DNA of 64,000 bases from Psychrobacter sp. GP33 (GTDB lineage Bacteria > Pseudomonadota > Gammaproteobacteria > Pseudomonadales > Moraxellaceae). Shown piece by piece: positions 1 to 64,000 of the stretch (within the stretch, counting starts at the first letter, position 1; each line of letters starts with the position of its first letter). The notes below the pieces were generated by a model. The model was not told the DNA's origin. It searched no databases and worked only from the letters and a program-made list of their open reading frames with translations. A program made the position numbers and the translations under genes. The stretch is taken from contig NZ_JACGYX010000001.1 of NCBI RefSeq assembly GCF_014119005.1, forward strand, positions 124,001 through 188,000, in the 5' to 3' direction.

Positions 1-1
1 G

Positions 2-970
2 AGCGAAAACGCTTGGATAACGGGTGGGCTATTAGCGATTGCTGCATCTGGTTTATGGCGTTTGGGTTTAGGAACAGGTTGGGCGTTGATTGCTAGCGCC
101 TTAATAGGTGGTACTGGTATTGCTATCGTACAGGCGTTAGCACCCGGCGTGGTAAAACGCTGGTATCCTCAGCGTGTCCCGTTAGCCATGGGTATTTATT
201 CAGCATTACTAATGGCTGGGGGCGGCATTGCGGCAACACTGAGCCCAGTAGTTGCTCAGCATTATGGCAGTTGGCAAGCAGGTCTTGGGATATGGTTGCT
301 GTTGCCTGTAGTAGCACTTTTTTTGTGGTGGTTAAGACCGTCCGAGGTGATGGAAACAAAGCATAATGGCGTGGCAGTCAATTTTTTTAAGAATCGGCGC
401 GCATGGTTATTAGCCAGCTACTTTGGCTTAGCGAACGCTGGTTATGCTTGTATGATTGCATTTCTACCGACTTATGCTCATGATTTAGGATGGAGCGCCC
501 AAGGTAGTGGCGAGCTAATCGGTATTATGACTATTTTTCAAGTGCTGGGTGCGTTAGGTGCGCCTGCGCTGTCTGCTCATCGCTTAGATCGTCGCCCTTG
601 GTTATTTTTTGCTGTAGGTATTCAGATTGTAGGCTTTGCAGGATTAATTCTGATGCCAGAGTCACTGCTGATTCTGTGGGCAGCTATGATAGGTGGTGGT
701 CTTGGCGCTTGTTTTTCATTAACGCTTACCGTGGCGCTTGACCATCTATCCGCACCTAGATTGGCTGGCGCACTGACGGCATTTGTACAAGGAATAGGTT
801 TTATTATTACCGCTATTGTTCCTTATTTCGCAGGGTTTTTACGTGAATGGTTAGGTAGCTTTCAGGTCGTTTGGCTACTGCTTTTGAGCACGCTGGTAGC
901 CATGCTGGTGGTCACGATGAAGTTTGTTCCTACAGGTTATGCTAAGGCGATCAATCTTCCTAATACTTAA
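2..970 (+). CDS. MFS transporter, CynX/NimT type (5' end outside window)
   Basis: This is a major facilitator superfamily permease of the inner membrane, most like the CynX/NimT (cyanate/nitroimidazole) subgroup; the substrate cannot be told. The reading frame is open from base 2, so the N-terminal part (about 70-80 residues, judged from the usual ~400) lies outside the window. The visible protein of about 322 residues has repeated hydrophobic helices rich in Gly and Ala, a short basic loop (KNRRAWL) between the two halves, and ends in a short polar tail. The first in-window start-like codon (TTG at 62) is internal. The next gene follows after 46 bp on the same strand. Confidence 0.8.
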   Translation, partial: SENAWITGGLLAIAASGLWRLGLGTGWALIASALIGGTGIAIVQALAPGVVKRWYPQRVPLAMGIYSALLMAGGGIAATLSPVVAQHYGSWQAGLGIWLLLPVVALFLWWLRPSEVMETKHNGVAVNFFKNRRAWLLASYFGLANAGYACMIAFLPTYAHDLGWSAQGSGELIGIMTIFQVLGALGAPALSAHRLDRRPWLFFAVGIQIVGFAGLILMPESLLILWAAMIGGGLGACFSLTLTVALDHLSAPRLAGALTAFVQGIGFIITAIVPYFAGFLREWLGSFQVVWLLLLSTLVAMLVVTMKFVPTGYAKAINLPNT

Positions 971-1016
971 TAGCGCTTAAATTAAATAATCAGTAAACTA
1001 ACTGTTAGGATTTAAC

Positions 1017-1547
1017 ATGAAAAACTTACTTGTTTGTGCTGCCCTTGCAACGTCAATGTTGTCAATTACGGCTTGTGCCAGCACTACTGCACAAAGCAAT
1101 CAAACTAAACCGAACGTATCTAATTCTGGAGCTTATATGGCAACAATTCCTGTATTAACTGGTGAGATGGCACAGAACATAGTGACTGCAGCCGCCCTAG
1201 AAGCTAAAAAGAACCAGTGGATGGTGTCAGTCACGGTCGTTGATGCCTCTGGACAGACGCTAGCCGTGTTAAGAGACCATCGAGCAGGGGTGCATACCAT
1301 CCGTGCCAGTTATAAAAAAGCGTATACCGCTAATTCACAAAAAAGAGAAACGGCGGTCATTGCTAAGGGTGTTGCGGATGGTACGATTCCTAGTGACATT
1401 CGCTATTTAGATGAAAATATACTTATCTTAGATGGCGGTGTACCTATTTATATTGATGGCATTGTGGTTGGTGGTATTGGAGTGGGCGGTGCGCACGGCA
1501 GTCAAGATGTGCAGGTTGCTAAAGCCGGCTTAAAAGCTATAGAGTAG
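1017..1547 (+). CDS. GlcG/HbpS (DUF336) family lipoprotein
   Basis: This 176-residue protein belongs to the GlcG/HbpS (DUF336) heme-binding-like family. Residues 1-20 form a lipoprotein signal peptide ending in the lipobox ITAC (Cys at about 20), so the mature protein is probably membrane-anchored on the periplasmic side. The body has the family pattern: an early stretch with [18 protein letters not shown], and a Gly-rich end containing [13 protein letters not shown] followed by an alanine/lysine-rich helix. Family members bind heme or are associated with glycolate loci; neither role is shown here. It may be cotranscribed with the upstream MFS gene. Confidence 0.8.
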
Positions 1548-1943
1548 AGTCTGACCAGTAATCATAGCTTGAGCTCAAGTTACCAGTTCATTGTTTACCC
1601 AGTTCATCGTTTACATAGTAGTCACTGCCTTAAATTTCCATTTTTTATGTTTGTTAATTCCATAATTTTCTATAACTTATTAAAGCGTTAAGAAAGCATA
1701 CAGCGCGTTGTAAATATGTCTTTATTAGTATTAGTGACGGCATGTGAACGACAGTAAATAGCATAAACTGACAATAACGCATAATAACGCTTAGTATAAT
1801 TTGGAAACCAGCAGCCAGCGTACTGATTGTTAAGGCATCAGCTACCACTACTTTAGTCATGTCTTTCATGTACACTGCTAAGATAATCAAATTTAATAGC
1901 AACTGTATTCAAGTAGGTCTGTACCTTGAACTGGAGAATCTCA
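1548..1943. other. intergenic region, no supported gene
   Basis: About 380 bp of AT-rich DNA between the DUF336 gene and the efflux operon. A minus-strand frame could encode a short hydrophobic peptide (about 1654-1902), but it needs a TTG start, has no clear ribosome binding site and resembles no family I know. The promoter of the downstream operon should lie here. Confidence 0.4.
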
Positions 1944-3173
1944 TTGCGCGCTGTCCACTATAAATATGTGGTTATTATCATATTGATAATGCTTGCCGTT
2001 GGTTTTGCGCTATTTCGTTGGTGGCAGGGACCGCTGTTGCCAAGCTATACCGTACAGTCAATGCCACTGGTACAAACGGTGGTGGCAACTGGGCAAGTAG
2101 TCACGGTGTCGCGCACCCAAGTGGGCAGTGAGGTGACTGGCGTGGTACTTGAGCGACTGGTACAAGAAGGCGACCGCGTGGCACAAGGAGATTTGCTGTT
2201 GGTGTTGCGCTCAGATGACGTTGCCGCGCAAGTGCGCCAAGCAGAAACTGCGCTGACTGAGCTTGCAACCAGCACCCGTCCTCAAGCTGAAGTGGCATTG
2301 GCAAATGCGCAAGTTCAGTTGACCCAAGCTCGTGGGAATGTAGAGCGTCGCCGCCAGTTGGCAGCGATTTCGGCAATTTCCGCTGAAGAGATGGCGCAAG
2401 CGGAGCAGGCGGAAAGTCAGGCTAAAAATAATCTTGAAGCCGCACGTTTAAAAGCCGCGGCACTGCAAGAAGGCGGTGTTGAGGAAACGCTGTTAAAGGA
2501 GCGTGTGGCGGCATTACAGGCTCAATTTAATAAAACTGAAGTACGTAGCCAAGTGGCAGGTACGGTACTAACACGCGATGTAGAAACGGGCGATTTGATA
2601 CAACCGGGTCAGACATTGTTCACCATTGCGGTTGATGGCAGTACGGAGATTCGAGTGCCACTTGATGAGCGCAATTTATCAAAGCTCGCCTTACAGCAAA
2701 GCGCGATGGCGATTACTGATGCTTATCCAGACCAGCCTTTTCCTGCTTATATTAATTTTATTGCGCCGAGTGTGGATCCGCAGCGCGGTACAGTAGAGGT
2801 GCGTTTGACGGTTAATCCTTTGCCTGAATTTTTGCGTCAGGATATGACGGTGTCGGTGAATATCGAAACGGATCGCCGCGCCCAAGCACTCGTGCTACCG
2901 AATGATGCTTTGGGCAGTGTACAAGGCGATGATGCGGTCGTGGTGCTGCTGCGTGATGGTAAAATACAACGTCAAAAAGTAACGTTGGGTTTGCGAGGTT
3001 TAGCCATGTCTGAGGTGATTGCAGGCTTAAGTATTGGTGATGAGGTGTTGGCTGATGCGGCGACCTCATTAGCAGATGGCTCTCGGGTACGTATTGAGTC
3101 GCAAAAAGCCTCACTGATTCAAAGTGTTCATGATAAAAATCTTGCTAGCGTATTACCGGAGACAAGTAATTGA
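1944..3173 (+). CDS. MacA/HlyD-family periplasmic adaptor of ABC efflux system
   Basis: This is a membrane-fusion (adaptor) protein of the MacA/RND-HlyD type, which links an inner-membrane ABC transporter to an outer-membrane channel. It has an N-terminal membrane anchor, a biotinyl-lipoyl-like segment (GDRVAQGDLLLVLRSDD), a long coiled coil rich in Ala, Gln and Glu (about residues 75-195), a second lipoyl half (VAGTVLTRDVETGDLIQPGQ) and a beta-barrel region. The start is placed at TTG 1944 because GGAG at 1933-1936 sits 7 nt upstream; an in-frame TTG at 1926 is the alternative. Its stop overlaps the permease start by 4 bp. The substrate is unknown. Confidence 0.85.
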   Translation: MRAVHYKYVVIIILIMLAVGFALFRWWQGPLLPSYTVQSMPLVQTVVATGQVVTVSRTQVGSEVTGVVLERLVQEGDRVAQGDLLLVLRSDDVAAQVRQAETALTELATSTRPQAEVALANAQVQLTQARGNVERRRQLAAISAISAEEMAQAEQAESQAKNNLEAARLKAAALQEGGVEETLLKERVAALQAQFNKTEVRSQVAGTVLTRDVETGDLIQPGQTLFTIAVDGSTEIRVPLDERNLSKLALQQSAMAITDAYPDQPFPAYINFIAPSVDPQRGTVEVRLTVNPLPEFLRQDMTVSVNIETDRRAQALVLPNDALGSVQGDDAVVVLLRDGKIQRQKVTLGLRGLAMSEVIAGLSIGDEVLADAATSLADGSRVRIESQKASLIQSVHDKNLASVLPETSN

Positions 3174-4393
3174 CCGGATTTTTTGGGCGACTGTGGATTG
3201 AAGCAACCATTGCGATGAGCTTTTTGCGTGAGGGACGTTTACAGTCGTTGATGATTACCGTCGGCGTTGCGGTGGGTGTGGCAGTTATTATTTTTATTAC
3301 CGCTTTAGTACAGGGTCTGCAGTCTAATCTTATCGAGAATACGTTAGGCACGCAGGCGCATATTCGCCTATTACCACCCGATGAGGTCAATCAGGTGCTT
3401 GCGCCTATCGCAGGCACAGTACAATTATTGCAAGAAGATAAACGCCCACAGCGGCTACGCTCTATCAACAACTGGCAACAAATCACCACGACCTTAGATC
3501 AATTACCCCTATTAACGGCAGTATCACCCACGGTATCAGGACCTGCATTTGTACGGCGAGGTGATGCGTTGGCGTCGGTTGCATTAGTGGGTACTGACCT
3601 TGAACGATATCAGAAGATTATCCCACTTGAGAAGTATCTGATTAGTGGTCAACTGCGAGTTGGCGCTGATGAAGTGTTGATTGGCAGTCAGTTGGCTAAA
3701 GATCTTGGCGTACAAGTTGGTAGTAAGCTGCGATTAGAAACCGGTCAGCAGAATAATGCGGTGGTAAATGTTGCAGGAATATTTGAGCTGGGCGTGCGTG
3801 AGCTGGATGCACGCTATGTTTATTTAGACTTAAAACAGGCGCAATCATTGCTCAGTCTTCCAGGTGGTGTGACGGTGATTGATTTAACCGTTGCCGATAT
3901 TTTTGAGGCAGAAAATATCGCTGCACAAGTAGGGCGTTTGACCTCATTGCAAGCAGAGAGCTGGATTAAGACCAATGTACAATTGATGAATGCGCTTTCA
4001 GCACAAAGCTTGTCGACCAATATGATTATCGTCTTTGTGGCGATATCGGTTGCCTTTGGCATTGCTAGTGTGTTGTCGGTCAGCGTCGTACAGCGCACCC
4101 GTGAAATTGGAATTTTACGAGCAACAGGTGCCACCCGTCAGCAAATCTTACGAATTTTTTTGATTCAGGGCGCTGTGTTTGGCTTATTGGGTTCTATTTT
4201 GGGCAGTGCAGCAAGTTACGTACTGGTGTGGGTATTTAATACTTTTGGTCCCGGTTTATTTTATATTCCAATTTCCGTCAAGCTAGTGATGGTAGCAATG
4301 TTACTGGCTACGCTGACAGGTGTGTTAGCCGCTGCCATACCCTCACGCCGCGCCGCGGCACTGGATCCTGTAGTGGCGATTCGCTATGTCTAA
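3170..4393 (+). CDS. ABC transporter permease, MacB/FtsX-like
   Basis: This 407-residue inner-membrane permease has the MacB/FtsX layout: one N-terminal transmembrane helix (about residues 20-45), a large periplasmic domain, and three C-terminal helices (about 280-400) with the conserved VVQRTREIGILRATGA loop that contacts the ATPase. It starts at TTG 3170, overlapping the adaptor stop, with GGAGA about 7 nt upstream. Such permeases are mechanotransmitters rather than classical channels. It forms a tripartite system with the genes on either side. The ATPase is a separate gene, as in Lol- and DevBCA-type systems, not fused as in E. coli MacB. Confidence 0.87.
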   Translation: MTGFFGRLWIEATIAMSFLREGRLQSLMITVGVAVGVAVIIFITALVQGLQSNLIENTLGTQAHIRLLPPDEVNQVLAPIAGTVQLLQEDKRPQRLRSINNWQQITTTLDQLPLLTAVSPTVSGPAFVRRGDALASVALVGTDLERYQKIIPLEKYLISGQLRVGADEVLIGSQLAKDLGVQVGSKLRLETGQQNNAVVNVAGIFELGVRELDARYVYLDLKQAQSLLSLPGGVTVIDLTVADIFEAENIAAQVGRLTSLQAESWIKTNVQLMNALSAQSLSTNMIIVFVAISVAFGIASVLSVSVVQRTREIGILRATGATRQQILRIFLIQGAVFGLLGSILGSAASYVLVWVFNTFGPGLFYIPISVKLVMVAMLLATLTGVLAAAIPSRRAAALDPVVAIRYV

Positions 4394-5150
4394 TAATACG
4401 CTTAACCAGTTTAATAGTAAGTCTAATAATAAGGCTGATAGTAAGTCTGCTACCTCGCACGAAGTTCTGCGTTTAGAGGCGCTGCACAAGTCTTATAATG
4501 TTGGTCAGCCCAATGAAGTTGAGGTGCTGCATGGGATTAATTTAACCATTAGCAGTAATGACTTTGCCGCGCTGATTGGTCCTTCTGGCTCTGGCAAAAG
4601 TACGTTATTAAATATATTGGGATTGCTAGATAAGCCTACTAGCGGCGAGCTTTATTTATTAGAGCAGGCAACCAGTGGCATGGATGATGCCGGACGCACC
4701 GCACTGCGTGGTCATAGTATCGGCTTTGTTTTTCAGTTTCATCATCTGATTCAAGCTTTTACCGTGTTAGATAATATACTGATGCCATTAATGCTAACAC
4801 GTGGCAAACCAGATAAATTTGCATTGCAGCGTGCACATGATTTACTTGCCGCTGTTGGATTATCTAAGTTTTCTGCCAATAAGCCAAACGAGCTGTCCGG
4901 CGGTCAACAGCAGCGAGTTGCGATTGCCAGAGCGCTTATTACCGAACCGGCGTTATTATTAGCTGATGAACCAACTGGCAATCTTGATACGGTGACGGCG
5001 GCTGACGTGTTCGAGTTATTCCGTAAAATTAATCGTGAGCGCGACTGTGCCGTATTGTTAGTCACCCATGATCCAAGACTATCAGCCTCTTGTGATCGCA
5101 CTATTAACCTAGTTGACGGGCGCATAGAAAGTGATTCTTTAAATGACTAA
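4386..5150 (+). CDS. ABC transporter ATP-binding protein, LolD/MacB-like
   Basis: This 254-residue ATPase powers the adaptor/permease pair upstream and overlaps the permease gene by 8 bp. Visible motifs are the Walker A loop GPSGSGKST at about residues 65-73, a Q-loop (FVFQFHHLI), the signature LSGGQQQR at about 167-174, Walker B LLLADEPTGNLD and an H-loop VTHDP. The length is slightly above the usual 220-240 because of a polar N-terminal extension of about 25 residues. The family includes LolD and MacB exporters. No outer-membrane factor gene is nearby. Confidence 0.88.
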   Translation: MSNNTLNQFNSKSNNKADSKSATSHEVLRLEALHKSYNVGQPNEVEVLHGINLTISSNDFAALIGPSGSGKSTLLNILGLLDKPTSGELYLLEQATSGMDDAGRTALRGHSIGFVFQFHHLIQAFTVLDNILMPLMLTRGKPDKFALQRAHDLLAAVGLSKFSANKPNELSGGQQQRVAIARALITEPALLLADEPTGNLDTVTAADVFELFRKINRERDCAVLLVTHDPRLSASCDRTINLVDGRIESDSLND

Positions 5151-5324
5151 AAAATATAGTATTGATAATACAGCGCATATTGGCAGTGAATTTAGCAGCT
5201 GAATAAATGATTTCATAAATACACGCGTCGATGCTGCTTCTAATAAAATTAGTGGCTTTCATATCAATATTAAAAAATGTTGAAAACACAATACTTATGA
5301 TATTGAAGCCAGTCATTATTCAGT

Positions 5325-5729
5325 ATGCTACCAACGATGATAGACCGACAGTCTAGCACGATTGTCAACGTATCCTTGATTTCAACACGCGGTCCTAACC
5401 GTATTCTCTACTCAACATCGAAGGTTGGCGTGATGCAATGACAGCTTCACTGACCTTTGAATACGCAAATGAAGGTATTAGAGTAACCGCTGTTGCGGCT
5501 GATGATAAAGAGGTACCGCTAAAAAAATACTTCGTAATGGTAAACCGTCAACTAAAAAAGAAAAAGGATTGATTGATGCATTGTTAATCAAACACTTTGT
5601 AGTACCTTGCTAGGAAGATATGGCACGATAGAGTAGCAAGTGAATACTATCTCTTTTTTAGCTTCGCATGCATCCTCCTATATCACTGGTAGCATCATAC
5701 CCATTGGTGGCGGTGGCGATAAAGGTTAA
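5325..5729 (+). pseudogene. benD: decayed short-chain dehydrogenase, benD-like remnant
   Basis: Three in-order pieces of a short-chain dehydrogenase resembling benzoate cis-diol dehydrogenase (BenD) can be read here in shifting frames. The first (5325-5430) reads MLPTMID... then STIVNVSLISTRGPNR, matching the beta-strand and catalytic-serine area. The second (about 5430-5560) reads DAMTASLTFEYANEGIRVTA. The third (about 5655-5729) reads ASSYITGSIIPIGGGGDKG and stops at TAA, the typical SDR C-terminus. Frameshifts near 5430 and 5532, a stop near 5637 and the missing N-terminal Rossmann segment show decay. It lies directly upstream of benE, which supports the ben-operon reading. Confidence 0.72.
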
Positions 5730-5827
5730 TACCCTTTGTTTTAGTTTGGAGAACATATCGCAGCTGAGACACTCATCTGATCTACCAACTTCGTCTATGA
5801 AGTAATGCCGATTTGCACGGAGGCAAT

Positions 5828-7060
5828 ATGGCAAATTTAATACAAACTCTGAAAAAAGACTGGTCAGTCTCAGCATCCGTTGCCGGTTTTTTAGCGGTAC
5901 TCATCTCTTACGCTGGTCCTTTAATTATTTTCTTTCAAGCAGCACAAGCCGCGCAAGTTTCAGATGCAATGATGGCCTCTTGGATTTGGGGCATATCAAT
6001 AGGTGCTGCTGTTCCTGGCATTTATCTATCGATTAAATATAAGACACCCATTATTACCGCATGGTCTGCACCAGGTACTGCTTTACTCGTAACGCTATTT
6101 CCACATATAAGTATCAATGAAGCTGTTGGAGCTTATATTATCTCAGCTATTGTTATTTTTATTATTGGGGCAATGGGCTATTTTGACAAAATCTTAAAAT
6201 GGATTCCAAACGGCATTGCCGCTGGGATGATGGCCGGCATACTGTTTCAATTCGGCTTAGAATTATTCAAAGCTACCGATACCATGCCATTTATTGTTTT
6301 TAGTATGCTGGCTTGCTATCTATTCGCCAAACGCTTATCACCGCGCTATACAATGATTTGGGTATTACTGTGCGGTGTCATTTTAAGTGCCTTATTTGGT
6401 AAGATAAACCCTGTCAATTTTAACTTAGCGATAACTATACCAACATTTATCTCACCTGAATGGTCGTGGAACTCTACTTTTAACCTTGCCATACCGCTTA
6501 TCCTTGTCAGCTTAACGGGACAGTTCTTACCCGGTATGGCTATCTTGAAATTAAGTGGTTATGAGACGCCAGCCAAACCTATTATCGTAGTTTCCAGTGT
6601 TGCCTCATTAGCCGTTGCTTGCGTTGGCGGTATTACTATTGTGCTCGCAGCGATCACTGCGGCACTGTGTACAGGCAAAGATGCTCACGAACTTAAAGAA
6701 AAGCGCTATATTGCCGGTGTCGCTAATGGTATCTTTTATTTATTCGGTGGTTTATTCGCTAGCAGTATTGTGATGGTGTTTAGCTTGCTACCTAGAGAGC
6801 TGGTCGCAGCGTTGGCTGGTCTGGCACTGATCGGTGCCATCTCTGCCAATATTACCACTGCTATGAGAGACGATGGTCAAAGAGACTCGGCATTGATTAC
6901 TTTCTTAGCTACGGCATCTGGTATGCATTTCTTAGGGCTCAGTTCAGTATTTTGGGGTATTCTTATCGGTATGGTTGCCCATTATATTTTGACTAAAAAA
7001 CGCCTGTTTCCTACTTCATCGTCGGTAGCATTGAAGACCGCTGACCACGATATTAAGTAA
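5828..7060 (+). CDS. benE: benzoate/H+ symporter, BenE family
   Basis: This inner-membrane transporter of about 410 residues belongs to the BenE family (benzoate:H+ symporters; E. coli YdcO is a relative). It has about 11-12 hydrophobic helices and the family's features near the start: AGFLAVLISYAGPL at about 18-31 and ITAWSAPGTALL at about 75-86. ATG 5828 is chosen because GGAGG at 5819-5823 lies 4 nt upstream; a TTG at 5813 would run through this site. The gene is intact although the benD-like gene before it is destroyed, so it may act as an orphan aromatic-acid transporter. Confidence 0.85.
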   Translation: MANLIQTLKKDWSVSASVAGFLAVLISYAGPLIIFFQAAQAAQVSDAMMASWIWGISIGAAVPGIYLSIKYKTPIITAWSAPGTALLVTLFPHISINEAVGAYIISAIVIFIIGAMGYFDKILKWIPNGIAAGMMAGILFQFGLELFKATDTMPFIVFSMLACYLFAKRLSPRYTMIWVLLCGVILSALFGKINPVNFNLAITIPTFISPEWSWNSTFNLAIPLILVSLTGQFLPGMAILKLSGYETPAKPIIVVSSVASLAVACVGGITIVLAAITAALCTGKDAHELKEKRYIAGVANGIFYLFGGLFASSIVMVFSLLPRELVAALAGLALIGAISANITTAMRDDGQRDSALITFLATASGMHFLGLSSVFWGILIGMVAHYILTKKRLFPTSSSVALKTADHDIK

Positions 7061-7349
7061 TAAACACACTTTAGATTAAAGAATCTAGATAGCATAGGCA
7101 CAACGATTAAATACTTAAATTAATCATAAAAGTAAAAGCGCTATCTGACATTACTGAATAATAGGAAGCAACTAGGATTAATAAAGCTGGAAAAGTATGG
7201 CTGATATGCTTGCTCAGTCAAAATAAAGAGGGTACTACCACAAGATAGCTTGTTGGAATGATCGATTGCCTCATCTACTTAAGTATCGAAAACTTAGTCG
7301 TGATTAACATAACGTCTGATAGGGGAATAGTCGGGAATTTCTGGGTAAG

Positions 7350-7712
7350 TTACTTATTATAATCGATATTCAAATCAAAACATGGCGTTCGATAATCAAA
7401 TAAGAGTCGAATCATTGTTCTCGCATCGAAGGTATTTCCATACTTTCCCTTCACATTTTCCATCCAGATAAGTATTGTAGACTCTTTCTTACATAGGATT
7501 ACAGTACTATTAGTTACTGTTTGTCCTGCCATACCTAATGAGTTTGGGCCATGGCCAATATGATTCTCGGTTGGTAATTGTTGCCATGATTCTTGCTCTA
7601 GATATGTTTTGAGTTTATATAATTTATCTATACTAAAGTTAGGACTAGTGTAATAACTTACCAGTAGTGTTGTTCGATATGCGAAATAAGTGTAGCTATT
7701 ATCGTCATCCAT
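7350..7712 (-). CDS. hypothetical protein
   Basis: This is an open frame of 120 residues that I do not recognise. It has no obvious signal peptide or transmembrane helix, several Tyr and Trp residues, and a central GHGPNSLGMAG stretch. It starts at an ATG without a good ribosome binding site and lies in a low-density region next to a Fic-family remnant, so it could be a young or decaying gene. Codon use looks coding-like, but support is moderate only. Confidence 0.4.
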   Translation of the reverse strand: MDDDNSYTYFAYRTTLLVSYYTSPNFSIDKLYKLKTYLEQESWQQLPTENHIGHGPNSLGMAGQTVTNSTVILCKKESTILIWMENVKGKYGNTFDARTMIRLLFDYRTPCFDLNIDYNK

Positions 7713-7848
7713 AGTACTTTTAAATTTTTTACCTTACTAATCATATTGTTCTCATCACTTTGGCTTAGTGTTGATATTCAGCCTGCACTTATGCTTCTAA
7801 TTAGCGCAACAATATATAGCGTAAATTTTTTTTCAGAACAGCCTAGTT

Positions 7849-8203
7849 TTACCTACAAGTAAACGCCACTAATAGTTTGATTTTTGATATACCATTATCT
7901 ATCAAGTCATTCATATCAAGCAGTGCCGTATCTATTGAGCATTTGGTCGTCGCTGCTCATTTCTTGATGGTCAGCTTGCCATAAAAATTAGTCAATAAAG
8001 TATTTAGTATCTTTACTTGTCTATCATTCAGAGCATGTTGTTGATGCATCTGCCAAAAGCTCGCTTTATTGATAATTCTATCTGTGGTCTTTTGAGCGTT
8101 GATAAGCAATTGTTCCAGCGTTTGTGCAGTTGGAAATAAAGCGTAATAAACAATGTAAACTAAACCTTCTCTTTGATTGCCACCTCTTAATTGACCGACT
8201 CAC
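7849..8203 (-). pseudogene. C-terminal remnant of a Fic-family protein
   Basis: The minus strand encodes the C-terminal part of a Fic (filamentation induced by cAMP, AMPylator) family protein of the type with a winged-helix tail. The frame reads TDRIINKASFWQMHQQHALN, then DRQVKILNTLL and GKLTIKK, hits TGA at 7957-7959, and continues in the same frame with TKCSIDTALLDMNDLID. Intact homologues have a Trp after KK, so TGG to TGA explains the stop. The Fic core with HPFxxGNGR is absent. The gene is therefore truncated and dead. Confidence 0.72.
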
Positions 8204-8384
8204 GATATCTAATACTACTATCATCTCTGATTTTTAGTCGCCGTATGTAATACAGTGCCAATATAGAGTGGGATAAATAACTGATAATAAGATAAACTTC
8301 TTTACGCTTGATTGCCCGAGCATTTGTAAAAGGGCAGTGATATAAAGACATTAACAAAAGAACATTGATATAAGGCACATTGCT

Positions 8385-9119
8385 ATGGAACCAAGACAGA
8401 ACCCTATGGAACAAACTCAAAACGCTGTAGAACACAGACCCGTATTCATGCCTAGAGTTAATAGTGACAATCTGGTAAAAACGGACATGGTTAGGTTTGA
8501 GCGGCATGTGGGATTCGCCAGTAGACAAAAGAAAAAATCCATCAATGATATGCATCAAGTGATTCGCAAGAAATATGGGTTTAATAGTGTCTTAGAGCTA
8601 TCGAGTAAATCTGGCAATAAGCTGAGTTTTTTACTGAGTCCATTGAGCTTAAAGCTGGCTAATGAGTATGATGGTAAGCAGTATAGTGTCGAAAATGCCT
8701 TTCAAAGCAGTGGTGTTTTTGAATACGGTGGTCCCTATACCGACTTGCTGACAGCGCCACCAAGACAAGCCAAAAAAGATGAGCGGTTAATAACTTCAGG
8801 TGAATTAATTAGCTACAATTATTTTGGTATAGAGTGGAGCGTAGAGCCATTGACCGCGTTTTATGATTGGCTGTATGTGAATGCCCTCAAGCAAAATACT
8901 CAACTGCATGAAGAGGTTATGCAATATCAAGCCTTTACTGATATGGAATTTAATCCAAAAAAATCCATCCATTGTGCAGCTTATGCGCTAGCGATGTTTG
9001 TGGCGCTCAATAAACGAGAGTTGCTTGATAATGTTGAAGACCCTGCGGTATTTTTTAACTTATACCATGATTTTAAAGTGAGTAATACTGAGCAGCTTTT
9101 GGAAGAAGGCTGGATCTGA
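8385..9119 (+). CDS. NADAR-domain protein, DarT1-associated antitoxin type
   Basis: This 244-residue protein resembles the NADAR family found as antitoxin beside DarT1 DNA ADP-ribosyltransferase toxins. The conserved blocks are visible: KKKSINDMH near residue 48, LELSSKSG near 69, SVENAFQSSGVFEYGGPYTD near 102-121, KKDERLITSG near 132-141, EPLTAFYDWLYVNAL near 157-171 and FNPKKSIHCAAYA near 191-203. NADAR proteins are reported to remove ADP-ribose, including from guanine bases. No DUF4433/DarT-type toxin gene is found on either side, so the gene is an orphan here. The N-terminus has a polar leader, and starting at Met 8 is also possible. Confidence 0.75.
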   Translation: MEPRQNPMEQTQNAVEHRPVFMPRVNSDNLVKTDMVRFERHVGFASRQKKKSINDMHQVIRKKYGFNSVLELSSKSGNKLSFLLSPLSLKLANEYDGKQYSVENAFQSSGVFEYGGPYTDLLTAPPRQAKKDERLITSGELISYNYFGIEWSVEPLTAFYDWLYVNALKQNTQLHEEVMQYQAFTDMEFNPKKSIHCAAYALAMFVALNKRELLDNVEDPAVFFNLYHDFKVSNTEQLLEEGWI

Positions 9120-9303
9120 TAGCTAGACCCTGTAATGGTTGTAGTGGCACAATAATATTATAAGCTCACTTGTGTTTTAAGAGTCAATACGTCACCCTGA
9201 GAGAATTAAGCATTTATCTATTCTCCATATATACAAATAACTGGGTGTGGAAAGCTATTGAGCATGGACAGTCGATGAAAGTTTTAAGCAAACAGGATAA
9301 TCC

Positions 9304-10251
9304 ATGAGTGAGTTTACAGAACAAAAGGTATCTAACCGCAATCATGCGTGGTTGATTCCTTTTAGTTGTCTTTTAGCGGGTGGTTTATTACTTGGGGTAT
9401 CTACCAATCTAGCGAAATACGCGGGCGAAATCGGCTTAACGCCACTGGCTTTTTTATTTTGGTCCATCACAGGCGCGGCGATTATTCTGTCAGTAGTGGC
9501 GCTGTTACGGCATGAGCATCCGCCTTTAAGCGCACGTGGTTTTGAATACTATTTTGTGGCTGCACTGGTCAGCGTTGCCGGTTCTAATTTAATATTTTTC
9601 TCAGCTATTCCGCATGTCGGTGCAGGCTTTGTGGCAATGATGATTGCACTGCCACCGCTGCTTACCTACCTTGGTGCACTCGCGTTACGTATAGAGCGTT
9701 TCAATACCATCCGTGCTTTTGGGGTAGCAGCAGCGCTTGCAGGTGCTGGTGTATTAGCAATACGCAAGTTTTCTGCACCCGATGCCAGTATATTTTGGAT
9801 TTTAATCGCGCTCTGTGGTCCTGTCTTGCTCGCCATTGGCAATATCTATCGCACATTACGGTGGCCGGATAAGGCATCTCCTAGTGCGCTTGCACCAGGT
9901 ATGCTGATTGCAGCAGCAATTTGGCTAGGAATGGTCAGTATATTTTCGAGCTTTTCATTGGTGGTTCCGCGTGGAGCAGTGCTACCGTTTGCTCTAATCG
10001 GTATACAAGCCTGTATCTTTGCAGGACAATTCTTACTCTTATTTTTGTTACAAAAAACGGGTGGTCCGGTGCTATTAAGTTTACTGGGATCAGTTGGGGC
10101 AGTGGTTGGCGTGCCTATCGCTATATTTTTACAAGGTGAAAGCGCACCGGATGGACTTATTCTAGGTGCATCTTTAATCGCGCTTGGCGTTGGCTTGGTG
10201 ACATGGGGCGGCATAAAGATGACAGCACCATTGCCAAAAAAAAGTGAATAA
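9304..10251 (+). CDS. EamA/DMT-family transporter
   Basis: This 315-residue inner-membrane protein has ten predicted helices in two five-helix halves, the pattern of drug/metabolite transporters with two EamA domains. The first half spans about residues 14-145 and the second about 160-305, ending in a short basic tail. The substrate cannot be inferred; relatives export amino acids or metabolites. ATG 9304 follows AGGATAATCC. A bidirectional terminator follows directly. Confidence 0.85.
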   Translation: MSEFTEQKVSNRNHAWLIPFSCLLAGGLLLGVSTNLAKYAGEIGLTPLAFLFWSITGAAIILSVVALLRHEHPPLSARGFEYYFVAALVSVAGSNLIFFSAIPHVGAGFVAMMIALPPLLTYLGALALRIERFNTIRAFGVAAALAGAGVLAIRKFSAPDASIFWILIALCGPVLLAIGNIYRTLRWPDKASPSALAPGMLIAAAIWLGMVSIFSSFSLVVPRGAVLPFALIGIQACIFAGQFLLLFLLQKTGGPVLLSLLGSVGAVVGVPIAIFLQGESAPDGLILGASLIALGVGLVTWGGIKMTAPLPKKSE

Positions 10252-10294
10252 AAAGCCCACGCAGTACTGCTAATAACAGTCAGGTGGGTTTTTT
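10251..10294. terminator. rho-independent terminator between convergent genes
   Basis: AAAAGCCCAC at 10251-10260 pairs with GTGGGTTTTTT at 10284-10294, with a smaller GCAGTACTGC palindrome in the loop. It ends the EamA gene and, read on the other strand, can also serve the convergent lipoprotein gene. Confidence 0.75.
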
Positions 10295-10318
10295 ATGAAT
10301 GCCTTATTAAGACAATGA

Positions 10319-11023
10319 TTATTGACTGGTAAAGTTTACGGTTTGAGTACCACTATTTGTTGGCACTTGCAGCGTTAACTTGCTATCCAAGATGTCACCT
10401 TTGGCATTAATTTTATAGCATTCGGCAGAACTACCATTAGGGTCAACTGCCAATAAAGCATTGGCTGAGCTGTTGATACAAAACCACGCGGTTTGATTGC
10501 TATCTTGTACCAGAGACCAAGATTGATTATACACGCCTATTCTTTTAAGTTGACTGCTATCGCTATAGACCGTTTCTGTGATTAATGGACTTGCCTCACC
10601 GACCATAGCCAATTTTGGGAGGGTAGTCGTCTGTGTCGATACTGAATACTCACCTGCACTGCTGGTATAGCCATGGAACACTAATGGTGAAAGAGTAAAG
10701 TAATTAATACTGACGGATTGACTGACAACTTGATTGTCCGATTTATTAATCGTATTGACTTCAGTACCTTGAACCTGTTGATTGTTAAAGACCATATTGC
10801 CTTTAGGCGTCACTCTGATGTCTGCTGACAGTTGTTTGTCATCGACCACCGCAACCAAATTTTGGCTACGCGCTTTGGTATAAATGTTGAGCATGGCAGT
10901 TTCGACGGGATAGTTAGTGATGACGGTGTTTTGATTGCCATTACCAACAGATGTGCCACCATTCATACTCGTACAGGCGCTTAAGCTCAGCGCTACTGCA
11001 ACACACAATCCTAGTTTTTTCAT
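10319..11023 (-). CDS. putative lipoprotein, unknown function
   Basis: The frame extends upstream, but the start is placed at 11023 because AAGGA lies just upstream and the protein then begins with a lipoprotein signal: MKKLGLCVAVALSLSAC, with Cys at 17. The mature protein of about 218 residues is rich in Ser, Thr, Asn and Gln, as in surface or periplasmic beta-rich lipoproteins. Two Cys near the end (CINSS and ECYKI) could form a disulfide. I recognise no family. It is convergent with the EamA gene. Confidence 0.7.
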   Translation of the reverse strand: MKKLGLCVAVALSLSACTSMNGGTSVGNGNQNTVITNYPVETAMLNIYTKARSQNLVAVVDDKQLSADIRVTPKGNMVFNNQQVQGTEVNTINKSDNQVVSQSVSINYFTLSPLVFHGYTSSAGEYSVSTQTTTLPKLAMVGEASPLITETVYSDSSQLKRIGVYNQSWSLVQDSNQTAWFCINSSANALLAVDPNGSSAECYKINAKGDILDSKLTLQVPTNSGTQTVNFTSQ

Positions 11024-11274
11024 TACTTTATCCTTAAAATTATTGAGAGTAATTATTTTAATCTTTACTATAATTGAATTTTGAGCCAATGACATCTGCC
11101 ATTTATCTTCGATCTTATCCTATCTGAATATAGTGACACTATCTGCGATACCGTCGATGCCGCTCACATTTACGGTTTATAATTGTATACTGTCAATATC
11201 AGATACAGTGTTATTAAGGTCAGATATAATGCAAATATCTCCGTCACTTACCCTCATATTGAAATGGATAACTT

Positions 11275-12285
11275 ATGAACAATGCAGATATTAACTATGC
11301 AGACCAGCCAAGAGAGCCATTAGGGTTTTTCCCAACGCCGTTAATTGAGCTGACTAAATTAAGTCAAAAGCTTGGTGGTCCAAAGATTTTTATGAAACGG
11401 GATGACAATACTGGACTTGCATTGGGCGGTAATAAAACCAGAAAGCTGGAGTTTATTATTGGCGATGCTATTGCCAAAGGTGCTGATACCATTATTACGG
11501 CAGGTGCAGCGCAATCCAATCATTGTCGCCAAACCGCCGCTGCAGCCGCGAGTTTAGGACTAGAATGTCATTTGGTGTTAGGCGGACAAGAGCCTGAACA
11601 TGTAAATGGCAATCTATTATTGGATAAAATTTTTGGCTGTCACATTCACTGGGCAGGCAGTAACCGTAAAGGCGAAGACATTCCCAAAATCGTTGAACAA
11701 TTAAAACAACAAGGTAAAAAGCCCTATGTTGTCCCGTATGGTGGCTCGAATGAGCACGGTGCTTTAGGTTTTGTAGAAGCATTTCGCGAAATGGAATCGC
11801 AACGTCAAAGTATGAACGTATCATTCACCCATATCATTTTTGCTTCTAGTTCTGGAGGCACACACGCGGGGTTAATGCTTGGCAATAAAATCTTTAACAC
11901 CGCTTATCAGATCGTGGGTATCAATATTGATAAAGGGGAAACGGATAAAGTACCTTTTGATCAATATATCGTGGCGTTGGCGAATAGTACGGCAACGTTA
12001 ATCGGTGAAAATCATAGCTTTTCAGCGTCCGATTTAATTCTTAACTCGGATTATGTTGGCGAAGGCTATGGAGTGATTGGCGCATTAGAAAATGAAGCCA
12101 TTGCCATGACTGCGCAAACTGAGGGCATCTTAGTCGATCCTGTTTATACGGGCAGAGCGATGGGTGGATTAATAGATATGATTCGTTCCAGAAAAATCAA
12201 GAAAACGGACAGTGTATTATTTTGGCATACTGGCGGTGCACCCGCTTTATTTGCTTATGCCGATGATTTAGAGGTTACGCAATAG
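11275..12285 (+). CDS. dcyD: D-cysteine desulfhydrase / ACC deaminase family
   Basis: This 336-residue PLP enzyme of fold type II matches D-cysteine desulfhydrase, which converts D-cysteine to pyruvate, sulfide and ammonia; ACC deaminase is the close relative. The PLP-binding lysine is K54 in GGNKTRKLEF, followed by AGAAQSNHCRQTAAAAA at about 76-92 and a Gly/Ser-rich phosphate-binding loop (ASSSGGTHAGL) near 190-200. Length is close to the E. coli enzyme (328). The gene stands alone with its own promoter region of about 180 bp. Confidence 0.82.
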   Translation: MNNADINYADQPREPLGFFPTPLIELTKLSQKLGGPKIFMKRDDNTGLALGGNKTRKLEFIIGDAIAKGADTIITAGAAQSNHCRQTAAAAASLGLECHLVLGGQEPEHVNGNLLLDKIFGCHIHWAGSNRKGEDIPKIVEQLKQQGKKPYVVPYGGSNEHGALGFVEAFREMESQRQSMNVSFTHIIFASSSGGTHAGLMLGNKIFNTAYQIVGINIDKGETDKVPFDQYIVALANSTATLIGENHSFSASDLILNSDYVGEGYGVIGALENEAIAMTAQTEGILVDPVYTGRAMGGLIDMIRSRKIKKTDSVLFWHTGGAPALFAYADDLEVTQ

Positions 12286-12617
12286 AAATAACAAGGTAGG
12301 GCAAATACTGTTTTTATAACAAGTGTCTTTTATAACAAGCGTCACGTCAAAGTATTGAGGTGGCGTTTTGCTTGCGAATAATTTGCCACTTATTGACTAA
12401 CTTGCTCATACTCATCTTTATTCTAAAAGTGGTTAATGATATATTATCTCGCTAAAAGCTGAGAACGCAAAAATCTGTTAACATTAAAGGCTACTGACTT
12501 TGCAAGCTATCGCTATGCAGTGGTTATTCAGCTTTTAACATCCTCTTCTTTACTCCTATATTCGACTTACTTCGTACCTTTAGCACTGCGCTCATCAAAC
12601 CCCGCTAGGAAGCTCTC
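12286..12617. other. intergenic region, no gene seen
   Basis: 332 bp between dcyD and the bestrophin gene. It contains two near-identical copies of TTTATAACAAG(T/C)GTC around 12312-12344, and otherwise only AT-rich DNA with stops in all frames. No terminator with a clear T-tract is visible after dcyD. Confidence 0.5.
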
Positions 12618-13544
12618 ATGATAATCCGGCAGACACCAAATGCATTCAAAATACTTTTTACCCTGCGCGGCTCTGTAATTCCCCACATTTATCCCCAAGT
12701 TTTGCTCATTACCTTGCTGAGCGCCTTAATATCAGCGGTTCAGCACTGGATTCCAAGCTATTTTAGCTCTTATAGTACTGCGCCTTTTACCTTATTAGGT
12801 ATCGCGTTATCGTTGTTTCTGGGTTTTCGCAATAATGCCAGTTATCAACGCTGGTGGGAGGGTCGGTGTTTGTGGGGGCAGTTAGTGTTTGATTCGCGTA
12901 GCTTAACGCGGCAAGTGCTCTCATTTATAGATGAGGAAGCTGAGACTGGACGAGATACACAGCGGCGTATCATTCACCTTAATATTGCTTTTACCCATGC
13001 ATTGCGTCATCGCCTTCGGGGGTCGTCGCCGTGGGAGGACGTGGATCGCTTTGTGGATGCTCAATATCATGATAGCATGCGCCAAGCGCGAAATCTCCCT
13101 GAATACATACTGCGACTGATGGGTAAGCAGCTCAGTTACTGTCGCCGTCAGCAGTTGACCTCAGATCTAATGATACAAAATATGGATGAACGCATGACGT
13201 CTATGACGATAGTCTTAGCGGCCTGCGAGCGCATTCATGGTACGCCTCTACCATTTGCATATATCCTATTGGTACATCGCACCACTTATCTGTATTGCTT
13301 TATGTTGCCCTTTGGCTTAGCAACTTCTTTGGGCTGGGTTACGCCTTTAATCTGTGGCGTCATTGCCTATACTTTTTTCGGTCTTGATGCGCTCAGTGAA
13401 GAGATAACCGATCCTTTTGGCGTAGCGGCTAACCATTTACCACTGACGACAATATCGCGTACCATCGAAATCAATCTATTAGAAGCCTTGGGAGAAAGCG
13501 AGCTGCCACCTGATATCGTTCCTATAAAAGGTTATCTACAATAA
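12618..13544 (+). CDS. bestrophin family ion channel protein
   Basis: This 308-residue membrane protein matches the bacterial bestrophin/UPF0187 family, whose members form pentameric ion channels. Visible features are an N-terminal hydrophobic pair of helices, the block LSLFLGFRNNASYQRWWEGR at about residues 62-81, a long cytoplasmic helical middle, and the late ALSEEITDPFG motif (about 265-275). Length and motif order agree with KpBest-type proteins. Ion selectivity cannot be inferred. Confidence 0.88.
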   Translation: MIIRQTPNAFKILFTLRGSVIPHIYPQVLLITLLSALISAVQHWIPSYFSSYSTAPFTLLGIALSLFLGFRNNASYQRWWEGRCLWGQLVFDSRSLTRQVLSFIDEEAETGRDTQRRIIHLNIAFTHALRHRLRGSSPWEDVDRFVDAQYHDSMRQARNLPEYILRLMGKQLSYCRRQQLTSDLMIQNMDERMTSMTIVLAACERIHGTPLPFAYILLVHRTTYLYCFMLPFGLATSLGWVTPLICGVIAYTFFGLDALSEEITDPFGVAANHLPLTTISRTIEINLLEALGESELPPDIVPIKGYLQ

Positions 13545-13737
13545 AAGCCACGTGATAGAAAGAAAACATAGTTATGCACAGAATTTAAGCTAAGTTTATA
13601 CGATCAAAAACATGGTAGTATTTAGTGAATGACCTTAACTATGGTTAACCCAATCATCTATTAAACTGACAATAACATAACTGAACGATTTATTTTGGTC
13701 TGACATGATGAGCTATCTATCATAAAAAAGGAGTTTT

Positions 13738-13890
13738 ATGAAAACGACTTTTCAGACTATATCAAACCTATTAGCACGCTCAATCCATTATAACTCTAGT
13801 TGTACTTGCCCAAAATGTGGCTGTAGCTGCCCGTCAACCTGCGATAAATGCGATAGAAGTTCAAAATGCTGTCAGTGCGGTGAAAAGTAA
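13738..13890 (+). CDS. small cysteine-rich protein, metallothionein-like
   Basis: A 50-codon frame begins at ATG 13738 after a strong ribosome binding site (AAAAAAGGAG at 13724-13733) and stops at TAA 13888. The first 20 residues are ordinary; from residue 22 on there are ten Cys (22, 24, 27, 29, 31, 35, 38, 44, 45, 47), with CPKCGCSCP and KCCQCGEK blocks. CxC, CxxC and CC spacings are typical of metallothioneins and zinc or copper storage peptides. A strong terminator follows 48 bp later, making this a complete one-gene unit. The metal-binding role is inferred from composition only. Confidence 0.7.
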   Translation: MKTTFQTISNLLARSIHYNSSCTCPKCGCSCPSTCDKCDRSSKCCQCGEK

Positions 13891-13938
13891 TAAACTTTAT
13901 AATGTAGAACTATATATATATATCATGTTTAATAATTA

Positions 13939-13977
13939 AAAAGCAGCCTTTAGATGTCTATTCTAAAGGCTGCTTTT
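13939..13977. terminator. strong bidirectional terminator
   Basis: A perfect 16-bp inverted repeat, AAAAGCAGCCTTTAGA with TCTAAAGGCTGCTTTT and a 7-nt loop, has A- and T-tracts on both flanks. It lies between the cysteine-rich gene and the convergent gene at 14007. Confidence 0.9.
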
Positions 13978-14006
13978 TTATATACAATCGTGAAAAAATA
14001 GAGGCT

Positions 14007-15593
14007 CTACTTTTCCGCAAACTTAGCCTTAGCTCGTCTAACCCCTGCAAATGCAGAAAATTCATCTGTATAATAATCGATTAGTACCAAGCCTTTTTCT
14101 TTATTTATATCAATACTGTGAGGTCCATAACAGTCATCTATCTTTACAGTTCCGCATATTTTCTCATCATAAGACTCTTTACTCAATTCAGTTATTTCAG
14201 AGATGGTAATAGCTGCGCCATAAGCTCTATTGTTGTTTTGCCCGAATCTAAATATTCCCTCTTCAGTCACAAGAATGCGCCCAGCCATCCTTGCTGATGA
14301 AGGTGAAATACATATTGGACTACTTGGATGTTCTTCGAACTCTCCATTTACTGTGTCTGAAACCCATAGATTTAATTTTGAGCTGGCTGATTCAAGTTCA
14401 CCAAAAAATAAATACCAGACGTTATCGTGAAAAAATAATGTGGCATCAAGTATGCGTTTGTCTTCCAGTTTTTTAATGAAAATCAGGTTTTTCTTTTTAT
14501 CAGATAAATTAAAAAATTTTTGTGACGAGTGAGAGGCGACTTCAGGTAATAACTGCTCTTCTCCATTCAATAAGAAAGAGAAGGGGTAGGAATAATGTTT
14601 ACCAGTTAATAGTACCTTATGCTTATCATTATCTTCGACGTCAATTTCAATAATATCACCTAATCCACTCTTGTTCCCAAGAGCCTCTAACCTTATCTTC
14701 GATCCATCCAAAGAGAAAAAAGGATCGGCATAAAAATTATAATTATCTTTGATGGGAATATCACTAATTGAGGAAGCATTAATAATATTATCCCCTCTCA
14801 AATCTAAATTAAAATTAAGCGTACCTACTTTCCATCTTTTCTCAAAAAAAGTACCATAAATAATATTATCTACTCTTTTCTTAAAAAGAAGCGTTGAGAA
14901 CTTTAATACAGTGCTATTACTCGGCAAATGATAATCTTTACCATTTGTTTTCATTTCTAATAGATTATTTTTTTTAAGATTCAATAATGCTTTTCTTAAT
15001 AAAAATTGCGATTGCTTGTAAAAATTTTCTGAAGTTCTCTTATATGAATAATGGGTTAATTTAGATTCAGCAAAAGCTAATACATGACCTACATCTAATT
15101 GATTTGTTATTCTTTGAACGATTATTCCTGATTTATCAGCGTTACCTAAAAGCTCATAAAAACCAGCTGGTCTACCTCTATATTTAGAAGGATCTCCATG
15201 ATGAAAAGATAAGATAGGGATATTTTTTAAGCTATCATCTATTTTAATAAAAGACATGCCAAATTTTATAATGACATCAATATTGCTTTCTACAATTTTA
15301 TTAGAAATTTCTGTAGGAATGCACTGTCGACTTGATATCAGATTAGATTTAAAATTTAATATTTCTTCAGTGGATAATTTATAATTAGACTTTTTAGATA
15401 GCTTATTTCTTAAAGTAAGTAGATTTAAAGAATAATATAGAGAGTTCTTTATTATTTTTTTTGGAATATTTGTATTCTTACAGTTTAGAATAATTTTTAT
15501 ATCTAATAAATCAGATGCTTCTTCTAAAGCTAGTTTCTGCCACTCTGCTATTTTTAGACTGTCTAGAATAATAGCGGCCTTTAGTTTTTTCAT
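14007..15593 (-). CDS. formyltransferase-like / GIPC-transferase-like two-domain protein
   Basis: This 528-residue protein joins two parts. Residues about 60-225 resemble methionyl-tRNA/sugar-N-formyltransferases: IIKFGMSFI, then FHHGDPSKYRGRPAGFYELL near 150-170 and QLDVGHVLAF near 190; the classical N-H-D triad seems only partly kept (His and Asp-Val-Gly-His present). Residues about 235-525 resemble the five-bladed carbohydrate domain of glucosamine inositolphosphorylceramide transferase-like proteins (NFYADPFF, LPEVASHSS, DATLFFHDNVWYLFFGE, GPHSIDIN). Such pairs occur in polysaccharide loci. Its AT content is well above that of its neighbours, suggesting transfer. The substrate is unknown. 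Confidence 0.65.
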   Translation of the reverse strand: MKKLKAAIILDSLKIAEWQKLALEEASDLLDIKIILNCKNTNIPKKIIKNSLYYSLNLLTLRNKLSKKSNYKLSTEEILNFKSNLISSRQCIPTEISNKIVESNIDVIIKFGMSFIKIDDSLKNIPILSFHHGDPSKYRGRPAGFYELLGNADKSGIIVQRITNQLDVGHVLAFAESKLTHYSYKRTSENFYKQSQFLLRKALLNLKKNNLLEMKTNGKDYHLPSNSTVLKFSTLLFKKRVDNIIYGTFFEKRWKVGTLNFNLDLRGDNIINASSISDIPIKDNYNFYADPFFSLDGSKIRLEALGNKSGLGDIIEIDVEDNDKHKVLLTGKHYSYPFSFLLNGEEQLLPEVASHSSQKFFNLSDKKKNLIFIKKLEDKRILDATLFFHDNVWYLFFGELESASSKLNLWVSDTVNGEFEEHPSSPICISPSSARMAGRILVTEEGIFRFGQNNNRAYGAAITISEITELSKESYDEKICGTVKIDDCYGPHSIDINKEKGLVLIDYYTDEFSAFAGVRRAKAKFAEK

Positions 15594-16063
15594 TACTTTC
15601 CCTTAATAAATAGTGATGGATTTTTTATACAATTTTATCTAAAAATATTTTTATTGAAATTTATCAATTAGATATTTTATATTAAATATAGTGTTGTGAT
15701 AGATGATAGATGATAGATGATAGATGTAAGATGTAGATTGTTATAATTTTATATATAGCATAATTATATTTCGATAACTATCAACGAAAAATTTAAACGA
15801 TAGTTTTGAAATGAAAATACAATATATATAATAATTTATTAAAATATTAGTAAGTGCAATCGGTTGTAAAATGGACGACAACTGCTAGAGTAGAGAGGCT
15901 AGGTTTATATATATAAAGGTATATAAAAATACTTAAAGTCATAACGCTTAAATTAAAAAATTAGTAATAAATAATTTCCTAATCAACTTTCTATAAAAAA
16001 GATAATGATAAAGATATTATTATCATAAAAATTTGATTTTACTAAAGAGGAGGTCAAATAATA
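15594..16063. other. very AT-rich intergenic region
   Basis: 470 bp upstream of both the formyltransferase-like gene and the RHH gene, with no coding frame. It contains the 7-bp tandem repeat described separately and long A/T runs. It should hold divergent promoters. Its composition is like that of the flanking transferred-looking gene. Confidence 0.5.
15698..15725. repeat. tandem repeat, 4 x GATAGAT
   Basis: Four perfect head-to-tail copies of the 7-bp unit GATAGAT, followed by degenerate units (GTAAGAT, GTAGAT). It lies about 105 bp upstream of the formyltransferase-like gene, outside any frame. Confidence 0.9.
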
Positions 16064-16348
16064 ATGAATTCATTAAAACAGATATCCATTCATATTCGCT
16101 GCGATCAGGCGTTGGCAGACGAGTTTAAACAAGTGGTTGAGCATCATGGCTACACTACGTCAATGATGCTAGGAAAACTCATGCAAGAGTATATTAATAA
16201 TGAGAAAAACTCTCTATTGCTATCTGAGCAAGAACAGATAGAGACAGTGTTAGCACAAGATGCAGTAACTAGAATGACACCGTTATCTGATAAAGTAGCT
16301 GATGACTTGTTGCAATTAGCCATTAGAATGGCAGAAAAACACATTTAA
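16064..16348 (+). CDS. ribbon-helix-helix (CopG/RelB-like) protein, orphan
   Basis: This 94-residue protein begins with a predicted ribbon-helix-helix fold: beta strand QISIHIRCD at about 6-14, then two helices around residues 15-46 ending in LMQEYINN. The acidic/helical C-terminal half resembles antitoxin tails that bind a toxin. The ribosome binding site is strong (GAGGAGGT at 16046-16053). No toxin gene is adjacent: a terminator follows and the next gene is a convergent deaminase. It could be a solitary regulator or an antitoxin that lost its partner. Confidence 0.6.
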   Translation: MNSLKQISIHIRCDQALADEFKQVVEHHGYTTSMMLGKLMQEYINNEKNSLLLSEQEQIETVLAQDAVTRMTPLSDKVADDLLQLAIRMAEKHI

Positions 16349-16403
16349 CTTTGATGACGAGTGCATTCTATTATCTATTAACCTTCAATCGCTTTTCATT
16401 TAG

Positions 16404-16437
16404 AAAAAACCCTTATTAAAATCAGTAAGGGTTTTTT
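16404..16437. terminator. bidirectional terminator
   Basis: AAAAAACCCTTA (16404-16415) pairs perfectly with TAAGGGTTTTTT (16426-16437) across a 10-nt loop, between the convergent RHH and deaminase genes. Confidence 0.88.
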
Positions 16438-16488
16438 ATTTACGCTGCAGCATCGCTATTATATGAATCAGCCTTTAATAACATTAAT

Positions 16489-16968
16489 TTATACTGCGTT
16501 ATGCTTTTTTGCATAGGCATCAAAGGCATCTTTACTATTTGGGTGAGGGTAGTTGATGACTTCTGCGCCTTGTTGTCCAAAGTCTTGTTTGAGTTTTTCG
16601 TACAGTGGTGCGGTGCCCCAACCGTAAACATCACCTAGCGCATCATCAGCCGCAAAGACGATACGGTCTATTTTTACTTGTAACATGGCAGCCATACACA
16701 TACCGCACGGTTTGCCGCTGGCGTACATGGTAATTGTGGCATCGTGTGGCTTGCTTAAGGTTTCGCCCGCTTGGCGTATGGCTTGCATTTCAGCGTGCGC
16801 GGTCGGGTCATTATGAATATAGGCTTCGTTGACGGCTTCGGTGATAATCTCGCCATTTTGGGTCAATACTGCGCCAAATGGTTCGCCGCCTTTTTCTACA
16901 TTAGCAATAGCGAGTTCGATAGATTTTTCAATCATCTCTTTATCAAAATCGGTTAAATTCCCTTCCAT
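16489..16968 (-). CDS. guaD: nucleoside/guanine deaminase (CDA fold)
   Basis: This 159-residue zinc enzyme has the cytidine/deoxycytidylate deaminase fold; the closest group is guanine deaminase (GuaD, B. subtilis type), which turns guanine into xanthine. Zinc-site motifs are HAEMQAI at about residues 58-64 (His ligand and catalytic Glu) and PCGMCMAAM at about 87-95 (two Cys ligands). The DVYGWGTAPLYEKL and FGQQGAEVI stretches near the C-terminus fit this subgroup. It stands alone, upstream and divergent from moeA. A purine role would feed the urate/ureide genes at 49-58 kb. Confidence 0.78.
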   Translation of the reverse strand: MEGNLTDFDKEMIEKSIELAIANVEKGGEPFGAVLTQNGEIITEAVNEAYIHNDPTAHAEMQAIRQAGETLSKPHDATITMYASGKPCGMCMAAMLQVKIDRIVFAADDALGDVYGWGTAPLYEKLKQDFGQQGAEVINYPHPNSKDAFDAYAKKHNAV

Positions 16969-17316
16969 AATGATTTCCTTTATAAAAATAGTAGTCTTTT
17001 GTTTGATTTATTGTCTTAATTAATGACTATTGAATGATTCGTATTATACCTATTCACAAGACCTTATACATTAAATACTGTAAAAATACCTGAAAATATA
17101 AGGCGTTAAATAAAAGCATTGGCTTGTAGGATTCGAGCAGAGTATCGCTATTCTATTAACTATTGTCAAGACATGCGTTTTGTCTTAGCATGTGTGGCAA
17201 AATATTGTGTCTTAGACTTTTGCTAGATTTTTATTGAAAAAATAAGCATTTAAAATAAATAACCATTATCTTATGATAAATTCTTCTTATCTAAGATTAA
17301 TAAAGAGTATTCCTTT
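16969..17316. other. divergent promoter region guaD / moeA
   Basis: 348 bp between the divergent deaminase and moeA genes. It is AT-rich with no coding frame. I see no convincing molybdenum cofactor riboswitch or operator. Confidence 0.4.
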
Positions 17317-18606
17317 ATGATTTCCCTTGAACAGCTGCAGCATGCAGTCAAAACGCGTATCCAGCGTTACAATGAGTTTGATTTTCCGGTTGCTGACAGA
17401 GTTGTACAATCGATTGCACTTTTAGACAGTCAGCAGCATATTTTAGCGCAAGATATTGTCTCGCCATTTGCTGTACCGAGAAACAATTTATCGGCGATGG
17501 ATGGTTATGCATTAGCAATGGGAAGTGCATTAAATAAAGGTAATACGATTGAGATTATCGGTGAGTCGCAAGCAGGTACGCCTTTTCTCGGAAGTTTGCA
17601 AGAGGGTCAGGGCGTACGTATTTTTACTGGTGCGGTTGTCCCGAATGCTTGTGATACAGTCATCATGCAAGAAAACACCAACTTTTTAGCGATCAAAGAG
17701 ACGTTGGATAAGTCTAAGCCGTACGCGATAACTTTAACGGAAGCGGCAACCATTGATACGCATATTCGTAAAAAAGGTGAAGAAATTGAACAGAGTGAGG
17801 TGGTTTTAAGCGCAGGCAAACGCTTGAATCCGGCTGATATCAGTTTGCTTGCTAATTTAGGGGTTGCTAATGTTGATGTTTATCAGCCGCTTATCGTCGG
17901 CTTATTAGCCACTGGCGATGAATTGGTGGCGTTAGGCGAGCCATTAACCCATTTAGCCCAAATTTATAATTCCAATACGCCCACGCTTAAAAGTATGTTG
18001 TCCGACTTGCCTATTGTCCTACGCGACTATGGCATTATTCCGGATAGTTTGGAGGCGACCGTTGCCGCTGTGACTGACGCTATGCATGACTGCGATGTGC
18101 TGATTTCTACCGCTGGCGTGTCGGTTGGAGATTACGATTTTTTGACCACTGTCATTGAGCAATTAGGACAAATCAATCATTATAAAGTGGCGATGAAACC
18201 GGGTAAGCCGTTTGTTTTTGGAGAATTAAATAAAAGTGTTAATAAACCGGTACTGTATTTTGGCTTACCAGGCAATCCGTTGTCTACGGTTGTGGGTGCT
18301 TTGCAGCTGGTTACTCCGGCGCTGTGGCAACTCTCTGGCGTAAACAGTAATGATATGCCGATGATGCTAACCGTACAGGCAACGCTAAGTGCCGATATCA
18401 AAAAAGCTGCCGGTCGTAAAGATTTTCAGCGCGCTATATTAACGCAAAATGCCGATGGGTCGTTTGCCGTAACCAGCTTATCCAAACAGCAGTCACATCG
18501 CATTAAACAGCTCAGTCAAGCCAATTGCTTGATAGTGCTCGCGCAGGACGCAGGTAATATATCTGCTGGCGAGACAGTCATGGTACAGCCATTTCCTTGG
18601 TCGTAA
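17317..18606 (+). CDS. moeA: molybdopterin molybdenumtransferase MoeA
   Basis: MoeA inserts molybdate into adenylylated molybdopterin, the last general step of Mo-cofactor synthesis in the cytoplasm. The 429-residue protein shows the family landmarks NLSAMDGYAL at about 57-66, GEEIEQSE, LLATGDELVALGEPL near 200, the STAGVSVGDYD loop near 268-278 (MPT-binding domain), KPGKPFVFGEL and GLPGNPLSTVV near 320. Length agrees with E. coli MoeA (411) plus small insertions. It is the first gene of a nine-gene same-strand Mo locus, separated by 224 bp from moaA. Confidence 0.93.
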   Translation: MISLEQLQHAVKTRIQRYNEFDFPVADRVVQSIALLDSQQHILAQDIVSPFAVPRNNLSAMDGYALAMGSALNKGNTIEIIGESQAGTPFLGSLQEGQGVRIFTGAVVPNACDTVIMQENTNFLAIKETLDKSKPYAITLTEAATIDTHIRKKGEEIEQSEVVLSAGKRLNPADISLLANLGVANVDVYQPLIVGLLATGDELVALGEPLTHLAQIYNSNTPTLKSMLSDLPIVLRDYGIIPDSLEATVAAVTDAMHDCDVLISTAGVSVGDYDFLTTVIEQLGQINHYKVAMKPGKPFVFGELNKSVNKPVLYFGLPGNPLSTVVGALQLVTPALWQLSGVNSNDMPMMLTVQATLSADIKKAAGRKDFQRAILTQNADGSFAVTSLSKQQSHRIKQLSQANCLIVLAQDAGNISAGETVMVQPFPWS

Positions 18607-18830
18607 CTGTTACTAACAACCATAGCTAAAAGTAACAACCATAGACAAGAGTGACAGCATGCTTTTATAAATATGAATTAGGCGCTAATAGTAGGATAAC
18701 GATGTTGCATTATGGTGACGATTGGCAATATGCCGTGTGCGTCACGGTAAAGTTGTTATAATTAAAAGTGAGCTTTCAACCTTATATTGAACCGCTTTTA
18801 TTAAACAGCTTTTATGAATGGTAATCTGTT

Positions 18831-19895
18831 ATGACCCATCACGCTAATAAGGCCACTGACACGACCGAACTTAATAATGATATTAGGGCTGACAATGCTG
18901 CCAAAATTGTCGGTCATCATCAGCCATTAGTAGATGGTTTTTCACGTCAGCTGACGTATTTACGGTTATCGATTACTGACTTTTGTAATTTCCGCTGTGA
19001 ATATTGTCTACCGAATGGTTATCAGGGCAAGCGTCCTGATGATGAGCTGAGTGTGGCTGAGATTGCTACTTTGATACGCGGTTTTGCCCAAGTCGGTACT
19101 GAAAAGGTACGTATTACCGGTGGTGAGCCGTCTATTCGTCGTGATGTGGTTGATATTATTGAGACCATTAAAAATACGGCTGGTATTAAAACGGTAGCAA
19201 TGACCAGTAACGGATATAAGCTAGGTAAGCATTTGGCGGCTTGGCAAAATGCAGGGCTTAATCAGCTAAATATCAGTATGGACAGCTTTGATGCGGCTAC
19301 TTTTTATAAAATGACCGGCTTTGATATGTTGCCGCAACTATTGGCGGATATGGATACATTATTAGAAACGACAGATATTAAATTAAAAATAAACGGCGTT
19401 TTAATGGCAGAAACGGCATTTCAGAATCTTTTAGATGCTATGAGTTATGTTAAGACGCGTCCGGTGACCTATCGTTTTATTGAATTTATGCAAACCAGTG
19501 ATAATAGTGATTTGTTTTTTGCCCAGCATGCTCAAGCGGATACCATTACCGATTATTTATTGGCGCATGGCTGGCAGACCAACGCACGCGGTCATGCCGA
19601 TGGTCCAGCAGTGGAATATAGCCATCCGGATTATTTGGGACGAATTGGTATGATTGCCCCATATGCCGCGCACTTTTGTGACAACTGTAATCGCTTGCGA
19701 GTCAGTAGCTTGGGTAAGGTGCATTTGTGCTTATTTGACCAAGGTAATTATGATATTCGCCATCATTTACGCCAAAATGATGTCAATGGTCTGGTCACGG
19801 CACTACAAAGCTTTATGCCGGTTAAACCTGAGCATCATCATTTGCATGAGGAAAATAGCGGTATCATGCACAATTTATCTATTATTGGCGGTTAG
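18831..19895 (+). CDS. moaA: GTP 3',8-cyclase MoaA
   Basis: MoaA is a radical-SAM enzyme that with MoaC turns GTP into cyclic pyranopterin monophosphate. The 354-residue protein carries the SAM [4Fe-4S] motif CX3CX2C at C52, C56 and C59, the GGEPSIRRDV stretch, and a second cluster motif near the end (FCDNCNRLRVSS...HLCLF). It ends in Gly-Gly, the tail known to be needed for activity. There is a 30-residue polar N-terminal extension before the conserved core. The 224-bp gap to moeA may hold a second promoter. Confidence 0.93.
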   Translation: MTHHANKATDTTELNNDIRADNAAKIVGHHQPLVDGFSRQLTYLRLSITDFCNFRCEYCLPNGYQGKRPDDELSVAEIATLIRGFAQVGTEKVRITGGEPSIRRDVVDIIETIKNTAGIKTVAMTSNGYKLGKHLAAWQNAGLNQLNISMDSFDAATFYKMTGFDMLPQLLADMDTLLETTDIKLKINGVLMAETAFQNLLDAMSYVKTRPVTYRFIEFMQTSDNSDLFFAQHAQADTITDYLLAHGWQTNARGHADGPAVEYSHPDYLGRIGMIAPYAAHFCDNCNRLRVSSLGKVHLCLFDQGNYDIRHHLRQNDVNGLVTALQSFMPVKPEHHHLHEENSGIMHNLSIIGG

Positions 19896-19960
19896 CGTTT
19901 CTTTTGTGTCCTATCTTTTATTAAAAATTTGAACTATTTTATTTTCGTTAAGGAAAACCC

Positions 19961-20491
19961 ATGTCTAAGCCCATTGCAGCATTTATTCCGCTCAATATTG
20001 CCGTACTGTGCGTGTCCGATAGCCGAACCTTAGATCAAGATACGTCAGGGCAGTATTTAGCAGACAGTTTGACGGCAGCGGGACACCATTTAGCAGACCG
20101 AAAAATCATTAGCGATGACATTTATCAGATTCGTGCCGTGGTTAGTGGCTGGATTGCTGATCCAAACGTACATGCCGTGATTACCACTGGTGGCACGGGG
20201 TTTTTTATCAGAGACAGTATGCCCGAGGCAGTGAGCGTGCTATTTGATAAATCCATTGATGGTTTTGGCGAAATGTTCCGTTTGATTTCAAAAGACGATA
20301 TCGGTATGTCAACGATTCAATCGCGCGCGGTTGCTGGCATGGCAAACAGTACCGGGATATTTTGTCTACCGGGTTCGACGGGAGCGTGCCGAACCGGCTG
20401 GGAAGACATATTAAAAGATCAGTTTGATAGCCGTACGCGTCCGTGCAATTTTGTACCGCATTTTATGCGCGCTAATCCCAGTCATGACTGA
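19961..20491 (+). CDS. moaB: molybdenum cofactor biosynthesis protein MoaB/Mog family
   Basis: This 176-residue protein of the MoaB/MogA family binds molybdopterin and catalyses or assists its adenylylation. Motifs seen are VLCVSDSRTLDQDTSGQYL near residues 17-35, the TTGGTGFFIRDSMPEAV loop near 86-102, and FCLPGSTGACRTGW near 133-146. It overlaps mobA by 8 bp (ATGACTGA), indicating translational coupling. Confidence 0.9.
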   Translation: MSKPIAAFIPLNIAVLCVSDSRTLDQDTSGQYLADSLTAAGHHLADRKIISDDIYQIRAVVSGWIADPNVHAVITTGGTGFFIRDSMPEAVSVLFDKSIDGFGEMFRLISKDDIGMSTIQSRAVAGMANSTGIFCLPGSTGACRTGWEDILKDQFDSRTRPCNFVPHFMRANPSHD

Positions 20492-21212
20492 TACTCTAAA
20501 TAGCCAAGATAACGCAAATCGTTTATCTGAAGTTGCAGTTTTGGCGGGAGTCGTCATTTTAGCAGGTGGCGCGTCCAAGCGTATGGGCTCATCTAAAGCC
20601 CAATTGATATTGCCAACTGATGAAACTTTGTTAGATTATCATGTTCGGCAGAGTATTAAGTTAAATGTGCCGATTATGATTGCCGATAATGGTCGCGGTT
20701 TTATCGTTGATGGTGACTTACTTGGCAGCAATCCTAAGTTGCCCATTTTTCATATTGCTGATTGTGACTCTACAAATGCATATAAGGTACATGATACTGG
20801 CGGTGCTTTAGTAGCCATCGAGTCGGCATTACAAACGTTAGCGCTAAGCTCGGCTAAGTCCACCGATTCTTCTAAGCTAGAAGCCAAGTCATGGCTACTG
20901 GTAATAAGCTGTGATAGCTTAATTCCTGCTAGCGAGCTTTGGCAACATTTGCAGCCTTTTATCGCTCACGTAGCTGATAAGTCTGTGATTTGTTTGGTAG
21001 ACGATGCCCATTTACATCCGTTATTAGGACTTTATCGATTAGATATTGAGCCAGAATTACGGGCGTATATTGACCAAGGCGAGCGAAGGGTGATGCGATT
21101 TATTGAACCTATTAAGCACACGGTACCCATTCCAAAAATGTGGCAGCACTTAGCCAATTTTAATACGCCTGACGAATTTAAGCGCGCCTGTACGGTGTTG
21201 TATCAACTATAG
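20484..21212 (+). CDS. mobA: molybdenum cofactor guanylyltransferase-like MobA
   Basis: This is an NTP-transferase (MobA/IspD-like) predicted to attach a nucleotide (normally GMP) to Mo-molybdopterin. The start is ATG 20484 within the moaB stop overlap; a longer frame from 20424 would run deep into moaB. The nucleotide-binding loop VVILAGGASKRMGSSKAQL lies at about residues 22-40 and the metal-binding stretch VISCDSLIP near 140. At 242 residues it is somewhat longer and more divergent than E. coli MobA (194), so a CTP-using MocA-like role is possible. Confidence 0.82.
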   Translation: MTDTLNSQDNANRLSEVAVLAGVVILAGGASKRMGSSKAQLILPTDETLLDYHVRQSIKLNVPIMIADNGRGFIVDGDLLGSNPKLPIFHIADCDSTNAYKVHDTGGALVAIESALQTLALSSAKSTDSSKLEAKSWLLVISCDSLIPASELWQHLQPFIAHVADKSVICLVDDAHLHPLLGLYRLDIEPELRAYIDQGERRVMRFIEPIKHTVPIPKMWQHLANFNTPDEFKRACTVLYQL

Positions 21213-21246
21213 ATTATGCTGTTAATAAAATAATGAGAGTTTGCCA

Positions 21247-21771
21247 ATGACTGCTAATGCTGACCAAAATATACCTACTGGATTAACACCTGTTTTATCC
21301 CATTTAGATAGCAATGGCGATGTCAGTATGGTTGACGTGAGTGGCAAAACAGTAACCACAAGAGAGGCACATGCCACAGGTCAAGTACGTTTTCCAGCGG
21401 CAATTTATGCACAGATTAAAGCGGCAGATGGCATGACCAAAAAGGGCAGTATTACCCAAACGGCACACATTGCCGGTATTATGGCGGCAAAACGTACCCA
21501 TGATTTGATTCCGTTATGTCACCCATTGCCACTGGATAAAATTGGTTTAACCTTTGATTATGATGATGGTGCGCAGGCGATTATTGTGAATGCTACTGTC
21601 AAAGTAACGCATAAAACCGGCGTTGAGATGGAAGCGCTGACTGCCGTAAGCATCGCGTGTTTGACCATTTATGATATGACCAAAGCCTTATCGCATGATA
21701 TCGTTATTGATAATATGCATCTGATTACCAAAACAGGTGGTAAGTCAGGTTATCACTCGCCTTTAGATTAA
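21247..21771 (+). CDS. moaC: cyclic pyranopterin monophosphate synthase MoaC
   Basis: MoaC forms cyclic pyranopterin monophosphate from the MoaA product. Starting at ATG 21247 (a GAGAG ribosome site ends 7 nt upstream; a TTG lies 6 nt before it) gives 174 residues. Conserved segments are VDVSGK, TKKGSITQTAHIAGIMAAKR, DLIPLCHPLPL and KTGVEMEALTAVSIACLT, which contain the active-site Lys, His and Asp area. Length is slightly above E. coli MoaC (161). Confidence 0.93.
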   Translation: MTANADQNIPTGLTPVLSHLDSNGDVSMVDVSGKTVTTREAHATGQVRFPAAIYAQIKAADGMTKKGSITQTAHIAGIMAAKRTHDLIPLCHPLPLDKIGLTFDYDDGAQAIIVNATVKVTHKTGVEMEALTAVSIACLTIYDMTKALSHDIVIDNMHLITKTGGKSGYHSPLD

Positions 21772-21810
21772 GGGTTATTTCATAATAAAGGACAGTGACA
21801 GGAGATAAGC

Positions 21811-22086
21811 ATGAACGTTAACGATAAACAAAAGACCATCACAAAAGATATTACGGTTTTATATTTTGCAGATTTAGCAGATGAAGCCAATTGTCATGAA
21901 GAAAAAGTCAGTATCTCGCAGTCAACGTCATTAAATGAACTATACGAACATCTAAATGCACGCCACCATTTTAGTCGTCCACAGTCAGAATTACGGGTGG
22001 CAGTAAATGATTATTTCGTTAAATGGACAGAAATCATTAATGATGGTGATCAAGTGGTCTTTATCGTTCCTGTAGCAGGCGGTTAA
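21811..22086 (+). CDS. moaD: molybdopterin synthase small subunit MoaD
   Basis: MoaD is the ubiquitin-like sulfur carrier of molybdopterin synthase. The 91-residue protein has the beta-grasp pattern and ends in VPVAGG; the terminal Gly-Gly is adenylylated and thiocarboxylated. It carries about 12 extra polar residues at the start. moaE follows with a 2-bp gap, as expected for the two subunits of one enzyme. Confidence 0.92.
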   Translation: MNVNDKQKTITKDITVLYFADLADEANCHEEKVSISQSTSLNELYEHLNARHHFSRPQSELRVAVNDYFVKWTEIINDGDQVVFIVPVAGG

Positions 22087-22088
22087 TC

Positions 22089-22616
22089 ATGGAAAACAGC
22101 GTAAATAGTCCAAACAAAGAAGTGCAAGATACGGACGTACATAGGCAATCAATGCGCATTAACCGTGGTATTGATGAGGCATATGCGCTTGCTGAGCGCG
22201 ATGGCTTTGCCTTATTAGATGTTGCCATTGATGAACGTAAGCTTAGAGAAATGCTCGATAATGACAGCTGCGGGGCGTTTGTGAGCTTCGAGGGGCGAGT
22301 ACGCAATCATAATAATGCCACTAGTGTCGAGCGCTTAAGCTATTATGGCTATGAAGCATTAGCCATTAATCAAGGTCGGCAGATCATCGAAGAAGCCAAG
22401 CAGAAATTCGACATTACCCATGCTGTCGCCATTCACCGTATTGGAGCGTTAGAGATAGGTGATATCGCAGTGTGGATTGGGGTTGTCTCTGCGCATCGTT
22501 ATCCTGCTTTTGATGCCTGCCGCTGGTTACTAGATACTATCAAAGCGGATATTCCGGTTTGGAAACAAGAATATTACGGAGATGAATCTTCTAAATGGCT
22601 AAGAAATAATGGCTAA
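22089..22616 (+). CDS. moaE: molybdopterin synthase catalytic subunit MoaE
   Basis: MoaE is the large subunit that transfers sulfur from MoaD to precursor Z. The 175-residue protein shows GAFVSFEGRVRNHN near residues 61-74, AIHRIGALEIGD near 115-126, VSAHRYPAFDACRWLLD near 134-150, and PVWKQEYYGDES near 158-169 with the catalytic Lys. An N-terminal tail of about 30 residues is extra compared with E. coli MoaE (150). Confidence 0.93.
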   Translation: MENSVNSPNKEVQDTDVHRQSMRINRGIDEAYALAERDGFALLDVAIDERKLREMLDNDSCGAFVSFEGRVRNHNNATSVERLSYYGYEALAINQGRQIIEEAKQKFDITHAVAIHRIGALEIGDIAVWIGVVSAHRYPAFDACRWLLDTIKADIPVWKQEYYGDESSKWLRNNG

Positions 22617-22680
22617 TAGTTAAATAATAATATAATAAGCATCCGTCATCACTTATAAATAATGCATAAATAAGGTAGCT

Positions 22681-23580
22681 ATGAGTAACAATACATTAAA
22701 TAGGGACGTCCATTTGAATTTTATGCAACGGGTTACCATGCTATCAAAGCCGGTATTAGCCACTATTTTGTCCGTCTTTACTATCTTTGCCATTTCTGCT
22801 TGTAACCAAGATAAGTTAACGGCTGCTGAGCAAAGTGTCTCTAATGATGATACTGCGCAAATAGAAACCATACGTATTGCCGCCGCTGCCAATTTAGCAG
22901 ATGTACTGCCAGATATTATCGAAGGCTATAAAACCGATAACAATTTGCCTGCACAGAATATCGAAGTCAGCTATGCGTCTTCTGGCAAGCTGTACGCGCA
23001 AATTAAATCGGGTGCGCCTTATGATATTTTCTTGTCTGCCAATCAAGAGTTTCCAGAAAAATGGGTGAAGGAGCGTCCGGCAACAGTGTCCGCCCATCAG
23101 CCTTTTACTTATACTCAAGGTCAACTTTCAATTTATAGTACTACTAAATCTATGTCTGGACTGAATCCTACTCGACTAACAGAGCTACTTACCACTCAAA
23201 AAGACAGTAAAATTACCATTGCCAGTCCGGAGCTCGCCCCTTATGGCGCGTCAGCAAAAGCCTATTTACAAGCAAAAAATATCTATGATGCTCTAAATTC
23301 CCAAAAGCGTATCATACAGGCGGAAAATATCGGACAAGCCTTTCAGTATGCGCATACAGGCAATGTTGATTACGGTTTTGTCGCCCAGTCTCAAGTTACC
23401 GCGATTAAAGCCACTCCTGAGCAGTTTTATATTTTACCAGCAGATACGTATCCAGCAATTTTGCAAGACGGTATTGTCTTGTCTAATGCTGTTACCGCGA
23501 CAGTCTTTACCGATTACCTGCGCTCTGCTGCCGGTCAAGCATACTTTGCAAAGGCAGGTTATTTAGCGGTTGAACCATAA
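22681..23580 (+). CDS. modA: molybdate ABC transporter substrate-binding protein ModA
   Basis: This 299-residue protein is a periplasmic molybdate-binding protein. Near residue 40 there is a lipobox (FAISAC), so it is probably a lipoprotein with a long 19-residue n-region before the hydrophobic core. ModA motifs include RIAAAANLADVLPDI near 64-78, the SYASSGKLYAQI stretch and GAPYDIFLSANQEFPEK. The Ser and Thr residues of the oxyanion site lie in these blocks. It starts the transport part of the Mo locus; AAGG precedes the ATG. Confidence 0.9.
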   Translation: MSNNTLNRDVHLNFMQRVTMLSKPVLATILSVFTIFAISACNQDKLTAAEQSVSNDDTAQIETIRIAAAANLADVLPDIIEGYKTDNNLPAQNIEVSYASSGKLYAQIKSGAPYDIFLSANQEFPEKWVKERPATVSAHQPFTYTQGQLSIYSTTKSMSGLNPTRLTELLTTQKDSKITIASPELAPYGASAKAYLQAKNIYDALNSQKRIIQAENIGQAFQYAHTGNVDYGFVAQSQVTAIKATPEQFYILPADTYPAILQDGIVLSNAVTATVFTDYLRSAAGQAYFAKAGYLAVEP

Positions 23581-23694
23581 CGCTATAATAGCGTTGGTGA
23601 TATATGTTCTTTATAGAGTTTGTTAAAATACAGAGTTTATTAAACATCATATGAGAAAGGCTAGGGTTAATCACTCTGAGCACACAGTAATGCT

Positions 23695-24393
23695 ATGGTC
23701 ACTCAGTCTCTTGTCATGACAATGCTAACACCGTTTTGGGTCAGTATTAAGCTCGCTGGTATTACAACATTATGCCTGCTGCTATTGGCAACACCGTTAG
23801 CATATTGGCTGGCAAAACCCAGTCGCCACTCTATAATTGCACGTATCAAAATCTTATTAATAGGCATTATTGCCATGCCGTTGGTGCTGCCACCGACCGT
23901 TATTGGTTTTTATCTGCTATTGCTGCTAAGTCCAACGTCATCTTTTGGGCAATGGCTGGCGACACATCATATCAGTTCCTTGATTTTTACCTTTGAAGGG
24001 CTGGTTATTGGCTCCATTATTTATTCATTACCGTTTTATGTGCAGCCAGTCTATGCGCAGTTTTTGCGTATTCCGAAAAGCGTGCTGGAAGTAGCCCATT
24101 TACTAGAGCCGAACGGCTTTCGGCGCTTTTTGACCGTAGCGCTGCCGCACGCGCGTGTTGGTATTGTTTTAGGCAGCTTGATTAGCTTTGCACATACCAT
24201 TGGTGAGTTTGGCGTTGTGTTAATGATTGGCGGTAGTATCTCCGGTGAGACAAAGGTTATCTCTATTGCCATTTATGAGCAGGTAGAAGCACTGAATTAT
24301 GACACAGCGCATATTATGGCTGCGATTTTAATGGTTTTAGGAATGGTTATGGTCACCCTGATTGCTAGTCTCAGCCGAGCGATATCACGCTAA
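23695..24393 (+). CDS. modB: molybdate ABC transporter permease ModB
   Basis: This 232-residue inner-membrane permease has five to six helices and the EAA loop LEVAHLLEPNGFRRFLTVALPHA (divided here as LEVAHLLEPNG and RRFLTVALPHA) near residues 130-155, which docks the ATPase; the following stretch with AHTIGEFGVVLMIGG is typical of ModB. No modC ATPase gene follows: after a 120-bp gap comes an unrelated DUF421 gene. The ATPase must come from elsewhere, or the system is incomplete. Confidence 0.9.
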   Translation: MVTQSLVMTMLTPFWVSIKLAGITTLCLLLLATPLAYWLAKPSRHSIIARIKILLIGIIAMPLVLPPTVIGFYLLLLLSPTSSFGQWLATHHISSLIFTFEGLVIGSIIYSLPFYVQPVYAQFLRIPKSVLEVAHLLEPNGFRRFLTVALPHARVGIVLGSLISFAHTIGEFGVVLMIGGSISGETKVISIAIYEQVEALNYDTAHIMAAILMVLGMVMVTLIASLSRAISR

Positions 24394-24513
24394 CAAATAT
24401 TGTTTAAATGTTCCTAGCCTTACTAAGCATTATACTATTACCAAAACCAGTGCCAAGAAATCATTACTAAAATAGATATCGATAATGTTCAACTGTACAC
24501 AAGGAAAAATTTG

Positions 24514-25191
24514 ATGGATTTGAGCAGTATTTTTATTCATGACACCACATGGTCTTTTGCTGCTGAAATAGTCATTCGAGTTACCGTGATGTTTTTTATG
24601 ATCATCATGTTTTTGCGCTTTACTGGCAAACGTGGTATTCGTCAACTGTCTATCTTTGAGTTAACGATTATTTTATCACTCGGCTCTATTGCTGGTGACC
24701 CTATGTTTACTGAAGATTTACCGCTGATTCAGGCGGTGCTGATTATGAGTTTAATCATTGGGATGTACCGTTTCTGTACATGGCTTACCATGAAATTCCA
24801 GCCATTTGAAAATTTTTTAGAAGGTAAATCGCTGTATATTGTTGAAGATGGAGTATTGGTGCTTGAAAAAATTGAAGAAGAAAAAATGTCGCACGATGAG
24901 TTTTTTGCTGAAATGCGCCAGCAAGGTATTGAGCATTTAGGTCAAGTTCGGGTAGGCTTATTAGAAACCGATGGCGAGTTCAGTATCTTATTATTCGCAC
25001 CTGAAAATGTGCGGTACGGTTTGCCCCTATTCCCTAAGTCGTATCAAGCGGTCACTGAAGTCCAAGTGGATGATTGCTACGCATGTATGTACTGTGGTCA
25101 GACTGCATATATTATAAAGCCTAACGAGTCTTGCCTACGCTGTCATCGTAAATGCTGGGCACAGGCTATTAATAGTCCAGTGATTAGGTAG
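24514..25191 (+). CDS. DUF421 (YetF-like) membrane protein
   Basis: This 226-residue protein of the DUF421/YetF family has three N-terminal transmembrane helices (within about residues 15-90), then the conserved LRFTGKRGIRQLSIFEL block and a cytoplasmic domain with VGLLETDGEFSI. It ends with a distinctive segment carrying Cys pairs (CYACMYCG and CLRCHRKCW), resembling a zinc-ribbon, which not all family members have. The function of the family is unknown. ATG 24514 follows AAGGAAAA. It may be cotranscribed with modAB. Confidence 0.8.
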   Translation: MDLSSIFIHDTTWSFAAEIVIRVTVMFFMIIMFLRFTGKRGIRQLSIFELTIILSLGSIAGDPMFTEDLPLIQAVLIMSLIIGMYRFCTWLTMKFQPFENFLEGKSLYIVEDGVLVLEKIEEEKMSHDEFFAEMRQQGIEHLGQVRVGLLETDGEFSILLFAPENVRYGLPLFPKSYQAVTEVQVDDCYACMYCGQTAYIIKPNESCLRCHRKCWAQAINSPVIR

Positions 25192-25340
25192 ACCAATAGT
25201 TAGGTATAATGACTGGATAAAAGGATTAATTTGATTAAGTATTCAATCTAATTAATACGCTTCACTATTAAACATCGCTATTAACAGTAATGATTAATCT
25301 AAATAAATAATTCATCATCTCTAAAATGACGGGCTATTAC

Positions 25341-26207
25341 CTAAGCCAAGTGCGTAAGCAAATGCTCCAGTAGCAACCTAATTTTTGGTGATAACTGCCG
25401 ATTATGTGGATAAATTGCCCAAATACCTTCCTCAATTTCACTATAATTTTCTAACATACTGACCAATACGCCCGTGTTTAAATGCTTTTGTACATAATAA
25501 TCAGGCAGCTGGACAATACCTAATCCTTTTAATGCTGCATCCATTAAGCTATAGCCACTGTTATACCGCACACCACCTGTCACGCGTACCTTCTTCTCTT
25601 TAGCCGAATCTTGAAATTGCCAATAGTCTAACGTACCAAGCAGACAGTTATGCTGCTTTAAATCAGCAAGGGTTTGCGGCGTGCCATATTGTTCGATATA
25701 AGCAGGCGCAGCGCAGACAAAATTAGTACGGCTGCTGAGCTTTTTTGCCATCATGGTCGAGTCGGGGAGCTTGCCAATACGAATCGCTAAATCATAGCCG
25801 CCATCAATTAAATCTAGCTTTTGATTGCTTAAAAAAGCCGTCACTTCAATATCAGGATAGTGCTTCATAAAATCATTGACCAGCGGTAACAATTGCTGCT
25901 CGCCATAAGTGACAGGGGCGGTCAGCTTAATTCTGCCTTGCGGTTTTGATTGTAAATTGGTTACCGCTTGTTCAGCAATCTCTAGTCCATCAAGTACGGC
26001 GCGGCAATGCTGATAAAAGACGCGCCCCTCTTCAGTAAGTGATACCTTGCGTGTGGTTCTATATAGCAGTTTCACCTTTAGCCGTTTTTCTAATGCCCCA
26101 ACTTGGCGGCTCACTTGCGCGGTCGAGATACCCAGTTGCTTTGACGCTTGAGTGAAGCTTTCACATTCTGTTACGTAGACGAACTCGCTAATACCTTCCC
26201 ACTGCAT
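25341..26207 (-). CDS. LysR-family transcriptional regulator
   Basis: This 288-residue regulator has an N-terminal winged helix-turn-helix (FVYVTECESFTQASKQLGIS then QVSRQVGALEKRLKVKLLYR) and a substrate-binding-like effector domain from about residue 90. It is divergent from the formaldehyde dehydrogenase gene with 210 bp between them, the usual arrangement for a LysR protein controlling its neighbour. The effector is unknown; formaldehyde-derived control is inferred from position only. Confidence 0.88.
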   Translation of the reverse strand: MQWEGISEFVYVTECESFTQASKQLGISTAQVSRQVGALEKRLKVKLLYRTTRKVSLTEEGRVFYQHCRAVLDGLEIAEQAVTNLQSKPQGRIKLTAPVTYGEQQLLPLVNDFMKHYPDIEVTAFLSNQKLDLIDGGYDLAIRIGKLPDSTMMAKKLSSRTNFVCAAPAYIEQYGTPQTLADLKQHNCLLGTLDYWQFQDSAKEKKVRVTGGVRYNSGYSLMDAALKGLGIVQLPDYYVQKHLNTGVLVSMLENYSEIEEGIWAIYPHNRQLSPKIRLLLEHLLTHLA

Positions 26208-26369
26208 GATTATTACCCGTGTGTAAGAGTCATTTGCAAAGTTAGCATATTATCATTATTCTATACATACTATAAAATGCTAACATTACTTTAAGAGCCT
26301 TGGTAGAAACGTTTTAACATAAACGCGTTTTGCCATATAAAGGCGCTCAACTATCCTCACCATACATGA

Positions 26370-27548
<1,179 letters not shown>

Positions 27549-27583
27549 AAAGTAAATACTAGCTCTTCATTAAATAGTAATAA

Positions 27584-27613
27584 AAAATGCTGTCCTTTAT
27601 CGGACAGCATTTT
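27584..27613. terminator. rho-independent terminator after frmA
   Basis: AAAATGCTGTCC pairs perfectly with GGACAGCATTTT across a 6-nt loop. It lies between convergent frmA and the DUF2164 gene and can act both ways. Confidence 0.85.
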
Positions 27614-27649
27614 GCGCTTTAATGGGTTCGTCTTTGAGTGCTTAAATAA

Positions 27650-27898
27650 CTAATCTTTTTTAAAGCTGTGCATATCTTCTAACATATCCGTAAATCTATC
27701 GTATAGCCACGGTTCCATATCATCAACCACTTGGTTATATAAATGCGGACCTATGGTTTTAATAATAAAATCTAATAAAAATTTGGCAGGTAAGTTTCCG
27801 ATATCAACGTTGAACTCTGCTTCCATATAATCTCTAAGCTGGTCTAAAACGACTTTTTCTGCGTCATCTGATAGGTTTATTAATTTATCTTTATTCAT
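27650..27898 (-). CDS. DUF2164 family protein
   Basis: This 82-residue acidic, mostly helical protein fits the DUF2164 family, including the pattern DYMEAEFNVDIGNLPAKFLL in the middle and a C-terminal LYNQVVDDMEPWL. The function is unknown. It lies 28 bp downstream of the DsbA-family gene on the same strand and is probably cotranscribed with it. Confidence 0.8.
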   Translation of the reverse strand: MNKDKLINLSDDAEKVVLDQLRDYMEAEFNVDIGNLPAKFLLDFIIKTIGPHLYNQVVDDMEPWLYDRFTDMLEDMHSFKKD

Positions 27899-27926
27899 AT
27901 AAGTAGTCCTACTAAAAAATCTTGAT

Positions 27927-28580
27927 TTATTCTTCCATATTGGCTAATTGCTCTAAAATATTGACATAATTGTCGACGCCTTGCGCGCCACTAACCAAGT
28001 GTTGCTCATTAAAAATTATCGCAGGAACGCTTTTAATACCTTGCCGCTGCCAATGCTGCTCTACCTCACGTACGGCATTAGCAAAGCGCTGGTCCTCTAA
28101 AACTGCTAATGCTTCCTCACGATTCAGTCCAATTTCAGCGGCGATATCAGCAAGTACCGCGATATCAGATAGGTTTCTATTGTCGGTAAAGTGCGCGGCA
28201 AATAACGCCTGCTTTAATCCATGCATGTGCCCTTGCTGCTCAGCCCAATGCAAAAGCTGATGCAGATTAAAGGTATTGTGCATACGCAGGTCATCATTAA
28301 AATTAAACTCAAAGCCGAAATCAGAACCCACGTCTGTTATGTGGGCACGGCTGGCGTCGGACTCTGCTTTGCTTGAGCCATATTTTTCTGTGATATGCTC
28401 ACGCATATTTTGCCCCTCGCTTGGCATGTTAGGGTTTAACTCAAACGGATGCCAGTGTATCTCATGGGTAGTATTGGTTTGCTCTAATGCTGCTGCCAGC
28501 TGACGATAACCGACAACACACCAAGGGCAAACGACGTCTGATACGATATCGATGCGTAGCGGTTTTTTTGAATTTTTCAT
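27927..28580 (-). CDS. DsbA-family oxidoreductase (FrnE-like)
   Basis: This 217-residue protein has a thioredoxin fold with a helical insertion, as in FrnE/2-hydroxychromene-2-carboxylate isomerase-type DsbA relatives. The redox motif CPWC lies near residues 18-21, and the cis-Pro loop KSVPAIIFNEQHLVSGAQG near 185-203. There is no signal peptide, so it acts in the cytoplasm. Relatives are polyketide or stress-related oxidoreductases; the substrate is unknown. Confidence 0.85.
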   Translation of the reverse strand: MKNSKKPLRIDIVSDVVCPWCVVGYRQLAAALEQTNTTHEIHWHPFELNPNMPSEGQNMREHITEKYGSSKAESDASRAHITDVGSDFGFEFNFNDDLRMHNTFNLHQLLHWAEQQGHMHGLKQALFAAHFTDNRNLSDIAVLADIAAEIGLNREEALAVLEDQRFANAVREVEQHWQRQGIKSVPAIIFNEQHLVSGAQGVDNYVNILEQLANMEE

Positions 28581-28770
28581 ATGTTTTACCTAATTTATTG
28601 TCTGTTTTCTATTTAATAAAGTACTATTTGAGGCACGCTTCCTTTACCCAAAGCTGACTATAATCAATATACTTATCGAACGATATTAAGAGAAAGGTTA
28701 GGTGATTACAACGGCTGCTAAGTTACTAATGAAAAGTGTCAACTGTTATCACATATCAAGTTGAGGGTAA

Positions 28771-28914
28771 TTACTTTTTAAACTGAGGACCAATCGTCGA
28801 TTTAATTTCCTTAGTTGGCTTAAAGTTAAATAAACAGTTAGCAGGCTTGTGGACATAATACAATGCTTTAGCCATCATATTAACAGGACTGCTTGAATAC
28901 ATTACTACCGTCAT
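28771..28914 (-). CDS. possible small protein or gene remnant, 47 aa
   Basis: A 47-residue frame begins at ATG 28914 and ends at TAA 28771. It contains MAKALYYVHKPANCLF and FKPTKEIKSTIGPQFKK, a non-random-looking composition, but I recognise no family and see no ribosome binding site. It lies in a 397-bp gap between the DsbA-family gene and the divergent DUF308 gene. It may be a true small protein or the tail of a lost gene. Confidence 0.3.
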   Translation of the reverse strand: MTVVMYSSSPVNMMAKALYYVHKPANCLFNFKPTKEIKSTIGPQFKK

Positions 28915-28977
28915 ACAAGATAAAAAACGGTGTACGTTATAATTTGTTTTTTATTAAATATAAAGTAAGAAAGTCTT

Positions 28978-29499
28978 ATGAATCGTACATTATGGATGGT
29001 AGTTGGCGTTATCAGTATTCTTGGAGGTGTCTTTGCATTTTTTAATCCTCTTAGCGCCAGTTTCGCCGCTGAACAGTTAGCAGGGTTTGTATTTCTTCTG
29101 GTGGGTATCTTACAATTTGTCGCTCTATTTCGTGCGCACAGTACCATTGGTAAAGTGCTCGCTGCTATCGGTGGCGTGCTTGGTATATTGATTGGTATTG
29201 AGCTATTACAAAATCCATTACAAGGTATATTAACGTTGACAATGGTCATTGCTATTTTGTTTATGGCAACAGGTATTGTCAGAGCCGTGGTCGCTTTTGG
29301 ACTGCGTAAGACAGTGGCTTTTATACCACTATTAATCTCAGGGCTTATCTCAATTGCATTGGCTATCATGATTTTTACCAGTTATCCGCAATCAGCGACA
29401 TATATCATTGGTGTACTACTAGCAGTCGAGCTGATTTCTAATGGCATATCACTTATCATGTATTCACGCGTACAGCCACCTTTGATTAGAAACATCTAG
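28978..29499 (+). CDS. DUF308 (HdeD-like) membrane protein
   Basis: This 173-residue protein is almost wholly hydrophobic with six predicted helices in three pairs, each pair with a Gly-rich turn (GVISILGGVFAFFNPL, GGVLGILIGIELLQNPL, GLISIALAIMIF), the DUF308/HdeD repeat pattern. HdeD of E. coli is linked to acid resistance; a stress role here is only inferred. It is flanked by its own terminator. Confidence 0.85.
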   Translation: MNRTLWMVVGVISILGGVFAFFNPLSASFAAEQLAGFVFLLVGILQFVALFRAHSTIGKVLAAIGGVLGILIGIELLQNPLQGILTLTMVIAILFMATGIVRAVVAFGLRKTVAFIPLLISGLISIALAIMIFTSYPQSATYIIGVLLAVELISNGISLIMYSRVQPPLIRNI

Positions 29500-29524
29500 A
29501 TTTTAGCTGTCAGCTATCAGAAAT

Positions 29525-29555
29525 AAAAAAGACTCCGTAAAATCGAGTCTTTTTT
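29525..29555. terminator. terminator after DUF308 gene
   Basis: AAAAAAGACTC pairs with GAGTCTTTTTT across a 9-nt loop, followed by non-coding sequence. It can act in both directions. Confidence 0.85.
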
Positions 29556-29612
29556 GGCTTGTACACTCTTAATAAGGACTTAATTCCGTTAATACGTTTC
29601 ATAATGACAAAA

Positions 29613-29645
29613 AAATGCGCCTATTATTGATAATAAGGCGCATTT
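29613..29645 (-). terminator. terminator of the Roadblock/PAS gene cluster
   Basis: AAATGCGCCT (29613-29622) is perfectly complementary to AGGCGCATTT (29636-29645). On the minus strand the hairpin is followed by a run of T, and it lies 33 bp after the last gene of the cluster. Confidence 0.8.
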
Positions 29646-29678
29646 AATAATTTTTATTTTTTGATTCTTCAATTTTAT

Positions 29679-30293
29679 TTAATCCAGAAATTTCAATCCA
29701 GATGTTTTAATGCCCCAAATTAATTCAACAAAGGCACGATTGTTGGTTAACGGCTCGCCATCAATAATCAATGCGTAACCATCATTATCAATCCATAAAA
29801 ATACAAAGCTGGTTTCAGGAATTAATAAATCCACTTGTTGGAAAAAAGAAATGGCTCGGCTACCGACTGACCAGCCGCGCTGCTTTTGACGCAGCATAAA
29901 GCCTGAAAAGTCAGCTGCCGCAACGCTGAGCATGTCCGCTTCTTCTTGACTATAACCAATCCGCGCCAAACAGAATCCATCATCTGAGGCAATTGCTGCG
30001 CGACGCTTACCCGATAGACTTGCTACTACATAAGGTAAAAACTGATCGAGTGGTAAGTTTGGAGCAGGTAGAAAGGTTGACAGTCTTTCAATAAATCCCT
30101 GCTCAACAAAACCATCTAGCCACAGTTCGGGATACTCCTCTAGCCATGTTGCCACTAGCATGGTCTCACGATGTGAGAGCAGGGCTTGTAATGCCAGTTG
30201 CATTGCAGTCGGTGCTTGCTGTGAAAATGCTTCAAATACGCCAGCTGGCGTTAGGGTAATATAGGTTTTATCAGCATTATCGAGAATGGACAT
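29679..30293 (-). CDS. unknown protein with Roadblock-like segment
   Basis: This 204-residue soluble protein is not one I recognise by name. Residues about 95-150 (GKRRAAIASDDGFCLARIG, then QEEADMLSVAAADFSGF) resemble a Roadblock/LC7 fold, in which a strand-turn-strand with a conserved Gly is followed by a long helix. The N-terminal 90 residues are helical and unassigned. It is the last gene of the five-gene cluster with a true Roadblock protein at its head, 68 bp after its neighbour. A role in the same signalling complex is inferred from position. Confidence 0.6.
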   Translation of the reverse strand: MSILDNADKTYITLTPAGVFEAFSQQAPTAMQLALQALLSHRETMLVATWLEEYPELWLDGFVEQGFIERLSTFLPAPNLPLDQFLPYVVASLSGKRRAAIASDDGFCLARIGYSQEEADMLSVAAADFSGFMLRQKQRGWSVGSRAISFFQQVDLLIPETSFVFLWIDNDGYALIIDGEPLTNNRAFVELIWGIKTSGLKFLD

Positions 30294-30361
30294 AGAAGCT
30301 ACCTTATTAAAATCTGAAAAATAACGTTAGTGATGACCTGTGTTGGTAACTTATCCTGACA

Positions 30362-31015
30362 TTATTGAGCTTCAGGTATGGGCGTAGTACGTTCTTCATT
30401 GCTAACCGTGGTTTGTTCTAAGCGTTGCTGGCAGTCACTCCAACGCTCATCAAATAACCAATCACTTTTTCCTAAGCGAAACCAGACGATGGAGAAGGCA
30501 AGGCGATCATTACACGCCAAACAATGGGCAAAGAATTCATTTTCAATTTGCTTAATGGTTTGCCAGTTTTCATTATCGCGTGCTTCCATCAGCTCAGTAG
30601 TGATATTTTTGGCGACTTCCTTGGCATCATCACTACTGATACGCAAGCGGTGTGTATCGACATTCAGCGATGGAGTCACAAGGACACTCCAACGAGTGGC
30701 AAAAATACTGCTGTGCTTAATATAATCAAGTTTGTTAATACAATTGTGAAAAGCTTGTTCTATCTGTGGATGCAAGCGCCCTTGAATGCGCGCAAATATT
30801 TCTTCAACATTATAAGGGATATCGTACCAACAACCGTAAAAAAAGTCTGCCAAAGCGCCTTGTAAAGGCTCTTTTTCATTTAATAATAAGGCGGCGTTAA
30901 TGCGTTGTTCATGGTAATAACGATTGTTTGGAACCACAAATACTTTACGGGAAAAGTAACGGAAGGCTTTGCGAGCGGCGAGCTCGCTTTCCTCAGTTAC
31001 AGGTACATTGACCAT
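30362..31015 (-). CDS. conserved-looking hypothetical protein of sensory cluster
   Basis: This 217-residue soluble protein is unknown to me. It has no signal peptide or membrane helix, is rich in Trp, Tyr and Phe (FYGCWYDIPYNVEEIFARI near residues 58-75) and is predicted to be mainly helical. It lies between the PhnD-like gene (288-bp gap) and the Roadblock-like gene (68-bp gap) on the same strand. Its start has a purine-rich region upstream. The function is not inferable beyond the genomic association. Confidence 0.6.
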   Translation of the reverse strand: MVNVPVTEESELAARKAFRYFSRKVFVVPNNRYYHEQRINAALLLNEKEPLQGALADFFYGCWYDIPYNVEEIFARIQGRLHPQIEQAFHNCINKLDYIKHSSIFATRWSVLVTPSLNVDTHRLRISSDDAKEVAKNITTELMEARDNENWQTIKQIENEFFAHCLACNDRLAFSIVWFRLGKSDWLFDERWSDCQQRLEQTTVSNEERTTPIPEAQ

Positions 31016-31303
31016 AACGCTATCCCTTATTATTGAGTGAAAGATTATCTATTGAGTTATTACTGAGTGAGCTGTTATTAAGAAAACTGTTATTAAGTAA
31101 ATTATTATAAAGTGGAGGCTGGCAAGAATGGAGCTATCTATTCAGAATATTTATTTAAATTGGGCAAGCTTATAAATATTAAAAAAGCAATTAGTAACCA
31201 TAATAAGTATCCATGAAGATATCATTTATCAAATATTTTAAACGATTTATAAACTTCTATAGATACCTAAAAATGGCTAATTTTATCTTTTATGAGCCAT
31301 CAA

Positions 31304-32053
31304 CTAATTCAGCAAAGTTTCCATCAAATCTAACATAAACTCTCCATCTTCTTCACTCATTACCTCAAAGCCTTGAGGCATACCAAGCTCAGTTAACGCT
31401 GCTTTACCATCTTCATCGTTATGCAAATTAAGAATGGCATCCATGAGAATGTCGGTATCAGGAAAATCATCTTTAATAAGTAATACATGGCTAATATCTG
31501 CCAAATCGCTTTCAATAAGAACGGATAGTTGAGCCTTAGTAAGTCGTGAAAAGCTATGGAAAATTTCAGCCAAAAAGAAAGCGGCTTGAGATTCACCTTT
31601 GATAACTTGGCGTGCCGCTGCTTGATAAGTTTCGGTTACTGTCCAATTAAGATCGTTTTCTTCCAAATCAACCGCTTCTAGTAAGCGTAAACCAATGAGC
31701 TTAACGTCACGGTTATTTGCCATAGAAATGGTCGCGCCGACGGTCAAATCTTCCAAGCAATTGATATCGCTATTGGCAGCCGCCGCAATCACCATTTCAT
31801 CAGATTTACCAATAGGACGGGCAACTGCTCGGTAGCCTTGTTCGCGGATAAGCGTTGTTGCATCAAAAGGATTGGCATAAATGACTTGAATGTTGCCTGC
31901 GCTAATCAGTTCTTCTTGCTCAGCATGTGAAGCGGGTATATTCAGGTGCATATTTAGATTGGCACGTTTTTGAATTAAGATATTAAACATATGCCAGCCT
32001 GCAAAACGCTCAGGCGAAAAATCAGGGGCGATTAACATATTATGCGTCGTCAT
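31304..32053 (-). CDS. PhnD-like substrate-binding domain protein without signal peptide
   Basis: This 249-residue protein resembles PhnD/phosphonate-type periplasmic binding domains: IQVIYANPFDATTLIREQGY near residues 54-73, then RPIGKSDEMVIAAA near 78-91, DLTVGATISMANNRD near 101-115 and RQVIKGESQAAFFLAEIF near 150-168. It starts directly in the domain with no signal peptide, so it should be cytoplasmic, as a sensor rather than a transporter part. It is 3 bp downstream of the PAS gene and must be translated with it. A GTP- or metabolite-sensing role is inference. Confidence 0.68.
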   Translation of the reverse strand: MTTHNMLIAPDFSPERFAGWHMFNILIQKRANLNMHLNIPASHAEQEELISAGNIQVIYANPFDATTLIREQGYRAVARPIGKSDEMVIAAAANSDINCLEDLTVGATISMANNRDVKLIGLRLLEAVDLEENDLNWTVTETYQAAARQVIKGESQAAFFLAEIFHSFSRLTKAQLSVLIESDLADISHVLLIKDDFPDTDILMDAILNLHNDEDGKAALTELGMPQGFEVMSEEDGEFMLDLMETLLN

Positions 32054-32056
32054 GAT

Positions 32057-32551
32057 TTAACCTTCCTCGTTCTGTTTCATTTCGGCATATTGAGCAATAG
32101 CGGCTTCAATTTTGCTACGTGATGGTTTACGGCGTACTGACGTGTAACCGACTGTTTTACCGTGTCGTACATTGGGCACGACAGTGGCGTAAACCCAATA
32201 ATGACTGCCATCTTTGCACAAGTTTTTGACATAGCCATGCCACTTTTGCCCAGACTCAGCGGTTGCCCATAAATCTTTATAGGCGGCTTTTGGCATATCA
32301 GGATGGCGCAAAATAGACTGTGGCTGACCGATGAGCTCGTCAACACTGTAGCCGCTAATTTCTACAAAAGCATCATTAGCATGTGTAAGAATACCGTTCA
32401 AATCTGTTCGTGACACGATGAGTTTACCATCGGGATAAGGGCGCTCGATCCCTGAGTCGTAAACAGTACGCGAGGTTCCATCGTGATACGTTAACGTGAT
32501 TTGCTCAGCGGGCATATCAGGCTTATTGGCATCAGAAAGTGGAGAACCCAT
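32057..32551 (-). CDS. Aer-type PAS domain protein
   Basis: This 164-residue protein is essentially one PAS domain of the Aer family. After a 45-residue leader it shows TDLNGILTHANDAFVEISGY near 48-67, ELIGQPQSILRHPDMP near 71-86, AYKDLWATAESGQKWHGYV and the strand GSHYWVYATVVPN. In Aer this domain binds FAD and senses redox state. Here the HAMP, membrane and chemotaxis signalling domains are missing, so it must pass its signal to partner proteins. A 3-bp gap separates it from the PhnD-like gene. Confidence 0.82.
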   Translation of the reverse strand: MGSPLSDANKPDMPAEQITLTYHDGTSRTVYDSGIERPYPDGKLIVSRTDLNGILTHANDAFVEISGYSVDELIGQPQSILRHPDMPKAAYKDLWATAESGQKWHGYVKNLCKDGSHYWVYATVVPNVRHGKTVGYTSVRRKPSRSKIEAAIAQYAEMKQNEEG

Positions 32552-32687
32552 GATAATCTCCTTTATCTATTTTAATAATCATTATTAGTTGATGTACATA
32601 ACAATCAATGTGTTATCTCATCAATTAGAATCAGTTTTATATCGTTATTACTATACGCTTATTACTATAGAGCAGCTTAATTAGCCT

Positions 32688-33050
32688 TTAAATCAGCTTA
32701 GCAAGTGCTTCTGAAGCGCGCTTAATGTCCAAAAAGACCAGCCCCAGCTTAGCATTAGGCTTAGTCATAATGGTTAGTACCGCTTCATCACCTGAAGACG
32801 TCATGATGACCGAACCTTTTTCGCCTTGAATCATAATGCGATCGATACTTCCACGTGCCAACTCTTGACCTGCACGATCTCCCAAAGACAATAGGGCGGC
32901 TGACATAGCGCCTACCCTGTCTTCATCAACATTCGTAGGTAATGCAGATGCTATCATCAGACCGTCGGTTGAGATAAGAGCTGACGCTTCAACATCGGCT
33001 GATGAATTGTTTAAGTCTTCTAAGATTTGTTGAAATGAATCTGTACGCAT
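32688..33050 (-). CDS. Roadblock/LC7 domain protein (MglB-like)
   Basis: This 120-residue protein is a single Roadblock/LC7 domain: a first strand and turn (VEASALISTDGLMIASALP near residues 20-38), a long central helix (DRVGAMSAALLSLGDRAGQEL near 44-64) and later strands (GSVIMTSSGDEAVLTIMTK). Such proteins form dimers; MglB is a GTPase-activating partner of MglA. No small GTPase gene is in this cluster. It is the first gene of the five-gene unit, with a 651-bp upstream region. Confidence 0.82.
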   Translation of the reverse strand: MRTDSFQQILEDLNNSSADVEASALISTDGLMIASALPTNVDEDRVGAMSAALLSLGDRAGQELARGSIDRIMIQGEKGSVIMTSSGDEAVLTIMTKPNAKLGLVFLDIKRASEALAKLI

Positions 33051-33701
33051 ATATGTCTCTATTGCTGAATGTTAAATGGATACAAACTAACTATTGATAA
33101 TTTAGAAAGTTATATTTTCTTATGCACGTACAGTATAAAACCTTACTTCTTATATTGATATAAAATTATCTAATAATTTATAAAAACTACATTGAATATA
33201 GTAATTAGCTGTAAAATAGGGTGCATTACTTATTTTATTAAATTATTTAGATGCTGACTATTAACCTGCATCAACAATACGCGTTTTTGTATCAAGAAGT
33301 GTTTTACGAGATTTATAATTTTCACTATTTTTAAAAAAAACTATTGACTTTTTTGGTCAGAGCTGTAAATTAAATAGGCAGAGTCAAGCGTCCATTCATA
33401 AAATACCTTTCACATATTATTCATGACATTATTTATTGTAATGTTCTCATCTACCTATAAATTGTAGCCTAGATGGCAGTCTATAGTGACCTATTCACAA
33501 CTATAGACTTTAGTATTGTGTGTCCGTCTATGGGTCAGTCAGCTCGCTTATATTCAAGTCAGCCGCCATAGATTCTGCATAAGCTCAACACTTGGCTGTT
33601 TAATACTGCACCGGTATTTGTCATATTGTAGTATATTGTCGTGCAATATGACCCGGATGCTATTCAGTACACCCACCTCGCTCCATCGCTAAGGAAGATA
33701 T
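33051..33701. other. divergent regulatory region, Roadblock cluster / gdhA
   Basis: 651 bp with stops in all frames. It is strongly AT-rich near 33100-33350. It should contain promoters for the Roadblock cluster (minus) and gdhA (plus). An imperfect TTGAC...GGTCA pair at about 33347 has the wrong spacing for the RutR-type box seen elsewhere. No other element is clear. Confidence 0.45.
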
Positions 33702-35048
33702 ATGAGTATCAGTGAAGCCATCAAAAAAATTGAAGCCCAATATGCGCATCAGCCCGAATTCATTCAAGCCGTAAAAGAAGTCGCTATCACCATCAAGCCG
33801 TTGTACGAAGCTCATCCTGAATATGAAACTTTAAAAGTATTTGAACGTTTGGTAGAACCAGATCGCATGGTTTGCTTCCGAGTTAACTGGGAAAACGATA
33901 AAGGCGAGATTCAAATCAACCGTGGCTGGCGTGTCCAGTTTAACAACGCCTTAGGTCCTTACAAAGGCGGTTTACGATTTCACCCAACTGTAACGGAATC
34001 AGTGCTCAAATTCTTAGGTTTTGAGCAAATCTTTAAAAATGCCTTAACTGGTCTACCGATTGGTGGTGGTAAAGGTGGTTCTGATTTTGATCCTAAAGGC
34101 AAGACAGACTCTGAAATTCGCCGTTTTTGCTACGCCTTTATGCGTGAGCTGCATCACTATGTGAATAAAGACATTGACGTACCCGCCGGTGATATAGGTG
34201 TTGGTGGACGTGAAGTCAGCTATATGTATGCGATGTATAAAAACTTAACACGTGAATCGACAGGTGTCATTACGGGTAAAGGCGTTGGTTTCGGTGGTAG
34301 CTTGATGCGTACGGAAGCCACTGGTTACGGTGCAGTATACTTTTTAGAAAGCATGCTCACGGCTCAAAACGATAGTATCAAAGGTAAAAAAGTATTGGTA
34401 TCAGGCGCGGGTAACGTATCCTTACATGCCGCTGAAAAAGCAAATATGATTGGTGGTATTGTCTTAACTGTATCCGATTCGCAAGGCACTTTGTATGATG
34501 AGAAAGGTCTCAATCAAGAAAAAATTGATTGGCTAAAAGCTCAGAAAGAACAAAGTAAACCGCTTGCTGAATATGTTAGTGTGTTTGGTGGTGAATGGTT
34601 AGCCGGTCAAAAGCCTTGGAGCGTGAAAGCAGATATCGCTATTCCATCAGCCACGCAGAACGAAGTGGATGAGGCAGATGCCAAGTTATTGGTAGATAAT
34701 GGCGTAAAATATATCGTTGAAGGCGCGAACATGCCACTTACTGCAGAAGCGATTGACCATATCCGTCTACATCATGTGCATTATGCGCCAGGTAAAGCGG
34801 CGAATGCGGGCGGCGTTGCCGTCTCTGCGCTTGAGATGTCACAGAACTCTGTACGTCAGTATCAAACTTTTGAAGAAGTGGACGAACGCTTAAAATGTAT
34901 TATGAAAGATATTCATGATAGCGCCGCAGCAGCTTCTGAAAAGTATGGTCAGACTGAAAACGGTTACATTGACTATATGGCGGGTGCCAATATGGTTGGC
35001 TTTAAACGAGTTGCTGATGCCTTGGTGGCTTACGGTATCTTAAACTAG
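33702..35048 (+). CDS. gdhA: NADP-specific glutamate dehydrogenase
   Basis: GdhA makes glutamate from 2-oxoglutarate, ammonia and NADPH. The 448-residue protein matches the hexameric E. coli-type enzyme (447): GWRVQFNNALGPYKGGLRFH near residues 77-96, GLPIGGGKGGSDFDPKG near 121-137 with the catalytic lysine, and the dinucleotide loop SGAGNVSLHAAEK near 235-247. The start follows AAGGAAGA. A strong terminator lies 69 bp after the stop. Ammonia released by the ureide pathway could be assimilated by it. Confidence 0.95.
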   Translation: MSISEAIKKIEAQYAHQPEFIQAVKEVAITIKPLYEAHPEYETLKVFERLVEPDRMVCFRVNWENDKGEIQINRGWRVQFNNALGPYKGGLRFHPTVTESVLKFLGFEQIFKNALTGLPIGGGKGGSDFDPKGKTDSEIRRFCYAFMRELHHYVNKDIDVPAGDIGVGGREVSYMYAMYKNLTRESTGVITGKGVGFGGSLMRTEATGYGAVYFLESMLTAQNDSIKGKKVLVSGAGNVSLHAAEKANMIGGIVLTVSDSQGTLYDEKGLNQEKIDWLKAQKEQSKPLAEYVSVFGGEWLAGQKPWSVKADIAIPSATQNEVDEADAKLLVDNGVKYIVEGANMPLTAEAIDHIRLHHVHYAPGKAANAGGVAVSALEMSQNSVRQYQTFEEVDERLKCIMKDIHDSAAAASEKYGQTENGYIDYMAGANMVGFKRVADALVAYGILN

Positions 35049-35116
35049 AAATAGTATCTGGCTACATTGTACGTAGCTGAATGAATCACAGTAATATTTT
35101 TAGCAAATAGTTAACG

Positions 35117-35157
35117 AAATACCGCATTTGTCTTCAATAGGCAGATGCGGTATTTTT
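35117..35157 (+). terminator. terminator after gdhA
   Basis: AAATACCGCAT (35117-35127) pairs with ATGCGGTATTT (35145-35155), and the T-tract extends to 35158. The loop is 17 nt. Confidence 0.88.
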
Positions 35158-35158
35158 T

Positions 35159-35715
35159 TGGATTAAAAATGAAAATTTATAATAATCATCTATTATAAAT
35201 AATTATCACAATCAATTTATTGTTTCTGTATTTAACGGTTATATACATTCCTCTTTTCTAGTCAGTTCCTACTATTTCCCTGTATTATTTTGCTGAATTT
35301 CTAACATTATTTCTAAATATTTTTCAAAATTTCATCAATAAGTCTCTTAGTTTTATCAGAATAATTAAAATTAAGTTTAGTAATATGAATTATCCCCAAG
35401 CTGTTTAAAAGACGTTAACTAAATTTTATTGGAGTATAAACCCTTAATAACTAACATTTTTTTACGGGCGTTACTTAGCGTTACATTTACAAGGTTTTAT
35501 AGACACTTGTTAGGTAACAATTAATTCATCTTTTGTTTATCATATGCATGTCTCGCGTGTTAAATAACTTAAAAAATAATAATCTTGGAAAGTGATAAAA
35601 AGTATTAACGAATAAATTTAGTTAATAACACTAGTGCTGGTTTGCTCAATTATTTTTATTACCAGATGTCATTCTCTAAATAGAAACGGTCGACAATGCT
35701 TAAGGATAAGACATA
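35159..35715. other. AT-rich upstream region of glycosyltransferase cluster
   Basis: About 557 bp with no coding frame and long A/T stretches. It separates gdhA from the glycosyltransferase cluster and should hold its promoter. I see no JUMPstart-like or other defined element. Confidence 0.45.
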
Positions 35716-37530
35716 ATGATCGGTAAGGATATTTGTTTAAATGAAATAGGTCACAAAATCTCTGCACTATTTATGGTGAAACAGCTGAGAGTGAGATATG
35801 CCTTTAATGAATATATTTATGGTGAATGTTGCAATAAAAGTGATGCTAATGATGAGATAAACGATGGTAATAAAGACACTATGTTCCGTTTCACCGGTGA
35901 TAATTCAAATATTATGGTAAAAGAAAGTTTCGAAGACATTCATTATGATAAGAAAGCGCTTAATTATTTATTGAATTCTAAGCAGGCTTTAAAAAATAAT
36001 GAGGTTTATACAGATGATGCGATACGGTTAAGTTTTCAGCTGATGACTCGCGCTGAACCGGCAAAGATGGTGATTGAAACCATTAAAAGTTTAATTGCCA
36101 TTAAAGCGGCTGACGATGAGATTTTGATTGTTGATAATAATCATACTGATGTGGATTTATATCAGCCACTAGCTGATTTCTGTGCAGCATTAGATACAAA
36201 GCTTAATGTGCACTTTTATCATATTGATGCCGTAGCAGGTTTTAAAGCGGGCGCATTAAATTTGGCATTAGGACTGATGAATCCGATGTGTACGCACATC
36301 GTGGTGGTTGATAGCGATTATCAAGCATTACAACATGCTAGAGCGTCGATTGCTGCTGCTATTCAGGAGTATCCGCACCATGCGTTATTACAGTTTCCGC
36401 AATTTTATCGTGATGCGGGTCGATTAGAGGTGCATGGTGAGTTAAATCATTATTTTAATTATCATTTATACCGTGATTTTAATCGCAAGCGGGCGCTATC
36501 TACGGGAACTTATGCTGTTATTCAACGTATGGCGTTAATAGAGTTGGGAGGGTGGTCTGGGGCATCAATTACAGAAGATGCACAGATGGGTGTGCTGATG
36601 CATCGTCAAGGTCTACAGACAGCATTTATTCCAAAAGTCATTGCCACAGGTCTACTGCCAAATACAGTTGGGGACTTGATGAGCCAGCGTCGCCGCTGGA
36701 TATATGGCAATATGCAGGTACTAAATACTTACTTTTCTAATCACTCGCTACCGTTATCAAAGACATCTGCGCCAAACAGCTTTAGTCAGCGTTTAGGGTA
36801 TATGCGTGCTCATTTATCTCAGCTTAGTGCATGGGTAAATATGACAGGTATATTTATTTTTCTCCATATCTGTACGCTACTGATAATAAGTGGCGCTATG
36901 CTTGCCAATTTTGATATAAATTTCCCGTTATTATTAACGCCTTTATATACGGTGTATGCTGGCTATACCTTATTTTTGGGTCGCCGGTTATGGGCATATT
37001 GCCATGACAATGCGCCATTGAATCAGCAGATGAATGGTTCTGATATGCCTTATTTCTATCAAAAACTACGAGCTTGGTTAATGCATTTAAACTTTTGGGA
37101 GCTAGGTGCATTGTCATGGTTGCCCGTACTCTGGGGGCGAGAAAAACCTTTTATTTGTACGCCAAAACAAGTGTATGTTCGTACGCGCCGTACGGTATGG
37201 ACTGCGAATATCGCAGCGTTACCTAAGTTATTTTTTATCATTAATCTAATAACAGCATTAATGGCTGCGCCTTTTTCACCGCTTTATTCGCCACTCATTT
37301 TTGTTTGTGCTATAACGGTTTGTATGTTGAAACTATGGTCAGCCCAGATCATGTTGGCAAATTATGGGTATACCGAATCTAGCAATACTGTAACAGCGGA
37401 CTTTGTTCATAATATTCATCTTGATATTAATAATAAGTCTACTCGTCAAGAACATTCGGTTCTTAATGATTCGGTTACCAGCCGTAAACTTTCAACTTCA
37501 TTACAAGATAACCAAATCATTAACACTTAA
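35716..37530 (+). CDS. family 2 glycosyltransferase, cellulose synthase-like membrane protein
   Basis: This 604-residue protein has an atypical N-terminal extension of about 105 residues, then a GT-A domain of family 2: DDEILIVDNNHTDVDLY near 136-152, a DxD-like VVDSDYQ near 198, TEDAQMGVLM near 285 and the processive QxxRW-type motif SQRRRWIYGN near 328. C-terminal transmembrane helices (about 370-445 and 495-550) suggest a membrane-bound synthase. It heads four glycosyltransferase genes. ATG 35716 follows TAAGGATAA. The product glycan is unknown. Confidence 0.82.
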   Translation: MIGKDICLNEIGHKISALFMVKQLRVRYAFNEYIYGECCNKSDANDEINDGNKDTMFRFTGDNSNIMVKESFEDIHYDKKALNYLLNSKQALKNNEVYTDDAIRLSFQLMTRAEPAKMVIETIKSLIAIKAADDEILIVDNNHTDVDLYQPLADFCAALDTKLNVHFYHIDAVAGFKAGALNLALGLMNPMCTHIVVVDSDYQALQHARASIAAAIQEYPHHALLQFPQFYRDAGRLEVHGELNHYFNYHLYRDFNRKRALSTGTYAVIQRMALIELGGWSGASITEDAQMGVLMHRQGLQTAFIPKVIATGLLPNTVGDLMSQRRRWIYGNMQVLNTYFSNHSLPLSKTSAPNSFSQRLGYMRAHLSQLSAWVNMTGIFIFLHICTLLIISGAMLANFDINFPLLLTPLYTVYAGYTLFLGRRLWAYCHDNAPLNQQMNGSDMPYFYQKLRAWLMHLNFWELGALSWLPVLWGREKPFICTPKQVYVRTRRTVWTANIAALPKLFFIINLITALMAAPFSPLYSPLIFVCAITVCMLKLWSAQIMLANYGYTESSNTVTADFVHNIHLDINNKSTRQEHSVLNDSVTSRKLSTSLQDNQIINT

Positions 37531-37594
37531 TCTTTAGAGTATTTTCGACCTCTATTTTTGCTGCCTAATTGCTGTATTTATTTTGGATTTTTTT

Positions 37595-38974
37595 ATGTCA
37601 TCGACTATATTTATGGATGTATTGAATAATAGTGTATCTGCGACTGATGTGACTGATATTGAACCGTCAGAGGGTGTTAGAGTAAAACCTCCTTCTAAAA
37701 TTGCTTATGCACCATCAAAAAATCGTGGGCAGTCACATTCACTTCCACAACTACAACCACAATCATTATGCATTGCAATCATTGCTCATTGTTTATACCC
37801 GATTGCTGAGCCTTATGCTGGAGGTTTAGAGATGATTACCCAGCTCCTATGTAACGAGCTGGTTGCTCAAGGTCATGAAGTACTGCTTTATGCGCATGCG
37901 GATAGTCAAACCCAAGCCACGTTAATACCCTTTTTAACCCGGGAACAGTTTGATGCGATGGTTTATGACAATGAGCATGACTCCGTAGGAATGAGTCGTG
38001 AAGAGCTGTATCAGTATTTAGTTTATCAAGGGGCGCTGCGCGATATTATTGCTCGTGACGGACAAGGCGAGATTGACGTGGTACACAATCACAGCTTGCA
38101 TCATATTCCAATGATGCTTGGGCAAGCGTTTGGCGCACGTTTTTTTACCACTTTTCATACGCCTATTTTCCCACAGCTGCGTTTGGCGTTATTGACGCTA
38201 TGTCAAGGCACAACCACTCAATTTACGGCAATTAGTCAGCATCAGCAACAGTTATTTGCTGAGTTTGTACCGTCACATGTGATTTACAATGGTGTTGATG
38301 TGTCATCATTTATTGCTAATATCCAGCCTATTAATGATGAAGTTTATTTTTGGTACGGACGTATTTGCCCGGAAAAAGGCACTCATCTAGCCATGCAATA
38401 TTGTCAGGCAGCGGGAAAGCGTTTAGTGATAGCAGGTCCTAAAAGTAATGAGGATTACTTTAATAAAGAAGTTTTTCCACTGTTGACTGAGGGTGGTGGG
38501 AATGGAAAACCAAAGTTATTTGAATATGTTGGGCATTTAAGCAAAGCTGAGATTAATGATTATTTGTGCCAGTCAACAGCGATGTTATTTACCAGCACTT
38601 GGGATGAGCCTTATGGACTAACATTGGCTGAAAGCTTGGCATGTGGTACACCTGTGATAGGATTTGATGGCGGTGCTAGCGCTGAAATTATCACGCCAGA
38701 TACGGGTATTATGGTACCGAAAATGGATAAAGATGCTTTTGTGCAAGCATTTGCTGATATTAAGGGTATCTCACGTCAAGCATGTCGTCATCGAGCTGAG
38801 CTTTTTTGTTCGGTAGCAGCTATGGTAGACGGCTACCTAGAATTGTATAAACGTAGTTTAAATGACGAGGTAGTTTCTCAATATACGTGTGATACGTATG
38901 AAGCGCCTCAATCTGTTATCGCTCAGAAAAAGTCTTTGCGTGACTTATCTATTACCAACGCTTCTGCTTTTTAG
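37595..38974 (+). CDS. family 4 glycosyltransferase
   Basis: This protein of about 459 residues has a GT-B fold. After a polar lead it shows the acceptor-side start HCLYPIAEPYAGGLEMITQL near 66-85, and the donor-side motifs YGRICPEKGTHLAMQYC, SKAEINDYLCQSTAMLFTS and EPYGLTLAESLACGTPVIGF with the E-x7-E signature of GT4. ATG 37595 is taken over an upstream TTG at 37583. It is the second gene of the cluster; the donor sugar is unknown. Confidence 0.85.
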   Translation: MSSTIFMDVLNNSVSATDVTDIEPSEGVRVKPPSKIAYAPSKNRGQSHSLPQLQPQSLCIAIIAHCLYPIAEPYAGGLEMITQLLCNELVAQGHEVLLYAHADSQTQATLIPFLTREQFDAMVYDNEHDSVGMSREELYQYLVYQGALRDIIARDGQGEIDVVHNHSLHHIPMMLGQAFGARFFTTFHTPIFPQLRLALLTLCQGTTTQFTAISQHQQQLFAEFVPSHVIYNGVDVSSFIANIQPINDEVYFWYGRICPEKGTHLAMQYCQAAGKRLVIAGPKSNEDYFNKEVFPLLTEGGGNGKPKLFEYVGHLSKAEINDYLCQSTAMLFTSTWDEPYGLTLAESLACGTPVIGFDGGASAEIITPDTGIMVPKMDKDAFVQAFADIKGISRQACRHRAELFCSVAAMVDGYLELYKRSLNDEVVSQYTCDTYEAPQSVIAQKKSLRDLSITNASAF

Positions 38975-38995
38975 AATATTGAGGACAGTATTTAT

Positions 38996-40279
38996 ATGCG
39001 TATTGGCTATTATGCTCATCATCATGGCTCAGGACATTGCCGACAAGCAGATAAATTAGCGGCATTATTACCGACTGAATGGCGGCAACAGTTGACCGTA
39101 TTTACCAGTCTAGCACCTGATGCTTATACTTTTACTACCATAACTGATGCTCAAATTGTCCGCCTTAGCGCGGAAGATAAGCGGTTAGACGATGTATTAG
39201 CAGGACGGGCAGGGCAATATTGGCAGCCAAGCTGTCTCCATTATTCACCCGTTGGTAATCATGATATTCAGACCCGTAGCTGGCAAATCCTAGATACTAT
39301 TCAGCAGCGCCAAATTGATCTGATGATTATTGATGTGAGTGTTGAAGTGGCAATGCTGTGCCGCGTGGCAAGCGTGCCTTATCTTTATGTTCGGCTTGCC
39401 GGTATCCGCGATGATATACCGCATAGTGCAGCTTTTGCCGGAGCATTGGGGTTATTAGCGCCTTATCCACAAGTTTTAGACGCAGCTATGACACCCGACT
39501 GGGTGCGCCAAAAAACCTTATATCTAGATTTCTTACCTTTTTCTCATAACGAACCATCAACTTACCTAGCATTTATTCAAATGTTGAAGACCAAAACGAC
39601 TGACGAAGTGGCGCTGGCACGTTTGCAGAACGCATTACCATGGCTTGAGCAAAACTCCTCGGCTAATGGCATGAATCAGAGTACCGAGTCTATCTCAGCA
39701 AAATCGGCAAATAGAGCCAAGCTTAAAATTATTACTGTTATTAAAGGCTATGGCGGTCACGAAGCTATTGATGCAAAATTGCCAGCGCTACGGCGCGCAT
39801 TGCCTGAGGCATTTATCATATCGCTTGGACCGATTGATGAAGATAAGCGCGCTTATGTCGATATGGCAGCTCACGTTTCAGATGTTACCCCTTTTATTGC
39901 ATACAGCGATTGGTTACTCATGGCATGTGGACTTAACGGTATTGCACAGGTCTATAACTATGACACGCCACTTGTAGTGTTACCAGATAGTCGTCCGCAT
40001 CAAGAGCAAGAGGTGATGGCAGAAGCGCTTATCGACCAAGGGCGCGCGGTCAGTTGGGAGCATTTTGTCAGGCAAATAGCAGAGGGGAAAGAGGAAGGCA
40101 GGTTATCAGCGTACAGTGGTAATAATTACGCAAATAATGGCAACAACGATAATGAAAATAGTCACAATCTTCACTCTCAAGCTCAGGATTTTATGAGTAG
40201 TCTCGCTACTTATACCTCACCTAAACTTTGGTTTCAAGAATGGTTATTACCCAAAATGAAAATATTGCCTGAAATTTAG
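38996..40279 (+). CDS. GT-B-like glycosyltransferase (MurG/GT1-like)
   Basis: This 427-residue protein begins with GYYAHHHGSGHCRQADKLA, the glycine/histidine loop of MurG and monogalactosyldiacylglycerol synthase-like enzymes. Later it shows TVIKGYGGHEAIDAKL and a donor-site-like stretch DTPLVVLPDSRPHQEQEVMA near 330. An unusual insertion rich in Asn near 375-395 precedes the C-terminus. It starts 21 bp after the GT4 gene. The family assignment is by motif only, and the substrate is unknown. Confidence 0.7.
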   Translation: MRIGYYAHHHGSGHCRQADKLAALLPTEWRQQLTVFTSLAPDAYTFTTITDAQIVRLSAEDKRLDDVLAGRAGQYWQPSCLHYSPVGNHDIQTRSWQILDTIQQRQIDLMIIDVSVEVAMLCRVASVPYLYVRLAGIRDDIPHSAAFAGALGLLAPYPQVLDAAMTPDWVRQKTLYLDFLPFSHNEPSTYLAFIQMLKTKTTDEVALARLQNALPWLEQNSSANGMNQSTESISAKSANRAKLKIITVIKGYGGHEAIDAKLPALRRALPEAFIISLGPIDEDKRAYVDMAAHVSDVTPFIAYSDWLLMACGLNGIAQVYNYDTPLVVLPDSRPHQEQEVMAEALIDQGRAVSWEHFVRQIAEGKEEGRLSAYSGNNYANNGNNDNENSHNLHSQAQDFMSSLATYTSPKLWFQEWLLPKMKILPEI

Positions 40280-40342
40280 AATAAAAATAATGAAAGAAAA
40301 ATTAATAATATTAAAGAGATAAGATTGATAAAAGAGAAGATT

Positions 40343-41320
40343 ATGACCATAGCAACAGACGAGCCAGCAGCAGGTCCTGTAATTGTTCCCGTAAGTGTCA
40401 TTACCACCTGTTACGGGCGCAATCAGCATCTTTATAATTTGCTTGGCAGCTTAATGCATGGGAGCGTTCGTCCTGCTGAGGTTATCATTGTTAATGATGA
40501 TGCTGATTCCGAGCAACTAAAAGCATTTTCTCTTAATATCATACAAATTCCTACTACGGCTGGCATGCAAATCAATAATGACAAGGGTCAGTCTGCTTTT
40601 GATATCGGGCGCAATCGCAATCTTGGTGCAGTGAGAGCAAACTATGACGCGCTGATATTTTTAGATGTAGATTGTATTATAGCGCCCACTTTTATCGAGC
40701 AGTTATACGCTAAGTTGCAATCTCATCCTGACGCTTTACTTATGGGGCAACCGCGTTATCTGCTGAGTCCTTTAGCAACTAATGAAAGTTATGAGTTGCA
40801 ACAAGGCATCTTACCTGAATCGTATTTGAGTAATTTGTCGGTTTATAATCCGTATCGTTATAACTTTGAGTCGACTTGTTACGCAACCACCAAAAACGAT
40901 ATTGAACAAACCCAAGACTATGGGGCATTTTGGAGCTTATGCTTTGCGATTACCAAAGCTCAGTTTAATAAGATAGGTGGTTTTGATACGGGATATATAG
41001 GCTATGGCGCTGAAGATACTGATTTTGCTTTTATGGCACGAGAGTTGACTATCGATTTTTATTTAACAGCAGATATCATTTACCATCAACAGCACAGCGT
41101 CTATCGACCGCCACTTAATCACTTAGCCAGTATCATTATCAATGCCAATCGGTTTTATGAGAAATGGCAGCATTGGCCAATGGCAGGATGGCTTACTGAC
41201 TTTGCCGATATGGGATTGATTGCATGGCAGCCTGAACAGACCAATGCAATTAATATTCTTCGTCAGCCAAGCGTTGCCGAAATTTCAGAAGCTCATTATC
41301 CTGATGCGCCTTTTGTTTAG
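40343..41320 (+). CDS. family 2 glycosyltransferase with galactosyltransferase-like C-terminus
   Basis: This GT-A enzyme of 325 residues has SVITTCYGRNQHLYNLLGSL near 20-39, EVIIVNDDAD near 50, a DVDC metal motif near 111 (LIFLDVDCII) and the C-terminal GGFDTGYIGYGAEDTDFAF, which resembles the N-terminal-galactosyltransferase 7C domain. The start is ATG 40343, after AGAGAAGA; an upstream TTG at 40325 is less likely. It is the last gene of the cluster and ends 11 bp from the convergent gene. Confidence 0.82.
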   Translation: MTIATDEPAAGPVIVPVSVITTCYGRNQHLYNLLGSLMHGSVRPAEVIIVNDDADSEQLKAFSLNIIQIPTTAGMQINNDKGQSAFDIGRNRNLGAVRANYDALIFLDVDCIIAPTFIEQLYAKLQSHPDALLMGQPRYLLSPLATNESYELQQGILPESYLSNLSVYNPYRYNFESTCYATTKNDIEQTQDYGAFWSLCFAITKAQFNKIGGFDTGYIGYGAEDTDFAFMARELTIDFYLTADIIYHQQHSVYRPPLNHLASIIINANRFYEKWQHWPMAGWLTDFADMGLIAWQPEQTNAINILRQPSVAEISEAHYPDAPFV

Positions 41321-41331
41321 GATGCTTATCG

Positions 41332-42189
41332 CTAATATTGACGAATAATCTGTACACCAGCTGGCGCTTTTGCCATCTCTTGACGTTCAAATGCCCAGTT
41401 GTGCCCTGACCAGAAATGCTCAGTCTTATTCTCGTCATTAAAGCCAACCATCAGCATCTCTAACGGAAAGACAGAATTTTGCAAACGCTGCACATGTATG
41501 CGCGCTGCCAAAAGCAGGCGGTATAATAAAAAACCTGATGACGAAGCAGATGAATGAATATCAGAAAAATAAGGGTAATCTGCGACGACCGGATGATGCT
41601 CTGAAAGCACACCGCACTGATTATTATCATGTAATAAATCTACCAATTCCTCTGGAATGGTTAAGGCTCGACTTTCAGTTACGGGCCCATCGTGCGCAGT
41701 TAAATCGTCATTTAGATGCGGAAATTGATAGGGCTGATTACTTAGTAATATTCCCAGTGGCGCACGTTTGCTCATCTCATAAATACCACTTAAATTGTTG
41801 CTTCTGGGCGGCAGACCGAAATGCAAATTACTATCACCGATTTGGCGAAAAAATAATAGTTTAGGCAGCTGGCTTATCAATGGATGCGTGGCAAAATAAT
41901 CAGCGTGAACGAAATGATTAAACAATACCAGCAGGTCTGTTGATTCTAGTAAGGTATCAAGGTTTGAAGTATCTATAGAAGGGTTATTAGCAATACAAAC
42001 AATACGCTTTTTTTGCATGAGAGCCGTTTGTATCACAGGAGGCAAGCTGTCAAAAGCGGTTTTTGCTTCAGAATAAATGATAAAGTCAGATGCAATGCTG
42101 TAGTCACTACTATTATTATCAGGTAACGCGTCTGCGATATTTAGTAGGTCATTGTTAAGTAAGATATTATTGAGTGAAGTATCTAGCAT
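41332..42189 (-). CDS. hypothetical protein, weak sialyltransferase-like motif
   Basis: This soluble protein is 285 residues from Met at 42189 or 305 from an ATG at 42249; neither has a clear ribosome binding site. The block KKRIVCIANNPSIDTSNLDT followed by STDLLVLFNHF recalls the nucleotide-binding start of GT29 sialyltransferases, in which a G-N-x-P/S and a later D-x-V-x-R-F-N occur, but conservation is too weak to assert. A later HFWSGHNWAFERQEM near the end may be a family mark. It converges on the glycosyltransferase cluster and may act in the same glycan pathway. Confidence 0.55.
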   Translation of the reverse strand: MLDTSLNNILLNNDLLNIADALPDNNSSDYSIASDFIIYSEAKTAFDSLPPVIQTALMQKKRIVCIANNPSIDTSNLDTLLESTDLLVLFNHFVHADYFATHPLISQLPKLLFFRQIGDSNLHFGLPPRSNNLSGIYEMSKRAPLGILLSNQPYQFPHLNDDLTAHDGPVTESRALTIPEELVDLLHDNNQCGVLSEHHPVVADYPYFSDIHSSASSSGFLLYRLLLAARIHVQRLQNSVFPLEMLMVGFNDENKTEHFWSGHNWAFERQEMAKAPAGVQIIRQY

Positions 42190-42446
42190 AAAGGATATGA
42201 CTGACCTTATGAGTGTAAAGTGATAAGTAGATGTGAAATAAGGGAGCATATTATACCCATTGTTGGCTGAGATAATATGACTATCTATAGTATGCAGTAT
42301 TTATCGTGAATGACTTGCAAACAGAGCAATCTTTTACGACACATTGATCATACATTACGCTACTTTTTTGTCTCACCACCATTTGTAGAGCAACGTATTA
42401 TGATATGAGCAGTAAAAATTAATGATAAAATTAGGGAGATAATCTC

Positions 42447-43022
42447 GTGAATATTATATCAAAACATCTTTATCTAATCACATTAAGCGTCTGCCTAACA
42501 GCAGCCTTAGGCACAGGCCTACTCAGTACTGCCGTAAATGCAGCCACAAATTCAAGTGAAGTGCGAGCAGCGCAAGCGAGTAAAATTACCTTGAAGCAAG
42601 CTATTGATATTGCTAGTAAACACTCTTTAGGCACGCTGATTAGTGCTGAATTCGATGATGACGACGACAAAGCAAAAGGTGGCGTTTATGAAATAGAGTT
42701 CAATACAGACACGCATAATCACGAAATTAAGGTCGATGCGCTGACAGGTAAAATCATCAGCACAGAAACAGATCGTCTAGATAGCGGTGACATTGCCGAT
42801 TTCAAAACCATGAAGCAAGCAAAAATCAATATCACAAACGCGATGAGTATTGCCGAAAAAAATACCAGTGGGCGTGTTATTGAAATTGAATTTAAAAACG
42901 ACCGGGATTATGCTGATCATACCTCCTATTATGAAGTAGAAATACTCAAACAAAATCAGATTATTGAACTTAATATCGACGCTACCACTGGTAAAGTTTT
43001 TAATAAGAAAATTAAAAGATAA
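42447..43022 (+). CDS. secreted PepSY-domain protein
   Basis: This 191-residue protein starts at GTG 42447 after AGGGAGA. A signal peptide (about residues 1-32, ending near VNAA) is followed by two PepSY repeats: about 48-110 (LKQAIDIASKHSLGTLISAE ... VDALTGKIIS) and 120-188 (ITNAMSIAEKNTSGRVIEIE ... IDATTGKVFN). PepSY domains occur in periplasmic proteins that inhibit proteases or sense metals. The linker has an acidic DDDDDK stretch. No partner sensor kinase is adjacent. Confidence 0.82.
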   Translation: MNIISKHLYLITLSVCLTAALGTGLLSTAVNAATNSSEVRAAQASKITLKQAIDIASKHSLGTLISAEFDDDDDKAKGGVYEIEFNTDTHNHEIKVDALTGKIISTETDRLDSGDIADFKTMKQAKINITNAMSIAEKNTSGRVIEIEFKNDRDYADHTSYYEVEILKQNQIIELNIDATTGKVFNKKIKR

Positions 43023-43035
43023 AAATAGAAAATAA

Positions 43036-43200
43036 ATGATTGCCTTGCCTCGAATTTCGTCGATGGTCGCTGCCTTGATCAATATTGAGATACCACGTTC
43101 AGGGTTAAAATTTCTTGACGGCTTTAAGATTGAAGACAATACTAATGGTTCTTCAAATAACGAAGGCAGCTATCAAAACGTCATTGGTGAGGGTTTATAG
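43036..43200 (+). CDS. possible small protein or fragment, 54 aa
   Basis: A 54-codon frame from ATG 43036 to TAG 43198 lies 13 bp after the PepSY gene. It contains a modestly hydrophobic front (MVAALINIEIPRSGLKFL) and a polar Asn/Gly-rich tail. I see no ribosome binding site apart from AGAAAAT and recognise no family. It could be a translated tail gene or the remnant of a lost gene. Confidence 0.28.
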   Translation: MIALPRISSMVAALINIEIPRSGLKFLDGFKIEDNTNGSSNNEGSYQNVIGEGL

Positions 43201-43842
43201 CATTAACAGCTCTCGTATCTCTCACCTCTAATAGTGATAATATGCCAGTAATGTTATAAATACAGTTGTATAAATACAATAAATTGATAATGAATCAAGC
43301 CCCAATTATGACACTCATGGTTGGGGCATTCTTGTTGGATACCGTATTCTTGAACATAGGACTAGGGCGCATTCTCAATGCAATCGCTGGCATCTAAATG
43401 GGCTAAAAATGTCTAAATCTTGCGAAACCGCTTCAAATACTTGGTTAATATTCTGATATGAGCTGCGCTACTTTTCTCATTTGACTGCAATTTATCACGT
43501 TTTTATCGCCATTTTTAAAATAAGAACGTTCTCTAGTAAATATTAGTATTCTTAATCTACTCACTATTTTTGTACCAACCTTAGGTAGCAATTGCGTTAC
43601 TATGTTACGTAACTTAAGCCTATACACTATAACAATGGCGGTTTGGCTCATTTTTATGAAATTTTAGATTAATTTACTTTTAGTATAAAATCAGTATTGA
43701 AAAATAGGGGCTGCATCCTCAAATCGAGCAGCCAAATGTTATTTATAATAACGAGATTAACGATTATATTTTATGGTCGTATACTGGCTTTTAAAGCTAG
43801 GTTTTATGTAACTTCTCTTTTTCATATGTTTAAGGATGCCCT
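43201..43842. other. intergenic region with one inverted repeat
   Basis: 642 bp without a supported gene. GCCCCAA (about 43299) and TTGGGGC (about 43321) form an inverted repeat with a 15-nt loop and no T-tract, so termination is doubtful. A short frame (from about 43308) of 29 codons and a minus frame near 43445-43651 are not convincing. The promoter for the ABC operon should lie in the last 150 bp. Confidence 0.4.
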
Positions 43843-44673
43843 ATGAAACGTCGCGCTTTATTAACGCTTGCTGCCAGCACGCTATTGCTAGCTGCCTGTA
43901 GCCAGTCAAATACGAACGATGCTGATACCACTGGTAAGGCGTCAGATGGTAGCTCGGAGCTACTGCAACGTGTCAATAGTAGCGGCACAATTAATGTGGG
44001 TACTGAGGGTACTTATCCACCATTCACTTATCATGATGAGAGCGGAAAGCTGACTGGCTATGACGTTGAGGTGACACGTGCTGTTGCTGATAAACTGGGC
44101 GTCAAGGTGGATTTTAAAGAAACCCAGTGGGACGCGATGCTAGCAGGTCTTGACTCTAAACGCTTTGATATGGTCGCGAACCAAGTCAGCCTTACTACGC
44201 CTGAACGTATGGCGAAGTATGATAAAGCCACAGCTTATAGCTGGTCTGGTGCAGTCGTCCTAGCGCCAAAAGATGACAGTCGTTATAGCTCGTGGGAAGC
44301 GTTAAAAGGTTTGCGTTCGGCACAGTCGCTTAGCAGTAACTATGGTGAGCTAGCAGAACGCTACCAAGCAGAAATCGTGCCTGTCGATGGTATGGCGCAA
44401 GCGGTTGAATTGGTCAAGCAAGGTCGTGCTGACTTTACGATGAATGACAATCTTGCTGTATTAGACTATCTAAAGAAATTTCCGAATAGCGGGCTTGAAA
44501 TTAAACTCGTAGCGCCTGCGAGTGAGCAACGTGGTTCAGGTTTGATATTACGCAAAGGTGATGATGCCGTTGTCGCAAAAATAGATGAAGCGATGGCAGC
44601 CCTACAAGCTGACGGTACGTTGACTAAAATTAGCCAAGAATTCTTTGGCGCAGATATAAGCAAACAAAACTAA
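43843..44673 (+). CDS. tcyA: amino acid (cystine-type) ABC substrate-binding lipoprotein
   Basis: This 276-residue polar amino acid binding protein has a lipoprotein signal ending LLLAAC (Cys at 19) and a Ser/Asp-rich linker. The family-3 solute-binding fold is seen in [20 protein letters not shown] near 50-70, [15 protein letters not shown] near 73-87 and [18 protein letters not shown] near 97-115. The closest known group is cystine-binding TcyA/FliY; other polar amino acids are possible. Its stop overlaps the permease start by one base. Confidence 0.82.
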
Positions 44674-45410
44674 TGCTCGCATCTATAATGTCAGTGTTTG
44701 CTGATCTATTAGCCTTATTGCCGTTTATGACGCCTGAACGGGCGCATATCGTTATCACTTCGTTTTGGCCCATGCTAAAAGGTGGTATCTACTATTCGAT
44801 ACCGCTGGCATTGATTTCTTTTGCGATTGGGATGACGATTGCGTTGAGTGTGGCGCTCATACGTATTGTGCCACGCGCAAGCTTGTGGCACCAAATCGTT
44901 TATCGCCTAGCACGTATCTATGTGTCTGCTATTCGCGGAACACCAATGCTCGTACAGCTATTCATCATTTTTTATGGTCTGCCAAGTATTGGTGTCAAGT
45001 TAGATCCTTTTCCATCCGCTATTATTGCCTTTTCACTCAATATTGGTGCTTATGCCTCTGAGACGGTACGAGCTTCAATCTTGTCGATTCCTAAAGGGCA
45101 GTGGGAAGCAGGGGCAACGGTTGGTCTGACTTATCTGCAAACTTTTCGCCATGTAATTTTGCCACAAGCACTGCGGGTATCGGTACCGCCATTGTCCAAC
45201 ACTTTTATCAGCTTGGTAAAAGATACCTCTTTAGCGTCTCTAGTATTGGTGACTGAGCTGTTTAAACAGGCGCAAATTATTACGGCGCGTAATTATGAAT
45301 TCATGTTGGTCTATACCGAAGCGGCGATTATTTATTGGGGTATTTGTTTATTCTTGACCTTTATTCAAGGTAAGCTTGAGACGCGATTAGACCGCTATAT
45401 TGCTAAGTAA
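44673..45410 (+). CDS. tcyB: amino acid ABC transporter permease
   Basis: This 245-residue inner-membrane permease of the HisM/GlnP type has about five helices and the ATPase-docking loop [20 protein letters not shown] near residues 145-164, preceded by the family block [20 protein letters not shown] near 88-107. It overlaps the binding-protein gene by one base (TAATG) and is followed by the ATPase gene. The long N-terminal segment before the first helix is typical. Confidence 0.88.
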
Positions 45411-45464
45411 TTGATTAGTAACTGGCGCCATATCATTAATAATACCCGCACAACAGGAAAGTTT

Positions 45465-46208
45465 ATGATTCAAATCACTAATATTCATAAAGCTTTTGGT
45501 GGCAATCAAGTGCTTAAAGGCATCGATTTGACTATTATTAAAGGCAATGTGGTGGTGATATTGGGACCATCAGGCTCAGGAAAAACGACCTTTTTACGTT
45601 GTATTAACGCGCTTGAGATTCCTGATCAAGGGGTGATTACCTTTGATGATGGCAGCTTGACAGTGGATTTTGCCAAGAAACCGAATAAGAAAACCTTACT
45701 GGCATTACAGCGTAAATCGGGTATGGTGTTCCAATCTTACAATTTATTTCCACATAAGACTGCACTCGAAAACTTAACATTAGGTCCAACGGTGGTACAA
45801 GGTAAAACAAAAGCTGAAAGTCGCACGCAAGCCTTGGCATTACTTGCTAAAGTGGGATTATCCGATAAAGCGGATTTATATCCGTTTCAGTTATCGGGTG
45901 GTCAACAGCAGCGTATCGGTATTGCACGTGCACTTGCCATTGAACCCTCATTGTTATTATTTGATGAGCCAACGTCTGCGCTAGATCCTGAGCTGGTGCA
46001 AGATGTGCTAGCAACGATGAAACAGCTGGCATCAGAAGGCTGGACGATGGTGGTGGTCACGCATGAGATTAACTTTGCCCGTGATGTCGCAGATCACGTA
46101 GTGTTGATTGAAGATGGAAAGATAGTCGAAGAGGGTAGTGCCAAACAGTTATTTGAGCTGTCGACGCATCCGCGTACGCAGGCATTTTTACAGCGAATTG
46201 ACAGTTAG
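45465..46208 (+). CDS. tcyC: amino acid ABC transporter ATP-binding protein
   Basis: This ATPase of 247 residues belongs to the polar amino acid uptake group. Motifs: Walker A GPSGSGKT near 34-41, Q-loop GMVFQSYNLFPH near 86-97, signature LSGGQQQRIGIARAL, Walker B LLLFDEPTSALDPEL and VTHEINFARDVADHV. ATG 45465 is chosen because CAGGAAAG lies just upstream; a TTG at 45411 would add 18 non-conserved residues. The three genes form a complete importer. Confidence 0.9.
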   Translation: MIQITNIHKAFGGNQVLKGIDLTIIKGNVVVILGPSGSGKTTFLRCINALEIPDQGVITFDDGSLTVDFAKKPNKKTLLALQRKSGMVFQSYNLFPHKTALENLTLGPTVVQGKTKAESRTQALALLAKVGLSDKADLYPFQLSGGQQQRIGIARALAIEPSLLLFDEPTSALDPELVQDVLATMKQLASEGWTMVVVTHEINFARDVADHVVLIEDGKIVEEGSAKQLFELSTHPRTQAFLQRIDS

Positions 46209-46209
46209 T

Positions 46210-46249
46210 ATAAAGAAGACTGGCTTGCTATCAAGTCAGTCTTCTTTAT
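46210..46249. terminator. bidirectional terminator
   Basis: An 18-bp stem with one G-U pair (ATAAAGAAGACTGGCTTG with CAAGTCAGTCTTCTTTAT, 4-nt loop) sits between the ABC operon and convergent trpG. Confidence 0.9.
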
Positions 46250-46276
46250 ATATTCTTAATTATTTTTAGAACAGTT

Positions 46277-46927
46277 TTACAGTACTTGTAATAAAAAATT
46301 AGTTAATAAGCGCTTAGCACCTTCGGTTGCAAAAGATTCAGGATGAAACTGCACGCCTTGAATCGGATATTCATTATGACGCAAGCCCATAATCTCATCA
46401 CCTGCTTGAGCGGCATCTGCTAAGCTTAAATGGCGATGATCGTCATTGGCAACGACCGCAGTGACTGTTAGGCATTCAGGAAGCTTATCTGTAGCAACCA
46501 TCAACGAATGATAGCGCATAATTTCAAGCTCTTGTGGCAATCCTTGATACACGCCTTCGCCATCATGACGTATCGATGAGACTTTGCCATGCATTGGGAT
46601 ACTGGCATGAACCACTTGTCCGCCGAACACCTGCGCAATACCTTGCATCCCTAAGCAAACGCCCAATAAGGGTATCGTCTTACCCAGTACGGCAATCACC
46701 TCTGCGCAAATGCCAAAGTATGCTGGATCGTCAGGTGCACCCGGACCTGGCGAGATGATAATCCGATCAGGTTTCATCGCCTGCACATCATCAAGCGTTA
46801 TCTCATTATTACGCTTTACAATTACGCTGCCCGTGCCTTTATCATCCATTGTCTGCAATATCTCGCCCACATACTGATATAGATTAAAGGTAAACGAATC
46901 GTAGTTATCAATAATTAAAACATTCAT
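46277..46927 (-). CDS. trpG: anthranilate synthase glutamine amidotransferase component
   Basis: TrpG supplies ammonia from glutamine to TrpE for anthranilate synthesis; the same fold serves PabA in folate synthesis. ATG 46927 is preferred over a TTG 6 bp upstream, giving 216 residues. The opening is LIIDNYDSFTFNLYQYV, the nucleophile Cys lies in LLGVCLGMQGIAQVFGG near 85-100, and the His-Glu pair in VQFHPESFATEG near the end. An insertion-like DKGTGSV follows the first helix. It lies 46 bp after trpE, in the trpR-trpE-trpG unit. Confidence 0.9.
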   Translation of the reverse strand: MNVLIIDNYDSFTFNLYQYVGEILQTMDDKGTGSVIVKRNNEITLDDVQAMKPDRIIISPGPGAPDDPAYFGICAEVIAVLGKTIPLLGVCLGMQGIAQVFGGQVVHASIPMHGKVSSIRHDGEGVYQGLPQELEIMRYHSLMVATDKLPECLTVTAVVANDDHRHLSLADAAQAGDEIMGLRHNEYPIQGVQFHPESFATEGAKRLLTNFLLQVL

Positions 46928-46973
46928 CAGCAATCAACTCTTTTATAGAATACGGTTTATAGCAATAATGGTG

Positions 46974-48392
46974 TTAAGGGTGTATAAAGCTGTCTAGTAC
47001 AACCTTCATTGCCGATAGCTTGCGCTGAATTTCTAAATATTCATCGGCTGGATTAGAATCGTAGACATTACCACCGCAAGTTTGTGCATACGCAGATTCC
47101 CCATTAATAAATAGGCTCCGAATCGGAATGGCAAAAATACAATCGCCGTTAAAGTTAAACGATCCAAGTGCGCCGCCATAAGCACCGCGACCATCTGGCT
47201 CTAGCTCATTAATAACTTTGATGGCCTCAATCTTTGGTGCGCCTGATAACGTTCCGGCAGGAAAATTACTAGCAAGCGCGCTAAACATATCCTCATCAGG
47301 ATGCAAAATACCGACGATTTCAGAAGAAATATGCTGTACGTGTGAGAAGCGTTTGATATCCATCAAATTACGTACCTTTACCGTACCAAATCGTGCGACG
47401 CGCCCAATATCATTACGATGTAAATCGACCAGCATATTGTGCTCGGCAATCTCTTTAGCATCATTTAATAAAGCACGCGCCAATTGACGATCTTCTACCT
47501 CATCAACGCCACGCTTTGCCGTACCGGCGAGTGGATAAGTCTCCATCTCGCCTTGACGCAGGCGAAATAGTAATTCAGGTGAGGCACCGATGATGCACTG
47601 CTGAGCAAATTTCATAAAGTACATGTGCGGTGATGGGTTGACCGCCCGCAGCTTTTCATAAATCGGCATCTTATCGCCAGCAATACGATATTTGGACTTA
47701 AAGCCGACTTCACACTGAAAAATACGCCCAGAGATGATGTCTTCTTTGACTTGCATGACAACTTTAGCATGTTCATCTTTACTCATCCCATCACCCAAAA
47801 ATTCTACGGTGGGCGGCTCATAGCTTGGAATTGGCATATTAATTAAGGCTTTAATTTGCTCGATACGGTTGTTTTGTTGCTCGGTTGGATAGTAAAAATA
47901 GAAAATCTCGCCGGTCATCTTATCGAGCGTCAAGCCATCTAAATAGACGCCAAATTTAAACGGTTCAAAATCATCACTAGGCTTAGCATTTATGCTGGGC
48001 TCAAAGAAATTTACACTGTCATAACCCAAATAACCGACTAAGCCACCCGTTTGGTCACGGGCGATGACATGCTGCGGGGTAATTGTGCGTAGCAGCTGAT
48101 AGGGGTTGTCAGTCTGATAGTGTTTGGTTTCAGCGGTTTTATTATCGGTAATGGCAAGAGTTGTGCGGTCAATGGCAGCAATGGTCATCACCGGATCAAA
48201 ACCAATGGCATGATGGCGTGACATATGACTGTCTTCGCCTAAGGATTCTAGTAAATAACAGGTATTGAAAACATACTCAATACGTTTAAATAACGCGAAA
48301 AAATCAATATCTTGCGTCAGCTTTATCCGCTGCGGCTTGCTAGGAATATCAATAGCAGCAGGCTGGATGTGCTGGGATATAGGAGAGGTCAT
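46974..48392 (-). CDS. trpE: anthranilate synthase component I
   Basis: TrpE converts chorismate and ammonia to anthranilate. From ATG 48392 the protein has 472 residues. Near the N-terminus the LLES element (YLLESLGEDSH) of the tryptophan feedback site is present, and the C-terminal chorismate domain shows FQCEVGFKSKYRI, SPHMYFMKF, YPLAGTAKRG, EHNMLVDLHRNDIGRV, FPAGTLSGAPK and the late GRGAYGGALGSF. A TTG at 48404 is the alternative start. It is transcribed with trpR upstream and trpG downstream. Confidence 0.92.
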   Translation of the reverse strand: MTSPISQHIQPAAIDIPSKPQRIKLTQDIDFFALFKRIEYVFNTCYLLESLGEDSHMSRHHAIGFDPVMTIAAIDRTTLAITDNKTAETKHYQTDNPYQLLRTITPQHVIARDQTGGLVGYLGYDSVNFFEPSINAKPSDDFEPFKFGVYLDGLTLDKMTGEIFYFYYPTEQQNNRIEQIKALINMPIPSYEPPTVEFLGDGMSKDEHAKVVMQVKEDIISGRIFQCEVGFKSKYRIAGDKMPIYEKLRAVNPSPHMYFMKFAQQCIIGASPELLFRLRQGEMETYPLAGTAKRGVDEVEDRQLARALLNDAKEIAEHNMLVDLHRNDIGRVARFGTVKVRNLMDIKRFSHVQHISSEIVGILHPDEDMFSALASNFPAGTLSGAPKIEAIKVINELEPDGRGAYGGALGSFNFNGDCIFAIPIRSLFINGESAYAQTCGGNVYDSNPADEYLEIQRKLSAMKVVLDSFIHP

Positions 48393-48457
48393 AACGAGAT
48401 CCAAAGTAATTCAAATAGGTGTAGTTAAAATAAGTTTAGGTAGTGTTGATTAATGTA

Positions 48458-48733
48458 TTACGCATCTTGTCTGTGGGTCGTCAGCAGCGCACTAACATCG
48501 TGAATCTGCGTGGCTTTGGCACCGCGTGAGACAGTTGCAACACCGACACCTAATTGCTCAGATATTTCACGTTGGGTAACGCCGCGCTCTAGTAAATCAA
48601 AAATCCGAATACGATTGGCAATCTCAAATTGCTCTTTATCTGTTAGCAGTGCATTTAGCAGCATTTCGATATCGGCGCTGTCATGACAACTGGCTAAATG
48701 ATTTAATAAACTGCGATAAGGGTCAGTACTCAT
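48458..48733 (-). CDS. trpR: Trp operon repressor TrpR
   Basis: TrpR is a dimeric tryptophan-dependent repressor. The 91-residue protein matches the family: LLTDKEQFEIANRIRIFDLL near 28-47 and the helix-turn-helix QREISEQLGVGVATVSRGAK near 54-73. E. coli TrpR is 108 residues, so this is slightly shorter at the C-terminus. It lies 65 bp upstream of trpE on the same strand, so it probably represses its own operon with trpE and trpG. Confidence 0.9.
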   Translation of the reverse strand: MSTDPYRSLLNHLASCHDSADIEMLLNALLTDKEQFEIANRIRIFDLLERGVTQREISEQLGVGVATVSRGAKATQIHDVSALLTTHRQDA

Positions 48734-48782
48734 AATATTTAATCTTAATAAAAAAAGAGATTAACAGCTATTTTGTTTCAGT

Positions 48783-48811
48783 ATTCTAGTACAATAGTAC
48801 ATAAAAAACAA
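48783..48811 (-). promoter_or_regulatory. trpR-trpE-trpG promoter with candidate TrpR site
   Basis: On the minus strand TTGTTT (-35, at 48806-48811) and TAGAAT (-10, at 48783-48788) have a 17-nt spacer. Inside lies GTACTATTGTAC, and on the plus strand CTAGTACA is followed at once by ATAGTACA, an 8-bp periodic repeat that resembles the CTAGTAC half-sites of E. coli TrpR operators. The site would cover the spacer and -10. It is a candidate only. Confidence 0.6.
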
Positions 48812-48888
48812 GTAAAGTGATTGAACGTTTTAGCATTACTTTATTAAAGCTGTCTTTTAAAAATATTTAATTCAGCATAAAACTAAAA

Positions 48889-48914
48889 AGCCAGCTAATC
48901 ATAATTAGCTGGCT
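48889..48914 (-). terminator. inverted repeat, terminator-like
   Basis: AGCCAGCTAAT and ATTAGCTGGCT with a 4-nt loop form a perfect hairpin; on the minus strand a T-run follows. It would stop transcripts coming from allE that pass the first hairpin at 49069. Confidence 0.7.
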
Positions 48915-49068
48915 CTACCATTAAAAATTTTGGTGGTGTTCTAAAAATCATGCTGACATCAGACATCGCCATAATTGACATAAAAGAACATCAAATCGAA
49001 CACTATTGGAGTTTGAAACGATACTTAATGCAGGTTGGAAGTTAGCTCAAGATTATTACTTTTCATAA

Positions 49069-49105
49069 AAAACTACGCTAGCAATTCTATTGCTAGCGTA
49101 GTTTT
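49069..49105. terminator. strong terminator after allE
   Basis: AAAACTACGCTAGCAA pairs perfectly with TTGCTAGCGTAGTTTT (5-nt loop). It lies 50 bp after allE, with A- and T-tracts on both sides. About 155 bp separate it from the second hairpin; no gene is seen between them. Confidence 0.88.
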
Positions 49106-49154
49106 AAAAGTAATCAATGACATATTCGGATTAACGATTGTGCCTTAATATTAC

Positions 49155-49991
49155 TTATTTTACTGGACGAATAAACGGCATATGTCTATTCACGTCTTTA
49201 TACAGTAAATATCTAAATGGACCAGGACCGCCAGCGTAACAAGATTGTGGGCAGAATGCGCGTAGCCACATAAAGTCACCTGCTTCAACTTCTACCCATT
49301 CACCGTTTAAGTGATAGACGGCTTTACCTTCTAGTACATACAAACCATGTTCCATTACATGAGTTTCATCAAATGGAATTACGCCGCCTGGCTGGAAAGT
49401 CACAATATTCACATGCATGTCGTGACGCATATCAGACTGCTCGGTAAATCGAGTGGTTGTCCATACGCCACCAGTACCCGGCATTTCAATCGCTTCAACA
49501 TCATGGTCGCTAGTAACAAAAGCTTCAGGCACATCAACACCTTCACAATGTTGATAAGCTTTACGAATCCAATGGAATTTAACATGCTTGTCGCTATTGT
49601 TTTTTAGCGTCCATTTGCAGCCAGGTGGTAAGAATGCATAACCACCTGATTCAAGATGATGAGACTCACCTTCAATAGTGATATCCATTTCGCCTTCAAC
49701 GATGAATACGACGCCTTCAGCATTTGCATCTAGCTCAGGCTTTTCTGAGCCACCATTAGGCTCAACTTCGACGATATACTGTGAAAAAGTCTCAGAGAAA
49801 CCTGAAAGTGGACGTGCAAGTACCCACATGCGCATGCCTGTCCAAAAAGGTAAATAGCTAATTACAATGTCGGTTAGTACACGTTTAGGGATAATCGCAT
49901 AGCTTTCGGTGAAGATAGCACGATCAGATAGTAGTTGTGTTTGAGGAGGTAATCCGCCAGTTGGTGCGTAATAAGTACTTTTTGTTGACAT
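49155..49991 (-). CDS. allE: (S)-ureidoglycine aminohydrolase
   Basis: AllE (YlbA) is a bicupin manganese enzyme that hydrolyses (S)-ureidoglycine to (S)-ureidoglycolate and ammonia, near the end of the allantoin pathway. The 278-residue protein has a first cupin (about 60-150: EGVVFIVEGEMDITIEGESH, GGYAFLPPGCKWTLKNNSD) and a second (about 190-265: FDETHVMEHGLYVLEGKAVY, EVEAGDFMWLRAFCPQSCYA) with the metal-binding His, Glu and Gln area. Length equals the E. coli enzyme closely (261). It is the last gene of the ureide cluster. Confidence 0.9.
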   Translation of the reverse strand: MSTKSTYYAPTGGLPPQTQLLSDRAIFTESYAIIPKRVLTDIVISYLPFWTGMRMWVLARPLSGFSETFSQYIVEVEPNGGSEKPELDANAEGVVFIVEGEMDITIEGESHHLESGGYAFLPPGCKWTLKNNSDKHVKFHWIRKAYQHCEGVDVPEAFVTSDHDVEAIEMPGTGGVWTTTRFTEQSDMRHDMHVNIVTFQPGGVIPFDETHVMEHGLYVLEGKAVYHLNGEWVEVEAGDFMWLRAFCPQSCYAGGPGPFRYLLYKDVNRHMPFIRPVK

Positions 49992-50007
49992 TGTTAATGT
50001 TCCTTAG

Positions 50008-50480
50008 TGGTGTTGTGCCGCGATAGATTCGTGTCTGAACTCATGGAGCAAAAGTCAGGTATACCCGTTTTGCTGGGATTTCCCTTTAACTAAATCAAAT
50101 GCAGCTTGAAAGGCTAAGCTATTGTCAAAATCGTTAGACGTTAGACATAGCCCAGTAGTTTGGATCGGTTTAATTTTGTTTATCGACAACTATAACTGAT
50201 GCTGTTTTTTCTAATGACGCATGGAGCTTCGATTTATCTAAGATTCCATGCTTTAATCAGTTGCAGATATGCTAACTATAAATATGTAAAGTTGCTCTGT
50301 CTTCCATGAGTACAATGTTATAGATATCAGGCATCTTAGAAGCTCCCATGCCTAAATCAACCCATCGAACCACGTAACCTGACAGTCTTTACGCATTGTT
50401 TTCTAATCTATTTTCAATTTTTTGTACACTTAATTCTTCAAGAACATCGACTTGATGAGATTGTGCCCGCTCATAATCAC
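50008..50480 (-). pseudogene. glcB: decayed malate synthase G (C-terminal part)
   Basis: The minus strand still encodes, in broken frames, C-terminal pieces of malate synthase G: around 50400 KIENRLENNA, then [47 protein letters not shown] and SNDFDNSLAFQAAFDLVKG. These match in order the family's [27 protein letters not shown] and DFDNSIAFQAA blocks. Stop codons and frameshifts interrupt them (for example after GYT and within HICN), and about 550 N-terminal residues are gone. Malate synthase would use the glyoxylate produced by AllA. Confidence 0.75.
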
Positions 50481-50689
50481 TTACGAGTTAGGGAGTATTT
50501 CAGAATGCACAAAAATAATTATTATTAATAATAAAAACAATAGTTTACAATGACTAAAAAAGGGTAAGTACTAGCTTAAAAGTTAGTATTTTTTGACCAA
50601 TTTTTATAGCAAATCTTACCCATATTATAGCAAATCGTACAGATAATGAGCAATTTTTTCCTGAACTATCTTGCCAATATAAAGCGACT

Positions 50690-50980
50690 AAACAAAGAAA
50701 GCTACGTTCTCGTCTCAATCATCTTCAAGTAACGTATCGCTCTGTTAGTATGGATAACTGAAACAGTTTTTTAACCGCTTTTAAGCAGGATAATAAACGG
50801 GAAGAAAAATAGCATACCGTAGTTATATAGGGCAATAACTGCCGTCTCAGACATCGGTTAAAACGAGCCATTAGAAAAACATGTTATTTTTCTAAAAAGC
50901 TCGGTAATTATTTCAGCCTGCTTAATTTGGCGGTCTTTTATAACAATTATTGCTATGTGTGTTTTCAGTGTGCTTTTTAG
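50690..50980 (+). pseudogene. remnant of an IS1-family transposase
   Basis: One plus-strand frame reads RKLRSRLNHLQVTYRSVSMDN, then a stop (TGA at 50759), NSFLTAFKQDNKREEK, stop, HTVVI, stop, GNNCRLRHRLKRAIRKTC and YFSKKLGNYFSLLNLAVFYNNY before TAG 50978. The order matches the IS1 transposase C-terminus (DNWxSF, EGNNxRLRH, RKTxCFSK, FYINY). The three stops sit where W, Q/Y and E codons are expected, so this is one decayed copy. No intact terminal inverted repeats were recognised. Confidence 0.72.
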
Positions 50981-51010
50981 AGCATAACCAAAAGACTACT
51001 TATTTAATTT

Positions 51011-51571
51011 CTAAACAGTATTAGCCTTTGCTCTCTCTGATTTAGCTTGCTCAGCAGACACATCGACACAAACTTCCCAATCATCAATCTCGAATTCATA
51101 GCAGTTATTACCATCGCCATTGATACGATCGACAACTAAGAAATCACAATCCGCTTTTAGCGCTAGTAGCGGGTGATGCCAAACATTGGCATCATACTGT
51201 ACGCCTTGATGCGAATGAGCATAAAACACTTCCAAATCATCAGCAGACTTAGGTGGCTCACCAGCTTTGGCCACAACAACTATATAGTCTGTTGAATTTA
51301 TAGAAAAGAAGGCTTGCGTACCAAACGGATGGTATTCCATAACTGATAAAGTAATAGGGCAATCACGTCTTTTGGTACGGAAAATACTAAAACCTACTTC
51401 TCCGCCGTCATGACTAACTTTTGAGATAGCGTTATGGCGACAGGCAAAGCCACGATTGATATCCCAGCTGTTTTCAGGACATTTTTCTTGATCATCATAA
51501 GGCTCAATCACTGAGCCATAAGGAGCAAAAGCAGCTTTAGTTAAAGGTTGAGCAATTATTGTGGTTTTCAT
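51011..51571 (-). CDS. allA: ureidoglycolate lyase
   Basis: AllA splits (S)-ureidoglycolate into glyoxylate and urea. The 186-residue protein fits the cupin-like family: AFAPYGSVIEPYDD near 14-27, ISIFRTKRRDCP-like stretch, VMEYHPFGTQAFFSI near 77-91, and the metal or substrate area GVQYDANVWHHPLLAL near 127-142. E. coli AllA is 160 residues. It lies downstream of puuE by 285 bp. A decayed malate synthase gene and an IS remnant separate it from allE. Confidence 0.9.
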   Translation of the reverse strand: MKTTIIAQPLTKAAFAPYGSVIEPYDDQEKCPENSWDINRGFACRHNAISKVSHDGGEVGFSIFRTKRRDCPITLSVMEYHPFGTQAFFSINSTDYIVVVAKAGEPPKSADDLEVFYAHSHQGVQYDANVWHHPLLALKADCDFLVVDRINGDGNNCYEFEIDDWEVCVDVSAEQAKSERAKANTV

Positions 51572-51856
51572 GAATTCACCCTTAGGTTAATAAACAATGA
51601 TATTTATTTAGTTGTTTTAGCAACTTATTAAGTGATAGACCGTCAGTGGTCGATAGCGGTATCAGGTTTTTATTCGTAAGATTTTTCTAGTGCTGTACGA
51701 TGGTTATAGCTAGGCAGTTTATGCGCAGTTTTCTGCTCATATTAATAAACGATCAGACTGAATGTTATCGGTATTTGCTTATTTATACTAAGAAAATACC
51801 GAACATAAGATGTAGTTTTTGAGCAATGGAATCACTGAGGTATAGACTGTTTAAGA

Positions 51857-52837
51857 TTACATCCAGTTTGAAGTATTATCGGCAGTTGCTGGATGATTTT
51901 CATACCAGTGCTTGGCGATTTCATCACGGCGGCATACCCAAACATCGGGTTTACTGGTGATGTATTGTAGAAATTGTTTGAGCGCTTTAATACGACCAGC
52001 ACGACCAATGATGCGGCAATGCAAACCAATCGTTAGCATTTTTGGCGTGTCTTGACCTTCTTCATATAAGGTATCGAAGCTGTCTTTTAGATATTGATAA
52101 AAAGGTTCAGCGTTAGTAAATCCAGGACTTGAAGAAAAACGCATATCGTTAGTTTCAAGCGTGTAAGGAATAACCAGATGCGGCTTGCGCGTTAAAGTAT
52201 TGCCATCTTGTACTTTAACATTGAGCCAGTATGGGAGCTCATCAGCGTATGAATCGGAGTCATAGATATAACCGCCTTGTTCGGCAACCAATTCACGCGT
52301 GTTGGGACTATCACGTCCAGTGTACCAGCCTAATGGCTGTCCGCCAAGCATCCTTTCAAATATTTTAGTTGCAGCACGTACATGTTCACGTTCTGTCTCA
52401 CGATACATGTCTTGATAAGTAATCCAGCGCAGACCGTGACTTGCTACTTCATGTCCGTCTTCCAAGATACGCTCGACAATATGTGGCGTCTTTTCAGCAG
52501 CAGTGGCGCAGGTGAAAGTAGTAATTGGCAAGCCATACTCTTTGAATACGTCAAGCACACGCCAAACTCCAACGCGACTACCGTATTCAAAGGCAGACTC
52601 GATAGATTGGTGACGATTGAGAAATTCAGGCGTACCTAATACGTCAGATAAAAAGCGCTCAGAATGACCATCGCCATGAAGGACACTGTTCTCTGCGCCT
52701 TCTTCAATATTTAGTACGAACTGAACCGCGATTTTTGCTCCACCTGGCCAATTTGCTTTTGGTGGATTATCGCCGTAGCCTTTGAGGTCGCGAGGATAAG
52801 CGTCCTGATCAAAGTCACTGGTAATCTTCTGCGTCAT
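51857..52837 (-). CDS. puuE: allantoinase PuuE
   Basis: PuuE is a cofactor-independent allantoinase of the polysaccharide deacetylase (NodB) fold that hydrolyses allantoin to allantoate. The 326-residue protein has VQFVLNIEEGAENSVLHGD near 33-51, VLDVFKEYGLPITTFTCA, VERILEDGHEVASHGLRW near 125-142 and the late GLHCRIIGRAGRIKALKQFL. These order and lengths (about 300-320) agree with the family. Upstream (52891-52910) lies a double TCATATGA palindrome that may be an operator. Confidence 0.9.
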   Translation of the reverse strand: MTQKITSDFDQDAYPRDLKGYGDNPPKANWPGGAKIAVQFVLNIEEGAENSVLHGDGHSERFLSDVLGTPEFLNRHQSIESAFEYGSRVGVWRVLDVFKEYGLPITTFTCATAAEKTPHIVERILEDGHEVASHGLRWITYQDMYRETEREHVRAATKIFERMLGGQPLGWYTGRDSPNTRELVAEQGGYIYDSDSYADELPYWLNVKVQDGNTLTRKPHLVIPYTLETNDMRFSSSPGFTNAEPFYQYLKDSFDTLYEEGQDTPKMLTIGLHCRIIGRAGRIKALKQFLQYITSKPDVWVCRRDEIAKHWYENHPATADNTSNWM

Positions 52838-52890
52838 TGTATTTTATCCTTAATGAAAAATAGAGCAATATATTTACTCAAGACTTAATA

Positions 52891-52910
52891 ATCATATGAA
52901 TATCATATGA
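52891..52910. promoter_or_regulatory. paired palindromes upstream of puuE
   Basis: Two copies of ATCATATGA, each containing the perfect palindrome TCATATGA, start 11 bp apart (52891 and 52902), about one helical turn. They lie 54-73 bp upstream of the puuE start. Such spacing suits binding of a dimeric regulator, but no regulator is known for it. Confidence 0.45.
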
Positions 52911-53140
52911 TGGTTTAGCGAAAAGGCTAGAAATAAGTAGGTTAACAATAAAATGGATTAAAACTAAAAGGTGGTTAACCTGGTGGGGGTGCTAGAAGTA
53001 CGCTAATTAATCATTATAATGACAGCAATGGTTAGCACACTCACCAACTCCCCTAAATGTAATTTTTATGAAAACTGCTTGTTTTGAACGTTCTTTACTT
53101 TAAAAAGTAACATTTAGGAAAAGTTATTTACTTTATAAAG

Positions 53141-54640
53141 TTAACTATTATTTGACTGTACTGTTTCATTCGGCGAGACAGCGTAAGGGCGCATAAGTAG
53201 CCAATAAACAATACCACCAATTGCTGCACCCATTAAAAATCCATAACCTTCAAGCTTGGAAAGCATAGGTACAAGTATGGTTGCAATAGAGAATACAGCA
53301 CCAAAGGCAAATGCAATCAAACCTCGAATATTCCAACCTTTATAATAATAATATGCGCCGGTAGGCTTATCAGAGAATAGATCATTCATATCAATATGTT
53401 GGCGTTTAATAAGGTAATAATCAACCACCAAAATACCGAAGAAAGGCGCGATGACTGCACCGATGGCATTAACAAAACCAACAATACCTATTTTACTGAT
53501 AAAAGATAGCCATAAACCACCAACAAAAAATGCAATTACTGCAGTAATCAAACCACCTTTTCGAAAGCTAATATACTTAGGAAAAAGGTTGGCCAAATCA
53601 TAGGCAGGCGGTATAAAGTTTGCGACCATGTTGATACCAACTGTCGCTGCAAAGAAAGTTAGGGCGGCTACAATAGTTAATGGTACAGCATCAACACGTT
53701 CAACAATATCGGAAGGATTAGTTAAGGCTTCGCCAAATACAACTAACGTACCTGCTGTAATCACAAGAGCAATAAATGAAAAGAAAAACATATTAACCGG
53801 TAGACCGATTAAGTTCCCTAGCTTCATATCTCGTTCACTGCGTAAAAAGCGTGAAAAGTCCCCAAAATTAATGACTACCGCAGCAAAATAAGCCACCATT
53901 GTACCGACAATGGCTGTAAATGCCTGAAGTTGGCTACCATCATAATCACTATTACTGGTAAAAATGGAACTGATGGCTGGTAGTAATTCTGATCCCGACT
54001 GATACCATATCATACCCATCAAAACGACCATCACTACATATACCAAAGGTCCTGCCCAGTTTAAGAAGTGCTTAATGGGTTCAATACCTGCCCAAAATAG
54101 CATAATCTGAAATAGCCAAACAATGACAAAGGCAACCCAAGCAGTACTGTTTAAACCTAGTAAGGTGGCATCTGATCCACCCATGATTAAGGTTAATAAA
54201 ATAGCAACAGCGGTTGAGGCAAAATAGGTCTGAACCCCGTACCAAAAAATTCCAATGATTGCTCGCAGGACCGCAGGTAAATTTGCGCCGTTAACGCCAA
54301 GGCTTGCACGTATGAGTACCGGAAAGGGAATACCGTATTTAACACTAGGCCTACCCGTTAGATTGACCATTAGCATCACAATAAAGCCGGCACATATGAT
54401 GGCTGCCATCACCCACCAACCGCTTAAACCATAACTTAAGAATAATGAAGCAGCAAGCGTATAGCCGAATAAGCTTTGGATATCATTTGACCAAACGTTG
54501 AATATAGAAAACCAACCCCAAGTTCGTTCACTTGGCGGTAATGGTGCTAAATCTTTGTTATATAATCTTGAGTGCTGGATATTAGGATCAAGTAGACTGT
54601 GATCATATATAGTTGGATTTTGTTGGCGCTTATTAGACAT
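53141..54640 (-). CDS. NCS1-family nucleobase/allantoin permease
   Basis: This 499-residue inner-membrane protein belongs to the NCS1 (nucleobase:cation symporter-1) family, with about 12 helices. Family marks are SIFNVWSNDIQSLFGYTLAA near 44-63, GFIVMLMVNLTGRPSVKYGI near 85-105, INFGDFSRFLRSERDMKLGN near 255-275 and a late VVDYYLIKRQHI. The location between puuE and puuD suggests transport of allantoin or urate-type purines. A RutR-like half-conserved box lies 59 bp upstream. Confidence 0.87.
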   Translation of the reverse strand: MSNKRQQNPTIYDHSLLDPNIQHSRLYNKDLAPLPPSERTWGWFSIFNVWSNDIQSLFGYTLAASLFLSYGLSGWWVMAAIICAGFIVMLMVNLTGRPSVKYGIPFPVLIRASLGVNGANLPAVLRAIIGIFWYGVQTYFASTAVAILLTLIMGGSDATLLGLNSTAWVAFVIVWLFQIMLFWAGIEPIKHFLNWAGPLVYVVMVVLMGMIWYQSGSELLPAISSIFTSNSDYDGSQLQAFTAIVGTMVAYFAAVVINFGDFSRFLRSERDMKLGNLIGLPVNMFFFSFIALVITAGTLVVFGEALTNPSDIVERVDAVPLTIVAALTFFAATVGINMVANFIPPAYDLANLFPKYISFRKGGLITAVIAFFVGGLWLSFISKIGIVGFVNAIGAVIAPFFGILVVDYYLIKRQHIDMNDLFSDKPTGAYYYYKGWNIRGLIAFAFGAVFSIATILVPMLSKLEGYGFLMGAAIGGIVYWLLMRPYAVSPNETVQSNNS

Positions 54641-54698
54641 CTGTTCTTCCTTTTAGCAGATGGCAGCCACAATTAAGCCTTCTTTACTGTATGTCTAT

Positions 54699-54714
54699 AT
54701 GATGATTTGGTCAA
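54699..54714. promoter_or_regulatory. candidate RutR-type box upstream of NCS1 gene
   Basis: ATGATGATTTGGTCAA agrees with the known RutR consensus TTGACCA-N2-TGGTCAA in the whole right half and in TGA and A of the left half. It is 59 bp upstream of the NCS1 start. The surrounding 318-bp gap (54641-54958) holds no gene that I can support. Confidence 0.4.
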
Positions 54715-54958
54715 GATAATTTTTGCTTAATATGAATAAAAAATAATAAGAGAGGTGTAAGGTTCGGTTAGCCAAAACATAAGAGACATTATAACCGCTA
54801 AGATATTTATAGTTTTAGTTTTTAATTGAATATTAAGATATATAGGATAGTGCGAATACACGATAATCATCAAAATAATTAATGTGTATTCGGGGGGATA
54901 GATGTTGTTACTAGCCGGTAATGAACCAGCTAGCACATGAGGTATAATAATTTTAAAA

Positions 54959-56188
54959 TTATAAACCTGAAGTGTAAGCTACTAGCTGCTGACGTTCTTC
55001 GTCAGTCAATTTAGTAATGTTACCTAGTGGCATATATCCACTTTGTACTGCAGTAACAATTTTAGCTTTATGAATTTTCATGTCTTCAGGAGTTTGAAGA
55101 ATAATACCCGCTGGTGGCGCAGCAAAGCCAGCTTGCGTTGGTTGTGCCGCATGACAAGTAGTACAGCGCTCATGAACAACCGCCATCATCGCTTCATCGC
55201 CTGAGGCAACGCCAGCAGTAGCACTGTCAGTAGTCGTTGTTGCGCTAACAACTGGTGCAGGTGCCGCTTCAATTGGAGCAGGGCGCATCCAGAAGATTAA
55301 TGCAAGTGTAGCAATGGCAGGAACGATTAAATAACCTGGTTTATTGCGACCCAAATGTTTTTCGTTGAAGAAATGACGGGCAGTTGCCGTAATAATACCG
55401 ACGAATACCAATACTAACCAACCTTGTGCATGTGAATACATCATTGGATAGTGATTACTAATCATGATAAAAATTAACGGTAGGGTAAAGTAGTTATTCA
55501 TCACTGAACGGTTTCTGGCCATTAATGCTAAAGCTGCTACATCTGGACCTGGTTTTTCGCCTTTACGAACACAATCCACCAACGCACGCTGCGCAGGCAT
55601 AATACCAAAGAATACGTTACCTGCCATGATCGTACCTAAGATGGCACCAACGTGGATAAATGAGGCACGGTCACTGAACAGTTGGTAAGAACCCCAAGTG
55701 GCAATAACTATTAATATAAAGATAGTGACACTAAAAACCAGTTTATTTTTGCCTATATGGCTACGAACAATAAGTTCATAAATAAGGTAGCTGCCGAACA
55801 AGAAGGCTAAACTGACAGCGATTGCTTGAATATTGGTAAACGCAATCTTACTTGGATCTACCAAATAAGCAGTCGCATTGGCGTAATAGACGATAGATAG
55901 CATCGCCATACCGGTAAGCCATGTGGTATAAGCTTCCCATTTGAACCAATGCAATGTTTTTGGCATTTCTTCAGGTTCAAGCTTGTATTTGGCAATTTCA
56001 TAGAAACCACCGCCGTGAACAGCCCAAAGATCGCCTGAAATGCCTTTTTTGGCTTTCCATTCTGGCGGCTTCTGAAGGCTCATGTCTAGCCATACGAAGT
56101 AGAAAGAGGCGCCAATCCATGCTACGCCAGCAATGACGTGGAACCAGCGGAAGAATAGGTTTAACCAATCGAGATAATATGCGCCCAT
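54959..56188 (-). CDS. puuD: urate hydroxylase PuuD (membrane, cytochrome c)
   Basis: PuuD is a membrane urate oxidase that feeds electrons to a fused cytochrome c, making 5-hydroxyisourate. The 409-residue protein has eight or nine helices in the first 300 residues, starting with WLNLFFRWFHVIAGVAWIGA near 9-28, then the HGGGFYEIAKYKLEPEEMPK loop near 54-73, and a C-terminal heme domain with CTTCHAAQP near 339-347 and a Met ligand in GYMPLGNIT. Length and layout match the family. It replaces soluble uricase. Confidence 0.9.
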   Translation of the reverse strand: MGAYYLDWLNLFFRWFHVIAGVAWIGASFYFVWLDMSLQKPPEWKAKKGISGDLWAVHGGGFYEIAKYKLEPEEMPKTLHWFKWEAYTTWLTGMAMLSIVYYANATAYLVDPSKIAFTNIQAIAVSLAFLFGSYLIYELIVRSHIGKNKLVFSVTIFILIVIATWGSYQLFSDRASFIHVGAILGTIMAGNVFFGIMPAQRALVDCVRKGEKPGPDVAALALMARNRSVMNNYFTLPLIFIMISNHYPMMYSHAQGWLVLVFVGIITATARHFFNEKHLGRNKPGYLIVPAIATLALIFWMRPAPIEAAPAPVVSATTTTDSATAGVASGDEAMMAVVHERCTTCHAAQPTQAGFAAPPAGIILQTPEDMKIHKAKIVTAVQSGYMPLGNITKLTDEERQQLVAYTSGL

Positions 56189-56244
56189 GTATCAAATGTC
56201 CTTTTTGTATTGTTCTGTCTTAGTAAGTGGTAACGGCAGCGGCG

Positions 56245-56284
56245 CATCATCTTGGTATAACAAACTAGTGATACCAAGATGATG
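56245..56284. repeat. perfect 14-bp inverted repeat in puuD leader
   Basis: CATCATCTTGGTAT (56245-56258) and ATACCAAGATGATG (56271-56284) are exact complements with a 12-nt loop. It sits 57-96 bp upstream of puuD, in a 358-bp gap between uraH and puuD that holds no gene. No T-tract follows on either strand, so an operator or mRNA hairpin is more likely than a terminator. Confidence 0.6.
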
Positions 56285-56546
56285 AGACAAGTAAAGGCGG
56301 TGCCGGCTTTGATATCTAATGTTTGATTCTGTCAATACCATCCATAGGAGTAGCGAGAATCAAACGACTTTATATCGTTAAGCAATTCAGTTCTAATACC
56401 AATCGATTAAAACAATGAATCAAACTACTAGAGTTAGCGATTTGTGATGTATTTACAGATTTAAAAATAATGCTTGCACTAAATACTTGTATTGAAAGTA
56501 CCTATCCAGTAAATGCACCAGATAGGCATAGTGACTTAAGAGTGAC

Positions 56547-56915
56547 TTACGAACCGCGATACGTACCATAGCCATGTGCACTTAGCAATAACGGTACATG
56601 ATAATGGCTGGCATCACTTACCACAAAATCGATCACAACTTGTGGATAAAACGCGGTTAGTTTTTGTGCATCAAAATAAGATTGAGTATCAAAGGTCAAA
56701 GTATAACGACCGTTGTTTAAGTTGCACTCAGCGCTATCAACAGCGGCATCAAAATTCCAGCTATCAGGTGTTACACGACCATCATTGTTGGTAGTGCCAT
56801 TAGCAAGTAGGGTAGCTTCACCATTGTCTGATACGCGATGTAGAGTCACTGCGATATCAGCAGCAGGTTTGCCTAAATGTGTATCTAAAATATGTGATGA
56901 CAGGGTGGCTGACAT
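56547..56915 (-). CDS. uraH: 5-hydroxyisourate hydrolase
   Basis: This transthyretin-like enzyme hydrolyses 5-hydroxyisourate to OHCU. The 122-residue protein carries the family hallmarks: LSSHILDTHLGKPAADI near 5-21, the NNDGRV loop near 43, and the C-terminal YRGS tetrapeptide (GYGTYRGS). His residues near 8 and 105 and the Arg of DGR suit the active site. No signal peptide is seen, so it is cytosolic. It lies downstream of uraD. Confidence 0.93.
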   Translation of the reverse strand: MSATLSSHILDTHLGKPAADIAVTLHRVSDNGEATLLANGTTNNDGRVTPDSWNFDAAVDSAECNLNNGRYTLTFDTQSYFDAQKLTAFYPQVVIDFVVSDASHYHVPLLLSAHGYGTYRGS

Positions 56916-57044
56916 AATGCTTCCTTATTATAAGTGAAATTCCGTTAGGGTGATAGCTTATTACTAAGCACTTTCTTAATATTATACAGCTAAATTATCT
57001 AACTAAAACATATAGATAGGTGACACTCTATTTCTAATTGCTAT

Positions 57045-57566
57045 CTATGCAAGACCAAATAGCTTTTGGATACGTAGACGCGTTATTTTGTTTTGCTCAG
57101 CTGCTGCATTAGCAAGCTCAGTTGTGCGATCATTTGGCAGACGTGCCAATAATAAATCAAGCATTTGCTGCGCGCTCTTGCCTGTTGCAAAGACAATAAA
57201 GATAAAACCAAATTTATCGATATAATCTTGATTGCCTTGGGCAAGCGCTTCGAGCACTTGATCTTCAGCTTCAGCAGCGCCTGACTGCTCATGCGCAGCG
57301 CTGTCTTGCGTATTACGATATTTTTCTTTTAGCGAGTCAACGTTACCAATTTGTGGATGACCATCAAAGGCTTCAATTAAATTGGCTTCACTGGTTTGAG
57401 CTTCGTTCCAGGCGCTATCACTAGCAGCCAGCATAGTATCGATATCAGCAAAAGGACGAGCACCAGCAAGTTGCTGTGCCCAATTACTGCTCGTGCAGCA
57501 AGTTAACAGTTTTGCTGTAGCATCTTCTTGAGAAAGGTCGTTAAATTCTGACAGGGTTAAGCTCAT
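57045..57566 (-). CDS. uraD: OHCU decarboxylase
   Basis: UraD decarboxylates OHCU to (S)-allantoin. The start at 57566 follows AAGGATG; the frame extends upstream to 57713 without good start signals. The 173-residue protein has the catalytic-His stretch EAFDGHPQIGNVDSL near 62-76, the family region FGFIFIVFATGKSAQQMLDLL near 115-135, and the C-terminal helix EQNKITRLRIQKLF. It is the first gene of the minus-strand cluster, facing the TetR gene across a RutR-type box. Confidence 0.9.
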   Translation of the reverse strand: MSLTLSEFNDLSQEDATAKLLTCCTSSNWAQQLAGARPFADIDTMLAASDSAWNEAQTSEANLIEAFDGHPQIGNVDSLKEKYRNTQDSAAHEQSGAAEAEDQVLEALAQGNQDYIDKFGFIFIVFATGKSAQQMLDLLLARLPNDRTTELANAAAEQNKITRLRIQKLFGLA

Positions 57567-57816
57567 GATGACATCCTTTTCTTTTAATAGTGAAGCCCGA
57601 TAGTCTAACAGGCAAAGGTGATATAACCATCCCTTTATATAAATTGAGTGACATAACTCGATAGGGCAAACCAATATTACGACGGGATTATGTTCTTTAT
57701 AAACAAGAAACACCCTAAGTAGAAAGTTTTAAAAGTGTAATAAGCGATGAGAATCGTTTATTAAAATGATACTAATTGAAACGCAATTGGTTTATATTGT
57801 CTATTGTGCAAAAACC

Positions 57817-57830
57817 TGACCATTTGGTCA
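57817..57830. promoter_or_regulatory. RutR-type operator between uraD and tetR
   Basis: TGACCATTTGGTCA is a perfect match to the TGACCA-N2-TGGTCA core of the known E. coli RutR box (TTGACCA-N2-TGGTCAA), with one flanking base also matching. It lies 250 bp upstream of uraD and 120 bp upstream of the RutR-like gene, a position suited to autoregulation and cluster control. Confidence 0.75.
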
Positions 57831-57949
57831 ACTATTTTATGAAAAATATTTCGCTTTTTGGTGTTATTTTCCTTAAAAACTAGCATTTATCGTCAGTGCT
57901 AACAGGAATTTAGCGTTTTTCTTATCAAAATTGCCGTGTGGCCTAAATT

Positions 57950-58624
57950 ATGACCATTATGACTCAAAATAATCAGAAAAATAATGTGGGTGCATCGGAA
58001 GCACCATCCCATCGTAGTCAGCAAGATATTCGAGCGCGCAATCAAGATCGGATATTACGAGCAGCTGAAGAGGAGTTTGTCTTAAAAAGCTACCGCGGTG
58101 CGACCATGCAAGGTATCGCTGATCGCGCAGGATTACCAAAAGCCAATATTCACTATTATTTCAAAAATAAGAAAAATTTATATAAAGTAGTATTACGCTC
58201 GATTATTCAAGAGTGGAACGAAGGTCTAGTGACTATGACGGTAGATAGTGACCCTAAAACAGTCATTGAAAAATTCGTTCGCACTAAGCTGCATCAAGCT
58301 TTTGCTCATCCCAATCGCCATAAATTATTTGCTGTTGAAGTCATTAGTGGCGCGCCTCATTTGCATGACTTTATGTCGACAACGATGCAAGAATGGGCAC
58401 TTGATAAAGTGCAAGTAATGAAAATATGGCATGAGCAAGGAAAAATTAGTGTTGCTGATCCATTACAACTGTTAATTTTAGTATGGGCAACCACTCAGCG
58501 TTATGCTGAATTTGAAACTGAAATCATCGGCTTAATGGGAAAAACAGCTTATGATAAAGAGGATGAAACTCTTGCGGCTGAGTTCTTAGTACCTTTTATA
58601 TTACGTGGTTGTGGACTTGAATAA
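57950..58624 (+). CDS. RutR-like TetR-family regulator
   Basis: This 224-residue regulator resembles RutR (YcdC). The DNA-binding domain follows a 25-residue polar tail: RILRAAEEEFVLKSYRGATM near 33-52, GIADRAGLPKANIHYYFKNK near 54-73. The effector domain has VEVISGAPHLHDFMSTTMQE near 129-148 and the ATTQRYAEFETEI stretch near 188-200. E. coli RutR responds to uracil and thymine; here the setting suggests a purine or ureide ligand, which is inference. Divergent from uraD with a RutR-type box between them. Confidence 0.85.
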   Translation: MTIMTQNNQKNNVGASEAPSHRSQQDIRARNQDRILRAAEEEFVLKSYRGATMQGIADRAGLPKANIHYYFKNKKNLYKVVLRSIIQEWNEGLVTMTVDSDPKTVIEKFVRTKLHQAFAHPNRHKLFAVEVISGAPHLHDFMSTTMQEWALDKVQVMKIWHEQGKISVADPLQLLILVWATTQRYAEFETEIIGLMGKTAYDKEDETLAAEFLVPFILRGCGLE

Positions 58625-58752
58625 TGGCCGCAAACAAGCAGTTTTTCTAGTTAATACATAATGGTATGCGTCTTTCGTTTGTATCAAGTAATTTATATTA
58701 ATCAATACTATCTATGATGCATTATAAATCGTTTAATTAATTATTATATATT

Positions 58753-58784
58753 AAAAGCTGACCAATTGGTCAGCTTTTTTTGCT
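58753..58784. terminator. palindromic hairpin with embedded RutR-type box
   Basis: A perfect 26-bp palindrome, 58753-58778, with AAAAGCTGACCA as its left half, is followed by a T-tract, 129 bp after the tetR gene. Its core TGACCAATTGGTCA (58759-58772) is also a RutR-type box. It may serve as terminator, operator or both. Confidence 0.65.
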
Positions 58785-58940
58785 TTGTTCCTATATAAAT
58801 CTAGTATTGATACCATTATTTTTATTATAAATGAGTTATTAGCTCTCCATAAATTAATCAGTCGCAACTATCGAACGATATTTTTTATTTCTAGTATTGC
58901 TAAATTATTAACAGTTCGTTATCATACTTTTCTTTTTAAT

Positions 58941-58959
58941 GTTAACTATTATCATTTGT
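58941..58959. promoter_or_regulatory. candidate Fur box upstream of TonB receptor
   Basis: The 19-bp stretch GTTAACTATTATCATTTGT matches 12 of 19 positions of the E. coli Fur consensus by eye. It is 174-192 bp upstream of the receptor start, in AT-rich DNA where chance matches are common. Confidence 0.35.
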
Positions 58960-59132
58960 ATTCGTAATACCGTTTGTATTGACAGGTTATGCAGGGTTAA
59001 AGCTAGAGGTCTACAATAATGTGGTACGTAAAAAACATAAGCGCACGACCAATATAGCGCTAGCTTCAAAATACAAAAGATAATAGGGCACAAAATTCTC
59101 GGGTTTTTACAGTCAAATAAAGTGAGTCGGTT

Positions 59133-61175
59133 ATGCGTGAAGCAATATTTTCTAGTCAGTTCACAGTGCTATCAGTCGGTATAGCCGCAGTGTTATGGTC
59201 ACAAATGGCGAGTGCAGAAGTAGAGCCAAGTACTTCTTTACAGACAATTACCGTGACTGCAAACAGTTCGGTACGAGGAAAGGTACAAGAAGGTTCTGTC
59301 TATACAGAGGACTATACGCCAGCACAGCAAGCCGATCATTTAAGTGACTTTTTGAATGTAATACCAGGCGTTACCGTAGGCGGTACTTCGTCAGTTAATC
59401 AACGCATACGCGTGCGCGGGCTAGATGATACCAATCTAAAAGTGACCATTGATGGCGCACGTCAAGAGGGCACGCTATTTTATCATATGGGTGATGTCAC
59501 GATTGATCCTGATTTATTAAAGCAGTCTGAAGTGGCGGTGGGTAACAATTCAGTGACGCTTGGTAACGATGCATTAGGCGGTGCCGTTGCTTTTAAGACC
59601 GTTGATGCAGTGGATCTGCTGAAACCGAGTCAAAAAATTGGTGCCAAATTACATACAGGCTACGCCAGTAATAATGATGAGTTATTAACGTCAGCAACAG
59701 TTTTTGGCGCACCAACCGATAATACTGATTTATTGGCTTATTATGGCAAGCGTGATACCAGTTCGGGTGAGGATGGTAACGGTCGTGAGCTGTTTGAAGA
59801 CAGTAAAAGCGAAAACATATTATTAAAGGCGGGCGCTTATGTTGCCGATGATCATCATATTGGCGCAAGCTTTAGCCGTACTGAAAAAGAGGGTATTTTC
59901 CCATTTCGTCCAGACTTTCCTGGTCGTCCTGACGCCCCGATACCGCAACAAGTTAAGCGCGACACTTTTGGGTTAGATTACAACTTTAATCCAGCAAGCA
60001 AATTGATTGATGTTGATACCAATGTTTATCAGACCAAAACCCGTATCTTGCGCGATTCTGATTATATTAATAACCCAGGTTTTGATTTTAACGCACAGGT
60101 TAAAACGACCGGTGCGAAAATACAAAATACAAGTAATATCGACACTAATGTCGGTACGCACAAGCTGATAGCGGGTGTTGAGCACTATAAAAAAGAATCT
60201 GAGATGGAACGCGACTTCGTCAAAAAAGGGTCGGATGAAGCCAAAAATACCTCTGTATATTTAGAAGATCAGTGGAAAAATGGCAAATTAACATTAACGC
60301 CTGGTGTGCGTTATGATCGTTATGAGTCACCAGAGTTCGTTGCTGGTGGCAAAACTTATGATAATGTCGTCGGTGCACTGGCGGCGAGTTATGAAATTGC
60401 GCCAATGACGCAAGTTTTTGCCAGCTACACGCAATTATTTAATGGTCCTGATTTAAGCCAAGCGATTTTTAATTCGGACGGTGACAACACTTACGTTAAT
60501 AACAACTTGAAAGCAGAAGAAGGCTCTAATGCTGAAATTGGTATCGCCAAAACGTTACGCGACCTAACAGTAGCGGGCGATGCGCTCCAACTGAGCGGTA
60601 AATACTTTGAAACCAATATTGAAAACTTTATTGAATTTGTACGTTCGGGCGGTACTCGTGTTGGCTTAGACTGTGCAACTGGACAATCTGGTGGTGCGTG
60701 CCAAGGCGCAGTAAATAAAGATGAAGACTTTAAAATTAAAGGTGTTGAGCTTGCCGCTGATTACAAAATGAATAACTTTAGTATGGGTCTGGGCTATACC
60801 CGCGCGCGTAGTAAAGGTGAGAAAACAGGCGATAGTATTCCATCAGTAACGGGCAGTAATTCTAACTCGGGTGATCGTTACATGGTGAACTTGAACTATG
60901 AACCAAATGATGTCGTTGGTTTAGGCTGGCGCAGTACTTATGTCGCATCAATCACAGACAATAAGCAAAATACCAAGCCAAATTATGATGTTCACGATGT
61001 GTATATGAACTATACACCACGTCAACTTGATAATATAAAAGCAACGGTTGGGGTATATAACCTCTTTGATGAAGCTTACGCCAGCCACTCCTCTCGCTTA
61101 AATACTGCTGATTTTACTACTACTGACTTTGAGCCCGGTCGTAATATCAAAGCGTCATTGACGTATCAGTTTTAA
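59133..61175 (+). CDS. TonB-dependent outer-membrane receptor (heme/iron type)
   Basis: This 680-residue outer-membrane receptor has a signal peptide (cleavage near SAE at about 28), a TonB-box-like LQTITVTA near 36-43, a plug domain with LNVIPGVTVGGTSSVNQRIR near 73-92, RGLDDTNLKVTIDGARQEG near 94-112, and a 22-strand-type barrel ending in LTYQF. The plug resembles hemoglobin/heme receptors such as HutA or ShuA. Ligand certainty is low because the nearby ABC genes are siderophore-like. A terminator follows, then a PepSY gene. Confidence 0.87.
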   Translation: MREAIFSSQFTVLSVGIAAVLWSQMASAEVEPSTSLQTITVTANSSVRGKVQEGSVYTEDYTPAQQADHLSDFLNVIPGVTVGGTSSVNQRIRVRGLDDTNLKVTIDGARQEGTLFYHMGDVTIDPDLLKQSEVAVGNNSVTLGNDALGGAVAFKTVDAVDLLKPSQKIGAKLHTGYASNNDELLTSATVFGAPTDNTDLLAYYGKRDTSSGEDGNGRELFEDSKSENILLKAGAYVADDHHIGASFSRTEKEGIFPFRPDFPGRPDAPIPQQVKRDTFGLDYNFNPASKLIDVDTNVYQTKTRILRDSDYINNPGFDFNAQVKTTGAKIQNTSNIDTNVGTHKLIAGVEHYKKESEMERDFVKKGSDEAKNTSVYLEDQWKNGKLTLTPGVRYDRYESPEFVAGGKTYDNVVGALAASYEIAPMTQVFASYTQLFNGPDLSQAIFNSDGDNTYVNNNLKAEEGSNAEIGIAKTLRDLTVAGDALQLSGKYFETNIENFIEFVRSGGTRVGLDCATGQSGGACQGAVNKDEDFKIKGVELAADYKMNNFSMGLGYTRARSKGEKTGDSIPSVTGSNSNSGDRYMVNLNYEPNDVVGLGWRSTYVASITDNKQNTKPNYDVHDVYMNYTPRQLDNIKATVGVYNLFDEAYASHSSRLNTADFTTTDFEPGRNIKASLTYQF

Positions 61176-61204
61176 GTAGAACTTCGCTAGTATTAGTATT
61201 TAAC

Positions 61205-61238
61205 AAGCCAGATGTCTTTGGAGACAGCTGGCTTTTTT
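61205..61238 (+). terminator. terminator after TonB receptor gene
   Basis: AAGCCAG.TGTC and GACAGCTGGCTT pair with one mismatch around a short loop, and are followed by TTTTTT, about 30 bp after the stop codon. Confidence 0.78.
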
Positions 61239-61331
61239 AGTGGAAAAATACGCTTAAATTACATTATGAATAATTAAAAAATAACCGTTAATCATAAACT
61301 TAAAACTAAAATTAATAAAGAATTTGGAAAG

Positions 61332-62612
61332 ATGATCTCATTTAACTCCCGACAAATCTGTCTTTGGATTCATCGTTATACCGGACTTGCGATAGCAGGT
61401 TTTTTAATTATTGCCGCTATTACAGGCTCGCTACTAGCATTTCATGATGAATTAGACGATATCTTTAATCAGCGTTTGGCGGTTGTTGAGAAAATGCAGA
61501 CACCGCCATTGTCTATCGCCACCCTTCATGACAAGGTGATTAGCCGCTATCCAGAATATGGTTTTTCAACCATGCCCGTAGCAATTGAGCCTAACCGAGC
61601 CGTCGTCTTTGCGGTTGATAAAAATAAAGGTGATGTAAAGATAGCGCCTAAACCCTTGTTCCAAGAAGTTTATATCAATCCCTATACTGCGGATATCATG
61701 GGGGCGCGTGATAAAGACGAATGGGCATGGCGCAATACCATGTGGAAAGTGTTTTGGCTACATCGTGAGCTGTTACTAGGTGATATTGGCAAGCTGATAT
61801 TGGGTATTATTGCATTGGTTTGGACAATTAATTGCTTTATTGGTTTTTATTTAACTTTTCCACGCGCCGTTAAAAAAAATCAGGTATCGCGCCAAGAAAC
61901 TGCTAAAAAACGTGCTTCTCTATTCAAGCGCTGGCTACCGGCATGGAAAATCCGTACTAAAACCAATACCTTTAAGCTCAACTACGACTTACATCATGCG
62001 TTTGGCTTATGGCTGTGGCTGATGTTGTTTGTGATTGCATGGTCAAGTGTGGGTTTTAATTTGCAGCAGGTTTATAAGCCTGTTATGCAAGCAGTAGTAG
62101 GGCTTGATGGTAAAGAAGGTAAATCAAATAAAGCGGACAAATCTAGCGAGCTAGTAAGAAGTGAAACGGGCACCGCTAATCTGGTTAATAAAGCCAATAG
62201 TATCGACTATTTAAGTAAGCAAGCGAATATTGTCGCGCAAGAAAACGGCTTAACCGTGCAGCAGTTATTAGGTATTCGCTGGGTTGAGGAAGACAAGCAA
62301 TGGCAAATGCGCTTTAAAACTAATAAAGATATCGGTAAAAAAGGTGGCGCGTCTTCGATTACCGTCAATGCAATAGATGGCAGTATCGAGCGCGTAAATT
62401 TTGCTTATCAAAACGTCTCATTTGGTAATAAGGTTGATCAGTGGTTATATACCTTGCACATGGGACATATCAGTCATGGCGCAGGTCATCTGGTATATCA
62501 AATCTTCTTAGCATTGATGGGGTTAGCGGTAGCGGTACTGTCTGGCACTGGTGTGTATTTATGGTGGAAAGGACGGCAACAACGCTTAAAATCTTTGCGA
62601 AATCTGAGATAA
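61332..62612 (+). CDS. PepSY-associated membrane protein (iron uptake)
   Basis: This 426-residue protein is a PepSY-associated transmembrane protein of the kind linked to siderophore receptors. It has four membrane helices (about 14-36, 150-172, 220-245 and 385-410), with two periplasmic loops carrying PepSY segments, and His residues in the helices (IHRYTG, FWLHRELLLG, LHHAFG, HMGHISHGAG) that could coordinate heme. The family includes FsrB/PiuB-like ferric reductases. ATG 61332 follows GGAAAG. Reduction of imported iron is inferred. Confidence 0.84.
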   Translation: MISFNSRQICLWIHRYTGLAIAGFLIIAAITGSLLAFHDELDDIFNQRLAVVEKMQTPPLSIATLHDKVISRYPEYGFSTMPVAIEPNRAVVFAVDKNKGDVKIAPKPLFQEVYINPYTADIMGARDKDEWAWRNTMWKVFWLHRELLLGDIGKLILGIIALVWTINCFIGFYLTFPRAVKKNQVSRQETAKKRASLFKRWLPAWKIRTKTNTFKLNYDLHHAFGLWLWLMLFVIAWSSVGFNLQQVYKPVMQAVVGLDGKEGKSNKADKSSELVRSETGTANLVNKANSIDYLSKQANIVAQENGLTVQQLLGIRWVEEDKQWQMRFKTNKDIGKKGGASSITVNAIDGSIERVNFAYQNVSFGNKVDQWLYTLHMGHISHGAGHLVYQIFLALMGLAVAVLSGTGVYLWWKGRQQRLKSLRNLR

Positions 62613-62651
62613 GTTTGGCTAAAGCTGACAAAGCCGTTTACGAGTACGACT

Positions 62652-63410
62652 TTAAACCGTATCGATAATCACTGGGCGACCTTGATGATTAAGCACGGTA
62701 ACGTCCACGTTATAGAGGTCTTTCATAGTAGCTTTGGTGATGACATCCACTGGTCGACCAATAGCTTGTACTTGACCGTCTTTCATCGTCACCACGGTAT
62801 CAGCAAACTGTGCTGCTTGATTGATATCATGGAGGACGATGACCACGGTTTTTTGCTGGCTATGACTCAACTCACGTAGCTCACGCATCAAGCGCCCTGA
62901 ATGATACATATCGAGATTATTTAGTGGCTCATCGAGCAATAAATAAGGCGTATCTTGGCAGACAATCATCGCAATCAGCACTCGCTGGCGCTGTCCACCT
63001 GATAGCGCAGATAGAAAGCGATCGGCTAAGGGTTGCAGCTCGAAGCGTTCGATGATTTCATCTACTTTTTGCTGATCTTTTGCCGTTGGACGTCCTTGAT
63101 GATAGGGGTAGCGCCCGAACATCAGCAGCTCATGAACCCGCAGTCGCCCTTGCACTTGATTATCTTGGCTGAGCATCGCTACTGTCGTGGCAAGCGTGCG
63201 CGCATCACAGCTGACAATATCGTGCTCAGCAAAGCTTATTTGTCCAGTTTGTAATGCTTGCAGGCGTGCCATGACCGAAAACAGCGTAGATTTACCCGCG
63301 CCATTGGGACCAATTAAAGCAATGACTTGTGAGCTTGGCAATGACAAGCTAATGTCATATAAGATTTTTTGTTTACCAATATGATGCGATACGCCATTTA
63401 TTTTAATCAT
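62652..63410 (-). CDS. iron-siderophore ABC transporter ATP-binding protein
   Basis: This 252-residue ATPase belongs to the FecE/FepC siderophore-uptake group. Walker A is GPNGAGKST near 34-42, the Q-loop AMLSQDNQVQ near 77-86, signature LSGGQRQRVLIAM near 136-148, Walker B YLLLDEPLNNLDMYH near 155-169, and the H-loop VIVLHDINQAAQFAD. The distinctive YPYHQGRPTAKDQQ follows the Q-loop. It lies 43 bp after the permease gene on the same strand and is convergent with the PepSY gene. Confidence 0.88.
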   Translation of the reverse strand: MIKINGVSHHIGKQKILYDISLSLPSSQVIALIGPNGAGKSTLFSVMARLQALQTGQISFAEHDIVSCDARTLATTVAMLSQDNQVQGRLRVHELLMFGRYPYHQGRPTAKDQQKVDEIIERFELQPLADRFLSALSGGQRQRVLIAMIVCQDTPYLLLDEPLNNLDMYHSGRLMRELRELSHSQQKTVVIVLHDINQAAQFADTVVTMKDGQVQAIGRPVDVITKATMKDLYNVDVTVLNHQGRPVIIDTV

Positions 63411-63453
63411 AGTCTTTCTTATTCTTCGCTGAATGTGTAATAAATTCTAAGTC

Positions 63454-63999
63454 TTAACGGCGTTGGCTCATGAATATTAAGGCTAAAAATACCAAACCAC
63501 CTGCCAGCTCGATGACGACGGACAATACCCCAGCCATACCAAGCACTTGCTCAAATAGCGTTTGACCCAATACTAAACAAATCATCGCTACCAAGCTAAC
63601 CAAAATTAAGCGTTCGCTATGGTACATATTGCGTGCCAGTCGATTGGTTAATGCACAAACTAATAAGCCAAAAAAAGTCACAGGACCTACTAATGCAGTT
63701 GCCGTTGCGACCAATACCGCAATGACAGTTAATAACCCAAATGCTAAACGCTGATAGTTAATGCCTAAATTAATAGCCTGCGCCTTACCTAACATGAGGA
63801 CATCACATTGAAAACGCCAACGCCAAACAAATAGTGCACTCACCACACAAATAAAGAGACTGATACCAAGGAGCTGCGGATTGACAGTATTAAATTGCGC
63901 ATAACTTGCTGATTGCACCACCACAAAATCATCTGGATTAATCAGCCGTGCAATCAACGCCGATAAACTACGAAACAATACACCAAAGATGACACCTAC
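63454..63999 (-). CDS. iron-siderophore ABC permease, FecCD type (5' end outside window)
   Basis: The visible 181 residues are the C-terminal half of a FecCD/BtuC-type permease. The frame is open to the window edge, so the start lies outside. Family marks include CDVLMLGKAQAINLGINYQR (the coupling helix contact), a helix pair ALVGPVTFFGLLVCALTNRL, and the last helix ending in FMSQRR. The protein resembles VctG/CeuC-like permeases more than FepD. It pairs with the ATPase directly downstream. Confidence 0.86.
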   Translation of the reverse strand, partial: VGVIFGVLFRSLSALIARLINPDDFVVVQSASYAQFNTVNPQLLGISLFICVVSALFVWRWRFQCDVLMLGKAQAINLGINYQRLAFGLLTVIAVLVATATALVGPVTFFGLLVCALTNRLARNMYHSERLILVSLVAMICLVLGQTLFEQVLGMAGVLSVVIELAGGLVFLALIFMSQRR

Positions 64000-64000
64000 C

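Follow-up and report, generated by a model that had tools for sequence, protein, structure and literature searches.

In a window of 64,000 nucleotides from Psychrobacter sp. GP33 (contig NZ_JACGYX010000001.1, positions 124,001 to 188,000; the coordinates below are those of the window), we found a cluster of five genes that seems rather likely to be a derived Group 3 Mgl system: a Roadblock module sensing redox state and a ligand, which has lost the MglA GTPase and a companion, protein Y, and works GTPase-free.

Organization and conservation of the cluster

The minus-strand open reading frames correspond exactly to the five same-strand genes proposed in a preliminary description of this DNA. 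The first encodes Robl, an MglB-like Roadblock/LC7 protein of 120 aa (33050-32688). It is followed by a PAS protein of 164 aa (32551-32057), a PhnD-like binding protein of 249 aa (32053-31304), the helical protein X of 217 aa (31015-30362) and a second Roadblock-fold protein of 204 aa, Robl2 (30293-29679). As described earlier, the PAS stop codon and the PhnD-like start are separated by 3 bp. Comparison of loci identifies the 68-bp gap between X and Robl2 (30361-30294) as the site occupied in relatives by the genes of Y and MglA. A scan of positions 29500-33400 on both sides of and across the cluster recovered 18 promoter-like sites against 11.3 expected (sd 3.2), and 2 terminator-like sites against 2.9 expected (sd 1.6).

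We inspected 34 Moraxellaceae loci, a subset of the 48 genomes with a strong match to the first gene. The order of the five genes is intact in 33 of these loci, 21 of which have no GTPase, and the expectation that the cluster is conserved in relatives is thereby borne out. In the sole exception (L045), Robl is truncated and the PAS and PhnD-like genes are missing; protein X is kept in all 34. Robl is at least 82% identical throughout the 34 loci, in L045 over 75 residues only. Within the GTPase-less clade, dN/dS for the five genes ranges from 0.028 to 0.081 in a few hand-picked pairs, indicating purifying selection after the loss of the GTPase. For four of the five genes the ratio is lower in GTPase-less than in GTPase-bearing pairs; Robl alone is reversed (0.033 without the GTPase, 0.017 with it). 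The shared order and these low ratios rule out a chance neighbourhood.

The PAS and PhnD-like proteins

The PAS protein matches the Pfam family PAS_3 (E 2.1e-16) and, in a phmmer comparison, the E. coli aerotaxis protein Aer (8DIK) over 116 residues (E 1.9e-38). Using the flavin-contact residues of Aer given in PMC9668731, we found that R57, W70, N85 and R115 of Aer correspond to R82, W95, N110 and R140 of the PAS protein, all four of which are invariant in the 19 sequences of a wider alignment and in 33 of 33 Moraxellaceae sequences. The position of the fifth residue, H53, is occupied by Q in GP33 and by H in 17 of the 19 sequences and 22 of the 33. Aer-type FAD-binding PAS domains carry a tryptophan together with a histidine and/or an asparagine in the flavin pocket, and here these are W95 and N110. 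Pfam matches in the 164-residue protein are to PAS only, with neither a HAMP nor a methyl-accepting signalling domain. The protein is thus Aer-like and devoid of an output domain, as initially proposed, and its sequence makes it a probable FAD redox sensor.

The PhnD-like protein belongs to the phosphonate-binding family PF12974 (E 1.9e-31). The match begins at residue 7 and therefore leaves no room for a signal peptide; 21 aligned homologues also start at the domain, with no N-terminal extension. Judged by its sequence, the protein is cytoplasmic, and the absence of a signal peptide, already remarked on in the preliminary description, rules it out as part of a transporter. No permease or ATPase gene adjoins it, and the nearest permease-like reading frame (23695-24393) lies on the opposite strand and appears by eye to be of the molybdate type. 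A profile of the PhnD-like protein had no match among PDB sequences at 0.001.

The two Roadblock proteins and protein X

The identity of Robl as a Roadblock protein is clear from its match to Robl_LC7 (PF03259, E 6.9e-18), and its sequence relatives in the PDB include MglB. The sequence of Robl2 has no Pfam match above the cut-off: three of its homologues match Robl_LC7 at E 0.006-0.09, and an NCBIfam anti-sigma family is matched at E 0.02, all under the cut-off. The suggestion that Robl2 is Roadblock-like is upheld by its AlphaFold2 model (pLDDT 89, pTM 0.84). In alignments of residues 79-201 with VIA-align, Roadblock chains rank at the top (7F8F, Z 9.6; 3KYE_A, Z 8.6; MglB 6H5B_C, Z 8.1), which rules out a non-Roadblock identity; the best Foldseek match has E 1.3e-3. 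The model places a separate N-terminal domain at about residues 11-72, composed of a strand (11-14), helices and a second strand (68-71), before the C-terminal Roadblock domain (79-201). Residues 1-78, searched within the full-length protein and barely covered there, gave no significant PDB or Pfam match and may have a known fold.

Protein X is predicted to be entirely helical (pLDDT 87.7, pTM 0.55). It has no confident match in Pfam, NCBIfam or the PDB; a Pfam SRI match (E 0.005) falls under the cut-off, and comparison of the model with the PDB yields nothing above Z 7.5, a level that says little for a helical protein. Some distant homologues contain an insert with weak TPR matches. As these matches are weak and confined to distant homologues, a link of X to FimV or TPR proteins was dropped.

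Loss of the MglA GTPase

In relatives, the interval between X and Robl2 contains genes for the receiver-like Y (∼430 aa) and an MglA-type GTPase (∼182 aa). Both are present in 12 of the 34 Moraxellaceae cluster loci and absent in the GP33 cluster and the other 22. An MglA-type GTPase gene directly precedes Robl2 in 15 of 149 Moraxellaceae genomes, and Y was seen alongside it in the 12 loci inspected from those 15. Homologous operons with GTPase and Y occur in Moraxella, Psychrobacter pygoscelis and Comamonadaceae, and operons combining the GTPase with Robl2, Robl, PAS and PhnD genes occur in methanotrophs (Methylotuvimicrobium buryatense 5G, locus L158, is one that has all five), Halothiobacillus, Zoogloea and others. 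Among 80 related named GTPase loci, 60 have both Robl and Robl2, 37 have PAS and PhnD-like genes in addition to both, and 36 have Robl, PAS and PhnD in this order on a single strand.

The relatives' GTPases carry signatures of a known group. In 12 aligned sequences the G5 motif is an invariant DAR (D164-A165-R166), and G4 has a TH[ACS]E-like region in place of [NT]KxD; the absence of [NT]KxD at G4 together with DAR at G5 is the signature of Groups 2 and 3 (PMC4316618). Y itself has a sub-threshold response-regulator match only. By its place and build it would correspond to the receiver/wHTH protein of Group 3, a domain make-up that we take from PMC4316618.

A search of the GP33 genome with an MglA-family profile gave no match to an MglA-like GTPase, whereas the same profile detects other MglA types in related genomes at about 1e-27 or better. 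The earlier statement that no GTPase is present holds for the GP33 genome and fails for the system, whose homologous operons do encode one. Because MglA precedes Robl2 in the operons of relatives, the absence of the GTPase is a secondary loss, and the cluster is no orphan architecture but a GTPase-less version of the published Group 3 MglA/MglB kind. The GTPase has apparently been lost in at least three lineages: a large clade in the genus of GP33, where the cluster GTPase is missing from 31 of the 32 genomes that carry Robl2; the locus L036; and a further family, f37, whose loci retain the same genes without it.

Mechanism, output and alternative explanations

Since the regulators and sensors were kept under strong selection after the switch was lost, the role of the Roadblock proteins is probably independent of a GTPase switch. 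In the mechanism we propose, the PAS protein would bind FAD and sense the redox state of the cell, the cytoplasmic PhnD-like protein would sense a small ligand, and both would act on Robl and Robl2 through physical interaction, with X as a putative helical scaffold. The Roadblock complex would then relay the signal by direct protein contact and not through the GTP/GDP state of a GTPase. That the flavin-PAS and the cytoplasmic binding protein directly switch a two-Roadblock complex, and that the GTPase was shed repeatedly as one of two outputs, is a possibility to which we give somewhat less than an even chance.

One could argue that the Roadblock proteins act in trans on another small GTPase, the loss of the cluster copy being a replacement that left the mechanism unchanged. 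PMC11112851 describes MglB as the protein that activates the GTPase MglA, and another MglA-like GTPase is found in 15 of the 34 genomes of the family with Robl2 and without the cluster GTPase (E about 1e-27 to 1e-45), as well as in 6 of 12 f37 genomes. A GTPase from a non-MglA family may also serve the Roadblock proteins. However, in the remaining 19 of the 34, GP33 included, the MglA profile detects no full-length GTPase of this type at E 0.001 (two of them, G033 and G042, show fragments of 22-24 codons only), and the other 6 of the 12 f37 genomes have no MglA-like GTPase, so that we regard action in trans as unlikely. Least probable of all is a decaying remnant that has been drifting to disappearance since the GTPase was lost. 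Losses are indeed patchy: the first and fifth proteins are both missing in 9 of 41 genomes of the genus, the locus of G023 is reduced to X and Robl2, and L045 is the degraded locus described above. The selection signal nevertheless disfavours decay, with dN/dS of 0.03-0.08 in all five genes of the GTPase-less clade, and order is kept in 33 of 34 loci, GTPase-less ones among them, and genes are retained in f37.

A transcriptional regulator, in which the N-terminal domain of Robl2 targets DNA or RNA polymerase under the control of the PAS and PhnD-like sensors, is about as unlikely as action in trans. The elements of the N-terminal model follow, by eye, a winged-helix-like order, one Robl2 homologue has a sub-threshold POLR3C_WHD match in this region (E 0.12), and a wHTH-like region led Wuichet and Sogaard-Andersen to suggest that Group 3 systems control transcription (PMC4316618). 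The wHTH-like protein of that study is the one we equate with Y, and the GP33 cluster has lost this presumed DNA binder; nor is there a significant database match for the N-terminal region of Robl2.

With respect to the output of a GTPase-free sensory module, a surface behaviour involving type IV pili is conceivable, but we rate it as doubtful. In the genus of GP33, PilT is found at E 1.5e-148 or better in all 32 genomes with a Robl2 gene, and 5 of the 9 genomes without Robl2 also have no high-scoring PilT. These five form one clade in a single-gene tree and therefore represent one co-loss, which makes the pilus link weak. PilT also persists in four more genomes of the genus from which the cluster is missing, and the g15 genomes match PilT while the cluster occurs in just one of them. 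Mutation of an orphan mglB altered soft-agar spreading in Snodgrassella (PMC11112851). Of the 1589 mutants in a Neisseria meningitidis collection, 20 were defective in aggregation or twitching; those listed by gene concern 17 pil genes, tsaP, NMV_1205 and NMV_2228 (PMC7606547).

The role known for MglB-type Roadblock proteins is GTPase activation, and the GTPase-less lineages are thus a natural experiment on Roadblock-only function. The recurrence of PAS and PhnD-like partners points to candidate inputs of Group 3 Mgl systems; the literature we found describes no input signal for these systems.

Comparison with known systems

The Roadblock proteins of the cluster belong to the same GAP family as those of the MglA/MglB polarity module of Myxococcus xanthus, whose MglB matches both of them; to our knowledge that module has no PAS or PhnD-like partners. 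Unlike the GP33 cluster, it is assigned to Group 1 (PMC4316618) and is GTPase-dependent. The PAS protein shares with E. coli Aer its sequence and four of five FAD-contact residues, and differs in being free-standing with no further domain. Actinobacterial conservons (CvnA-D) combine a sensor, a Roadblock protein and an MglA-type GTPase in one operon (PMC4316618); they differ from the cluster in that their sensor is a histidine kinase, the GTPase is normally retained, and they belong to a different phylum.

The closest counterpart is Group 3, whose operons in beta- and gamma-proteobacteria encode a single MglA, one or two MglB proteins and a receiver/wHTH-like protein (PMC4316618). The relatives of the GP33 cluster agree with it in gene set and GTPase motifs. 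The GP33 cluster itself has two MglB-type proteins (Robl by sequence, Robl2 by predicted fold), but neither MglA nor the receiver-like protein. A Snodgrassella mgl locus with an orphan mglB-3 has been labelled Group 3 (PMC11112851), and the two Snodgrassella loci in our data (L140 and L145) have the order GTPase-Robl2-Robl; unlike GP33 they retain MglA, and no PAS or PhnD gene was detected in their examined flanks. The word PAS is absent from the main text of PMC4316618, whose signal-transduction section names neither a PAS nor a PhnD-like protein, and in open-access literature searches the set of PAS, PhnD and Roadblock proteins was named in no title or abstract start that we found. Relative to the literature examined, in the parts available, the presence of PAS and PhnD-like genes at 37 of 80 GTPase loci and the apparent loss of the GTPase in at least three lineages with purifying selection on the genes that remain are new.

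Results

The preliminary description had placed five same-strand genes between 33050 and 29679, and open frames are present on the minus strand at exactly those coordinates. Pfam identifies the first three products as Robl_LC7 (Robl, 32688..33050; E 6.9e-18), PAS_3 (32057..32551; E 2.1e-16) and Phosphonate-bd PF12974 (31304..32053; E 1.9e-31, match from residue 7); the fourth (X, 30362..31015) and fifth (Robl2, 29679..30293) have nothing above the Pfam cut-off. Robl is matched in 63 of 149 Moraxellaceae genomes, strongly (E < 1e-30) in 48, the remaining matches being weaker Roadblock proteins. Robl2 is present in 49 of the 149: the 48 with strong Robl matches and G023. The proposed neighbourhood check bore out conservation, with the same order of five genes in 33 of 34 loci fetched from the 48 genomes. 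The sole exception, in G033 (L045:7826-9661), has a truncated Roadblock gene and lacks the PAS and PhnD-like genes; another partial cluster, in G023 (L202:8630-9879), holds X and Robl2 only. The PAS match of locus L044 is split in two pieces, possibly by a frameshift.

The supposed second Roadblock-like protein, Robl2, does have a predicted Roadblock fold. Its model (pLDDT 89, pTM 0.84) shows a Roadblock domain at the C-terminus, preceded by a distinct N-terminal domain, the structure matches covering residues 79-201: 7F8F (Z 9.6, 2.8 Å over 79 residues), 3KYE_A (Z 8.6, 3.0 Å over 107) and MglB 6H5B_C (Z 8.1, 3.1 Å over 110). Foldseek alone gave a best E of 1.3e-3. The model of X is all helical, with a low pTM (0.55).

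The reported absence of a GTPase holds for the window's genome, which has no MglA-like match, but not for relatives: in 12 of the 34 loci the interval between X and Robl2 holds two further genes, encoding the fast-evolving Y (405-459 aa) and a GTPase of 176-184 aa. The GTPase matches ATP_bind_1 above the cut-off (E 6.5e-10) and small_GTP below it; that of Psychrobacter pygoscelis (NZ_RQRU01000002.1) is 100% identical to the query. In the alignment the P-loop, TPGQ and DAR are invariant and [NT]KxD is absent. Lack of [NT]KxD together with DAR is the Group 2/3 MglA signature of Wuichet and Sogaard-Andersen (PMC4316618), where the Group 3 gene set comprises MglA, one or two MglB and a protein of unknown function with receiver-like and wHTH-like ends. 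Because of its gene position and its conserved ends flanking a variable linker, Y is taken for this protein.

The cluster GTPase, the copy beside Robl2 (E < 1e-100), occurs in 15 of the 149 genomes and adjoins Robl2 by coordinates in all 15. Among the other 34 Robl2-bearing genomes, 15 encode some other type of MglA-like GTPase, and the remaining 19, including the window's genome, encode no full-length one; two of the 19 (G033 and G042) contain GTPase fragments of 22-24 codons. In a tree from the concatenation of four proteins, rooted at the midpoint and printed without support values, a single large clade unites the GTPase-less loci except L036, which stands apart; both lie inside a GTPase-bearing group. 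In f37, another family of the order, 12 genomes have Robl2, and nine loci were mapped with family HMMs: X, Robl2 and Robl are found in all nine, PAS and PhnD in eight (not L193), and the GTPase in none. In L191 of this family a 544-aa protein, not matched by the Y model, occupies the place of Y. In G165 and G192, from two other families of the order, a GTPase (E about 1e-56) lies before Robl2; genome-wide, none of the 12 f37 genomes has a GTPase of comparable similarity, six having other types and six none. Given the genus clade and L036 on the tree, and the f37 loci without the cluster GTPase, at least three losses are counted, that in f37 by parsimony and not from a tree.

Selection on the remaining genes was summarized as median Nei-Gojobori dN/dS over hand-chosen pairs sharing members. 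The medians in the GTPase-less clade (8 pairs) are 0.033 for Robl, 0.066 for PAS, 0.046 for PhnD-like, 0.081 for X and 0.028 for Robl2; in GTPase-bearing pairs (5 pairs, but 3 pairs for X; most have dS close to 1) they are 0.017, 0.078, 0.059, 0.104 and 0.062. The module is not in general decay, though its loss is patchy: both Robl and Robl2 are absent from 9 of 41 genomes of the window's genus group (g1).

The PAS protein had been called Aer-like, and it matches E. coli Aer (8DIK) at E 1.9e-38. Residues in this alignment follow what we take to be the Aer numbering. That numbering is consistent with the 8DIK substitutions G28, V65 and V99 in PMC9668731, which lists H53, R57, W70, N85 and R115 as FAD contacts. 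These align to Q78, R82, W95, N110 and R140 of the window protein. The last four are invariant in all 19 sequences of one alignment (the window protein and 18 named loci) and in 33/33 Moraxellaceae sequences; the H53 position, Q in the window, is H in 17/19 and 22/33. Since these four contacts are kept and the tryptophan is named as the primary determinant of FAD binding (PMC10468136), the protein likely binds flavin. The PhnD-like protein was rightly described as lacking a signal peptide, a lack common to its family. A strongly conserved C-terminal stretch, EFMIDLM-D/E-TL, lies past the end of the Pfam match (residue 236).

A GTPase profile matched at least 592 pattern stretches in named genomes, of which the best 80 loci were retained, biasing the sample towards Moraxella-like GTPases. 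These were scored with HMMs of seven families (thresholds: Robl 1e-20, Robl2 1e-3, PAS and PhnD 1e-50). Within these best 80, Robl and Robl2 occur together in 60, all four families in 37, the order Robl-PAS-PhnD on a single strand in 36, and neither gene set in 20; 16 loci span less than 12 kb, and gene absence there accordingly carries little weight. PAS/PhnD carriers in this sample include Moraxella, Vandammella, Ottowia, Methylomonas, Methylobacter, Halothiobacillus and Zoogloea. The eight Neisseriales loci of the sample (Eikenella, Snodgrassella, Aquitalea, Vogesella, Stenoxybacter, Neisseria) have GTPase-Robl2-Robl only. Across the class, Robl2 was found in 40 of 369 genomes. An Ottowia MAG (L112:2506-9551) carries a duplicated, rearranged operon in which Robl, the GTPase and a PhnD-like gene of divergent sequence are each present twice, X, Y and Robl2 once, and PAS was not detected.

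Other arrangements occur in relatives. Moraxella-like G010 has a second, different MglA/Roadblock operon (L072:5838-11600) encoding a Y-like protein, GTPase, Roadblock and, named by eye, a periplasmic sugar-binding-like lipoprotein and a histidine kinase. Other genera of the family have GTPase-Roadblock clusters (L049:6378-13651, L051:4800-12770) near histidine kinase/response regulator and globin-like genes, likewise named by eye from sequence. Some Psychrobacter-group genomes have a third type of GTPase-Roadblock pair (L078:1898-5864, L079, L080), in L078 a tandem duplicate. Lone Roadblock proteins sharing 43-48% identity with that of the window (L046:9367-9744, L047:1208-1582, L048:9370-9747, the last adjoining what looks by eye like a bioB-like gene) have no other cluster genes within the fetched stretch, and are putative orphan MglB-like genes.

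Discussion

A link to type IV pili is weakly suggested. In the window's genus group (g1), PilT at E 1.5e-148 or better is found in 32 of 32 genomes with Robl2 and missing from five of nine without; a PilB search of 60 genomes of the genus included four of those five, all below the cut-off. The five form a single clade, and the remaining four cluster-less genomes retain PilT. In the group taken as Moraxella, PilT reaches E 1.5e-152 or better in every one of the 10 carriers, and 11 of 12 non-carriers have a lower-scoring one (one has none), which may again reflect one single split. Distant carriers have PilT in 15 of 15, a count of carriers only, without a baseline. Mutation of an orphan mglB altered soft-agar spreading and gut competition in Snodgrassella (PMC11112851), and a Neisseria mutant screen counts against the link (PMC7606547).

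The cluster is real and conserved, and is a variant of the Group 3 Mgl systems that lacks the GTPase. Two defining genes of Group 3 are missing from the window, so membership fails there; descent from Group 3 is well supported. The PAS and PhnD-like proteins are two recurring sensor-like partners, unmentioned in the portions of the Group 3 literature surveyed.
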